Positions 1-64,000 of a stretch of 64,000 nucleotides of DNA are shown here, one piece after another; the stretch's first letter is position 1; each line of letters starts with the position of its first letter. A program made the position numbers and the translations under genes. This stretch comes from Vitis vinifera (Eukaryota > Streptophyta > Magnoliopsida > Vitales > Vitaceae). The notes under the pieces were generated by a model. That model searched no databases. It had not been told where the DNA came from and worked only from the letters and a program-made list of their open reading frames with translations. The stretch lies in contig NC_081810.1 of assembly GCF_030704535.1 (NCBI RefSeq), positions 5,861,501-5,925,500 of the forward strand, read 5' to 3'.

Positions 1-490
1 TGGGAAGCTACTAATATTGTTAACTAAGTTAATAAATTAACTAAGCTAAATTAATTTTGTGAAAATCTACTAATTCATTCAACAGTTAAAAAAGGTACTA
101 ATTAATTCAAATGTACTAATTAATTATGATTGAGAAGAAAAAAAATTGAAGAAATTGGGAAGCTACTAATATTGTTAATTAAGTGAATAGATTAACTAAG
201 CTAAATTAATTATATGAAAATCTACTAATCCATTCAAGAGTTAGAAAATGTACTGATTAATTCACATTTACTAATTAATTATGATTGAAAAGAAAAAAAA
301 TTGAAGAAATTAGGAAGCTACTAATATTATTAATTAAGTTAATAAATTAACTAAGCTAAATTAATTCTATGAAAATTCATTCAAGAATTAAAATATGTAC
401 TAATTAATTCAAATATATTAATTAATTACAAATGAAAAGAAAAAAATCGATGTACTAATTAATGACAATTGAAAAGAAAAAAAATAAAAT
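1..490. repeat. 155-bp AT-rich tandem repeat, about 3 copies
   Basis: Near-identical units start at about positions 2, 157 and 312, so the period is 155 bp. Each begins GGGAAGCTACTAATATT (AGGAAGCTACTAATATT in the third) and ends in an A-rich run. Between them is CTACTAATTCATTC and several copies of the submotif TACTAATTAATT. The third copy is partly deleted and the signal decays into scattered TACTAATTAATT motifs by about 490. The array may continue to the left of the window. No coding potential is visible, and I do not recognise the repeat family. Confidence 0.85.
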
Positions 491-499
491 TAAAGAATT

Positions 500-1130
500 A
501 AATAATATACTAATTAATTACACTTCAATACAAAAATAATTAAAATTTAAAACAAACATACCTTAAAAAAAAATGAATAACCTTGGGAGCAATGAAAGAT
601 CAAAGATGAAATGTGGATGAAATTGGTGAAAAATGACCTATTTATAGAAAAAAGTTAGGCTAAAATAGCTATTGGAATCTCATTTTATCGTTGGAAAACA
701 AAATTGGCTATTAAATTGAAATCTAGGTGAAATCTGACCGTTGGATCATCATATAGTTGTTGGGGTTCAATTACAGTCGTTCAATCACATCCAGATTCAA
801 TTTGGACCATTAGATGCACAATGTATTAACCGTTGAAGCTCGGACCAAATCTAGATTGTTAGATCAATGCGGGGGAGCTTGAAGCCGTCAAATCAAAGTA
901 CCATGGAAACAAGGAGAAGGCGCCGATTGTTTCAAAGAATTGGTGAAACATCACTGAAATTCTATAGTGGCCGACGATTAATTCAAAATTTCATCGATAT
1001 ATCACCTAAAGCTGATTTTTCTATGATTTTTATCGAAATTTGCTGATTTTTCTCCTATTGATATTTTGCACCCTTCTTTCGTATCGCCGGTCACCAACAC
1101 ATGATATTTCAACGAAAAAAAAAAATGAAA
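500..1130 (-). other. Promoter-like, probably repeat-derived stretch, no gene recognised
   Basis: On the minus strand CTATAAATAG lies near 640-650, followed by pyrimidine-rich sequence and a possible splice donor AAG|GTATG near 565. To the right, at 660-900, variants of CCGTTGGATC and AATCTAGATT recur on both strands. This reads like an LTR or transposon end rather than a host gene. No open reading frame of note follows it. Confidence 0.2.
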
Positions 1131-1990
1131 TTTTCAACCATGATTAGAAGCATTGGGTACTAATGCAAATTTTAGGACCCACTATAAATAAATGTAAGAT
1201 CATATCACTCTTGAGTGGATAGTAATTAATCTTTCAAGGGATTCTTTTTGCTCTTAATTGTGGAAAAATGTAAATCAGATTTTAAAACCTAAAAGAAAAA
1301 TAAAATAAAAGATACAAAAATAACAAAAAAAAATAAACTATTTGAAATTGACAGAAGCCATGCTAATCAGAAAAAAAAAAAAAAAAAAAAAGGATTCTTC
1401 TTATGATAGAATTCATCTAATATTTACAGTAGGACTAAACAAAGAATTCATATTGGTAATAACTTTTTAGCATCCAAATTTTTTACTATCGACTTTTTAT
1501 AGTAACTTCCCTAATACCGTTATATAGTGTCCAAATTTTGAAACATTGGAATAGATAATTCATTTTATTTCTCATTCACTACTTTGTTTAGAAATTTGCA
1601 ATAAAAATTTCATTCTCATGAAAACTAAAACTCACCCCTGTCAGAATTTTAATATCTCTTTTACGTAGTGTTATGAATCATGATTCACCTTCATTCTCAT
1701 TCTTTGGATATGCACAAAAAGAGTCCAAAATGCTACTTAAGGTAACTAAGAGTTCTATTCGGGGAATCCTTATATTGGGGGAACCCTTGTATCATCTTAC
1801 AGGAGAGAGATGTTTCCTATCATGGAAAATTTAAATACACGACAAATAGACATCAAGGAAAAACAATGTCAAGAGACAATTTCTCTCCTTTATTTGACAA
1901 CATTTCTAGTAACAAATCACTTGTCTCTGATTGGTAGTACACAGTTTAAACAGAACTAGACAAAATGAAATTCTAGCAGAAGACAGTTTG
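1131..1990. other. AT-rich intergenic sequence, nothing recognised
   Basis: This stretch contains poly-A runs (for example near 1370-1390) and no convincing coding sequence, tRNA or transposon end. Confidence 0.4.
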
Positions 1991-1999
1991 AAAGAGAAT

Positions 2000-3240
2000 A
2001 AGAGGAACACAGACACCTAAAACAGAAAGCAAATTAGAATCAGAACCAAATGATAAACAACTTCAAAAGAAGAACATTAATCAGTAAGTGTAGTAACTAA
2101 ATGTGGCAGGCATGCCATCATCAAAACACTTGCCCGGTCTTTATCAAACCGTTAGTTGGATGTAGGGACCATTTTTCTAAACTCTGCATTCCCACATTGA
2201 TGGATTTCAGCTTTACGCAATCCCTAAGAATAAGCTTCTCAAGCAACCAAAGAAAAAAAATGGCATCATATCTTCAACACTCTTTAATCCTTTTGTTCCC
2301 ATATACCACCGCCTTCACTCAATCAGCCCTCAGGTGGATACGCTTTTTCCTTTTCTTTTTATAAAGGCCAAAGCAATCAAGGTCTCTTCTTTACAATATT
2401 CCTACACTCAATTCTCTAGTTGAAGACAAACTACCATAACAACCAACTTAACTACCTCTATTTTTTCACACAAAAGAAGGTCAGAATCTTAGCCCCAAAA
2501 GCAAAATAAAAAGGGAAAGTTGTATGAGTGGGAGAGTGATATTTTAGAATTTAATCAATAGGAATTATAGAAATCCCCCACCCACCACATGCATGTAATC
2601 TTAACCCATCATCTATTACACCCCGCATTCAAGAGGAAATCTTTACCAATTATGAACAAAATTCGTTTCTTCACCAACCTTTCCAAGTGGGTGCCAATAT
2701 ATTATGCATGTACTTATTATACAGGTTGATTTTCCCCTGAATTTACATAATGTCTTAATAGTATTTCAGCAGATGAACAGCACAAAACATCCAAGTAAAA
2801 TGCATAACTACTCTGCTTATACTAAAGGAAGTGCAACAAAATTCTCATGTATTATACAAGAAATGGGCCTGCCATCTAGCTCACTCTAGAGTATTATTGT
2901 GCCTATCATACACAAATCCAAAAAGGGAAGTTGAACAATTCTCAAAGCATAGACAGTACTGACCATTTAGCGAGACTTTTCAAGTGACTGCTTTACAGTG
3001 TCACTGTGCCTGCTCTATCCACATTTTTTTTTTTTATATGCTTTTTACTCAAGGGCAAAATTTACTTACAGCGAATATGATCACACAAATAATAGTGAAA
3101 CTTGAAGCTTTTACAATAATCACCTCAAATAAAATAGAAACCAAATCAATTTTGGGGACAGGCATTTGTTAGCTGCTTACTTGTTAGAAAGAAGGTGAAA
3201 AGTTCAGAGAGGAAACTTGAATCCATATCTGTGGTACCAT
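2000..3240 (-). other. Possible 3'-UTR exon of the DCD-domain gene
   Basis: On the minus strand a good acceptor (TTTATTGCAG|GATGG) lies at about 3241. It could pair with a donor (CAAG|GTTAG) at about 4665, just downstream of the DCD gene stop codon at 4796. The sequence below 3241 has no long minus-strand reading frame, as expected for an untranslated exon. Where it ends is unknown. This is inferred from splice signals only; cDNA is needed to confirm it. Confidence 0.3.
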
Positions 3241-3489
3241 CCTGCAATAAATTTACAAACTTAGCTACTGACATCTCTCAGATCAAGACACTTCAGTAAC
3301 TTTTAGTAAAAGAGTGATTTCATGAACCAAAATCAATTTCAGAGTTAACTATTTCTTACAAAGAAAGAAAAAAAAGATAGAAGAAAGAGAATCACATAAC
3401 CAAACCAAGACTAGGATGGTACTTCAACTACAACATCCAACTCTATATACTCCTCGCCACAGAATTACTCCTTGAGTGTACAGTCCTAG

Positions 3490-3745
3490 GGTTAAGCTTT
3501 GTTGGGTCATTGAGCAAAACTAAGTTCAAAATCAATCTTTCGCCCGAGCACAATAACCCCTAACTGTTGCTTGGGCTAAACTTTGTTGGATCATTGAGCA
3601 AAACTAAGTTCAAAATCAATCTTTCGCCCGAGCACAATAACCCCTAGCTGTTGCTTGGGCTAAACTTTGTTGGGTCATTGAGCAAAACTAGGTTCAAAAT
3701 CAATCTTTCATCCACTGGCCTACTTACCCCTAACTGTTGCTTAAC
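3490..3745. repeat. 84-bp tandem repeat, 3 copies
   Basis: Three direct copies of an 84-bp unit can be anchored on TGAGCAAAACTA at 3511, 3595 and 3679. The first two are nearly identical; the third diverges in its second half after CAATCTTTC. The array lies in the proposed 3'-UTR intron of the DCD gene. Confidence 0.9.
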
Positions 3746-4660
3746 TTGCCCTACACTAAAAAAAAGATGGAATATCCTGAGAGTGAAATATTAAACACGT
3801 TTAAAAACAGGACACATGCTTAATTAGTATCCAGATCTACCAGAAAATCATACTTTAGATTTATTAGGAGAGGGGAGAGAGAGATGAGAATAATCTAGGC
3901 AACACTCTAATAGAAAATTTGGATCATTTGCCCTAAATATACTGCCAGTAATACAATACTAGGATGACTTAACTTTCTATCAAATGAACCCAACTAGAAA
4001 AATATCAAACTGAAAATACAGGGAAATTTCCAATATATTCAAAAGGACAACCAGATAAAATGGAAAAGAAAATTTCAAAATCAGGATAAAAAAAATGGAT
4101 AATGCAAGTAAAGCATATATTATGGTGTATAAAACTATCATACACGAACTTAAGAGCATGAAAACTGATTTCAAAATTTTCATTCAATAAAGATGATATC
4201 AAATGAAAATATATGGAAACAAAAGTTTCTTTTGCAAAGACTAGTAAATAGGAAGAAAAAAAATTGTATCTTCATTCAAATGCAATCCTTCGCCATGATT
4301 CTATAATGATTACATTTTACCCCCATTTAGCATATAAAACGACTAAATAAGAGTGCATTTATCAAATATAATAGACTGAAGAGTAATTAAATTTTTATAA
4401 GCTAAAAATAGTTCTTTGCTTTCAAAAATTCTGTCACAGCAAACATATGGTCCATTGAACCCACCAATCGGGGTGCTAATAACAAAGCAGACCATGCTGT
4501 GATAACAAAACAACAGAATTCAACATGCTCCATTAAACTAAACAAAATGCAGAAAATATTGCACAATCAAAACCAACCTTAAGAGGTTTCTCCCAACCAA
4601 ATTCCCACTTACTTCATACAAATCAATTGTTTAAGTATCCAGTAAAGCAAGCAGCATTAG
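3746..4660. other. AT-rich sequence, probable intron, no gene seen
   Basis: Short frames on the minus strand (for example 3980-4202) are low-complexity and hydrophobic by composition. They show no family resemblance. I see no RNA gene or transposon boundary here. Confidence 0.4.
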
Positions 4661-4795
4661 CTAACCTTGTTTGAAAGTCACTATGTTGTTAAGAAACTAA
4701 TTGAAAACATGAAGCAAAGCTCTCCATGAGTACTGAATAAGAATTGTTCGGGAAAATTGAACAACAGATTTTTACCAATCTCAGATTGGGATCTA

Positions 4796-7700
4796 CTAAC
4801 GATATGATGATCGAAGATGAAGATACTCAGGTTGCCATCCTGCAGAGAGGTATTCAGATGATGGACCAGCAAGAGTATAGTATTCCAGCGGGGGACCTGC
4901 AGGAGGATGGTGTTCGGATGATGGGCCAGCTGGAGGATAATATTCAGGTCGAAGACCTGCAGGAGGACGATGTTCAGACAATGGGCCAACTGGAGGATAA
5001 TATTCAGGTCGAAGACCTGCAGGAGGGCGGTGTTCAGATGATGGGCCAGCTGGATAATATTCAGGTCGAAGACCTGCAGGAGGATGGTGTTTAGATGATG
5101 GGACAGCTGGAGGATAATATTCAGGTCGAAGACCTGCAGGAGGATGGTATCCAGATGACCGGCCACCAGAATATATCAGATCATGGGAAAAAGGAGGTTC
5201 TCTGTATCGCACATAGGGATCACGGTATTCAATATCATCTTGACGCCTCATTTCCAAGTCTAGATGCTGTCGATCATAACCACCAAGGAGTGGTTCTCTT
5301 CTGTAGACTTCCATTTCTAACGGCCTTTTATAAGCATATGATGGAGGAGGGATTGCAGCAGCCGGCGGAAGAGGCAATGGGGCATGTAGAGGCCGTGATG
5401 CCCTTGGAGATGTGTACACCTCCCTCTCATATAGAGCAGGAGGCTCCTTATAAAGACGGTCCTCATGCAATACAGGGTGCCTTTCTTCTTCTCGACCTAG
5501 CTGGGTTCTTCTCTGCCGGTCTGAAGCTGTACAGCCTTCTCCTCTGAGACTTCTTCCCGAATCCTTGGACTTGGGGCCCTTGCTAGCAGCTTGGAAAAGC
5601 TTGCACAAATTCTTCACCTATTGACCAATATATGAATGCAATCACCATTTGGCATCAGATGCACGAGAGCAAGTTTAGCTAGTTCGATGCTACACATGCT
5701 TTTGAATCTAAATATGTACAAAGAAGAGAAGTTCCAACCTGATCTGAATTCAATTCACAGTTGAACTTGTTCTTCTTATAGTAGTTATCTTTGATGACCT
5801 TCTTGAACTTTTCTTCAGCCAACGGCAAGCAATCTTCCAAAACAGAGAACCGGACCTACAAAAAAAAATAAAATTGAATACTTAAATAATGATCAAAATG
5901 TTCCATATAATTAAGTTAATTCTCCATTTCTTGTATAAGTGTTCTAAACCAAGTTTACACAGATGCCAGACAAAAAAATATATTATAATTGCAGTAACTA
6001 AAACAAAATAATGGATGGCAAGAAAACTGAAGGATAAAGCCATTACTGCCTCCTGAGATTGCATGGGGCAATACCAATGTACTTGTTTCCTTTCTTTAAT
6101 GGGTGACATAGGGCTTCAATTAATTTGTTAAAAGTACAATTAAAAAGAAGAGAGACACTTTATCATTCAGTTACCTAATAAAAAAAAATTACAACCATAT
6201 AAATAAATAAACAAACAAAAATACAAGTGATGTCCTGCATAAATCGAATTACATGGTAAGCGTCAAATGTCACATATGATCTATCTTAACACATGTGATT
6301 ACTCATTTTCTACCTAAGAATCTCCTAAGAAACATTCTTGTAAAGGATGAAAGCCAATCAGTCAAGAATAGACATCAATCTTCCCTATAAATAGGATTAC
6401 TTTTATCATGGAGAGGGACTTTTGTTTTGGTAGAAGTCCCAGAGAGAAAGAGCTTCAAATTCTGTACATAGAAAACCCAAACAAAAACTTAAGCCCAAGG
6501 AGATTTTCATCACCCTTTGACCCAAGATGCTAGAGACTTGAAAGACAGCTCTACAAGCTCTTCATGATCCTTCAAACAGAAGATCTCAGACACTTGAAAG
6601 ATAATCCAAAGAATTTATCATGATTCTGTCATTACTTTCATCATCATTATGCTCCCTTCATCCCGCCTCAAGCTAACCATCCCCTAATCATCCTTTCTGA
6701 CAAATTAAAGGGATGCTTCACTACTAGGACACTAGGATGTTTTCTTGATAACACACATTCTTGCCATTGATAACTTGTGTCAATTTCTCAAATGAAACAA
6801 ACCCCAAAACAACCACAATTTCCATCAAAAAGCTCTGCAATTCGAGTAAAATATGAAAAGTGAAGAAAGGGCAAGGTTGATACGTCATCTCTATAACTCA
6901 TCCAATGTCATAGGATTATGGTAGGTTGACACAAATGCCTACCGTTAGGCGAATGTCCAAATACTTCATAGACCCACAACGTGTAGAAGCCTATTCATGG
7001 TGGTTGCAAAGGGGCTTCCCTTACTTTATCCCTAAGTAGAGACAAAGCCTACGACTTAACGATTTCCAAAACCCTCTTGAAAATGTTATTCTTAATGCAA
7101 CACTACTTATTTTAATAGGTAAATTAAGAAAATATATAAAAAGCTTGAAAAGACGCACCAAAGCAAACACAGTATACAAATAAGGCCAATAAGCAAGCAA
7201 AAAAAGAGGACAATAAAAATCAACCACCTAATCAAATCCTATACCTCATTGCCCTAGAGAAACTAGAATGCCCCCAGTTAATCCTTTTACCTCCTTTGCT
7301 TCCGAAATTAAGAATCTCCCCACTCCTACGTTCCTCACCATAGGAACCGACAATTGATGCACCTTTGATTCTTGTAAGCAGACTAGATCTCCCCCTTAGG
7401 CTCTTCAACAAAGACTCTATGACATTCCACTTTTCCACAACATGTTCAGCTTAACATTCCAAGATAGAATTTTTAGCATCATCATGCAATGAAAGCCAAA
7501 TCCTCATTGCTCTTCTCAATACCCTTATTTATTATAAGAGATTTTTTTTGTAATTTATTGAGCATTCCAATTTCCAAAGCTCCCTCTCCAAACGAGATGT
7601 CAAGTTTGCCTTCCTCTTTACTCATGAGGTAGAAACACTATGCCCTCTCCTTGCCTCTATCTTCCTCATAAGATGTAATCTCCTCTGCAAAGCCCATAAC

Positions 7701-10190
7701 TAACATTCTCACAAAACTCTAAAATTTGCTAACTCATAAAAGAAACCAGGCAGAGCATGCTCCTTTCCCACCAAATGGTAGCCAATATTCTCCTTAGAAA
7801 ACTCTTGCCTCTTTGAACTGACTATAATTTCATAAGTAGGACCTTTCAAAGCACTCTCCAAGATTTCCAACAAGACATCTTGAAGCACCATCCTCAAAAG
7901 CCCATTTCTAGCCCCAACGACAAGAAGCACAAGATGAAGACTTACTTTCAAAGCAGTCAACATCATCTTCTCCTGTTCCACTCTCCTCTAAACCTTAAAA
8001 CATCTGTTCACCACCTCCCTTTTACCCATGTTCACCACCTTTGCAAAAGAAACACCATTTGGAGGACTTCACCTCTGGTTGTCAAACATCCACCTTGAGG
8101 GCCTCCAAAGGTCTAAACAAAGGAACAACTCCATTGCTCCTCTACTTGGTGGCTTGGCTAAGGTTTTCCTTTCCCATAGGACAACCCTATGTTCTGGGAA
8201 TACTAAGGAGAACCTTTCCCCTCTACTAACAAAATTGAGCATATAAAGAATCCACTAATGTTGTTGCACAGCTCCAACATGTAGCTTCTTCCACCTTCAA
8301 TCCACTCCACCTTGAAAGGCTTTCTCGATTTCCCTTCATGGCAAAGCTTCAACCCCCTCTAGCAACCAAGCTAAACCCCTCTCACCAAATATGATCCAAG
8401 AGGAAAACCCCCGACCCTTCTCGACAATCTCACCAATCGCCGCCTTAGCTTTCTTTGACCACCTTTATCGAAATTTCAAAGGATTTCAATTCAACTCCAA
8501 ACTAGCATTTTCCTCCTTGTGTTTGCATCTCTTAGCATTCATTTATGCTTAGGCTCTATCTTCTTGATAAAGAATCAACTTTTTAACACACACACACACA
8601 CATACGTATGTATTTATGTGGACTCATAAAGACTCAAATAGCCACGACAAGGGAACTGGTCACAAGAAGACCAACCCCTAATAGCACTCTAATGCTAATA
8701 TATTTGCCTGAGTTAGACTTAAGTAATAATGTGGACTCAGTGCACAATCATAGTGAAATTGGCACTCTTGTCACTATATATTGTGGAACCTATTTAAGGG
8801 TTTCGTTTTAACAAACAAGTACAAAAGGCTCCTCAAAATGGGACTAACATCCATCAAGCAAAGTTCAACTAGAATTAAAAGGAGTGGGATCTAATAATGT
8901 CTATTAGACATCTATGACAACAAAAACCAACATGTTAACACTCATCAACTGATAGATTCTTCAACAAAAAGGGTCTCAACCCAAGGTTAGAGACACTTGC
9001 ATTTTCTCTTTCCCTTCAATGTCTTAGTGTTTTCAATTTGGATCTCCCGAATATCATGCTTCTATTTTGTTTCTTTTTATAAGTTAATTCATACCTTCTC
9101 ATTTTATTTTTTTATTAAAAGAAAACATGTAATCCCTCATCCTTTAAGATGGCTTCCTACTATTACCCACCAAATAAAACGAGATCATTTTTCATTTTGA
9201 AAGAATGAAAGTATCATACAATACAAGCATTAAAAAGAAAGTATTTAATAATATCTCTTTTGTATATAATACAATAACATAATGTAACATTTTATACGAT
9301 AAGCAACGAGATTAGGTTGCTCAAACCTCCAACTAGAGCCCAACTCGAATAAAGTAGAAATGAGACTTTGCCTAAGCACAAATCGAATTACTAATCAAGT
9401 TGCACAAGACCACCCAAAGTTGGGAAACATCAAGTTGAGCCCACCTAAGTTGTAAGTCTACTTGCACCTTCTCAAACTAATTTGCAATCGATCTAATATA
9501 CTTAATAAACAAGCACATGAATCGAGTTATCAAGCCAAAATATATTAAATAAAATTCTAAAGTATGAACACTAACCTGAGACGGGAACGAAGATTTGAAA
9601 GCTTTGGGCTCAATATTATAACCCCCGGGTCCTGTAGCTTTATAAATCCCATACATCAATCTCAAATCAAAATCAAACAAAAACAACCTCATGCCTTTAT
9701 AAATCTTTTGCACCACTTGTTTCTTACTTGCAGGAAGCCCTAAAACCTTGTAATGGTAGCAATCCTTCTTCGTTTTGGAACTACACATGAAAATCATTCC
9801 AAAACTATCAGCCTTCTTCTTCGAAGATTCGGGCTTATCTGCTTCCTTTGTTGCCTTGGCACTAGTATCTTCTAGTGTTTTCTTTTTACTTGTTTTCTTC
9901 GTCTTCATGACCTTTTTCTTTTTTGTAGAATTCCTTTCTACTTTTCCTCCACTTTTTGCTTCTTTACTCATTCTCATATCAGTTTTGACCTTTTTTTTTG
10001 CATTTTCTTCCTTACTATCCCTTTCTTTTGTTACTTCCTCCTTATTCTTGTTGTTTGGAACAACAATAGCTTCTTCAACATTAGTCTCCATTGTCTCAAA
10101 AGTAGTCGCCTGAATTTCACTTTTCTTAGCTAAAGCATTTGTTTCCGATTGTGGTTTGGAGGTTTTACCCTTGTCTTTCACATTCTCCAT
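4796..10190 (-). CDS. DCD (Development and Cell Death) domain protein with Lys-rich N-terminus and Pro/Tyr-rich repeat tail
   Basis: Three coding exons were joined by hand: 10190-9576, 5855-5739 and 5617-4796 (615+117+822 nt, 517 aa). All junctions are phase 0 with GT-AG ends. Residues 1 to about 130 are Lys/Glu/Ser-rich and resemble a nuclear-targeting region. Residues about 135-260 are the DCD domain, with [11 protein letters not shown], the LGLPASKK stretch, LFLFDFD, YGIYKA and [13 protein letters not shown]. The last motif is created by splicing across a 3.7-kb intron, which supports the model. The tail (about residues 330-510) repeats [10 protein letters not shown] plus a GPSSEH-like linker about five times. 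DCD proteins are plant-specific and linked to stress and cell-death responses (NRP type); the exact role here is unknown. The start is the first ATG after a possible acceptor at 10197; MIIQVIM upstream is open in frame, so further coding sequence upstream is possible. Confidence 0.85.
4861..5160 (-). repeat. Coding 60-bp minisatellite in the DCD protein tail
   Basis: Four to five direct copies of a 60-bp unit (one is 57 bp) are anchored on GATAATATTCAGGTCGAAGA. They encode a 19-20 residue Pro/Tyr-rich repeat containing GLRPEYY. Because the unit length is a multiple of three, copy gain or loss keeps the frame. The copies are almost identical, which suggests recent homogenisation or slippage. 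Confidence 0.9.
5856..9575 (-). other. Large intron (3.7 kb) within the DCD domain; degenerate repeat content
   Basis: The intron runs from donor CAG|GTTAG at 9576/9575 to acceptor TTTTGTAG at 5856. Between about 7,230 and 8,520 the minus strand reads as a series of broken frames. Pieces such as [21 protein letters not shown] (7232-7438) and the Leu-rich segment at 7709-7981 give the impression of a decayed non-LTR (LINE) ORF1. That assignment is weak. A (CA)n run lies at 8586-8602. No intact gene is visible inside. Confidence 0.55.
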
Positions 10191-10369
10191 GATCACCTGT
10201 ATGATCATTAAGAATGGCTAATAAGAATAAACCCTGTAAGTCTTCACCATAAAAGAGATTGAAAGTGATTATGCACAACCATCACATTTCCCTAATTTTA
10301 TCACCTCTTAATTTCAAAAGTTCATGGCATATTTGAGTACATTTGCCAAATTGCCGAAGTGAAGCATTG

Positions 10370-11210
10370 TAATGGTCAACAAAAGCTTCAGTTGATCATG
10401 TGTCAAGCAAGAACCACATAGCTGACCAAGAGTCAAGCATCAAGCAATTTGACGAACAACTAAGCACAATAGTACTCATCCATACACATTATTTAAAACT
10501 TGCACAACGATTTCACATGATTGATGCATGCACATCAAACATAAATAACGAAAAAAGAAATAATATATGAAGTACATTTCAAATTGATTCCCCAAAAGAC
10601 GTGTTCAAACCTAGTGGTAGTTATATTAATAATGAAAGAATAAATAATGCATGAAGTTCATTTCAAATTAGAGTAGTAGTAGTAAAGTTATAGCTCATCA
10701 TGTGTCAAGCAAAGGCCACATAGTTGACCAAGTGTCAAGGGCCAAGCAATCTGACAAACAACTAAGTATAATAGTACTCATCTGTATACATTATTTAAAA
10801 CTTTCAAGAGCAAGTTGATGACATCACATGATTGACACACACATCAAACATAAAAGCAAAAAAAGAAATAATATATAAAATACATTTCAAATTGATTCCC
10901 CAAAAGGCATGATCAAACCTAGTAGTGGTAGTAGTGCAAGGCAATCTAACAAACAACTAAATACATAACTCATCCAGGAATTGAATTGACAGAAAAGAGA
11001 ACTTTCATATTCTCACAAGAAAGTCATTCTCTTAATCGACATTAACAACTAAGTACAAATAGTACACATTCACATAAATTATCTAAAACTTCCAAGAGCA
11101 AGTTGGCAATTTCACATTATTTACACATGCACATCAAACATAAATAGCAAAAGAAGAAATAATATATAAAGTACATTTCAAATTGATTCCCCAAAGACAC
11201 ATTCAAACCT
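10370..11210. repeat. Dispersed direct repeat of about 300 bp, 3 copies
   Basis: The segment carrying CACATGATTG, ACATCAAACATAAA and TACATTTCAAATTGATTCCCC occurs at about 10515-10610, 10828-10920 and 11110-11210. The associated upstream segment (GTCAAGCA...CACATAG, then ACAACTAAG with AGTACTCATC) is at about 10400-10500 and 10690-10800, with a diverged copy near 11040-11100. Spacing is about 290-310 bp, so this is a degenerate tandem array. It lies in the probable first intron of the DCD gene. Confidence 0.8.
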
Positions 11211-11315
11211 AGTAGTAGTAGTGGTGGCGAAGCTAGGAAATGAATTGAGGGAGGGCAAAATATCATAATATATCTCTGCACCGGGAGGGGAGCAAAAATG
11301 AATGAAGTTAACATA

Positions 11316-11373
11316 TAGCATAGTGGCAATAAATAGGTTATTTTCAATTTTTTCTGGTAAGGGGTTCAAATCC
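11316..11373 (+). mobile_element. SINE-like pol III promoter (A box and B box)
   Basis: TAGCATAGTGGC at 11316-11327 fits the tRNA A-box consensus, and GGTTCAAATCC at 11363-11373 fits the B box. The spacing is typical of tRNA-derived SINE heads. No foldable tRNA is present. The body of the element and any 3' tail or target duplication could not be delimited. Confidence 0.35.
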
Positions 11374-11995
11374 CCTTAGTCAAATTTTGAGCATGTGCCC
11401 ATCCTGAGCACTATGTGGCTCCACCCTTTGTAGTACACTACAACAACTAAACATTTTAACAATCATGTAATAAATGAGACCTTTTGTAATGAAAGGAAAA
11501 GAATTTTCCACCTAATCTTTAAAAAATGGAAGGAACAATCTATTACAAATTGCACCATGTCAATTTCAACATCTTCTTGTCATAAGCCATGCAAACTTTT
11601 TAATGTTTTTTTTTAGCAACCTATCAAAAGAACAAAAAAAAAAAAAAAAACAATAGTCAACCTAAAATTACACTAGAAAAGAAAAAGGTTATTTTAAATA
11701 AAATAAAATAAAATGTTAAAGATGTGATTCCTCCCTGAATATAAAATCTAAGATGAATCACAACTTTAGAAAGGAAATTTAAGAAGTAGAAAAAAAAAAA
11801 TTGCATTCTCTTAACACAATTTCAATTCCCTCAATGGTGCCCATAATTCACTCATTTTCCATATTATTAACCAAACACAACATTTGAGATATTGAAAGAA
11901 GCAAATTGTTGGTGGATTTAATGCATTGTCATTGCTTTCCAATAGGATAAGAGGCTATGGCGTAATTGTTTGTTCAAAGACGACTAATGGATCAT

Positions 11996-13121
11996 TGTGA
12001 AACCAATGTTTGGTTAATCTCGGTTTTGATGATAACAAAATAAAGTTTAAAACTAATGATTATATTTCAAGTGTAATTAGGCAAGACGATTTCCAAAGTG
12101 GTAATCACAAAGACAAATCAAGCCAGAGAGAAATCATTAAAAAGAAGAAGAACTCAATTAAAAGTGTTTTTCAAGACCCAAGTTTCATAAGATCTCTTTG
12201 TAAGGTTGTTGGTGCACTAGGATTTTCATGCATTACATTCTTTACTTATACACCAAAATCATCCAAGAGTTTTTTCATTTTAAATCCTTTAAAATTGGAT
12301 CATTTCATATTTTCAACTAAAATATTATGTCAAATGTTTTCCAAACTTGTTTAAAAGGTATTAAGTTGAAAAAGTTGGTTGTTGAGTAAAAAATGACTCA
12401 ACCGGTTGAACCAAATGAGGAACCAGTTGACCCCTCAACTCAACCGGTCTAGGAGTGCAAAAAAACATTTTCTCTTTTCCAGAACGGTTGTTCAACCGAT
12501 CGACCCCCACCTCAACCAGTCGAGGTCCGGTCAAGAACCGATCGAGGTCCAACGGTTACTTGTCAAGCATTAAATACTAACGGCTAGTCAACTGGTCGAC
12601 CCCTAACTTGACCTTTTAAACCTAAAGTTTTGTACTAAGATTTTGTGAAATCATTTGTAAATCTTTGAGAAGAAAAATATAAGTGTGAGGTATCACTTAG
12701 GGATTCTCAAGTGTGGAATATCACTTGAGGGGTTATTCAAGAATGGGGTATCTCTTGAGAAGTGTAAAGGATGCTTGGAGTCAAAAGTCCAAGGAGATGA
12801 AATGAAACCATAATCTAATTGTATTGCTTAAAGGCTTGGTTTGGAAGCCTTAAATTAGTAGGACCTCAAGCTTGGGATTGAAGCTAGAGGAGAGTGGATG
12901 TAGGTTGGGTTACGCCGAACCACTATAAAATCTTGTGTTTGCATTCTCTCTTTCCTACTCTTTTACTTTATATGTAATTGTCTTTATATTGTTTTATTAT
13001 ATACTTGCATATGATTGTCTTTTACATTCATATAATTTAAATTTGCAAAAAGAGACCATCACCATTTTCACCCCCCTTTAGGGTGATTACCTTAGGTTGG
13101 ATTAGCCTAATTTTTCTAACA
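11996..13121 (+). mobile_element. Solo LTR (1,126 bp), copia-like, inserted in the tandem array
   Basis: The insertion begins TGTGAAACC and ends TTTCTAACA, so it has the TG...CA ends of an LTR. It is flanked by ATCAT (11991-11995) and ATCAC (13122-13126), a 5-bp target duplication with one change. Uninterrupted array copies read GATCACAATTGCAAC across the same point, which confirms an insertion. Inside there is CACTATAAAATC near 12920 followed by pyrimidine-rich sequence, and CACCCCCCTTTAGGGTGATTACC near the end, both typical of plant LTRs. No primer binding site or coding sequence follows, so it is a solo LTR left by recombination. Orientation is inferred from the TATA-like box and the 3' end. 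Confidence 0.8.
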
Positions 13122-13610
13122 ATCACAATTGCAACTTCTGTGGACAATAAAAAGATTAAAAAAACTAAAACCAAGTGTTGGAATTGTAACTTTTTTTCGT
13201 AAAATATGCATTCTATAACAATTGTTTTAAGCAAATCACCAAAAATAGAAATAGAAAACAAAACTAAGAAAAATAAGAAGAATAAGGAAAGCCATGTGAA
13301 AGAAAATTCAATAGTCAACCTAAAATTACAATAGGAAAGAAAAAAACTATTTTAAATAAATAAAATTGAATGTTAAAGATGCAATTCCCCCCCAAATATA
13401 AAATCCAAGACGAATCACAATTTTGAAAGCAAATTGAGTTATTAGTCAAAACACAACATTTGAGTTATTCAAAGAAGCAAATTGTTGGTGGATTTAATGC
13501 ATTATCATTGCTTTCCAGTAGGGTAAGAGGCTATGGCGTCATTGTTGTTCAAAGAGGACTAACATATTACAATTGCAACTTTTGGAAAATAAAAAAATTG
13601 AGAAAAAACT

Positions 13611-14272
13611 AAGACTTAATACTTATTTCTTAATAATTTAAGTTGACTTTAAGTTAAATTATACTTAAGTTATTGATTTAAAATTTATTACTTAATTCTT
13701 ACTTTAAGTATTAAAGTTGTTTAATAAAATTAATTTAAAACTTATTTTAAATCACAAATTGATATATTTACCCTCATAAATTATGACTAACATTTACCTT
13801 ATTAATATAAAGTAATAATTTTTTTTTTAAATGCATATTAAAGTACTATAAATACCTAAAATTTTATAAAATAATTACAAAGTATTTATTATAAAAGATG
13901 AAATAATATTTTAATACTAAATAAATACACTACAAATTATTTTAAAATTAATATTAAAAAAATCAAACAACATTTATATTGCAACTTACAAAAAATGAGA
14001 TACAAAATGTAACCTCTTGATGAAGTTGTGGTTGTTCGTAATGTTGATATTGAAGCCAAGGAGAGTTGAAACAACAATGGAGGTGGAGCAACAGTTAAGG
14101 TCGGGTAATAGTGGAGGTCGTGGAGTAGCAAAGGATATTGTGGAGGCAACTATGACAAATGAGGGTAAAAAGGTAAAATGAAGATGTGAACTTAAGAATA
14201 AGTTAATTATCTTTACTTATACTTAAAGTTGTTTTTTACATTAATTTATTTTTACCAAACCTACTTAAAACT
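13611..14272. mobile_element. AT-rich insertion of about 660 bp (MITE-like) in the tandem array
   Basis: Compared with neighbouring copies, the array unit is interrupted after AAAAAACTAAG and resumes at CTTTTTTTGCAAAATACGC. The inserted DNA is very AT-rich at its ends (ACTTAATACTTATTTC on the left, TTTACCAAACCTACTTAAAAC on the right). A G-rich centre lies at about 14020-14170. Weak inverted similarity between the ends (ACTTTAAGT versus ACTTAAAGT) fits a non-autonomous DNA transposon. I could not establish clean terminal repeats or a target duplication. Confidence 0.45.
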
Positions 14273-16299
14273 TTTTTTGCAAAATACGCATTCCATAACA
14301 ATGTTTTTGGCAAATCACCAAAAATAAAACTAAGAAGAATAAGAAAAATAAAGAAAGCCATGTGAGAGAAAATTCAACAACTAACCTAAAATTACACTAG
14401 GAAAGAAAATGGTTATTTTAAATAAAGAAAATTGAATATTAAAGATGTGGCTCCCCGAATGTAAAATCCAATACGAATCACAATTTTAGAAAGCAGATTT
14501 AAGATGTAGAAAAAAAATCACATTCTCTAAACCCCAATTTAACTCCTTCAATGATGCCCATAATTCACACATTTTCCATATTATTAGCCAAAACACAGCA
14601 TTTGAGTTATTCAAAGACGCAAATTGTCAGTAGATTTAATGCATTATCATTGCTTTCCAACAAGATAAGAGGCTATGGTGCCATTATTTGTTCAAAGGTG
14701 ACTATTAGATCACAATTGCAACTTCTATGGACAATAAAAAGATTAAAAAAGCTAAGACCAAGTGTTTGAATTGTAACTTTTTTTCACAAAATACACATTC
14801 CATAACAGCAGTTTTAGGCAAATCACCAAAAATAAAACTAAAAAATAAAATTAAGAAGAATAAGAATAAAGAAAGCCACATGAAAGATCATTCAATAGTC
14901 AACCTAAAATTACACTAGGAAAGAAAAAGGCTATTTTAAATAAATAAAATTGAATGTTAAAGATGTGATTCCTCCCCAAATATAAAATCCAAGAAGAATC
15001 ACAATTTTAGAAAGCAAATTTAACAAGTAGAAAAAAAAATTGCATTCTTTGAACACGATTTCAGTTCCTTCAATGATGCCCATAATTCACACCTCTTCCA
15101 TATTATTAGCCAAAACACAACATTTGAGTTATTTAAAGAAGCCATTTGTTGGTGGATTGAATGCATTGTCATAGCTTTCCAATAGGATAAGAGGCTATGG
15201 CGTCATTGTTCATTCAAAGAGGACTACCAGATTACAATTGTCCAACTTCTGTGGACAATAAAAAGGTTAAAAAAAAAAAAAAATTTAAACTAAGACCAAA
15301 TTTTTGAATTGTAACTTTTTTCGTAAAATATGCATTCCATAATAGCTGTTTTAGGCAAACCACCAAAAATAAATATAAAAAATAAAACTAAGAAAAAATC
15401 GATAGTCAACCTAAAATTACACTAGAAAAGAAAAAAGCCATTTATAAATAAAATCGAATGTTAAAGATGCGATTCCTCCCCAAATATAAAATCCAAGATG
15501 ATGCACAATTTTAGAAAGCAAATTTAAGAAGTAGAAAAAAAATCGCATTCTCTAAACACGATTTCAGTTCCTTCAAAAATGCCCATAATTCACACATTTT
15601 CCATATTATTAGCTAAAACACAACATTTGAGTTATTCAAAGAAGCAAATTGTTGGTGGATTTAATGCATTGTCATTGCTTTCCAATAGGGTAAGAGACTA
15701 TGGCATCATTGTTTTAAATAAAATAAAATGGAATGTTAAAGATACAATTCCTCCTCGAATATAAAATCCAAGATGAATCACAATTTTAGAAAGCAAATTT
15801 AAGAAGTAGAAAAAAAAAATTGCAATCTCTGAATACAATTTCACTTCCTTCAATGATGCCCACAACTCACACATTTTCCATATTATTAGCCAAAACACAG
15901 CATTTTAATTATTCAAAGAAACAAATTGTTGATGGATTTAATGCATTGTCATTGCTTTCCAATAAGATATGAGGTGATGGCGTCATTGTTTATCCAGTAA
16001 GATTACAATTGTAACTTCTGTCGACAATAAAAAGATTAAAAAAACTAAGACCAAGCGTTTGAATTGTCACTTCTTCCTTTTTCTTTTTTTCTTTTTTGCA
16101 AAATACACATTCCATAACAGCTGTTTTTGGCAAATCACCAAAAATAAAAAAAAAATAAAAATAAAAATAAGAAGAATAAAGAAAGCCATGTGTGAGAAAA
16201 TGCAGGAGGACGAAATGCAATTCTGAATCTAAAGTTTTCTATTGTCAGGTTTTTCAATAAATCAAATATTGGAATAAGTTCAAAATCATCTGTTAGATT

Positions 16300-17240
16300 G
16301 TTGTTACATGTTTGTGTTTCTTCCATTCCTTTTTTATTTGCTGTTATTTCAATATTTGGGTTTCAATTGTCTGTATCAAAATTTTGTTCCTTGTCTGTCA
16401 TTGTTGAGAAAATGGAGGAAGAGGATGCAATTCTGAATCTTATTTTCTGGTTCCTCTTCCCCCATTTTCTTACCAAAGGAACAAGTTTCAATACATACAA
16501 CTGAAACACAACACATGAAATACCAGAAAATAAAAAAAATAAATTAATTAATTAAAAGAGAAAAAGGGAAAACAGAAAATACCAAGATGCTACAATTTAA
16601 CAGTGAATTTTGAACTACCACCAAGTTTCCATTGATCAAAAACCCTAACAACTGACCAAAAAATTAAAAAGAAAAAAGAAAATACAACGATACTACAATT
16701 TAACAGTTTCCATTTATCAAAAACCCTAACAACAGACTCAATCATAGGAACCAACAATTTTATGCCATTACCTACACTCAAATATAGTTTATGGAATAAG
16801 AGAATCAAAACTCACCTCGGGATGATAAACGAAGAAGAAACAGGAAATTATAGAGAATGTGAATCGAAAACAAAAATAGACCATAACATGATTGTTTGCC
16901 ATAATTAAATTTTGCATTCTTCAGAAACCAAAACAACAGAAAGTATAAGATGCAGAACTCCGCTTCCATTTCCGCCATTTTCTCAGCAACTAAACAGAAA
17001 ACGACACGCAAATTTGAAACCCTAAGACACGCGACACCGGCAAACGAGAAAAACACGAATATCTGACAATCCAACAAAGAATTTTGAAATCCCCCAGATT
17101 TCCATTCATCAAAAACCCTAACAACAACGTAAATCAACAGAATCATATACATACTGGTACGGTTGAAATTCTCCATTTCCTCATTCATAAACAAACCCTA
17201 ACAATAACGCAAATCCACAGAACAAATATTCATAAACCAT
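16300..17240. repeat. Locally duplicated 5'-flank segments of the DCD gene
   Basis: On the minus strand GTTAGGGTTTTTGAT(G/C/A)AATGGAAA occurs three times (about 17115, 16640 and 16720 counting right to left), each followed by similar sequence. Donor-like sequences at 16815 (GAG|GTGAG) and 17288 (AAG|GTGCG) are embedded in similar contexts. A further related block, GAGAAAATGG(A/C)GGAA with a preceding GGGTTTCAA, occurs on the plus strand near 16410 and on the minus strand near 16990. The region therefore looks like direct and inverted copies of a promoter-proximal segment. The small reading frames here are not convincing genes. Confidence 0.5.
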
Positions 17241-17287
17241 AACTGACATTCTAACACAGTTGCTGTGATAAGAAAATCAGAACGCAC

Positions 17288-17450
17288 CTTTACCAAGAAA
17301 AACGAAAAGGAACCTCGATATTACAGCAAACAGAGATAACCTGAAAACTTAGAAATCAAAGAATTGAAAGAGAATTTCAAAAGATGAACAGCTAGCTGAA
17401 AACCGCAAACACACCCGTCGGAGAGGGACAAAGCTAGAGGGAAAGGGGCG
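17288..17450 (-). other. Probable 5'-UTR exon of the DCD-domain gene
   Basis: Downstream of a minus-strand TATA box the sequence is CT-rich (CCCCTTTCCCTCTAGC near 17445), as plant leaders often are. It ends at a good donor, GGTAAAG|GTGCG, at 17288/17287. The next plausible acceptor before the coding start is ATACAG at 10197, giving an intron of about 7 kb; intermediate non-coding exons are possible. Evidence is from signals only. Confidence 0.4.
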
Positions 17451-17475
17451 TCTGTTGGAGGAAAACTATCGTTGA

Positions 17476-17481
17476 TTTATA
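17476..17481 (-). promoter_or_regulatory. TATA box, putative promoter of the DCD-domain gene
   Basis: The minus strand reads ATCTATAAATCAACG. A start of transcription about 30 bp downstream would fall near 17450, just before the CT-rich leader. Sequence to the right of it is intergenic. Confidence 0.4.
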
Positions 17482-17559
17482 GATATTTCGGAAATCAAAA
17501 TCGTCTGATGAAACGTTCATAGCCGTCCGATTAAGGTTTTTCCAGAAGAATCTTACCGA

Positions 17560-19647
17560 AAGACTGTGGGACCCCAAATTGACGTTACAAAAAAATTGAG
17601 GGCCCGCTTCAATTGCCTGTGGGCGTTTCCACCCGATTTAATTTGAAATTATTGGGTAAGCATGGAGTAATATCTAAAAATAAATTATAAATATAAAATA
17701 ATTCATTTTTGTATTTGCATGAATTATAAATTATTAAAAAATTATGAGTTAATGCTCCCTTCTGGGCATTGTACCCTCCTGTCTATTCGCTAAAGACAAA
17801 TCTCAATTAATATGGCATCTCCTTTATAGATTTTTTTTTGCATAAAAAAAGAAAAAACAATTGAACTGTCATTTTGATGCTAATAAATGTTAATATATAG
17901 TAATTTATTTTTAGTGCATTAGTCAAAAAAAAATTATGAGTTGGCAATTGTCTTGTTGACATGGCATCCTCTTTATTAGTCCAAAATTATCTCATTAATA
18001 TGGCATTTTTTTTCATTACATTTTCCCAGAAAATAAAATATCTATATGTTAAAAGTTAATTAATAATATCCTCATAAAATAAAAATGACAGAGGAGAGTG
18101 ACATTGGCCTTTTTATTCCTTTCTTTATAGGATGACAACAGGTCATTGTAGTTTTTGCTCTTTATTACCTTTTTATTGAAGAATAAACATATGAATGTAA
18201 TTAATAATTTTAGGGAGAGTCTTATGATTAATTTTATTTTGGTAAGTCTGCTGAAACATAGGAAAGAAAATAATAATTTCATAAAATTGGACTTAAGAAA
18301 ATTGGTATAATAGTTCAATGAGAGGATTAGTGTGATTTTTTTTTTTATTATATAAAAAGGAAAATTGATTGATAAGTTTGAATGTAGTTAATATAGTGTT
18401 TTCGTAGTATTGAATTGTGATCATTTTTGTATGAGTATGGTAAAGGAAGAACTTTATAGAATTGACTGAAAAGTGGTGAGTATGTATCCTTGTTTGAATA
18501 GAAAATAATTTTACATACGAAGTTTAATTAATAGATTGGATGAACTGTCCTAAAGAATTATTATACAATTCTTAGAACTGAACACCTCGCAGAAGATGTC
18601 AATCAACTAGTCATTAAAATAATTTCTTAGGTTTGAAATGTCTCTAGTAGATTGTCATCCTAACTAGGATTGTATCAAAGTGATTGTGTCTTTCCAAACT
18701 CCTAAACAAAGGGTAACAAAGTGGACAAAAGATTATTACAAGGTAGGCTTCAAGGGCAAGAAATAGTTTGGTCACACCATTAATCTTAGGATATGGAGAA
18801 GAAATGATGCATTAATGTTACATTCGATAAACACCGATTATGCAATAAATGTTGTATTAACACATGGAAAAACTCACTTGTGTAAATAATTCTATTAGGT
18901 GAAGAAGTAAATGGTAGTAAACAAGACCAACTACATGAAAATGAAGATAATTATATTAGTCTAAGTAAAGATACACCTAAAAAAATTATGTCTCTCCGCT
19001 CAAGTAATTTGGTGTGTTGAAATTGTCAAGGTTTTCACCATTAGCATTTTTTACTTCCCTTTAACCTTTCACTCATTAAGGGATTGACATACTACAACCA
19101 ATACCATTAGCTCTAAAAGAGAAATGGTTCGTCATGGTTGCAATAAATAAATAACAGTAAGAATGTCCTTGGAAAGGTAGTTGCCTTGAACAAATTCATG
19201 TTAAAGTGTTTACCTTTTTACAAACTCTTAAGAAAAAAAGTAGCAAAGTTACAAAAGATTATGAGGTAGACTCTTGAAATCTAAAAGAGTATTTAGGTAT
19301 ATCACTAATCCTAGGATAATAAGAATAATAAAAGACATTAACGTTATACCTAATTAGCACTAGTTGCTAATTATGCAATAAGCAAAGTATAACATAAAAG
19401 GGAGAGAGAAGGAGAGGGAGAGGGAGATATTAGATACATGAAAACAAAGACAATGGTGGAGGAAGAGACTAGAAAAATGAAGTTGAAGACAATAACATTA
19501 GCCTTAAGTTATCGCAACAAAAATTTGAGTCCTTATAAGAAAAAAATAAATGGACAATATTCAAATTTCCTTTGCAATCTTTCCTAAATCTTTCTAGTAA
19601 TCCTTTTTTTAATTCCCCCAACAATTGCTCCTATGATTCTGGCACTC
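17560..19647. other. Intergenic AT-rich sequence with a diverged direct duplication
   Basis: No gene is recognised. Segments at about 18700-18830 and 19225-19355 are diverged copies of each other, about 520 bp apart: both have AGTAGCAAAG- or GGTAACAAAG-like sequence, then AAAAGATTAT, a GGTAGACT/GGTAGGCT block and CACTAATCCTAGGAT/CATTAATCTTAGGAT. The last roughly 200 bp before 19648 probably belong to the 3' LTR of the old antisense copia element described below. Confidence 0.45.
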
Positions 19648-19652
19648 CCCCT
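19648..19652. repeat. Left target-site duplication of the young copia element (CCCCT)
   Basis: CCCCT directly precedes the left LTR and is repeated at 24643-24647 directly after the right LTR. Confidence 0.95.
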
Positions 19653-19836
19653 TGTTGGCGTGAGCTGTCTAATGAGATAAGTATAGAAATATGTACGTAA
19701 ATCCCATACTTCAAGGGATGACCTTATTTTTTGCCGCAAGATATGTATAGGCTAGAATAGATTCCTATGCTCTAAATCTATATAGTATTGTATTCAACAC
19801 ACAAGGAAAGAATGGAAAAGAGACTACCTTTTGACA
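19653..19836 (+). repeat. 5' LTR (184 bp) of the copia element
   Basis: It starts TGTTGGCGTGAGC and ends CCTTTTGACA. It contains TATATAGTATTG near 19780 and is nearly identical to 24459-24642. The three differences are C/T (ATGTACG versus ATGTATG), A/G (GATGACC versus GATGGCC) and G/T (GAAAAGAG versus GAAAATAG). Confidence 0.96.
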
Positions 19837-19848
19837 TGGTATCAGAGC
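19837..19848 (+). other. Primer binding site, complementary to initiator tRNA-Met
   Basis: TGGTATCAGAGC immediately follows the 5' LTR with no spacer. It is the standard primer binding sequence of plant copia elements. Confidence 0.95.
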
Positions 19849-20041
19849 ACGTCCCTAGGACCTCTGCTCAGCCACTGTGACCGGAAAAAAACTCCGGAAG
19901 ACCCACCTGGTATCATCTTCATCTTCATCTTCCTGGTCAGTTCCAGCGCTGCTTCCCTCTGATTTCTGCTACCTCACAGTGCTCCAGCCGGTTATCCGTT
20001 AATATACAACAAATCTTGTCAAACCAGAACCGACAAACTCC

Positions 20042-23000
20042 ATGGCAGAATCTAAAGACATAACACAACCTCTCATTCCCCAGACCGATTCCATCCTTAG
20101 CGATCTAACTACAAGAATGACCGAGGTCCTGACTAGAGCCCAGACCTCCCCTCAACCTCTGCTTGCTGATTCGTCAACTACTCCGATTGGTATCAAGTTG
20201 GAAGGATCCAACTATGCCTTATGGTCCCAGGTTGTCGAGATGTATATCTCTGGCAAGGACAAGCTAGGATATATCAATGGAGATTATCCTCAGCCTCCAG
20301 AAACCGATCCTTCATTCAGGAGATGGCGCACCGAAAACGCCATTGTCAAGGGATGGTTGATCAATTCAATGGACCCTTCCTTGATTGCCAATTTTATCTG
20401 ATTCCCAACTGCAAAACAGGTTTGGGATTCTGCTGCTATAACCTATTTTGATGGGACAGACACGTCTCAAGTCTATGATCTCCGACGTCGGGTTACTCGT
20501 ATGAAGCAGGCGGGTGGATCCATTGAAAAATACTACAACGACCTTCAAGGGCTGTGGCGAGAAATCGATTTTCGTCGTCCTAACCCGATGGAGTGTGCTA
20601 TTGACATACAGAAATACAATTCCATTCTACAGGAAGATCGAGTTTATACTTTCCTTGATGGACTAGATGACAGATTGGATAAAACTCGGAGTGATGTTCT
20701 ACAAATTAAACCATTCCCTACGGTGGAACAGGCCTATGCATTTGTCCGTAGGGTCAGGCAGACCGTGATGATCTCGGGTGCAGATACTCCTCCAGGAGCA
20801 GTTATGGCTTCCAAAGGGATCAAGGGCAGCCATCACTAGATGCCACCGAAACCTGGAGCTCTCTCCCTAAGCAGCGGGAAATCCAACTCCTCATTCAAAA
20901 CTAAACCACCATCTGATGGCATGAAGTGTACCCATTGCGGCAACACCAAACACACCCGTGACACCTGCTTCAAACTACATGGATATCCAGATTGGTGGAA
21001 TGACCTTCAAGCATGGAAAAAACGGGAAATCATTGCTAATGATAACCACACTGGGAGAGCTGCTGTGGTTACCTGTGATGCTTCGTTATCCCTCATTCCT
21101 CAAGCCGAATCTTCACATGATTCAGGTACTTCGAGTAAGGTTTTTCATATCTCTACTCACAAGGATGATGAGGACTGGATTCTCGACTCTGGGGCTACAG
21201 ACCACATGACATTTGATTCAAAGGATTTCTCTAATACAACTCAGCCGAGACGGAGCTGTGTTGCAAATGCTAATGGGGTCACCTATCCAGTTACAGGGGC
21301 TGGAACAGTGACTTTATCTCATTCCCTTTCATTATCTAATACATTACTTGTACCATCTCTTTCAAATAGACTGATGTCTGTAAGCCAAGTTACTTCAGAT
21401 CTTAATTGTGTGGTATTGATGTATTCTACTTTTTGCCTTCTTCAGGATATTCTCACCAAGGAGATAATTGGGCGTGGTACTAAGAGAGGGGGGTTATACT
21501 ACGTGGATGCCTTCAGTTCGGGAAGAGCAAATCACATGCACCACAAGGTTGGTAACAAGGAGAGGCAGATTTAGTTATGGCATCATCGACTTGGGCATCC
21601 ATCATTTGGGTATTTGAAGCACTTACTACCTAGGTTATTTTCAAAGGCAACACATTTAGATTTTAAATGTGATACTTGTATCTTAGCCAAAAGTCATAGG
21701 GCTTCTTATCCCATGAGCATGAATAAAAGTATGATTCCTTTTGATTTAATACATTCCGATGTTTGGGGACCTTCACTAGTAACTACGTCTTCTGGTCATC
21801 GTTGGTTTGTAATATTTGTTGATGATTGCACACGAATGACATGGCTTTACCTCCTAAAACACAAAGATGAGGTATTTACTATTTTTCAATCATTTCATGC
21901 CATGGTTCAGACACAATTCTCTGCAAGAATTAAGATCCTTCGTTCTGACAATGGAGGGGAATATGTTAATCAACAATTCCAGACATACTTCAACAACCAT
22001 GGTATTCTCTATGAAACCTCATGTTCACAAACCCCACAACAGAATGGTATTGCTGAAAGGAAAAATAGGCATATCTTAGAAACTGCCCGTGCTCTATTGA
22101 TCAATGCACATGTGCCGAATAGATATTAGAGTGATGCTGTTACCACAGCCGTGTATCTACTGAACCGTATGCCCACCAAAGTCTTACAATTTCAGACTCC
22201 ACTAAAGGTGCTTTCTTATCATGTCTCCTTACCGACTGTTTTGATGATTCCTCCCCGAATTTTTGGTTGTGTTGCTTTTGTTCACCTCCATAAAAATCAA
22301 CGAACTAAGTTGGACCCATGTGTTGTCCGGTGTTTATTCTTGGGGTATGGAGTACAAAAAAAGGGATACAGATGCTACGATCCCATTGCTAAAAGAACCT
22401 ACATTACCATGGATGTCACCTTCCTTGAATCTGAATTTTTCTTTTCACCGATATCCAATTCCCCTCTTCAGGGGGAGATCTATGGTGAAGAACGGAATTG
22501 GTCTGATGTTGAAGTGTTAGAAGTTGGTGACAATCCAACACATCCGAATGATGACAACGACTTGGTTGAACATGATCCCGTACCTGAACCTCTGAGAACT
22601 GAAGCTGAACCAGTACCTGAATCATCGGAAGATGCAGAATCTGATGTATTCCCTCACTCTTTAGTACCCAACGACCCTCCTACTGAGAATATTCCTGAGG
22701 TAAGCTCTCCTACCACACCTTTACAAACTAATGCTATAGATACATCTGCGGGTTATGTTCTACCTTTCAGACACAATCGAGGCAAGCCTCCAAATCGATA
22801 CTCCCCATACATAGAAGAACGACGATCCAAGTATCCAATAGCTAATCATATGTCTACACAAAGATTATCTGAACCTCTCAGAGCTTTTGCACATACACTC
22901 TCCTCATGTCAGATTCCGAGTAGGGTTGAAGAAGCTTTCTCGGATCCGAAATGGGCTCAAGCTATAAAAGAAGAATTGGAGGCGTTGCAGAAAAATAATA

Positions 23001-24451
23001 CATGGGTTTTGAGTGTGTTGCCGGAAGGGAGGAAGACAGTGGGGTGCAAGTGGATTTTCTCTATTAAATATAAAGCAGATGGGTCGATTGATCGATACAA
23101 GGCGAGGTTGGTAGCAAAGGGATATACATAGAAACATGGTATAGATTATCAGGAAACTTTCTCACTTGTAGCAAAACTAAAAACTGTTAGAGTTTTGTTA
23201 TCTCTTGCAGCAAACTTAGATTGGCCATTGCACCAACTTGACGTAAAAAATGCCTTCCTCCATGGTGATCTTGAAGATGAGATTTACATGGATATTCCAC
23301 CAGGCTACACTGCTACATCAGAGGCAAAGATCGCATGTACGTTACAACGAGCATTGTATGGACTAAAGCAATCACCTCGAGCATTGTTTGGCAGGTTGAG
23401 TTCGGCAATGAGGAAATATGGATTTCAACAAAGCAACTCTGACCACACTCTCTTCCTAAAACATCGATTGGGAAAAATAACAGCCCTCATAGTCTATGTA
23501 GACGACATGATAATTACAAGGGATGGTGTAGAAGAAATATCCAGGCTTCAAGATCAATTGTCAACTGAGTTTGAGATGAAGAACTTAGGAGGGCTTAAAT
23601 ATTTTTTGGGCATTGAAGTGGCAAGGTCAAGACAAGGCATATTTCTTTCCCAAAGGAAATATATACTAGACTTGCTGGCAGAAGTGGGATTACTAGAGTG
23701 TAAGCCTGCTGATATTCCAATTGTCCAAAATCATAAACTTGGAGAATATGTAGACCAGGTACCAGCGGACAAACAGAGATATCAACGGTTAGTGGGTAAA
23801 CTCATCTATTTATCTCATACTCGGCCAGACATTACTTATGCTGTGAGTGTAGTGAGTCAATTCATGCACCGGCCGAGTGAAGACCATATGGATGCTGTAA
23901 TGCGAATCCTTCGGTATTTGAAGTCCTCTCCTGGGAAAGGGCTTATGTTCTCAAAGAATGGTCATTTGAAGGTTGCTAGCTATACAGATGCGGACTGGGC
24001 AGGGAACATCACAGATAGGAAATCCACTGCTGGGTACTTTACTTTTGTGGGAGGCAACCTAGTTACATGGAGGAGCAAGAAACAGAAAGTAGTTGCCCTG
24101 TCTAGTGCTGAAGCTGAATTTCGGGGAATGGTCAAGGGAATATGTGAGCTCATTTGGCTGAAAAAGCTGCTAGCTGAGATCGGTGTTGCTCCTAGTTCCG
24201 AAATGAACTTGTTCTGTGATAACACAGCGGCCATTGCTATCTCCCACAATCCGGTTCAACATGATCGCACTAAGCACGTTGAGGTGGATCGGAACTTCAT
24301 CAAACAAAACCTTGAAGAAAAGATTATTCAGCTTCCATTTGTCAAATCAGAAGACCAGTTGGCTGATGTACTCACCAAAGTAGTGTCTGCAAGGAATTTC
24401 TACAACTCACTTGACAAGTTGGGCATAAAATATATCTATGCACCAACTTGA
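20042..24451 (+). pseudogene. gag-pol polyprotein of the copia element, five in-frame stops
   Basis: A single frame runs from ATG 20042 to TGA 24449-24451 with no frameshift. It is cut by TGA at 20399-20401 and TAG at 20837-20839, 21572-21574, 22127-22129 and 23129-23131. Gag covers about 20042-20900, with a zinc knuckle (CTHCGNTKHTRDTC) near 20927-20968. The protease motif DSGATDHM is near 21185. The integrase catalytic region has DVWGPS (about 21758), SDNGGEY (about 21945) and AERKNRH (about 22052). Reverse transcriptase has LDVKNAFLHGDL (about 23240) and YVDDMI (about 23494). RNase H has YTDADWAG (about 23980). Catalytic residues look present between the stops. Each stop is one transition (C to T or G to A) from a sense codon expected at that position. 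Confidence 0.95.
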
Positions 24452-24458
24452 GGGGGAG
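24450..24458 (+). other. Polypurine tract of the young copia element
   Basis: GAGGGGGAG lies directly before the 3' LTR and overlaps the stop codon of the pol frame. It is the expected plus-strand priming site. Confidence 0.9.
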
Positions 24459-24642
24459 TGTTGGCGTGAGCTGTCTAATGAGATAAGTATAGAAATATGT
24501 ATGTAAATCCCATACTTCAAGGGATGGCCTTATTTTTTGCCGCAAGATATGTATAGGCTAGAATAGATTCCTATGCTCTAAATCTATATAGTATTGTATT
24601 CAACACACAAGGAAAGAATGGAAAATAGACTACCTTTTGACA
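24459..24642 (+). repeat. 3' LTR (184 bp) of the copia element
   Basis: Same length and ends (TGTTGGCG...TTTTGACA) as the 5' LTR, with three substitutions. It is followed by the CCCCT target duplication at 24643-24647. Confidence 0.96.
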
Positions 24643-24849
24643 CCCCTTGCACTAGAAAGTAGATATTGACAACTCTCAACTTACCACAAATTGAGATAAG
24701 GGTTTTGGTGAATATGTTTGTTAGTTGATTCTTTGATAAAACACATAGAGTAGTGATTTTTTTTACTCCACTTTTGAGTGAATGGAGTGATAATCTACCT
24801 AGATATGTTTTATCCTTTCCTAACACACATTATTGATGTTAACATGTTT

Positions 24850-24908
24850 TAATATAAAAAAAGACATGTTTACCAATGATACACAATTGCAACTAAAAAT
24901 ACATTTTT

Positions 24909-24958
<50 letters not shown>

Positions 24959-25370
24959 GATAAATAATTGTCATGAAAACATTTCTTTTAATCGCGACAT
25001 AAACTTGCTCCTAAAAGCATAACTTTAATGATAATATGTTGTCATAACTAAAAGCTCACATTAATGACAATAAACAATTGTCATTAAATTTTATCATTTA
25101 GTAGCAACTTTGTACTGTTTGTGACAATTATAATTTAAAATAGTGGTAGTAAGTGTTATCATTAAAAACATACTTTAACCTACAAAAAAATTATGTTATG
25201 GTTAAAGCTGTAATAATTAGCAGCAATATTACTTAAAGCGATAACGTTGTAACCACTAAAATATTATCACTAACTCTATTTTAACGACAACTTTTAAGTT
25301 ATTAGATGCAATTTTAATTTGTGGGCAAAAACTTAATATCTTGTAATACACCTTATTTATTTCCTTTCTC
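24850..25370. repeat. AT-rich insertion with (TA)n and short inverted motifs inside the relic copia
   Basis: Between the end of the relic pol and its RT part lies unrelated sequence. It has a (TA)n run at 24912-24957, then several GACAA/TTGTC motifs, including TAATGACAA and TTGTCATTA flanking TAAACAA near 25070. The RNase H part of the relic is missing here. The repeated subterminal-type motifs suggest a non-autonomous DNA transposon (CACTA-like), but I see no clear ends. Confidence 0.35.
24912..24957. repeat. (TA)n microsatellite
   Basis: About 23 TA dinucleotides form an uninterrupted run inside the insertion in the relic copia. Confidence 0.95.
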
Positions 25371-26900
25371 TCATTCTCTCTTCTCAAATTACTCTTAAAG
25401 GTTGTCCACACAACCAAGCATACAAGTAGATATCATCAAGGCAAACGAACTTGGCTTCTAATCATGCCATTAGATACTATTGTGTTGTTGAATTTTTCAT
25501 ACCATGCATGAGGAGATGGTTTAAGTCCATAATAGCATTTCTTTAACTAATAAGCATACTCCCCTTTAAACTCAACCTAGTTGGCTTAACCATAAACACT
25601 ATTTCATTCAAGTCACCAGGAGAAAAGACATTTTTTTTTTATATCAAGTTAGCAAAAAGCCAATCTAGATTTGCTACTATAGATATAAAAACTAATAGAA
25701 AATTCAATTTAGCCATAGGAGAAAAAGACTTGGTACAATCAAGGCCATAATTCCAAGTGAATCTTTTAGCCATCAAATAAGACTCTAATCCATCAAATGT
25801 ACAATCAAGGTTGTGCACTATGGTAAAGATCCAAGGACAACTAGCAACTAGAGCATCCTTAGGCTTAGGAATAAGATATTGGGTATGATTTCATTGTAAA
25901 GCGTACATTTCCTATTCCATTGTTTTCCTCTAACCACAATAAGAAAGAGCTTTATGGTAAGACTTGCAAAAAGTAATATAAGAAGAGACATAGAGAAGGC
26001 TCCAAAAGAGAGCAACAAGTGATCATAAGAAATAAAATCATAAATAGGATACTTAATATTAGTGTGAATACCTCTGTGAATAGCAATAGGAAATCATAAA
26101 TATGATCTGGAGACACCAAAGAGATTAGTGGAGGTAATAAGGAATACTGAAAACTAAAGACTTAGAATAATAGATGAGATACTTAATATACCAAGTGCAC
26201 TCCATTACTTTCGGATGAGGATGTTGTTGTTGCTTGCAAACTAAAAACTTCTTGTAATGCATGACAAAATAGTTCTAGAACTACCTTAGAATAATAAGAT
26301 AATCCTTAAAAAAGTTTATATCAACACAACACATTGTTTTCACAAAATAAAATGGTAGAATTGATATCTTTTCTGATTTCAAGAATAGCTAAGAAATATG
26401 CATTTATGAGCTTGGGGATCAAGCTTGTCACTATTTAGGCTCAAATTATGTACAAAACAAATACTCCCAAAAACTTTTGAAGGAAGACAAAAAGTCTCAT
26501 GGTCACAAAATAACATCTAAAATGGGTAGACTTACCATGAAGAACTTGAGGAAGGCATTCTATTTAATAGAAAAGTCACTATAAGAACAATATCTCAAGC
26601 AAAGTTTTGAGAAGTTTTAATTTAGTATTAAATTGATTAATAATTTCAATATAAAAAGATTAAAGAACATCAAATGCTCAAGCTCTATCTTTGAGAACAA
26701 CAAACCAAGTCATACAAAAAAAATCATCTATAAATGAAAGATTGGTGGAGGAAAGTTAATCGAAATGATAATACCACTGGTTAGGGAAAAAAGTAGCATG
26801 GAAAGCTCAAGACTTGTTTATAGAACTCAGATTGATTTTGAATAACCATGGATCTTAGAAATCCTAAGATCACCATAAATTGAGTATCCTTGTTCGCTTT

Positions 26901-28640
26901 AAAGCTCTATTTCTAGAATCGGATTGTGAAACCCTGAGACACAAATCATTTGAGTTAAAAATAAAATATTGTTTAGTTTTCTCAAATTAGTTTTCCTATC
27001 TCAATTCAATTTGTCAAAATAAATACATTTTTTTGTTTCATCTTAGGTTCTCGATAAAGTAATCACAACATATTAGTACTCTCAAATTCTATAAGCTAGT
27101 CTTTGAGTATGATACTCAAAATAATTCAAGTTGTGGTAATTATTTCTCTAGTTTTTTTCTTGGTTATGGTCAACATGTACTTAGGCTACAAAATTTGGAA
27201 TTACAAAGAATCACAACTAATACAATCTTTATTTTATTTTTTCTATTCTTCTTTTCCTAGTTGTCAATTAAGAACTTGAACTTGAATACAAAGTTTGGCA
27301 AAGATTTAATGTCATATGAGCTTAATTTGGACGTTGAATTGATTTGGTTTGAGTATTGACTTGACTTAAACCTTATTGTGAATTGAGCTTTGGCTTAACT
27401 TTGACCTTAACTTGAATTAGGCTTTGACTTAACTTAGATCTTAATATGAGTTGGGTCTTTACATGGGCTTTAGCATAACTTGAGTATTATTGTGGATTGG
27501 GTCTTGACTTAAATAATGTCAACGAAGAGTTTGAACAACTTGATCTCATATTGAAGAGGTCTTTTTATAGATTTGGATATTGAAACTTGAAACCTTTGCA
27601 TATTTTAACAATTCAATGATGATTTGAAGAAAATGATTTGAAAAAGCTCTAATGATTTGAAAAGCTTCGAACTTCTAAAAAGTTCCTCTTTAACCTAAAC
27701 CTTTTGCATTGTCTTTTAAATTATGCTTCAAAAGCTTTGAAGTGTCCTATTTGAACAGTTTTTTAATCTCTTAAAACCATTATTTCTTAATTAAAGTTAA
27801 TATTTATGGAGTTTTGAAAAACTATATTTTTTTTAGTATTAATGCTTTGAAAAATTATTATTAATAATTAAAAATAATATTGAAAGGAATTTGAAAGATT
27901 AAATTTTGGTTAAAAGGGCACTATAACTAACCACTTTTGGTTAGTTATATAATTATTTTGTAATCTTCTTACAACAATTTCATAGTTAATCAATTAATCC
28001 TAAAAAATTAGTTTTTTTTTTTAAAATAACAAATCTAAATAATAATTCAAATATTTTAATAAAAAACATAAAATTTTGAAATAAAAACAAAATTAAGATA
28101 ATCATACTTTTATATAAGGAAATAAATGATGCCAATATAAGTTAAAAGGGCACTATTATGTTAATAATGACGACAAATGTAGTTTTAATTTCAACTTGAA
28201 ATTTCATTTACTTTATTTTCTTTAATTCACACTAAATATAATAAAGATGAAAACAATATATCCCTATCATAATTCATAAGTTATAATGTAAGATATTATA
28301 AGTAACTAAACATAACTTTCTTATACTCAATAAAAATATTAAATTGATAAGATTTTGTTTACAATGTTATTTTTCAAACTAGAAACTTTTATACATAAAA
28401 TAAAAAATAAAAAATAAAAAATATAGACTTACATTATATCTTTAAAAATTAATTAATTTTTTTTTAAAAATTTGAGACTAAAAGTTTTTCTAATACCTCA
28501 ATTTTTTTTGGTTTTTAAAAACTCTCACAATTTCAATATAAATCTCGAAGAGTTCTTATATTTTATATTAAAATTATTTCTATTTTTTATTTTTTTTTAA
28601 ATTGAAAATAAAAATATATCCAAAGGTTCCAAACAAACGC
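26901..28640. other. AT-rich intergenic sequence, degenerate short repeats, no gene
   Basis: Around 27280-27520 a loose repeat of about 35 bp built on TTGACTTAACTTGA/TTAACTTGAATTAGG recurs several times. It could be decayed gag or LTR sequence of the relic copia. The rest is poly-A/T-rich with no coding sequence. CCAAACAAACGCTAAAGG near 28630 resembles the end of a hAT-type MITE, but I found no partner end. Confidence 0.35.
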
Positions 28641-28699
28641 TAAAGGAGATATCCTCAACCCAAACATGACCCAAATTTGTGCCGTGGATTTAGGATTTG

Positions 28700-29185
28700 G
28701 GTTGGGCATGACTCAAGCAAAGTCATGTTTGCAGCCCTATGAAGGGCATGGTTGCAAAGTTGGTGTTAGCAAGGAAGAGGAAGGGAGAATTGAAAACACC
28801 AAACCAAAAAATCAATACCCTAGAGAAGAACCATGGATTTAGGCGAAAACATTGAATGTCTAATTCAAAGAGGTGGAGTGACAAAAAGAACAGCAACAAG
28901 AATTCAACCGCTCTGTATCTTCCAAAGAAGTTTACGCCACAAGCTATTTTAGCTGCAGTTGCTGGTCAATAAAAGTGAATTGCATTAGAAATACCCCCCT
29001 CCTGGAAACTACAGAACCACCAACAACAGAAAGAAGATTACATGGATTGTAGAAATAACGATTATAACAATTACTTGGTAAAAACATATGATGACATTCT
29101 CTGCAGATGTGCGGATGGATCATATGCACTGAATCGTATGCTTCAAGAAATCTTCTATCGTTTCCTGTATGTATATGAGAGTACA
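28700..29185 (-). other. Probable 3' UTR of the rhomboid gene
   Basis: This follows the stop codon at 29188-29186 on the minus strand and has no further open frame. The exact polyadenylation site is not determinable from sequence alone. Confidence 0.35.
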
Positions 29186-32100
29186 TCAATTGCAAAGCTG
29201 AGAACATAGCTGCTGAACCTGGGAAGTGTTGTCATCAGGCAATAAATAAATGTTGCTTCTCCCATTGCTCAGGCATGTCAAGTTCAGCTGGTTTCCGATT
29301 GTGGTGGACTGCAAAGCATTTTTGGGTACAAACTTAGTTAAACACACAGACTGAGATCTTTTGTTATGTTATCTGTGAGACCCAGCAGAAAAACTCATTT
29401 AAGCAGACTCAGATTGCAGTACAGGTATCAAAGAATTTTTCACTGGTGATCCCCTTTTGTCTCTCATTTTTCCATTATTTCAGGTTGCTTCATAAATAGA
29501 GAAGTTTATCCAGGAATGATTGGTGGAAAGTATGCAAGAGAAAAAGAAAAGAAACATCAGTTACCTCACAATAGACTTGTTGCGATTTACAGCTCCATTT
29601 AGAGGTTGGGACACAGCTTAAGTAATGGCACCAGGAGCATTGGTCATTCCCACTAACCCCTCGGAGGAGCATAACCATGCCAACAGTAAATCTGCAACAA
29701 GTACATAACTTTGGTTCAGAGAACTCGCTGATTAATGATGCCAGGTACATATGATCTCTTTTGTGTAGTAGACTCTTAATCTCCTTCAAAGGGAGACTCT
29801 AAATACAAAACAGCAAAGTTTAGCAAGCAAAGCACTGAAAAAAATAACCAGAGGAGATTCAGGTTTTAATGCAGTCATGTGAGCATGTTTTGACGCTTCA
29901 ACTTCAGGTTAGAATCCAGTCAATGGAAGGGAGTAGTTCGTGGAAGTTAAAAAATAAAATGTCTAAATATTGTTATACAAAGTGCAAAACCTGAACTTTT
30001 CAGCTTAAACTTGTTCATATTCCAGAGTTGGAATGGATTCACAAAAGTTAAAACCATGCATGAACATCTAAATAAAAAAAGAATTCACCTTTAAGAGGAA
30101 AAGCTACTTAAAAAATACATTGAATTGTCTAAATGAATTAAGACGAGTGTGCCATGGGATATTTTCTTTTGGAACTTGTATAAGGGTTCAAATAATATCA
30201 ATATAATAACCAAAAGACAAGAACTAACCCTGTAGTGAAGATCAAAATATCATTTAATCTAAGGTTCTCTCAAGGGAACTCATTATTTGAGTTCAAATAG
30301 CTTAAAAGGATTTCCAGGGACTTACCCAACTGTTAGAAGTATCAGAGACATAACCCACAGTACATACTGATACATCTTGTGTTTAGGTTTGACCGAAGGT
30401 GCAATATGTCCAGGAGAAGCATTTCTTTGGCTAACCCATCCAAACTGGGGGCGAATCAAAAACACAAATCCAAGAAGAAAGCCAGAAACAAATCCTCCAA
30501 TATGAGCAAAGTTGTCCACATGTGGGAGGATCCCCACTGCTAGATTGACTATGATGATGAGAATGAGAGTCAATAATGCTGCAAACTGAGCATTAAAAAA
30601 ATAACTGAAACTGTGAGATATAGGCCCCCATAAGTAGCTAACTCCAAAGAAATGAAATTTTCAAAAGGAACCTCAAGTCATTGAGAGCAGTTATTAAGTA
30701 CCTTATTTGCATATATTGTCCAATTTGTGATGAGTTCTGAAAGCATCCCTCCAAGTAAACCAAAGAGTGCACCAGAAGCACCAACAGAGATACTTGATTG
30801 GATAAAAAGTGATGACAACATACTCCCACCAAAACCAGATACCACATATAGCAACCCAATTCTCACTGTGGGACCAGACCAAAATAAATTAGAGTTTCAA
30901 AGGACAAAGGTGAGATTATTTCTTCCTTTTTAAGAAATTATACAGCTTTTCTGACAAGGTCAGAGACAATTTTTCCGATATTATGTATGCTTTTTAGTAG
31001 AGTTTTTTAGCTTATCAAGAAAAAAAATGTTGTCTTTAATACATTTCTGATTTCTTGAGGCAGAATTTGTTTGCTGGGTGATATCATGTCAAATCAGTTG
31101 TGGAAAGAGATAGGTATTGAATCTGAGTACACCTGATCTGACTAAGCCTAGTGTTTTGTGTCTCCAATTTGAACATCAAACAAGCAATATATATATATGT
31201 ATATATTTTGATAGGTATCAAACAAGCAAAATATAACTTCTTACCAACCCAATAAGATCAATATATTATTAAGATTTGAAATATGGATCCCTAAGATGCA
31301 TTTGTCTCTCTGTTAACGTCTTTGGCTTGTGTATTTCAACTTCTTTGAAATTATAACCATTAAATGATGTGTGTTATGCTGCTCATAGGAGGATTTTGAA
31401 AATTTGAGAGCTGATACATAATAAGATGAAGTTGGCAAAGTTTAGCACATACCAAACCCAAATTCTTGCTCTAGCCGAATTCCAATAAATACAAGACTCA
31501 ACATATTGGCAAGTACATGGAACACCCCAGCATGTAGCCATATACAAGAGATCAGACGCCAAACCTGATGTCTATGGACCACCTTAGACACTTCTAGAGC
31601 ACCCATCTTCTCTAGGCTGGACAAAAGCAGAGAATTGTAGGTTAGATATCATCCCTTCATGCAACTATTCTCACATCTTCGTAATAATTTAAACAGAAGA
31701 TTGCTCCATGTGACATTCCTACTATTAGTAGTAATCAAGATAAAAATTGCATGCTTCAGAATGTAGAAATAAGGTTCACATTGATTAGTGTTGTATGTAG
31801 AAAGGTTGTTGGAGATGGGGGACAATTTCTTGTTGCTTAGTTTAGTGGTGTAAGAGTTCTGGAGCTTTGAATTGGTGGTGCAAGCTGGGTGATGAACAGG
31901 CCTATTGAAGTGTTATTGTACAGCAAACCTGGAAGATTTCCAGTATGGGTAAGGCAGTAATGTGGGCTGCTTTATTCCAAGTGTTCAGAGCTATCAGGCC
32001 AACTGGCCTGCACCCCCTTCTTTTCTTGCATTTCTTAATGTAGTGCTCTACTTGTAAAACATTTTCACACAAGGTTCACATTCACTAGCTTAGTTGTAAC

Positions 32101-33134
32101 ACACATGCATAATCCTTCCATAAGACACCCCCATTCCCCGAATTGAGAAACTAAAAACACATCACTTCATGTACACATGTTGAATAATGTAAGAACTTAA
32201 AATAGTATTGAAGCATGTCTGTTGAGGCGCAGTAACAGGAAGAACAGTGGCATCACAGAGTGCTTTCCATGTTTGTCACTTGAGAATTGAAAGTCAACAA
32301 TAAGGGAGGAGCAAATAAAATGCTGGACGAAGTATTAAATCAACCATCTAGATTATACATAAATAAAGTTCTTCTTCTCTACATTTCTTCATTTAAATGT
32401 TGAATCAAACACAAATTACCACCCAAGGACCAAAATTCAACATTAGCCACACAAAACATCCCTCAAAAATTTTAGTTTGAAAAGCTGTTTCACATTGAGC
32501 TATCTTAAAAACGGTAATCACAATTCACAAAAACAATTTTTCCATCAGAATAATAAAATTCATTGTTCACACAACGACTTCCAATAGAACTCCCATAAAT
32601 CAAATAAATAATAGCCCGTTTGGTAGCTCCGAAACCTTAATGAAAAAGGTTGAAATTTTTTGGAACTTTATATTATGGATAAAATTGAAATGGGTGTTGC
32701 AAAATTCCCAATCCTTTTTCCTTTTCTTTCCTTTTCGTTTCCACCAATTTCCTGGCTACCAAACAGAGACAAGAGAAAACCAAAAAGAAAACTCACGTGG
32801 ACGAAGACGGGCCGAGTAGTGGATTCTCCTTGAGTGGCTGAAACGAAAACCTCCCCAAGAAATCAGCGACGCAAGAGACTGAGTTCTTGGGACAATTGTT
32901 AATGAACATAGTGATCAAGAACATGGCAATGTTGGCCACGACAAACGTCGGCACCATCCACGGAAACCACCTTTTGAACGGCCTGAACTCGCTAAACAAA
33001 TGCTGCTGCTGCCGCGGCGGTGCCGAGGCTGCCGGAATCCCCATCGGCGAGGGCACCGCAGGATGAACCACGTTGTCTTGCCGTCGAGGGTGAATTTTAA
33101 TCTCGATATTCGACGACGGTGGGTCCGACCCCAT
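29186..33134 (-). CDS. Rhomboid-like intramembrane serine protease
   Basis: Six exons: 33134-32797, 31616-31453, 30865-30702, 30585-30326, 29691-29565 and 29308-29186 (338+164+164+260+127+123 nt, 391 aa). All introns are GT-AG and phases close. Rhomboids cleave transmembrane substrates inside the membrane. Visible family marks are the WR pair (Trp132-Arg133), HxxxN (His146, Asn150), catalytic Ser198 in GASGALFG and His250 in NFAHIGGF, so the enzyme should be active. The cytosolic N-terminus is Pro/Gln-rich, followed by a membrane segment ([19 protein letters not shown]). The C-terminal luminal part is Cys-rich ([17 protein letters not shown]) and continues into a last exon with NQLNLTC. Similarity is to the Arabidopsis RBL1/RBL2 group, thought to act in Golgi or post-Golgi membranes. 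Confidence 0.95.
31617..32796 (-). other. First intron of the rhomboid gene (1.2 kb)
   Basis: Its ends are AC|GTGAGT and TGTCCAG|CC. It contains the MITE candidate listed next. Nothing else was recognised inside. Confidence 0.7.
32614..32766. mobile_element. Short MITE candidate (about 153 bp) next to rhomboid exon 1
   Basis: The left end is GCCCGTTTGGTAGCTCCGAAA. The right end read in reverse complement is CTCTGTTTGGTAGCCAGGAAA, so GTTTGGTAGC is a terminal inverted repeat. The interior is AT- and pyrimidine-rich without coding capacity. These ends resemble hAT-type MITEs of dicots. No clean target duplication could be identified. Confidence 0.5.
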
Positions 33135-33474
33135 CGTGACCGCTCAAATTCGGATCACGACTTCTACCTCAGAGCCTCCATTTTCCCGATCTGAATTCAG
33201 AAGATCGGGTTGTAGAGAGAGAAACAGAAAGGATTTTAGAGACAGAATTAGGGTTTTGAGGTTGGTTCAAACAACTGTGAATGTGCTGCCTCTTTCGCAT
33301 TCGCGACTCATTTTTTCTCCATTCGGTGTTTGGATTTGTGTTTGTTTTCCTGAGTTTAGTTTTTATTCTGTTTCTGATTTCACACGGATTCCCTGTACCC
33401 TTCTCTACATCAACTTCATTATTCTCTAATCTCATCTTTACGCTCCCACGCGATCTCGCCTCGCTTGAAAACAC

Positions 33475-36180
33475 TTCGCTGCCACGTGGAAAAAGCCCGC
33501 TGATGTGCGTCAGTTCCGCCGCGAGGCGCGTAGGTGGTGATTCTGAAGTGGTGCATCGTGAAACATCGTCGTTTTATGTTGTCCTTTAGAACAGCTAGAT
33601 ATGATGATGGTGGCCCGCTTTGTCGTGCTTTTGCCTCCGTGTCCGGAACAGATTGGAGCTGTAGATCTTTGAAATGAGTGATGATATCTGACTCGTAAAT
33701 TTACTTATTCATTTTAAATTAGTCTACCGTCTATGATTAAATCATTTGCGGGTGGATACTTCTCTTTCATCCACGTAGACGACTTGACCTGTTGGAATTT
33801 AAATAAAATATTATTATTGGAAATCTAGCATAAAAATTGAGACATTGAAAACATGTCTATTAAAAAAATAGCTTCTATTATTTAACATCAATTTTTAAAA
33901 AATAGATATCGAGTGGGGACGGTCGGACCATTTTGGAAGCTGCAGTTTGGCTTATTATAAAATAAAATCATTATTAAAAAGAATGAAGCAAATGATGATT
34001 ATTAAACAAATTGAGCCGAATTTTCCCAAGTTAGAAAATGTGGGTGTAATGGTCGAAAACCTTCCACGACTGTGACCCGTTAGCAAATGGATACAAGGGT
34101 GGTAAGGGAGCATATGCTTTCAAAGTGGGTTAAATTAACAAGTTCAGAAAGAAGAAGCTAAACGTGTAATGTCGACGACAAAAGACACATATGTGTACTA
34201 TTTTCTACGTAGACTGAGACATTTTCCTACCATTTCACATGCCTTCAATTCTGAACCCAAAAAGTTATTCATGTTCAATGCATATGAATGGTTTTACGAA
34301 TGGCTGAAAGGAGGTCGATGGATTACGTTACCGCTATGCCTTCCGGAAGTGAGGATGCTGTCCTTCTAAGGAAGAGAGGACATGAAAATTACTTGCAAGG
34401 GAACCTGAAGACTGAAGGCCCAGTTTGGTTTGTAATGAAGACGTCGGAGAGTGGACTTTGGGTCAATAAGCAAAACTCACCAAATTCCAAAACCAGAGTT
34501 TCGACTGTGACTGCTTTCAACTTTCAGATTAAATAATTCTGTCTTTGGAGTAGGCTGGGCCGGCTGGCCACCGAGTAGAAGGTTCCTTGAAGGCTTGAAG
34601 AAGTGTTTCAGCAGCACTCTTCTCCTGCGGTCAAAAAGGCAATATCGTAAGAAAATTATTTTTGAGGGAGACTTATGGGTTCTTACCAGTTGAATAATAT
34701 TAAACAAAAGGGGAGTTATCGTGATTAATGACAATATTAAATATTAATTTGTCCATTTATTACCATAAATTATATTATTTCTTTTTCTAAATAATTTAAT
34801 ATTTTGAATCTAATTTTTTATATTTAAAATTAATTATCGATTTTCCAAGTTCTTAATAAATGAATCATTTTAAAAAAAAAAAAAAAATATTACGGTGCAT
34901 GATATTAAATATTAGTTGAAATTTTTATTATTGATGTATAATATATGTTGATATTTATATTTGATATTGTTCCCTAAAATAAAAAAGAAATTATTATTAT
35001 AAATATGTTTAGTTGAATTCAATAAAAATATAAAAATGAAATGAATTTAATTGATTTTTTTTATAAAAAAAAAACTGAGAATTTATTTTTAATTATTACA
35101 ATAATTTAATTAATTAATTATTATTTTTATGTATGAAATAAAATATTTATTAGAATTTTTTATATCCTTTATGCAGTTGATTTTTTTTTTTCAATTCAAA
35201 TTAAAAGTAATATTTTTTTTTATAGAATCCATGGTAATAAACCAACCCTTTAAGCTAAAAAAATATTGTTATTAATAACCTTAAAAAAAACTTTCATTTT
35301 TTTTAAATTACTTAATATTTTTATATAAACTAAAAAAAATGATATATAAATTTTTTGGTAATGTATTATATAATAATAAAATTTTGAAAAAATCATTTAT
35401 TAAATGATTTTTAGAAACTACTTCAAATAATTATTTAGATTTTTTAAATTAATTTTCACAAATTTATCAAACGCTTAATTTCCTAATTTTTATATAAAAA
35501 ATGTTTGGAAATATTGGAAAGTACTTAACCCCCTTCAAAAGTGATTCTTAATCAAAATATACCATTAAGCCCAAACAATTCCTTCACTTTAAGATATTGT
35601 CATGATTTTATGATACTATATTTTGATTCTTTAATTTGAGAAGAATATAATAATTACCATATTTGGGAACAAAGTTAAGCCATGGAAGGATGCTCACTCC
35701 CTTATTCGTTCCTAACAAATAATAATAAATAGAACTTTGCCTAATATATAAATAAATCATAATTCATATAATAAGTAGTTTGCAGGGCAGGCATGGCACG
35801 TGACAAAATTCAAGAGGGCTTAAAATATCAAAAGATTAAAGCCCATCACTAATTCATGAATTCATAAATTCATGGATTGTAATGACAAAATGAGAAAATG
35901 AATGATAATGACGCATCACCCTCCATTCCTTCAGCAATATGATAAGATGATGTTGTTGAAGTGAGTTAATATCGTTTAACAGTGGTTATAGAAAACGTTT
36001 TTATTGTTTAAAAAAACAAAATTAAGTGTTTAACAAATTTTAAAAAATATTATTAAAATTTTGAAAAATCACTTATAATGTTAAAAAATAACTTACAAAT
36101 TTTTTCTTATAGTCATATAGAAAAACATGCTTTCACATCTTTTAAACTTGAAATGTCTAGGGATTTTTGGAGGGCACATC
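33475..36180. other. Intergenic, AT-rich; rhomboid promoter side on the left
   Basis: The rhomboid 5' UTR probably extends to about 33250-33450 (the plus-strand copy is rich in purine runs). Beyond it, short frames at 34169-34536 carry no family resemblance. From 34740 to 36120 the sequence is extremely AT-rich. No tRNA, transposon end or gene is convincing. Confidence 0.4.
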
Positions 36181-36195
36181 CAAGAATAGATCCAA

Positions 36196-36275
36196 TGGAG
36201 ATGGGGTGGGCCTTATGACTCAAAGGGTTAGAGCACGTAGCTATGAATCAAAGTGTTGGGGGTTCAAATCTCTCC
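36196..36275 (+). mobile_element. tRNA-like sequence, probable SINE head or tRNA pseudogene
   Basis: GGGGTGG near 36201 can pair, with one mismatch, to CCTCCCC near 36275. In between there is GGGTTAGAGCA (D-arm-like) and GGGGGTTCAAATCTCTC, which forms a T-arm with two G-T pairs and a B box (GGTTCAAATC). No anticodon arm folds cleanly, so it is not a functional tRNA. The roughly 100 bp that follow could be a SINE body; no target duplication was found. Confidence 0.4.
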
Positions 36276-37000
36276 TCCCCATAACCAGCCTAAAAGGAAA
36301 GGACCTTTCCCTTTCGGTAGGAAATTTCTCATCAAGATAGCAAACCCAAAGCTATGAAACTTGACTTAGATGTGAGTCATTTGTCGAAGACAATTTTTCT
36401 AAAAACATTTCAAATAAAAATATAAATAAATTTAATTTTTACAATCCCTATGTCAACTTCTTGGTTTATTTTGTTAACCTATGCATACATGACATCATCT
36501 TTATAGTCTATATGATAATAAGCCGTATGCTTGTCCTATGGTTTGTCACTTATAATTGGAAAGTTCAGAGAAGGTACAAGTAAATTAAATAAAAAAAATT
36601 CTTAAAAATAAAATGTTATTAGATTAAAGAAAGATTACGGTTGTTGGCTTTGTATAATCCCGTTATTGTTGACATTTTTCATCATTAAAATGTACTGATC
36701 TTTTTAATGAATTAAAAATAAGATCATTTCAGGAATTTTGAAGTTAAACCTCCTCTTGATCCAAAAATGTTGGCAATGAACTCCTAATACAATTGAGACA
36801 AACACGCCCTTAATGGGATTGAAACTGAAGTCCGTGATTAAGGTAATAAGGAGTTAGCAGTGGCAGGCCAAGACTCTCCTAAGTTGATCGACAAGGATAG
36901 AATGGTAATCACACAAATTGATTCCCATTAGGTAATATTTAGAAGTGCCATAATAGGCCTATGGGCTTGAATGATTCAACGTTTCCATTAACCATTTTCC

Positions 37001-37006
37001 TATAAA
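37001..37006 (+). promoter_or_regulatory. TATA box, promoter of the GT47 gene
   Basis: TATAAA within TTCCTATAAAACAAGC, about 215 bp upstream of the main ATG. Transcription would start near 37030, giving a leader of about 185 nt. Confidence 0.55.
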
Positions 37007-37164
37007 ACAAGCTTTTTCTAGCCACTTTCCAACAATCCAAGCAATCCCTGTATCACTTTTCAAGCAATTCCCATGTTGCCTTCCGCAAATTCTTAAACCC
37101 CAGATCCCAATTCCTTTTCTTGCTCTGCACACACCCTTTTGATTCTTCTTTTTTTGTGTCTAGC

Positions 37165-37221
37165 ATGAGACTGTACTCCCCTTTTGCACCATCTCTTGTA
37201 CTGAAGATTTCTTTGGTATGA
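37165..37221 (+). promoter_or_regulatory. uORF of 18 codons overlapping the GT47 start codon
   Basis: ATG at 37165 opens a frame of 18 sense codons ending in TGA at 37219-37221. Its stop overlaps the main ATG (37218-37220) as ATGA. If transcription starts at the TATA box above, the uORF is in the leader and would impose termination-reinitiation or leaky scanning on the main frame. Confidence 0.5.
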
Positions 37222-39440
37222 GATTTTCCAGGAAACCAATGACCTTCAAGAGAATGCCATGCTCGAGATCAACCATTGGCAAGTACCGAAATCATCTCTG
37301 GTTTGTTGCCTTTGCCTGCTTTCTTTCCTGGATGTTATGGCTTTACCTGCATTATCTGGCTAAACTTGATGGAAAGAATGGAATCGTTTTGTCAGTTAAC
37401 AATGATTCTAATGATATTGATTCTTCTCTCCATGTCTCCAATGAGAGCATTAGTATATTGCCTGTCACTGCCAAGCCTATAGATGTTAATGAATCGATAA
37501 ATGGGGGGAATACTATTGATGGATTACAGGTTGAGGGTGATCAGATTGGAGACACTGATCAAATATCAGTTTCTGAGAAAGATGTACAGCCCGATCATCT
37601 AGCAGTGGTGACAGAGAATGAGGAAGAATCAGTTGTTGATGAAGTTATGACTGAGAATGGAAGAATCAGTGTTGAACAGAAAGTGCGACCCAGTGATAGA
37701 GCAATGGCCACAGAGAATGAGCGAGAACCAGTTGTCGGAATTCAGGAAGTGAAGCCCAATAATGGAGCAATGGCGATGGAGAAGCAGCAAGAACCGGTTG
37801 TTGGTGAAACTATTGATGAGAATGGAGTTAAAGAAGGTGGTAGAATTCAGGCAATGCAGCCCAATAATGGAGCAATGATTACAGAGAATGAGCGAGGACC
37901 AGTTGTTGATGAAGTTGTTAAGAAGAATGGGGACAAACAAGGTGACAGAATTCAGGCAATGCAGCCCAATAATGGATCAATGGTTGCAGGTAATAAGCAA
38001 GAACCAGTTGTTGATGAAGTTGTTAAGGAGAATGGAGTTGAACAAGGCAATACAGTTCCCAGTGTAGAGACTGGAACAGATATCAAACAGGGCAGTGGAG
38101 ACAAAGGTGAAGTAATCGAATCTGATTCTTGCTCGGGTCGATACGTTTACATTCATGATCTCCCAAGTAGATTCAATGAAGACATGCTCAAGAACTGCCA
38201 GTCACTTAGCGCATGGACTGATATGTGCCTTTACTTGTCAAATATGGGGCTGGGTCCACGGCTTAGCAATTCAGAGAGGGCTTTTTCCAACACTGGTTGG
38301 TTTGGAACAAATCAGTTCTCATTAGAAGTCGTTTTTCATAACAGGATGAAGCAGTACGATTGCTTAACAAATGACTCATCTCTGGCTTCTGCAATTTTTG
38401 TACCATTCTATGCTGGGCTTGATGTTGCTCGCTACCTCTGGTATGGCAAGGAGTTGAAAGATACTGCTTCTACTGATCTGAGCAAGTGGCTTGCAGAACA
38501 ACCCGAGTGGAAGGTTATGTGGGGGAGAAATCACTTTGCTGTAGCAGGGAGGATTTCTTGGGATTTCAGGAGGCAAACTAATATTTTATCTCAATGGGGT
38601 AACGGCCTAATGTATTTGCCTACATTCAAGAACATGACAATGTTGACAATAGAATCAAGTCCTTGGCACAGAAATGATTTTGCGGTACCATACCCGACAT
38701 ACTTCCATCCTTCCAATGACAATGAGGTGTTCCAGTGGCAGAACAGAATGAGGAGGCAGAGAAGGCGGTTCCTGTTTTCCTTCGCAGGCGCCCCACGACC
38801 CAACCTTCCAGACTCCATACGCAATCAGATTATCGACCAGTGTTCTGCCTCAAGGAGGAAATGCAAGTTGCTAGAATGTGGACTTGTTGGAAGCAAGTGC
38901 CACACTCCGGTTAATGTGATGAAAATGTTTCAAAGTTCTGTTTTCTGCCTGCAGCCCCCAGGGGACTCATACACCAGGCGGTCAGTCTTTGATTCCATAC
39001 TAGCAGGATGCATACCAGTTTTCTTCCACCCAGGGTCTGCTTATGTCCAATATTTATGGCACTTACCCAAGAACTACACGAAGTACTCAGTGTTCATACC
39101 AGGCAACAGCATCAAAAGTGGGAATGTCAGCATCGAGAAGATACTGCATCGAATTCCAAGAGAGGAAGTAGTGGCCATGAGAGAGGAGGTCATAAGGTTG
39201 ATTCCTAAAGTAATATATGCAAATCCAAAGTCTAGGCTAGAGACCCTTGAGGACGCATTTGACATAGCAGTAAAGGCAGTTCTTGAGAGAGTAGAGACAG
39301 TGAGGAGGGATATGAGGGAAGGGAGGAATTCTAGTTTTGCTTTTGATGAAGAGATGTCTTGGAAGTATTCTTTGTTGGGGACAGACTCTGCTAAACATGA
39401 ATGGGATCCTTTCTTTGATAAAGCAAATGCCAACTTTTAA
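37218..39440 (+). CDS. GT47 exostosin-family glycosyltransferase, MUR3-like xyloglucan galactosyltransferase
   Basis: An intronless 740-aa frame. It is a type II Golgi membrane protein: a short basic cytosolic tail, one membrane anchor at about residues 27-47 ([21 protein letters not shown]), a long acidic stem, and the catalytic GT47 domain from about residue 305 ([16 protein letters not shown]). Conserved marks include [24 protein letters not shown] and [19 protein letters not shown]. The family transfers galactose (or a related sugar) onto xylosyl residues of xyloglucan. Which position this enzyme modifies cannot be told from sequence. At 740 aa it is longer than typical MUR3 (about 620) because of the repeated stem at residues about 120-280. 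The gene has a TATA box and a uORF upstream. Confidence 0.93.
37580..38060 (+). repeat. Coding minisatellite of about 105 bp in the GT47 stem
   Basis: Copies anchored on CAGCCCAATAATGG or its variants lie at about 37586, 37685, 37751, 37856 and 37961. The last spacings are exactly 105 bp and an earlier one is shortened to 66 bp. The 35-residue unit reads roughly [10 protein letters not shown], then [10 protein letters not shown] and ENG. All changes keep frame. Confidence 0.85.
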
Positions 39441-40502
39441 GCTAGGAAACAGAACAACAAACAAATTCAACTTTTTCATTGTAGTTGTAGAGAGCTGTAG
39501 TAGTTAATGTTCATTCACCTTTTTTTGTTCCTTTTTTCTTTTTTTGAACTTCCATTAATGGATTGTTGATACTAGTTTTAAATCTTTTATGTGCTAAGTT
39601 CTGCTTGGTGTGTGGGAAAAGCTCCTAGAAATGGTAGTGGAAAGCAGCATAATGTAGTGATACATAAACCAGTTGTATGATGTGTACTGGCCCATCTCAT
39701 CTTCAAACCTTTCAAATTCACAATCACAGTAATAATAGTATTCAAAATGAAGAGATTGAACTCACAACCTTTTATGGTTTTGATTTTAATCTCAGAATAC
39801 CAACACTTTTTTAGCTACAGTATGAATCTCAGATTCTTCCCATTTTCTAGGCAAGAAAATGGATCAATGTAGTTTACAGTTGCATGCAAGAAAGAGTTGA
39901 ACTCACAGAAACCCATTATTTTTATTCTTTCGTAACTTTACATTTCTTGAGCTAGTGAAATGGTCCCAAAACCTCATGTGCCATAACCCAATGAGCTATA
40001 TTCTAAATGTCAGTTTCCAAGATCCTTCAAAATGAAGGAAAATGGGTATTGCTTTCCCCTGTTTTCTTGGCAGCGAGATGGCTCACTTTGTTAATTGATC
40101 TATGCAAGGAGTGGGATTTCAGAATCGCCATTATTTTAAAACCTATATCAAAACTTTGATCTGCCTAATTATGCTAGTCAACTGGGAAGACTATAATGCA
40201 TGCCACAGGAGGAGGTAGAGATTTCATGAAAATCTGTCCATCAAGTGCAGTGATGAGCTTCATTTACTTTATGAGCATAGAGATGTATATTTCAGTTAGG
40301 CTTTTCCAAGACATCGGTTAACCATGACAATATGTTCAAATTTAACAAATTGAATGTTTGATTGAGAAGGTCATGGAATCATGGATGCCACAATTCCAGA
40401 AGAATATGTACAAGTGTTTTTATTGGGCAGAATTTAGGTTTTGGGGGAACCGGAGGAAACCAATTAATTGATATATAAATGTGAATCAGCTGTAAAGCAC
40501 AG
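39441..40502. other. 3' flank of the GT47 gene and intergenic sequence
   Basis: No coding sequence or transposon is recognised. The first 150-200 bp, which are T-rich, probably hold the 3' UTR. Confidence 0.4.
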
Positions 40503-40574
40503 GCGTTTGTAGTCCAACGGTTAGGATAATTGCCTTCCAAGCAATAGACCCGGGTTCGACTCCCGGCAAACGCA
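40503..40574 (+). tRNA. tRNA-Gly (anticodon UCC)
   Basis: The 72-nt sequence folds into a full cloverleaf. The acceptor stem is GCGTTTG with CAAACGC. The anticodon stem is ATTGC with GCAAT around loop CTTCCAA (anticodon TCC). The T arm is CCGGG/CCCGG with loop TTCGACT. The discriminator base is A, no CCA is encoded, and there is no intron. It is followed by a T6 run (40575-40580), an RNA polymerase III terminator. Confidence 0.97.
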
Positions 40575-40580
40575 TTTTTT

Positions 40581-41560
40581 GCTGGCTTCTTTTGGTTCAT
40601 CCATATATATTAGTTGTTGAAAACTTGTTGAAACCATTTTATCACTAATCACGGGTCTTAGTTGTTGAAGTGTATGTAATAAATGATACACTTATTGAAG
40701 AACAAAAAGAATAAGAAAATAATCATTAGAGGATTTGTCCCTATCAATAGAACAATCATAATCAAGTGACATATATTACTACTAACATGAGAGGTTGAAT
40801 TACGCAACATATTTAGGTTTCTCTTGCTTGCAAGTTTAAGAGTCCTCATTGGCTGAATATTCAACCCGACAAGTTTGTCCTTATCAATGCATTAGGAAAC
40901 GATAAATATATTCAATTAAAAATATTTACTTAATTTTAAATAAAACTTTTATACTTAATAGTGTTAAATATTAGATTGTTTGTTTTTATGGTATTTTATT
41001 TTTTATTAAGTATTAAAAAGTAAAAAAAATCAATATGTTATTTTTTCTATTTAGAAAAAATTACATATTTTGACCTTTTTTATTTAATAAAAAGTTTATA
41101 ATAAGTCATTAAAAAATAAAAAAACAAACAACATAAATTCTGAAAATAAATTGTTTTAAATAAAAAACAAAAAATACAAACACCACCTTAGTTTAATTGG
41201 ACTCCAATTTCACCGTACAAAGTTCTTAACCTTCTATAAATGATTTGAGGTTATTACTTAAGAGTCATAACTTTGTTGCTTGTTGGTGCTCGATTCTCCT
41301 TATATCATTATCATTGACTTTCTTCTTTATTCTCACAATTCGTATTTCCTATAGCTTATCCCCTATCTTTTTAAAAGTCCTCCATCAATGATATCTTTTG
41401 TAATTTTAATAAGTTGTTCTTTCTAACAAATTTTAAATTTTATTAGAGTCATTATTTTTGGTATTTTTAATTCAATTAAATCCATTATTTCTGATATGCT
41501 ATTGTTTTAAAATTGCACTAAATCCACGACCAATAGTAGAAAAGAAATATCAGGCCACCA
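40581..41560. other. Intergenic AT-rich sequence
   Basis: Around 40960-41180, T-rich and A-rich stretches face each other (GTTTTTATGGTATT on the left, AAAAAACAAAAAATAC on the right), which could be a decayed MITE. No coding sequence is visible. The right end contains the 5' flank of the PGR5-like gene. Confidence 0.35.
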
Positions 41561-41702
41561 CAAGAGATGCACTAATATCGGAGGGCAATTTCGTCAAATC
41601 CGCTGTCGAATCCTGTGGCTGAGCTCTTCTCCAAACCGCCACATTTCAACTGTAAAATCAGCTCCTCTAGACCGCACCCTCGCTAGAGTTTCGTCCTCGT
41701 TC

Positions 41703-44700
41703 ATGGCCGTCACAAGCCCCTCCATCTCACCTCACGTGATTGGTTCCACCATCACCGAGCTTTCAAGAACCTTCCGAAGCGGAGCTCCATTTATGGTTCG
41801 AATCTCCGCCAAGAGCAACGGCGTCTCCACCTGTAATGACCGCAACGACCTCGCTCTCGCCGAGGGTCCTTCTTGCATATTCGTCGGACCCATTGAAACC
41901 GCCAGTAAAGAAACCCTAGAAGCTCTCTATTGTCAGGTACGTCGCTCACCTCAATTTCCACTTCTCTCGTGATTCCAGTTAGGGCTTCCATTTGTGTTCG
42001 GTTTCTCGACGTAATCTGTTTGGTTTCTTAGAAATATGAGGAAAAGGAATAATAAATTTGAGTTATAGTTTTTAAAAGTGTGATAAGGTCACCCCTACCG
42101 AGGAAGCAGTTGTTTTGAGCTCAGTTGAGTGGAAACAATGACAAATGGAAGATTCAATATTTTAATTTCTTACCATCTGTTCGGTTGTTAAGAAAGAAGG
42201 GGGAAATTAGAGTAAGTAATGTTGTTTTTGGTTATCAAAAGAATGAAAGCTCGATTGTAGTAAGCCATGCTAGGCGCAGTTGAATGGAGGTTTTTGTTTC
42301 ATGGAAATTGGAATCATGGATATCAATTTATTTTATTTTCCCACCTTTTCTCAGAAAACCATACAGGGATTAGTTTTAAATTCAACTTTGAGCTTTTCCA
42401 TTCTTTGATGGTCATTTGTTGGAGTTGAGCAGCCTAGGTAAAAATCATTGACGAATTATTTATGTATTAGGCACGGGATGCGTATTACAGTGGTGAGCCT
42501 TTGATAGTTGATGACATGTTTGATAGAGTAGAGGTAATTCCATTTGTTCTCCAATTCATTTTTTTTTTATTTAATTTATGACTTGGTTTTTTGCCCAAAT
42601 GAATTCATATGTGGAATGCAATTGAAACAGTTGAAGCTACGGTGGTATGGTTCAAAATCTGTTCTCAAGTATCCTCGTTGCAGCCTTAGGCAACATTATA
42701 CATATGCGGATGCTGAGGTAATTGTATTTCAAAACAGGCAGTATGGATAGATGTGAAGTTGGCTCCACTGCTGCACAATTGTTCCCCTCAACTCTACCAT
42801 CCTCAAATTTAACCAGCCACTAGATTTCCATTGCTGAAAATCCAGAAAAAAAAAAAAAAAAAAACCTACCAGCCAGCTTGGCTATATACCCCAGTCAGCT
42901 TGGCATTTTGGTTGAAAAATTAGCATGTCTTGATGTGTATCTGCAGAAGAATCTCTTCTTGTTAAACATCAAATTTTTTTGTATGTTCCTCAATGAGGCT
43001 TTTCTTTAGTAATGTTGTGTAGTTTATGGTTTAAAGTGATATTCTTGGTGAGCTGGCATGACCTATTTTTCATGTGAAGTTTAATGGGGATATTTTGGAG
43101 GGAAGGATCACATTTGTCAGAAATCATACATTTTGAATTACTTTCAATCCTTAGTTTTTAGTGCGAGAAACAGAAAGCTAAAATTATCCATAAGTGATCA
43201 TTCTTTCTTAAAGATTTTTGTGGACACACCTCAGTGACATCTCCACGGATGTTCATGAGGGCTTAATATATTTTTGTTAGTGAATAGGGCAGTGGTTTTT
43301 CTCCACTTGAAGATTGAGTGACATGGATGTAGGGCAGGAAGATCCTTCACAGGTTTTCGCATTGGCAAGCATTTGGATCCTGTTTCTTGCTTTTGGTGGT
43401 TCAGCCTGCCTTGTGCCTATAATCTACACTGTTGGCCAGGCTTATCAAGATGCATTCAATTCAGGACTTTCCTACAGCAGCCAAGCATCTGCACTACAGC
43501 TCCTTGCCACGGCAAATGGCATTCTCTTCATGGTATTGGGATCCGTGATTGGTTATCCAGTTGCTTCAGCTTCTGGTAATTATTCAATGTCCTTAGAAGT
43601 ATTTCTTTGAACCCTTCTAATCATGTTGTCTGTCCAATTTAAGTTATAAAATGATAAAATCAAAAAGTCTTGAAGGCATAAGCCATATTTGAAAATCTTA
43701 ACCACTTACTTGACAAGTGACACTATCTATGATGTTAAATTGCTAATGAAAGAAAAATGCAATGATTCCATATACATGGTTGTCTAAACAGTTGATAATG
43801 TTTTAGCTGGTAGTGTATTGGAATATCACTAGGGATATGGCTTTGACACCCTTTATTTAGAAACTCTACCCTTGTTTGAAGAAAATGGTTTTATCTCGTA
43901 TGTTAACTTTTAATTGTGTGTATACCTATATCTTAATCTGAAATTTGAGCACCCATGTTTGCAGTTGGAGTTCTTCAAGGCTTGTGGAGGAATGACTTGG
44001 TGGCGCTAAAAGGGGCATGCCCAAATTGTGGGGAGGAGGTTGGTCCCAGCAAATATTAGCTTATGCAATTTGTTTAATTTCTTATTTTTTTAGTTATTAT
44101 TATTTTGGGTGGATTAGTGGTGGGATGTTCCCTTTAAGTGTCACAAACTAATTTTCAGTTCTATCCATGAAATCAAATTATGGTTAACTTTCAATGATCC
44201 ATCCTCATCTATTTAGATAGCATTTCCTTGCAGGTATTTGCATTTGTGAAATCAGGTCAACCTAATAGCTCCCCTCATAGTGCAGACTGTCATGTATGTG
44301 AAAGCTCTTTAGAATTCAGCACCAAGGTTGAGGTAATCCCTTTTTTCGACACCAGGATTTGCATGCTTCACAAACCAAATGTTATTTGCTCATATCATTT
44401 TAATGAAAAGCTGAGAAGGAAGATAGTGCCTTCTATATGAGCATTCAAAGATTTTGAGGGAATTACAGTCCTCTAGGAAAATAGTGCCTTTTATATGAGC
44501 ATTAGTCTTTACATGAAAGTTTGAATGAAACACATTATTATATTCTGGGTTTCTTAAGATGCAAGTATTATTGGAGTTAAATTGTCCTCTTTTTTTCCAG
44601 TTTATGCATTTGGTCTCATCTTTTCTATTTTCTTTCTTTATATATATATATATATATACACATGTTTCCATGGGATATGGTGTGTGGGTCGTGGGTTGGA

Positions 44701-45475
44701 AGGTGCCAGGGCACACCAAGGATAGGTGATTGAGGTTCGAGCTCCGTTTAATGATGGAAATCCTAGAAATGAAAAATGCTTGGGCAGAAAGCATACATTT
44801 TGTTAATAACTGCATCACAGAAATCCCAGATGGAACTTCTTGTCATGATGACATCCTCTGGTTTCTTACCATCCAAATAATCTACACAAGATATAACCCT
44901 AAGATCTGGAAGATTAAGATCTAGCCAGAAATAGAGCTAGGTATGTTAATCCTATTCGCGAATCTAGCCTAATATCTTCTTGCATGCCTGTGGGTAGGCT
45001 GGATGGTTTTGTGAAATATGTAAACAATTTCAATGGTGTTGATGTTGTGGCCTGCAATATTTTCTTGCGGGCCTTGGGGTATGCCTAAGTTTCATTCATT
45101 GCTGGGTGGTTTTTTTTAATTTTTTAAACAATTTCAATGGTGATCGAGTTGTGGTTTTTCAGGGGTGGGGATCAACTTATTGTTGAGTTCTACAAAAGTT
45201 AGCTCAAGCAATAAAAAAGTAAATGCTTTCCAAGGGTCAACATCCATTCATGAAAATCATCTTCCAAAAATATGCATTCTTCTTTCTGCACATATTCTGG
45301 TCATGTTTCTTGTATCTCTTTGCTTTTGCGAGTGTGTTGATTTTGAAATGGATAAAGCTTACTTCACATGAGTGATATCATTGTGCAGCAATCAACACTA
45401 GGCAGACGTTGGGTTTATGGCCGTATTTACCTTGTTCCAAGAAGCGGGCGGGGCCAACGCCGGAGACGGATGTAA
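41703..45475 (+). CDS. PGR5-like (PGRL1-related) chloroplast membrane protein
   Basis: Seven exons: 41703-41936, 42471-42533, 42631-42717, 43338-43575, 43965-44038, 44234-44332 and 45389-45475 (882 nt, 293 aa). All introns are GT-AG with consistent phases. The N-terminus is Ser/Thr/Arg-rich, as in plastid transit peptides. Two membrane segments follow: VFALASIWILFLAFGGSACL and LLATANGILFMVLGSVIGY. Then comes a cysteine motif, CPNC at residues 226-229 and CHVC at 251-254, that may bind metal or be redox-active, and a basic C-terminus. The layout matches PGRL1 and its relative PGR5-like A; PGRL1 works with PGR5 in cyclic electron flow around photosystem I. Function of this paralogue is inferred from family only. 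Confidence 0.88.
44333..45388 (+). other. Sixth intron of the PGR5-like gene
   Basis: The intron is 1,056 bp from GAG|GTAATC to TTGTGCAG|CAA. It contains a short (TA)n run at about 44640-44656 and AT-rich sequence. Short open frames inside are not convincing. Confidence 0.75.
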
Positions 45476-46793
45476 GATATACATGTGAAGCTCCATGTAG
45501 ATTAGCATGATTCTTTCCTATTTCTTCCTTTTTGTCAAATTTAAATATAACGTTACTTGTAACAAGTCTACAGACAGCGGCTATTCTTGTATTGTTAATC
45601 GTGGAAACCAACCGACTTGAGAAGGCATGTCTTCTTGTGTTTTTAAGGTGGTCTGAAAATTAACCAAGGACCGCCTGCGGTTAGACCTTATTATGTTAGA
45701 ACATTTTCTTTATTTTCAAATATTACATGGATCATTTTTGTCATGACTCAAATACTGTCACAGGACCTCTTCATTTTTACCCAACCCCTTATGCAGAGTC
45801 TTATCCCTCATTTGGAGGAAAAAAAAAATAGAAATAAGAAGATTAAGGGATGCATAAATAAAATAAAATAAAATAAAATAAACATCTAGAAAAATAAAAA
45901 TAAGTAAACAAGAACATGCACAGATATATATATTGGTTGAACTTGTGTCACCGAGAAAATAAACTCAGATAAATTAAATCCTTGAGAATCCATACTACCC
46001 TTTATACGAAAATTAAAATTTATCCAGAAAATTCAGATGAAAATGAAGGAATGGAAAATTCATCTCTCACATAGCAATTCATGATTGCCAGAGAACCCAC
46101 GTGTGGGTAAGGAGAAAACCGCCAGAATCCAAGAAACATGCGATGATGATAAAAATAAATGATTGAGCCCATTCAAATTCATTTTTAAAATTGAAAAACA
46201 AAATCCAAAAATCCACCATTTGATGAAGATGATGTGAAGAAAATGAAAATAAGGTTGGAGACAAAAAAAAAAAAAAAAAAATTCCAAATTTCCACTAACA
46301 GAGAGATGTCATAAATAGCTCAGGCAGTGCATTATTCTCGCACATCCTTAACCAAATTTAAACCTGCAGTCAAAAAAGGGTGAATAAACAACAGAAGCAG
46401 ATAAACTATAGGATTCACCCCCAAAAAAGGAATTGTCAAAAAAGTCTCCAAGCAGCGAATAGTAGCTTTTTTAAAAACAGTTTCCTCTGAGATTACTACA
46501 TAGATGAATAAACCAGTCTAAGCTCACAGGATTTTTTGCTTTGTAACCTGCGGATTGCAGGAATGAATTTAACGGTGATTGAAACATCTATCTAGTATTT
46601 ACCATGAATTGAAAGGTTCCTGCTCTGCAGAATTGAGTGTTGAACAATCAACAAAGTGGAGTTGAAAACAATAACAATGGCAATTATGACATTTTCTCGT
46701 TGTTTTCAGGGCATAGGCAATGAAGGCTCATGACACTAAGCCCCACGTCATTCAACCATCACTAATGGAAACCAAGTTGGTGCCACCAGCCAA
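45476..46793. other. Convergent intergenic region and 3' UTRs
   Basis: This lies between the stops of two genes that converge here. It contains an (AAATA)n run near 45860-45885 and poly-A near 46262-46282. No gene is recognised; the short frames on the minus strand at 46060-46287 are low-complexity. Confidence 0.45.
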
Positions 46794-49700
46794 TCAGAAG
46801 TGCACCAAGCTGTATACCAGAATCCATGCAAGCTGAATAAGAAGATACCAAAGAAAAAATTCATTACTCACTCCATACATAACAAGAAAGATTCCCAACG
46901 ACAAATAACCGAGATATGGCGATAAGTACCAGGAAGAGCGTTATAGAAGCAAAAAGCCCCTCTTGGAGGAGGGCCCCATGACCACCAAAATCTTCTTCAT
47001 CAATCTTTAGTATTATTGCATAATAACCATATATTATTCCAGAGGATATCAGCAAGAATCTGCAAACAGAAATTTGTTGATCAATGCAAGTCATACAGAA
47101 GAAGGGTTTAACATTGATATGTAATTACCATCACCAGGGCGTAAAGTTGATTTTTTACAAACAGGATAGTTTCACAAAAACCATTCAAAAAGAAAAAAAG
47201 AGCCAACAGATACTAGCAGAAAATGCAGAATTTTTCTGCTAAAAAAGGGCCTAAGTTGCTTAGTTACATTTGGGGAAAAAAAAACCAACAAGGGGAGGAC
47301 CCTACAAAAATAAGGAATAAGAATAAAGCACCCCATTGGTATGGGGTGCGAGAGGGATCTTTTTTTCTTTAACAAAAGCCTTTTCCTTTTTGTTAAAATT
47401 TAGAATTCCTAAAAAATCAGTCCCTACCAAAAGAATGAACAAGGGGGGTTGCCTCCAAAGACAATGGCCCCTAACCAAAGACGATTTCTCTTAAACACGG
47501 TATGCACAAAAGTTCTGTAATTCCTCCCTGTCTAAACACGAACAGAAGATTTCATGCAAAACCACTCCAAACCATCCCAAAACACTTAATAAGAAAGCTA
47601 ATCTGCCCTTAAGAAAGTGGGGCATGTCATAAAACCAAGGAACCTCAAAAAGAAAAAGGAAAGAAAAAATATGCCCACAAATCTAATGCCACTTTATGAT
47701 GAAGAAGAAATGACTGATATGCCATCTCTGCCACAGGCTCCTTGTACATAATGCATCCATATTCAGTCCTACTAATCAACCTATTGGGATGATCCTAATT
47801 CCCACTAATCAACTAGTCAACAGTCAAACACTTATTCTCACCACTGCCCATGAAGACCCTCTTTATAAAAAATCCTCCTCTCTGCAGTGCAGGTAATTGA
47901 TACTTCAATATAAGATTTTGTCAAATAAATCATTGTTGCTCCACTGCCAAAATTACTCAGCTTTCCAATCCCTAGTAAGGCTTATGGTATAATTCTTCAA
48001 AGAAAGACACTACACTTTCTAACTCTCAGCCACAAAAGTTCCTAAGAAACTGCACTTTCCATGAATTCACACCTCCATCCACATACCAAGTTTTGTTGGT
48101 CAACCATTATCCAGTATATTTTCAGTAATTCCTCCACTATTTATAATGAAGGCCACATTCTACAACATTGCATCCTCCCTGATCACAATTATCACCTACA
48201 CAGGCTTCTTGGATCTCAATCCATATAATTTCAGGAATTCCTCTATTAAAAGTATTTTCCAAACCAAAGATTTTTCCAGAACTTCATACGACATCCCTCC
48301 CATGTCTTGAGCCCCACCGCCTCTGTAAATGGATCTAATCCACTCTTAATAGCATTTTAGGTCTCCTGACATGACTTCTTTGGACTTCTCGGTCCAGCAT
48401 ACATTGTACTCATGCCTATGCTTCCATAACACCAATTTCTTCCATAATGACACTCTTCTGCAACAGATATCTGGAGCCACTCTTCCAATATATTCATCAG
48501 AACCAAAAGTTCAAATACCCAAGCCACTATCATCCTTGGAGCACACCATGTTCCAGTCAATTAGTCTTTGTTGCACATGACCAGACTATATTATCTAGAA
48601 CCTTTAAAGAAAGAGGTATAGCAAAAGCTCCAACTTCCACAATGTTATGGGAATTCCATTAATGAATTAAGAGCACATGGAATTTGGTAATGTTCTTTGA
48701 AGATGTTGCAAAATCCAAATATCAAATAGGCAAATTATGACCAACGTAAAGACAAGATGAAAGCTTATGGTGTGGGGTGGAGTGGGGGATTAGTCATTTA
48801 AATTAAAATGACATTTTATTTCCTTCCAGGCAAATCTAAATCTTTCCACCCAGAAAAAGAAAACCTCGAACAGTGTGTTTTATAGTTTAAACTCAAATTC
48901 CTAAAGCATCGTACAATACTTTCTTTATGTTAGGTTAAAGAATTTCTAAGCAGAGTTTATGTTTGAGTTATCATTCAACTAGCAAACAACTGAAAAGACT
49001 AAATATGTAGCTCCAGTGTCCATTTTTATGAGTTGGTTAAATGAAAACTTTTATCATTCCCAGTTTTTGTCGGGTGGTCTACTCTCAAATTTATGATAGT
49101 TCATTCAATTGTTTATGGAAATTGGTTGCACTAAAACCGAAAATCTAAAGTGAATTTCTTCACCAATTATTGATGATGCATTCCCCTTTCACAATTTCCT
49201 CTCGATTCCCAGCTCTCGGCATCGGTAACCCAATCTTCCAGTTATTCTTCCCCCTTATATAAGGAGGTCTGAGAATTATTGATGAAACCACAAAAGACAG
49301 CAATAACAAAGTAACTGAAAAAAATTTCATGGAGAAAGATGAAGCTCCATTACTGTTGCAAACATGAAGATCCATCTTAAGGCCCTTTCATTGAATGTTG
49401 TGACTAGGAATTACATCAGCTTTTCTATACATAGCTGCAATAAAGGTAAAGACACCTACAGAAACTTAAAATTTCACATCCTAATGGTTCTTCTTCTTCT
49501 TCTTCTTCTTCTTTTTTTTAAACTTTCAAAGCAACATTCCATATAAAAATATATAGATAGAAAGGACAACCCGGGTCCATGCCACCAAATAATTTGGACT
49601 TTTGTACAGGTCAACTCTCATAGTGCCAAAGCAGCATACATAAACATTTCCTTACACGAGTCACAACCAAGCTTAAAATAAACTTAATAACCACAATATT

Positions 49701-51890
49701 CAAAATGTTTTTATTTGCTCCCTGTTTCTCTAGTCTAGGTTGTTAGGGTGTAACAATTTTTTTTTATACAGGGTCTCATTAATTTTTTGTTTCCATATAG
49801 TCATTTTCCATCCTTCATATACTCCATGTACAGGTGTTCTCCCCCCTCTTTCTCTCTCTTCTTGATTGCTGCTTCTCAATATATACTCTCTGTCTGCCTA
49901 TAAAAGAGAAGCATAACCCATATTATCCAGTGAAAATCAATGCTATCCGATTGATTTATGAATCTATCACATTGAACTCTATCAACCCCTATGATTTTAA
50001 GTCAATAAGTTAGATTATCTATTGCCTCCCAATATGAAAACTATGCAGAGTGGGGTATTTCATCAAAGTATTTCCGATAACATAGTTGGGGTGGAAGTCC
50101 ATGCTCATTCCTGTTGGGCATCAAGTAAAGATTAAGTCCATTGAAACACAGGATATGCAACTTAATCAATTTTCCCTCTTGCAATTCTATATCAAACCAA
50201 GACACAGGTATTGAGTTGTGTATTTTTTGGGCAATTTCAAAGGAAAGGAACTGAAGGGCGCTCAAAAATGTGGAGCATCTGGTTCAATTGTTGAAGAGCT
50301 CCTTCTTGAGAAGCTTGGCTTCTTGGACTAGGATGCATAAAGAGGAACGATCAATGTCTTTAGCCAATTTTGTAGGTTGGGTGAGATCTAGATGGGGGGA
50401 GTGTAGTTTTTTGTGTTTTCCTTCCTCCTTGCTATGCCTTTTGTTTGTTATCCTTTGTATATGACAGATGTACCTGGGTGTAAAGTTTTTAATCATAAAT
50501 ATACTCTTTGCTTGGTTATCAAAAAAGAGAAAATCAAACTGCAACATACCTCTCTGATTCAACCATGACATGATGAATAGTCATTTCAAATACGCAAAGA
50601 CTGCTTGGAGCTAGCAGCCATTGAAAACATTTTTGCACAAGAGTTCCATAAAAGTTTTTGAGAGGCTAAAATTTAAAGCAACAGAAGTACAAACATTGAA
50701 GCTCTGTGTATATCGAGGTCCCATAAAACAAACAAAAATTCAAACATTTAAGTATTCATTCAAACATGTCCAATGCCATTCATTGTGGATGAACACGCCT
50801 AACTTTTGGAGCAGCGTCCTATGACAATATTAAAATGGTAACCTAATATTTTGCAAACAATGTATAAAACAATGCAGAAATAGTTCTCCACTTAAATTCA
50901 TGTCATCAAAGCTTCACTTATATGTAGTAACAATCAAGTCTGCATGCATATCATCACAGAAATATAGAAAGTAAGAACTGTAAAAAGAAATTTACAATAA
51001 TACTACAGCTTAAGGCATAAAAACATCAACTTACAAGATGATCCATATGCCCCCAACCAATGGTATGGAACCCCATAGTAACCCACACACGAGAGCCACT
51101 GCTTGTCGAATCCAGTGCAAAACGTCGCCCAATTGATCCTGCAGGGGAGAAAAAGTGTAGAAATCACTAACTTAAGATTGTGTCAATAACAGGCCATATT
51201 GATGACCCTCGAACATAATTTTAATATTAAATAATTGAAGGTATCTGAAAATTATAGATTCAATTGATAAATTCCATTCAAACTCAGGAGTTAATGAGTG
51301 GATTAGGTAAATAAATTATGCTTAAATTCAGAAGTTAATAAATCATTTGCAAGTAACGTTAGAAAGAGTTCACATTTTTCTATTTCATGGTAGTTTAAAA
51401 ACTGAGGATGAAGCAAGAGTTATCCATAAAAGCTTGCTCAATGAAAAACTGCTAATTGAGAACTTCAAATAGATGCAATCTTACTGACTTTCGTTTAATT
51501 TCGACATTGCTATCCCACCAACACCTCCCCGTGTGACGCACGCTCAATATCAGATCCACTAAAGAAATCCCACACAGATAACATTCGTCCTCCAATTAAT
51601 TTCTCAAAGAAAGGGCCAAACAATCCTTAAAAACGTAGATGGCCATAACAGGTCGAAACCGGAGCAGCATCAGCTCCAAAAATCCAAAATTTCACTCTTC
51701 CTTTTCTCTCCCTTTCCACCGTTTTCTCGGCAGGCAAACAAAAAAAAAAAAAAATAGAAATCAAAGTCCTCACCTTGTCCCAAGAGGCCTCTGGATCTAA
51801 CAATTTCGCGAATTTGAACGGAGACAAGTGACCGTTCTGGTCGTGGTGGTGCTGCTGACCATTAGATTTTACCGACTTCCCTTCCTTCAT
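46794..51890 (-). CDS. RAB5IF/RCAF1-family small membrane protein (Rab5-interacting family)
   Basis: Four exons: 51890-51774, 51138-51035, 47059-46930 and 46832-46794 (117+104+130+39 nt, 129 aa). Introns are GT-AG and phases close. The N-terminal 39 residues are hydrophilic (His/Gln-rich). Two or three membrane segments follow: AVALVCGLLWGSIPLVGGIWIILFLLISSGIIYGYY spanning an exon junction, then LFASITLFLLAWILVYSLVHF at the end. The loop IDEEDFGG and the order of segments match the human RAB5IF/C20orf24 family (IDEEEYGG), about 130 aa long. In animals this protein helps assemble respiratory complexes and acts with ER membrane factors; the role in plants is not known to me. Confidence 0.87.
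47060..51034 (-). other. 4-kb intron of the RAB5IF-like gene with repeat debris
   Basis: The intron runs from CTT|GTAAG at 51034 to TTTGCAG at 47060. It holds a LINE 3' fragment (listed separately), a (TTC)n run at 49488-49513 and broken minus-strand frames at about 47170-48600. Those frames have some retroelement flavour but I cannot assign them. This intron is about ten times the length of the coding sequence. Confidence 0.6.
50264..50530 (+). mobile_element. 5'-truncated LINE 3' end, antisense inside the RAB5IF-like gene
   Basis: The plus-strand frame HLVQLLKSSFLRSLASWTRM...SLANFVGWVRSRWG resembles the C-terminal end of ORF2 of plant LINEs. It is followed by a short 3' UTR that ends in TTGCTTGGTTATCAAAAAAGAG, an A-rich tail. 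The 5' part of the element is missing. A target duplication was not found. Confidence 0.5.
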
Positions 51891-53098
51891 AGTGAATCTT
51901 CAACGCAAAATCCTCAAAAAAAGAAAAAAAAATCTCAATAATAAACGATTAAATACAGAGCAATCGATCAAAAATGTGAGTGGATTGTGCGGCGATTGGT
52001 GGGAGACAGCGAAGATCAGTGGACGTTAGGGTTTTGAATTGGGGAACCGAGAGCAGACAATGAACAAGTGCCAAAGAAGCAATATGATAAATTAAATGCT
52101 AAAAAAATAAATAAAATACATGAAAAAAGCTTAGTTGTAGACTTGTAGTGTCGTAGACGTGACATTATTGGGGCTGAGGCATGAGATCGTGTAATGTATT
52201 GGTTCTTAGGTGGAATGCACGTGACCTCATCACTGTTCCATAAATGCACCAAAATACCACATGCCTCCATCACTTCCTCTTTCCCTTTTTGTTTTTGGGT
52301 CTATTTATTTAGCCTTCGTCCTCGTGGGTTTCCCCTGGTCAAGCAAGCCTCCTGCATTTAAGATATTAAAATATCTTATGTTCTAATTATTAAGTTAAAG
52401 TTAAAATCAAATCATAATTTTTATTTAAATAATATTAATATTTTAAATTTTTTATGAAAAAAATTGCATAAATCAAAATAAAAATTGTATAATCAGTAAT
52501 TTTTTTTTATTAAATTTCATATTAGTCTAATTAAATAGAATTTAAAGTTGATTATGGAAATTAATTTTAATTATTTTCCTTTTTTTTTTCTCTTTATAAT
52601 GCCACAAGTGAAAGTACTCCAGTGTAAAAGCAATACATGTAGTTTATTATCTTTCCATTAAAAGACAATTGCGAAATCAAATTTGATTCCTTGTAACGTC
52701 TCCATCAATACTTAAATTAATTAATGTTGTTATTCATGTCAATGTGAAAATGAAATCCTATAAATAAAATCTCCATTAATAAGAAAATGACAAATTTTTT
52801 TTAATGATGCTTAGATTAAAGAGATATTTGATTAGAAGAGTCAATTTTTTTTAATAATTTATAAATTTTTAAAAATAATTTATATTTTAAAAAAGTAATA
52901 ATTCACTATTATAAATATATATTAATAATTATAAATGACTTGACAACTCTTTTTTTTATATTTTTTTGTAAATAATTAAATATCATATTTAATTCTAATT
53001 TTCCGATTACCTAAATGAATGAAAGATATATATATATATATACATATTTGCACCACTCTGTGTCGAATCTACTTAAGCACAACTCCGATGGACTTTTC
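51891..53098. other. Intergenic region upstream of the RAB5IF-like gene
   Basis: The first 150 bp contain its probable 5' UTR and promoter. From about 52370 the sequence becomes very AT-rich. No gene is recognised. Confidence 0.45.
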
Positions 53099-53101
53099 TT
53101 A

Positions 53102-54046
53102 ATAGTACGGCAATTTAAAAAATTTATGCTTAAATTATTGTAGTAGAAGAAGTTATTACAAATATATGGTAGTTTTTGCCACATAGGAGAGAGGGTGAAC
53201 AAATAAATTTTTTTAAAACCAAAATCATCTTTTCAAACAAAGCTCCGAGACGAGTTTCATGAAAAAACAAATATATATATATATTTAAAAAAAAATCATC
53301 TTTCAAACAAAGGGAACTCGTCTCTTAAAGAAACGAGTTCCATGAAATATATATATATATATTTAAAAATTCTCTATTTACTCAAGGGAACTCGTCTCTT
53401 AAAAAAAATATATATTTTTTATTTAAAAAAAAATCCCAAATTTATTTAAAAAAAAAAAGACAAAACAAAAGCAATTCCTCCATGGTTTGTTTGAGATAAC
53501 AAAGTACATATGTCCTCCTTGAAAAATTTCATGTTCTAAAAATCTAATTTTTGTTTTAAATAATTTTATTTTTAAGCAGAAAAAGCCGCTTTAATGACAT
53601 TGAAAATATATTTTTTTAATTTGAGATTTTTAAACTTTTTTTTCAAGGGAACTCGTCTCTACGAATTGCCTTGAAGATTTTTTTTTAAAAAACTAATTTT
53701 TTTTCATAGGAACTCGTCTCTTGAAGAGACGAGTTCCCTTGAGGAAATTTTTTTTTTTTTTTAATTTGGGATTTTTTTTAAAAAAATATATATATACTTT
53801 TAAAAAAAATATTTTTTTTTCAGAAGAGACGAGTTCCCTTGAGGAATTGGTTTTTTTCTTTTTTCTTTTTTTTATTTTTAATTTGGGATTTTTTTTAAAT
53901 AAAAAATATATTTAAAAAAAGAGACGAGTTCCCTTTAGGAATTTTTTTTTTAATTTGGGATTTTTTTAAAATAAAAAATACATTTAAAAAAAAATATTTT
54001 TTTTCCCATGGAACTCATCCTTTAGGAAATTTTTATTATCATTATT

Positions 54047-54086
<40 letters not shown>

Positions 54087-54402
54087 TTTTTAAATATTTT
54101 TTTTACATGGGAACTCGTCTCTTGAAGAGACGAGTTCCCTTGAGAAATTGTTTTTTTTTTTTTTTTTAATTTGGGATTTTTTTAAATAAAAAATATATTT
54201 AAAAAATATATATATATATATTTTTTTCCATGGGAACTCGTCTCTTCAAGAGGGAACTGAAGAGACAGTTCCCTTTAGGAATTTTTTTTTATTTAATTTG
54301 GGAATTTTTTTAAATATATATATATATATCTTTTAAAGAGACGAGTTCCTTTGAGGAATTGCCTTTTTTTTTTTTTAATAATTTGGGAATTTCTTAAACA
54401 AA

Positions 54403-54459
<57 letters not shown>

Positions 54460-54802
54460 TGGAACTCGTGTCTTGTTTTTTTTTTTAAAAAATAATTTGA
54501 GAATTTTTTTTTTTAAAAATATTTTTTTTTCAAGAGACGAGTTCTCCTGAGCTTGTTTTTTGTTTTTTTATTTTTTTTATTTTATAATTTGGGAATTTTT
54601 TAAAAAAATAATTTTTTTTTTCCATGGGAACTCGTCTCTTGAAGAGACGAGTTCTCTTTGTTTGAAAGATGATTTTGGTTTTAAAAAAATTTATCCGTTT
54701 ATCCTCTCTCCTCTCTCCTATGTAACAAAAACTATCATATATTTGTAATAATTTCTTCTCCTACAATAATTTAAGCATAACCTTTTTAAATTACCGTACT
54801 AT
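53102..54802. mobile_element. 1.7-kb foldback-like element: long terminal inverted repeats filled with a palindrome satellite
   Basis: The ends are inverted copies: ATAGTACGGCAATTTAAAAA at 53102 and, reversed, ATAGTACGGTAATTTAAAAA ending at 54802. Similarity extends about 155 bp inward with small gaps, through TATGCTTAAATTATTGTAG, ATTATTACAAATATATG, ACATAGGAGAGAG and AAAACCAAAATCATC. TTA flanks both sides (53099-53101, 54803-54805), consistent with a 3-bp target duplication. The interior has no coding capacity. It repeats the palindrome arm GGGAACTCGTCTCTT and its complement about a dozen times between T-rich/A-rich spacers. A 3-bp TTA duplication is seen with PIF/Harbinger elements, but I do not recognise these ends. 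Confidence 0.75.
53290..54665. repeat. Interspersed 31-bp palindrome satellite
   Basis: The clearest copy is 54109-54139: arm GGGAACTCGTCTCTT, one central G, then the exact complement AAGAGACGAGTTCCC. Other full or near-full palindromes are at about 53312-53342, 53709-53738 and 54626-54655. Half or altered copies are at about 53387, 53645, 53825, 53920, 54004, 54233 (with an internal rearrangement), 54335, 54463 and 54534. Spacers of about 60-110 bp share TTTAATTTGGGATTTTTTTAAA and (TA)n runs. Confidence 0.88.
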
Positions 54803-54805
54803 TTA

Positions 54806-55266
54806 AAAAATTCCCAACTCCGGGCGGATGTAAATGAAATTCAAATTTTTTGAAATTCATGACCAGGCTTTCGTGGACGCAAGTCAAGTGTAAGGGGCAC
54901 GACACGGGCCCACATGCAACTTCATGGAACGCGACTTCAAACTCAGAATAACCCAAAAGCCCATACGGCCCGCGGAACCCTTTCCCCCATTTCACGCTCC
55001 TCTTCTGCACGTGGTTGATACTTTCCAGAACAGCCATCACTCTGTCGTCGACCCTTCAAAGAAAAAGAGCCGCGTCCCAAAAAACGCTCGAAAACGCTCG
55101 AAATTCAGAACCGCCAACTATCTCCACCCTTCGTCGTCGCACCTTTCTCTCCACCACTTTCTCTATCTGGGGTTTCAATTTCTCTCTAATTTCAATCAAT
55201 CTTCTCTCGATTTTCCAGAAACTGTTTGGATCTTAGGAAGAGGAATCGAGTTAGAGGTCAATTGCG
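54806..55266 (+). other. Promoter and 5' UTR region of the ORP3 gene
   Basis: The right border of the foldback element lies only about 460 bp upstream of the ORP3 ATG. The sequence from about 55040 is CT-rich, as in plant leaders. No clear TATA box is seen. An open frame at 54924-55295 overlaps the ORP3 start in another frame and is probably accidental. Confidence 0.4.
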
Positions 55267-58200
55267 ATGGGCAGTCCCAAGAAGAACGAAAGTAAGGGCT
55301 TTTTCGCCGCAATGACTTCCGGCTTGTCCATGTTCGGCAACGCCATGCACAGATCTGTCAACGGGTACGGATTATGCATTATTTTTATTCTATGATTATT
55401 TTACTTTATTCCATTTGTTGGTTTATCCATCCTCATCGTTTTCAAGTGAATTGTTTGGTTTGTGTAAACTTGGTTTTCATTTGATTCACTTTAGGTTGTG
55501 AAGGTTGAAAATCAGAGTTTTTTTTGCTTAGAATTGGGTTGATCTTCTGATTAAAAAATTGAGTGATTTATGTGATGGATTGGAGATTGGGGGTGGAACT
55601 ACTAAAAAGAAGGCTTCTGAATTTTGAAGAATTGAGGGATGTTGTCTGACTTCCATCGCTCTAGATCTAGCTAAAAGGTTTCAGTTTATTTGTTTCGAAT
55701 TGATTTGTATGTTGCAGTGGTTGATGTTGATGGCGTGAGTACTTGTCGATTTATCTTAATTGTTGAATAAGTTACCAGTAATGAATTTTTGTTATAGGTG
55801 TTCTGTTCATTCCTCTATAGCTTTAATACCATTTTTAGAATTCATCACTTTATATTTGATTTTCAACTTAATATCTTCCTTAAAAAATGCCTTTTTTCCT
55901 GAGGCAAATTTTATATTATGGATTTGTTGTTGGTGGAGCTTCAAAATGTGTTATTGATTAACAATTTACTAGTGATAACTCTGCATGTAATAGCGGTGGC
56001 CAGCACATCCTTTAATCTCTAGGCCACAGCTTGTGCAATCCCTGAGGCCATGACCTCTGCTAATTTATTAATAGGTGTGGGAACAACCTTGAGTTTATGT
56101 TCTCTAGTCCTTTCAATTAATTTAAATCGTGGATGTGCTCATGGTGATTATCCGGCAATGTTATAATTATTATTCTTCTGGATAGCACTGTTGTTCAATG
56201 AATCTTCTAAAGAATGGGGAAGAAAGTCTTCAAAATCATGTTGTCAATGTATATATGTGCACATAGTTTAATATTATGCATGTATTTTATCTGATTCTAC
56301 AGATTCATTTGATCTTGCAACATTTAAACAGCTCATATCGGCACCTAGTCTCCAATCCAATCCCCGTGTTACTTTTCCAACAATAACCATGCCACTCTTG
56401 GCTGTGGGCCTTGTACTATTGATTCATTTTAAACTCCATTTGTTTATTTAGTAACCTGCTTGTGATTCTGATCTTGTTGTCATCTTTGTTATATTATATA
56501 TGCTGTTAAGAAAGCATTGTGGCTGATAATCTGGTTTATAAACAATGCTTAAGTTTTGTCCTCTATGTCTAGGTTGCTTGGTTATGAAGGTGTGGAAGTT
56601 ATAAACCCAGAGGGAGGCAAAGAAGATGCGGAAGAAGAAGCTCAAAGAGGAAGATGGAAGGAGGAGGCATGTTGCTTTGCCATTCTTTAATCCCTTTTGT
56701 ATTAGATTTTTATTTTTTTTAATGGTTGAATTCATACTTATTTTATTGACACTTAGTGGGCCTATGCAGGGAATATTAATGTTTTGGGATATATAGATTT
56801 CTTGTTTGTGTTTTCTTAGTTATATAAGATTTGGTGGAAACCTTCTCCTTGAAGATGACACTGTGGCCCCACCGTGGATCAAGTTATGGGTCATAAATAC
56901 TAGCCATAATTGTAGATATAATTGGTTTCTCTTCTATTATGCTCGTGTCTGTGTATGTATGTATCTACATAAGTATTTTATTTAAACCCCTGAATTCATT
57001 CTTGGTTGTATTTGATGTTCAATTGACTTGTGTGAAGAATATTAATGTTGTTGGATTTCAAGTTTTTGTTTGTGTTATCTGCTTTCTATAAAGTTTGATG
57101 GAAAACTTCTTCTAAAGCAACAAATCGTGGCATCACTGTAGATTGAGTCAGGAGTCGCAAGTATCTAGATGGTGGTTGTACTGATAATTGTTTTGATATT
57201 CTACACCCCCCCGGCCTTACTGAACACCCATAGCACGCATCCTAACTGGCCTTGATGGTATAAAATTGTAATGCAATTATCTTTTATCTGTTTGTTTGGG
57301 TTCTTAATCAAAAAGTGGGAACAAAAAAAAAGCTGTTATGACAACATTAAACTAGCAACATTTTATAATTGAATGAGGTAAATTACTACAAGTGTAGAGG
57401 ATCAGTTTGATAATTTATAGATGAATATTGTTTTAACTATAAAGGCATTTTTAATATATTCTTTCTTATTACCCATCCAAAAAAAAAAAAAATGTTTAAA
57501 CAATAAAGTACTTTTGTGCTGCCTTCATTTTGATTTATTGCGGATCATTATTGGTCATTTGGTTTTGTTGGCTAGTTTGTCAGCTACTTGAGACTGCCTT
57601 GTTATTTCTAGCACTTTCAGAGTGTTGGATAGTGTAAATCCAGTGTTCAATGGGCACGAAAAGGCAGGTAACTGAAACTCATATTTTCTTGTGGATGTAA
57701 GTTTGGGTATATAACTATCCATGGAGAGGGATACAAATAAAAGAATGCTTAAAAAGAATGTAGAATAGATGAAAGCATGAATTGATCAGGTAAAAATCTG
57801 ATATCCAAAATAGCAGAATAAATAAATGATCTACATGTGAGGTTGCTGGAGCTTGTTGAATCCCTTGTCCATGATAGAATTTGTAGATTGGATTACTTCT
57901 GAGTAAAGGGAGGGGTGAAGGGTTTTGTTTTTCTGTGCCTTCCCTCTTTCTTCTGCTTGCCTATTTCTCTGGCATCATATACTGTGTGTGTACTTCTTGC
58001 GCCCTTGTTACAGGCACTTTTCTGTTTTGTTATTCAGTTACACATACATGCACACACACACACACGCACATATCTTCTTGTTGCCTGTCAAAGAATAATT
58101 AAGTCTGCAACACATGCATTAAAATAAATAAAGAAAAACGTCCTCAGTTGACCTTTTTTAAAATGATACTTCATTGCCCAGCTTTAACTAGGTTGACTGC

Positions 58201-60673
58201 TGCCTGGTCTATGCTAGGCCTAGCTTAAAGTGGTAACACTCATTTACAGGTCATATTCACATGTGACATTTGTGTTACTGTTGTCAAATATAATCTTCTG
58301 CTCTTGATATAATTTGATAGGATCGTAGATATAATTGCATAGAAGGTCCAGTTATGTATCATTGTCTATATTATAACTCTTATCTCTTCAAAAAATATGG
58401 CTAGTTTTATCAATCTTAGGTGAATTGATTAGTACTTGAATACATATCAATGCTATGAAGAAAGTTCTGTTTGGAGTAAATGTCTCACTTGTGCTTAAAA
58501 AATTTGAGTGGTTCCCAATGTTGAGGGTGGAAGACTATCAGCCTCATGTACAGTCATTTAGTGTGATGTAGTTGGTTAGTGGAATAATTGCAAGGATATT
58601 GTATTGCGTTGCTTTTATGATTATCAAGATATTTTAGAATAAATATGCCCTCCATTCCATGAGCCAATATTTTGAGATTTGCCGGACCTCATTCATATGT
58701 TGGGTTTTGATACGTGTTGTGTGATATATAAATACAGTTAAAAGGATTCTCTATTTCACTTATGTTTGCAATGGAAGCAAAGGCAATGAACCTACAGGAA
58801 GTTTCTATAACTTTCTTGTCCCTAGATTGCTATGTTACTAAGGTTTTTATTTAGTAAGAATGGTATTTCATTGCCCTTACTAGTTTTTTTCTGGTTGTAT
58901 AAATCAGTGACAATCTTGTCTTGAATTACCCGATATGAAATCATATTTTAGCAATTTATCCTGTATTTTTTATTTGTGCTGATATTTTGAGCTTGTTCTG
59001 TTTTCTTGTAGGAAAGGGACAGTTACTGGAAGATGATGCAAAAGTATATAGGTTCAGATGTCACCTCAATGGTGACACTTCCAGTTCTGATTTTTGAGCC
59101 AATGACAATGCTTCAGAAAATGGCAGAAGTATGTGCCATCTAGTTTGTATAAGTTTGATGTTTATCTTGGTAGATTGTCTCTAGCCTGTTTCAAATGTTG
59201 CAAATTGTGAATGCTTGTGACAGTTAATGGAATACTCCCACCTGTTAGATAAAGCAGATGAATGCGAGGATCCTTACATGCGATTGGTGTATGCTTGTGA
59301 GTATATTCTTGCATTAAATATTTCAGGGCATACATGTATTATCTGGTTAATGGTGGAACTTTAATGTTACTAATTGCAGCATCATGGGCTATATCTGTCT
59401 ATTATGCCTACCAACGAACTTGGAAGCCTTTTAATCCCATTCTTGGTGAGACTTATGAAATGGCTAATCATGGTGGAATAACATTTATTTCAGAGCAAGT
59501 AGGTTTTTTGAGCACCTTTTATTTTATTTTATTTATTTTTTAGGTTTTTAAATTTCAGTTTTATTTATATATCGTTTTAAGTGTGCTCTTTTTTTATCCC
59601 ATCTGGTTCATGTGTTTCTCATGCAAGTCATTGCTTCTACAAGATGATCAAATCTCTCTTTCTCACTCACACACACGCTTCAAGCAGTCAAATTATGTTT
59701 CTAGGGTTTATTTATTTAACTTTTTATTATATCTGGATGTTCTCTCATGGAAGGATGCTTCCTCATGATTATTGTTTTCTCTGTTCTAAAGTTCATAATG
59801 GTAATGTGTCTGCATTCATTTTGATTTCAGGTCAGCCATCATCCTCCGATGAGTGCTGGGCATGCTGAAAATGAGCATTTCACTTATGAAGTTACATCAA
59901 AATTAAAAACCAAATTTTTAGGGAACTTCCTGGATGTCTATCCTGTTGGAAGGTTAGAATCATGTCCCTGTTTCCCGTTACTTTTCACCTTTCTTTCTTG
60001 TATGAGAAATCTTTCTCTAGAGTCAGATGGAGGTCCAATGAAATGGTTCTTTCATTTACCATGTCTTCTCTCTGCTGAAAGAGAGAGGGAAAAAGTTGTC
60101 TTGTATTTATTCTTAGATGACTTATCTTACTCATTGTTTTGGGTCTGTGTGACATTGCACCACTTGTATGTACCTCAGTGTTTATTTTTCCATCTGTAAA
60201 GCTTTGTTTCCTTTAAAATTCTGAACGACATATTTGGTGATTCACTTTTTATCATTTGCAGAACACGTGTTACTCTAAAAAGAGATGGTGTTGTCCTAGA
60301 TTTGGTGCCACCTCCCACAAAGGTTAACAACCTGATTTTTGGACGGACATGGGTTGATTCACCAGGGGAGATGATCATGTCCAATATGACAACCGGGGAC
60401 AAGGCTGTGCTATATTTTCAACCATGTGGCTGGTTTGGGTATGTCAAAATTTCTCATTTCAGTTATTTCTTTTGGAAACTTGTTGCATCCACTCTTGTGG
60501 ATATTAAATATACTGTAGTATAGTATTGATGTAATAACATGATAGAATTGATACTCTGGATTTTGGAATAGGGCATCATGAGATGAGCATTTGGTTAAAT
60601 TTAACTTTAATTGAAGTGATTATCAATATACTTACTGTCAGTAAATTCACCTAAGTACTTCATATTGAAATTC

Positions 60674-60714
<41 letters not shown>

Positions 60715-63700
60715 CCTCGACTGCTCCAAAATTAGTTGTCAGTACCATTCTTGCGATTGTAAATTGTAATATGCTTATGTGCATTCCATTCCCTGCCTAC
60801 TGGTAGTCTGATTTGTAGTTGTGTTTTGTTGTAGGGCTGGTCGCTACGAAGTGGATGGATATGTGTATAATGCTGAGGAGGAACCCAAAATATTGATGAC
60901 AGGGAAATGGAATGAGTCAATGAGTTACCAACCATGTGACATTGAAGGGGAGCCTCTTACAGGCACAGATCTGAAGGAGGTTAATCTCATTGAATTTAGT
61001 TTTCATTATTTGTTGTTGTGCAAGTCAAATATTGTTGCTTATATTTTAGCTAGAATGCTGCCATGCACTGATTTGAACCCTTTTCACGGTCTTGTTATTA
61101 TATTTATGTCATTGGTGGTAATAGCAATTTGTCACAATTGAAAAGTGAAGGCATGGAGTCGGGATGAGTTTACATAGTTGAAGTTGGAAATAGTTGAGTC
61201 CTATAGACATAACCCAATTGCTTGCACACACCATTTATCCTCCCTTTAACACGTGCACAAAAATTCCTAATGCAGCCAGATGCTAGTACATGCATGCATG
61301 CAAGAAAAAATTGATGCTAATAAATATGGCACCATGTATTTTACACCCAGATGCAAGCAAATACATGCCTAAAGAATTGATTCTGGTGACCATACCACAC
61401 CATGTTTCAGCATATGTATTTCTTGAGTTGCTTGTGTCTTAATTATGTTGTTAATATCAGTAAAAATCTTGTTGTAGCGAACTTGTAGTAAAGCTAAAAG
61501 TTGAACATCGGTTGGATATGCTTCCTAATGTAAAGCTTTTTGTCAGACTCTTATGAACATTAATTCTATTATTTTACCTGTGGGTGATATGGATTAACCT
61601 TCTTTAGGCATCTTTTTGAATGTGACGTTAAAAGATGATTGTGTCCACTCCGTTTGATTTAAGCTCAAGATCTTTGACATTATTATATTTTACTAATTAA
61701 GGTGTATCAGACAGACTTGTCAATGTGACACTAAGTGACATTTGCCTTCTGTTTTCAGTAGCCAGAGTTTGTGTAGAATCCTCTTTAATGATAACACTGG
61801 GAAATGAAGAGGTCTAATTAGCATAAAATGGTCTATCATGTTAAACCATCTGGTATCATATAGAATGCTTACAAATGGCAGACTTTTAAACTTTTGATTA
61901 GTATCCTTGTTTGATTAGCCACCAGGGTCATTTAGGTTGAGTCTCTGTAATATGGCCAAATTTGCAATAGGTTTCCCTATGTCATTTGTGTTGCCATTGA
62001 AACTTTCGTTGTTAAGAATTAGTTAGTAGTTGTGTCTTTAGTGCAATTTTCATGGGTGATAGGCATGAAAACAATGTATTTCTTGCAAATTGGTTTTCTG
62101 TAATTTTTTTTCCCAAATCCATATTTCCACTTTTAACCAAATTTCATTATTGTACCCTCCTTTACTGTGAAATACACCCCTGAAAGAAAAGAAGTTTATG
62201 TTTGGTATTTTGTGATATCCAGATGCTTCAACTTCATTCTACATGTCCATGTCAATAACATGACAAGGATGTGGAAAACCTTATTGGATACACCTATTTT
62301 GCTTTGGTTATTGATCATTTTGATTTTTTTTTTTTAAATAGGGATGAAGGAGAAAAGAAAGAGGAAAGAGAGTTTTTAAAAAATATGTTATGTTTTGCTT
62401 CTAATTATTATTTTTCTCTTCTATTATGTCATAATCCAAGCACCAGTTACAATCCTTTTTCAGCTGAGACTTCATATTCTTAAATATGAAATGTGAACGA
62501 TCAAACACCTAGACACACACTTGCACTTGACACCCCATACCCAATCCATGTAACATTGTTGGTGATGAAGATGATATATTGCCAATCATAAATAAGCAAA
62601 CATCTGTGGCAATATTTATAATTGAATGGATCCTTTATATTTGCCTAACTTGTCATTAGCACATGCATTGCTGATACTTGAGCTGTAAAAAGACTATGTG
62701 CTGATAAATTGTCAATTGATCACTGCGTTATTGCTTTTCTGTTGCAGGTTTGGCATGTTGCTGATGTTCCTGAGGGCGACAAATTTCAGTACACTCATTT
62801 TGCACATAAAATAAACAGCTTTGACACAGCTCCTAGGAAGTTGTTGGCATCAGATTCTCGTTTGCGCCCTGATAGATATGCACTTGAAAAGGGAGATCTA
62901 TCAAAAGCTGGTGCTGAAAAGAGCAGGTCTCTCTCAGACATACACATAGTGGCAAGCTTATGCATACATTTACAATAATTAAAAAGATATTAGTTACTAG
63001 GGCTCTAAGACGAACCTAATGAAACTTCCAGTAAAAAACTTCAAGTCGGGCTCTGGCATGGTTTGAAATCAGTTGAACCTTTTTATAATCTGAACAAAGC
63101 CAAAAACCGATCCTAGTTCTGGAGCTCCTTAATTTGTTGGGCAAAGCTTGGGCAGTCTACTACTTGGCTAGCTGTAGCACTTTTTAAGGCAAACTGAGCA
63201 ACTTGAGATCAGCTTTGATTAAAGGCCTGCTCATGATTATTCATGTGATAAGTGAGCTGTTTGCAATCCTATTTTAAAGCTTCTTATTCTGCAAGCCAAG
63301 GTCGAGCAGCCTACTAGCTATATCATAATGAACTGCTATTAATATGAAGCTATGATAAAAAACAAGTATTATTTTTCTAGCTTTTTAATCTTATAGCTCA
63401 ATGTGAGTTAATGTTGATTGCACTTGTCCTTACATATCTTTTCCAATGTTGATTCTTCTTTGAACTCAATTGTGTACATTGTTTTACCCTTTACCTTTCC
63501 CTTACTTTTCAGTTTGGAGGAGAGGCAAAGAGCAGAAAAGAGAAACCGAGAGGCCAAGGGACATAAGTTTACACCAAGATGGTTTGATTTTACTGAGGAA
63601 GTCACACCTACACCTTGGGGTGATTTGGAAGTCTACCAATATAATGGTAAATACACCGAACATCGGGCTGCTGTAGATAGTTCTGGGGATATTGATAAGG

Positions 63701-63759
63701 ATGACCATGCATCAATTGAATTTAACCCATGGCAGTATGGTAATTTGTCTGCAGAATGA
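55267..63759 (+). CDS. ORP3: Oxysterol-binding protein-related protein, ORP3 type
   Basis: Ten exons: 55267-55364, 56573-56666, 59012-59128, 59224-59296, 59380-59498, 59831-59952, 60262-60438, 60835-60979, 62748-62926 and 63513-63759 (1,371 nt, 456 aa). Phases all close. ORPs bind and transfer sterols and phosphoinositides between membranes at contact sites. This is the short plant type with only the lipid-binding domain, without a PH domain. The family signature [15 protein letters not shown] spans the exon 5/6 junction. Other marks are [38 protein letters not shown] and KFTPRWFD. Length and exon order match Arabidopsis ORP3A as I recall it, which is implicated at ER-Golgi sites with a PVA12 partner. 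Intron 2 uses a GC donor (GAG|GCATGT). The first exon supplies a short N-terminus with [16 protein letters not shown]. Confidence 0.96.
56667..59011 (+). other. Second intron of ORP3 (2.3 kb, GC-AG)
   Basis: It starts GCATGT after GAG and ends TTTTCTTGTAG before GAAAGGGAC. It contains a short (CA)n run near 58030-58050. Nothing else was recognised. Confidence 0.7.
60677..60709 (+). repeat. (CT)n microsatellite in ORP3 intron 7
   Basis: About 16 uninterrupted CT dinucleotides lie between exons 7 and 8. Confidence 0.9.
60980..62747 (+). other. Eighth intron of ORP3 (1.8 kb)
   Basis: It runs from GAG|GTTAAT to GTTGCAG|GTT. There is no embedded gene or clear transposon. Confidence 0.7.
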
Positions 63760-64000
63760 GGTAATCCCGTTTTTAGGTTTGCTTGTGGGATTATGCAGTT
63801 GATTGGATATTTCGGCTTAATTTGGAAGCTGGTCTCTTTTGATGTGTGCATTGTATCCCTATTTGGTAATTTTATTGGGTGATCCAGTAAGTTTACAAGT
63901 TTATTATGGCTACATGGTTGACAACTTTGAATGATGAAAATAGATTCTTGTAGTCAACCTCAATTAGTTTGTACCAAAGGTTTCTTCAGATGTATTTCAT

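What the first reader, a model, noticed from the sequence alone, without database searches (positions are those of the whole stretch)
53102..54802. Foldback-like element whose interior is a satellite of 31-bp palindromes
The element has about 155-bp inverted ends, a TTA duplication, and some dozen copies of a palindrome arm (GGGAACTCGTCTCTT) spaced by AT-rich blocks. The arms have stayed nearly perfect while the spacers have drifted. That suggests copying of the unit inside the element, selection, or repair of hairpins. Transcripts of either strand would form strings of short hairpins and, through the long inverted repeats, one large foldback, so it is a plausible small-RNA source. I recognise no described family with this layout. 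It sits about 460 bp upstream of the ORP3 start codon.
Basis: partly seen in the sequence, partly recalled or inferred. Interest (0 to 1): 0.8.

Follow-up and report, generated by a model that had tools for sequence, protein, structure and literature searches.

The report
Deletion derivative of a satellite-bearing MULE
A 1.7-kb jumping-gene relic upstream of a plant gene looks like a shortened copy of a large Mutator-type transposon whose non-coding parts are filled with one repeated DNA palindrome, possibly a landing site for a protein that the full transposon encodes.

Summary
The element is real, but its ends lie 12 bp further out than reported (53090-54814) and the TTA duplication is wrong: the duplication is 10 bp (8/10 here, 10/10 in 7 of 21 complete elements examined). 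It belongs to a large dispersed family: the 15-nt arm occurs 1181+1183 times in the genome (control 0+1). Searching with its middle led to a 14.3-kb full-type copy with the same ends, encoding a Mutator (MURA) transposase and a plant-mobile-domain (PMD) protein; none of the 78 palindrome arms of that copy lies in the ORFs. The window's middle is a fusion of 37 bp of MURA coding sequence and 116 bp from beside the PMD-side array; at least five copies share this fusion. So it is an internal-deletion, foldback-type derivative of a MULE, not an unknown class. Two related PMD-MULEs lack the palindrome in the parts seen; one has a 152-bp repeat between the same two genes. The likeliest role of the arrays is as binding sites for an element-encoded protein, a layout like that of Arabidopsis VANDAL/VANC anti-silencing targets. 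That role is inferred, not shown. I found no sign of hairpin repair. Verdict: new variant of a known kind.

The parts
53080..53089 (.). left copy of the 10-bp target-site duplication, CAACTCCGAT
   Evidence: 8/10 match to 54815-54824; own pairs reach >=8/10 in 15 of 21 complete elements (14 by script, L027 by hand), mismatched pairs in 0 of 420
53090..53194 (+). left terminal inverted repeat (105 bp), begins GGACTTTTCTTAATAGTAC
53195..53232 (+). inner part of the inverted end
   Evidence: I10: 53185-53232, 92% complementary to 54665-54712
53312..53400 (.). left palindrome array: one palindrome (53312-53342) and one single arm (53386-53400)
53481..53517 (+). 37-bp remnant of MURA transposase coding sequence, 36 of 37 bases as C9:1148035-1147999
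53516..53631 (+). 116-bp remnant of the sequence beside the PMD-side array, 95.7% to C9:1140984-1140869
53647..54656 (.). right palindrome array: 13 arms with at most 3 mismatches; the AATTTGGGA-type spacer motifs scored there are on the + strand
54109..54139 (.). one exact 31-bp palindrome, GGGAACTCGTCTCTTGAAGAGACGAGTTCCC
   Evidence: 0 of 1000 shuffles as good; fold z -8.65, 0 of 200
54665..54709 (-). inner part of the right inverted end
   Evidence: I10
54710..54814 (-). right terminal inverted repeat (105 bp)
54815..54824 (.). right copy of the target-site duplication, CAACTCCGGG

Best explanation
The element is a non-autonomous, foldback-shaped derivative of a Mutator-type transposon. The full element is about 14 kb: 105-bp terminal repeats, a MURA transposase gene, a plant-mobile-domain (PMD) gene, and non-coding stretches (outside each gene and between the two) filled with a ~97-bp repeat that carries a 31-bp palindrome. 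Deletion of almost everything between the outer arrays, joined at a few shared bases, gave the window's subfamily, which was then copied to several places by transposase supplied from full copies. Shown: common ends, duplications, family size, the full copy with both genes, and the deletion fusion shared by five copies. Inferred: that MURA moves the derivative; that each palindrome is a two-fold binding site for an element-encoded protein (PMD protein, or MURA); and that the arrays multiply by slippage or unequal exchange because more sites help the element escape silencing or be transposed.
For: Family: arm 1181 forward + 1183 reverse exact hits, control 0+1; terminal 27-mer 21+22, control 0+0. 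Transposition: 10-bp duplications (>=8/10) in 15 of 21 complete elements (14 by script, L027 by hand) and perfect 9-bp ones in 2 more; 0 of 420 mismatched pairs reach 8/10. Full copy at C9:1138168-1152452: ends 97.6% (over 83 bp) and 99% (over 105 bp) to consensus, TATAGGATA on both flanks; Pfam MULE 2.5e-18, DBD_Tnp_Mut 2.8e-11, SWIM 1.4e-9, PMD 8.1e-50. 78 arms in that copy, 0 in the 4,756 bp of ORFs of 14,285 bp. Derivation: window middle = MURA fragment + array-side fragment; five copies (window included) share the fusion at 94-98%, 40 of 120 candidates scored. Graded losses: L078 has PMD but no MURA, L083 part of PMD and no MURA in the 9.5 kb fetched. Seven MURA matches at 96-100% among 75 of 938 candidates scored; 7 of 7 lie 6.0-7.1 kb from an array-side fragment as in this copy, and two of them (C9:1847655, C7:150858) have an uninterrupted 860-codon frame (compared by eye). 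Role: a related PMD-MULE (L071) has another repeat, 152 bp x 6.1, between the same two genes; the PMD tail diverges fast (30% against 69-78% for the domain, L084) and has repeats, as described for VANC proteins (PMC5735166, section read).
Against: No binding, expression, methylation or small-RNA data. Arms are conserved about like the terminal repeats by median, about twice as well by mean, with counting bias in their favour, so selection on them is not proven. 4 of 21 elements show no clear duplication, among them L078. The 152-bp unit of L071 is not palindromic beyond chance (338 of 1000 shuffles), so a palindrome is not a rule of the clade. The sister L084 has no arms in the 4 kb seen and only ~120 bp between the MURA and PMD matches, so an array between the genes is not obligatory. 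A remoter MULE with no PMD in the 8 kb fetched (L070) also has a tandem repeat, so repeats do not need PMD. DUF1985, the VANC domain, scores 16.6 bits against a cut-off of 35.1.
Confidence: 0.6

Rival explanations
1. The palindrome array is a neutral satellite that rides in the transposon: slippage and unequal exchange multiply a ~97-bp unit that happens to hold a palindrome, with no bound protein.
For: Arms decay about as fast as the ends by median; the number of arm units varies from 7 to 36 in the elements; a remoter MULE (L070, no PMD in the 8 kb fetched) also has a tandem repeat, 74 bp x 6.3.
Against: Arms are kept in all three arrays of the full copy and in derivatives that lost the genes; 0 of 78 arms in ORFs; the 12 bases after the palindrome are 49-92% conserved in 209 oriented units against 87-100% for arm positions 2-15 (biased, since units with gapped arms were not counted).
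Confidence: 0.28
2. A narrower form of the best explanation: the palindromes are transposase (MURA) sites that extend the terminal repeats, as the multiple binding sites in the long ends of foldback-like Galileo; the PMD gene is unrelated to them.
For: Arrays lie next to both ends and point outward in 10 of 14 elements; Galileo precedent (PMC3688188, title and start of abstract seen in the listing); L070 has a repeat but no PMD in the 8 kb fetched.
Against: A third array lies between the two genes of the full copy, 6-7 kb from either end, where an end-recognition site has no obvious use.
Confidence: 0.3
3. The element works as a source of hairpin-derived small RNAs, acting against the family or the neighbouring gene.
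For: Strong hairpins: 221 nt of the array fold as RNA at z -7.2, one unit as DNA at z -8.65.
Against: No transcription or small-RNA data; at gathering threshold Rfam finds only one tRNA in the window; a palindrome this short, nearly without a loop, is not a usual precursor (own knowledge).
Confidence: 0.12
4. Local inverted duplication, not a mobile element.
For: None found.
Against: Family-wide ends and duplications.
Confidence: 0.01

Closest known systems
Mutator-like elements (MULEs) of grapevine (Mutavine/Jitvine/Hopvine; PMC2528002, passages and MULE section)
   Same: MURA-type transposase, long inverted ends in part of the families, many deleted copies, multi-copy full elements up to 17.7 kb
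   Different: Duplications there always 9 nt where found, here mostly 10; that text holds no 'foldback', 'tandem' or 'palindrom'; whether one of its families is this one was not testable, and the host species here is not named
Tm1 Mutator/Foldback elements of root-knot nematodes (PMC3169594, passages)
   Same: Composite inverted ends made of tandem repeats of variable number, 8-10-bp duplications, Mutator-class transposase in a full copy, short derivatives
   Different: Repeat unit 13-15 bp; Phantom-class transposase; PMD gene not mentioned in the passages read
VANDAL elements with VANC anti-silencing proteins (PMC5735166, passages and one section; PMC10398659, outline and abstract)
   Different: Second gene here is PMD; DUF1985 is below cut-off; motif here is a 31-bp palindrome, there YAGTATTAY; binding shown there, not here
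PMD-carrying MULEs of grasses and Amborella (PMC5418596, passages)
   Same: PMD carried by a Mutator-type transposon; the authors speculate about anti-silencing
   Different: There PMD is fused to the transposase; here it lies in separate reading frames, convergent with MURA and separated from it by an array
MuTAnT of Medicago (PMC4486113, first of four parts)
   Same: Foldback-like short MULE derivatives with a related full copy
   Different: No satellite interior described in the part read; targets TA microsatellites

Membership tests
Mutator superfamily (MULE) | 8-11-bp target-site duplication (range from PMC6446971, passage) | tested here: met
   10 bp in 15 of 21, 9 bp in 2 of 21 complete elements; window 8/10
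Mutator superfamily (MULE) | transposase with MULE domain in a copy with the same ends | tested here: met
   C9 copy, PF10551 2.5e-18, PF03108 2.8e-11
Mutator superfamily (MULE) | mobilisation by that transposase | not testable with these tools
   no transposition assay
Foldback-type elements | long inverted ends containing tandem repeats of variable number | tested here: met
   two opposed arrays in 10 of 14 elements, 2 more with one exception, 2 with one direction only
PIF/Harbinger or Tourist MITE (TTA/TAA rule recalled) | TTA/TAA duplication at the element ends | tested here: not met
   TTA lies inside the repeat; ends are 12 bp further out
Pack-MULE | captured host-gene fragment | tested here: not met
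   for the window element: its middle is the family's own DNA. For L073 the 6.6-kb insert has TG..CA ends and a 5-bp ACGAG repeat, read as a nested LTR-type insertion. Arm-free inserts of L074, L054 and L063 were not resolved
VANDAL/VANC | VANC gene with DUF1985 | tested here: not met
   PMD 8.1e-50; DUF1985 16.6 bits, cut-off 35.1
[quoted passage not shown]
   78 arms, 0 in ORFs
VANDAL/VANC | protein binding and loss of methylation at the motif | not testable with these tools
   no binding or methylome data

The most novel reading that the evidence does not exclude
The palindrome arrays are the target of a PMD protein that the transposon encodes, making a second, VANC-independent, sequence-specific anti-silencing system in Mutator transposons: PMD protein and satellite evolve together, so related families have their own arrays, and deletion derivatives such as the window element keep the array in order to share the protection.
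Probability: 0.22. Interest if true: 0.85.

Novelty: new variant of a known kind. Interest (0 to 1): 0.52.

Why it matters
It gives a plant transposon family in which full copies, graded deletion derivatives and arrays of one motif can be compared side by side. It makes an open suggestion testable, namely that transposon-borne PMD proteins act against silencing (raised in passages of PMC5418596 and PMC8616336): there is a candidate protein, a candidate 31-bp target, and relatives with another repeat or none seen as controls. It also corrects the reading of this promoter: the insert upstream of the oxysterol-binding-protein gene is a MULE derivative, not a new element class.

Tried and rejected
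TTA duplication, PIF/Harbinger and Stowaway-like readings: dropped after the true ends were found. Hairpin (arm-to-arm) repair. Hyperconserved arms: not supported. Two abundant MULE families (829- and 860-codon frames; L070-L072) as movers: best match of the 105-bp end there is 26.5 bits and there is no exact 10-nt arm core. Pack-MULE: L073's insert looks like a nested LTR-type element. 152-bp repeat of L071 as a palindrome satellite: 338 of 1000 shuffles as good, fold z -1.29; the 74-bp unit of L070 folds at z -3.07 but 98 of 1000 shuffles are as good by ungapped score. Comparing the 150 transposase places with the ends by eye found no pair within 20 kb; the family's own MURA copies are not in that list. 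Arm search in IMG/VR: 18 stretches with a single hit each, taken as chance. Literal arm in papers: 27 papers hold one of four strings, 20 seen in the listing, none on plants by title. Phage collection: no match. PDB: no match for the PMD piece. Species: size (495.6 Mb) and the contig numbering resemble the 494.87-Mb, 19-chromosome grapevine assembly of PMC10199708 (one passage), but this was not tested further and the host is not claimed. In print: the listings (each a capped list) showed no paper on this family; only open-licence papers are held, and Repbase was not searchable. Rows dropped before counts: L043 (same element as L036) and L034 (the window again); from the duplication table L028 and L029 (an end missing or degraded) and the loci with one end only. 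The 312 palindromic arm pairs were counted before 21 duplicate arms were removed.

Full report
1. The observation. The window holds inverted ends and a run of palindromes, as described. Find-repeats gives 105-bp arms at 53090-53194 and 54710-54814, 90% complementary, plus inner blocks. Sixteen matches to GGGAACTCGTCTCTT with at most three mismatches lie between 53312 and 54656 (18 in the whole window, 0.87 expected). The reported coordinates stop 12 bp short on both sides.

2. A dispersed family. The genome that holds the window (495,616,077 bases, 21 contigs) has 1181 forward and 1183 reverse exact arms, against 0 and 1 for the reversed control. Seven clusters on contig C1 were fetched: five have both ends in full, L028 has one end, L029 has degraded ends. 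Searches with two versions of the end had 354 and 389 first-look candidates and scored 40 of each; every scored place matched. A terminal 27-mer is found 21+22 times, control 0+0. The shared terminus is GGACTTTTCTCAATAGTAC.

3. Transposition. In 21 elements with both ends in hand, a 10-bp flanking repeat (at least 8/10) is present in 14 by script and in L027 by hand (its last bases are mutated and the script misplaced the end), so 15 of 21; 7 of these are 10/10. L036 and L054/L069 have perfect 9-bp repeats. L057, L052, L040/L038 and L078 show none clearly. Of 420 mismatched flank pairs none reaches 8/10. The window has CAACTCCGAT / CAACTCCGGG. This excludes TTA as the duplication and fits the Mutator superfamily (8-11 bp, PMC6446971, passages).

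4. The satellite. In 36 held loci, 783 distinct arms were counted with at most three mismatches, against 3 for the reversed control; 312 neighbouring arm pairs (counted before removing duplicates) sit 16 bases apart and so form 31-bp palindromes; units are spaced 97 bp at the median. In 209 oriented units the consensus reads T-run, CAT, palindrome, TTGAGGAATT, T-run, AATTTGGGA. The spacer motif points left in the left part and right in the right part in 10 of 14 elements (L028, without its left end, included); L031 and L074 have one unit out of order, L027 and L059 show one direction only. So most of these elements are two opposed arrays, a foldback.

5. Conservation. G/C positions 2-15 of the arm differ in 5-9% of copies (mean 6.9%) and A/T positions in 0-4% (mean 1.3%), position 1 in 23%; C-to-T and G-to-A changes are the commonest at most G/C positions, C-to-A at position 6. 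The 105-bp ends show the same G/C bias (47 ends: G/C median 8.5%, mean 12.7%; A/T median 0, mean 3.2%). Arms are thus like the ends by median and about half as variable by mean; arms with more changes or with indels were not counted, which flatters them. In 313 palindromes, identical changes in both arms number 18 at positions 2-15, against 6.9 for partners shuffled over all elements and 11.6 (sd 2.9) within elements; 12 of the 18 are one C-to-A variant. This argues against arm-to-arm repair.

6. The full element. A search with the window's middle (53462-53640; 40 of 120 candidates scored) gave five copies with the whole middle (window included) and others with positions 55-170 or less. Following the latter led to C9:1138168-1152452, 14,285 bp, with ends 97.6% (83 bp) and 99% (105 bp) to consensus and TATAGGATA on both flanks. 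It has a PMD gene on the + strand (1142565-1145215, in several frames; PF10536 8.1e-50) and a MURA gene on the - strand (1146425-1149004; MULE, MuDR DNA-binding and SWIM domains), the latter cut by one in-frame stop. Arrays lie outside the PMD gene, between the genes and outside the MURA gene. Of 78 arms none falls in the ORFs, which make up 4,756 of 14,285 bp, and none lies outside the element in the 18.7 kb fetched.

7. Derivation of the window element. Window 53481-53517 matches C9 MURA coding sequence (36 of 37 bases) and 53516-53631 matches the sequence beside the PMD-side array (95.7%), joined over a few shared bases. C7:4157991, C1:12263325, C3:6384921 and C3:6773386 share the fusion at 94-98% (L077, L040, L035, L082). 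The simplest reading is that the deletion happened once and the product was copied. L078 keeps PMD without MURA; L083 shows part of PMD and no MURA in the 9.5 kb fetched.

8. Copies of the transposase. 75 of 938 candidates were scored: seven full-length matches at 96-100%, then copies at 77-93% mostly with stops, then groups at about 63-67% and 35-42%. By eye, 7 of 7 near-identical copies lie 6.0-7.1 kb from an array-side fragment, as in the C9 element described. Two of the seven (C9:1847655 and C7:150858) have an uninterrupted 860-codon frame; the ends and arrays of the six other copies were not fetched as such (L062 holds an end near the one on C14).

9. Related families. L071 has MURA (34% and 42% identity to the two pieces) and PMD (56% and 46%), and between them a 152-bp repeat x 6.1 that is not palindromic beyond chance; no exact 10-nt arm core was found in its 8.5 kb. 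L084 (67% group; 4 kb seen) has MURA_C at 72%, PMD at 69-78%, a PMD tail at 30% with an 87-bp repeat x 4.0, about 120 bp between the MURA and PMD matches, and no arms. L070, a remoter MULE without PMD in the 8 kb fetched, has a 74-bp repeat x 6.3 after the transposase gene. So in what was seen the palindrome array is specific to this family, while repeats of some kind recur.

10. Function. The layout (further gene, short motif multiplied in non-coding parts, repeats that differ between relatives, second protein with a fast-changing, repeat-bearing tail) is that of VANDAL/VANC (PMC5735166). PMD has been found in MULEs as fusions, with an anti-silencing role offered as speculation (PMC5418596). 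I infer that the palindrome is a two-fold binding site; the protein could be PMD or MURA. The third array, far from both ends, favours a role beyond end recognition. Nothing here shows binding.

11. Verdict. What it is: internal-deletion, foldback-type MULE derivative (about 0.95). What the arrays do: binding sites for an element-encoded protein (about 0.6). New variant of a known kind.

Noticed in passing
L070 and L072 (C6 and C10 of G000): Another MULE family with 829-codon frames and two fetched copies 98-99.5% identical over their longest matches, carrying a 74-bp tandem repeat that folds as an imperfect palindrome.
   Followed up: partly
L073, about 2374-8890: A 6.6-kb insert with TG..CA ends and a 5-bp ACGAG repeat sits inside one palindrome arm; it carries a fragment like LRR receptor kinases, and a 1.6-kb part of it has relatives at 98% (C3) and 93% (C10).
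   Followed up: partly
G000 C5:2092845, 2200731, 2308610: Three exact family termini spaced about 107.88 kb apart, as if a ~108-kb segment were repeated in tandem.
   Followed up: no
window 20003-24451: Ty1-copia-like retrotransposon frames, adjoining open stretches each ended by a stop (family by eye).
   Followed up: no
window 4796-5617, - strand: Open frame with a tandem peptide repeat of the type [19 protein letters not shown].
   Followed up: no
L054:2375-2698 and L063:2706-3065: Two family members on C12 hold inserts with similar translated frames, perhaps a shared nested element or captured fragment.
   Followed up: no
L074 (C15 of G000): A 6.5-kb member with a perfect 10-bp duplication has arms only in its left part and about 3 kb of unexplained arm-free sequence.
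   Followed up: no
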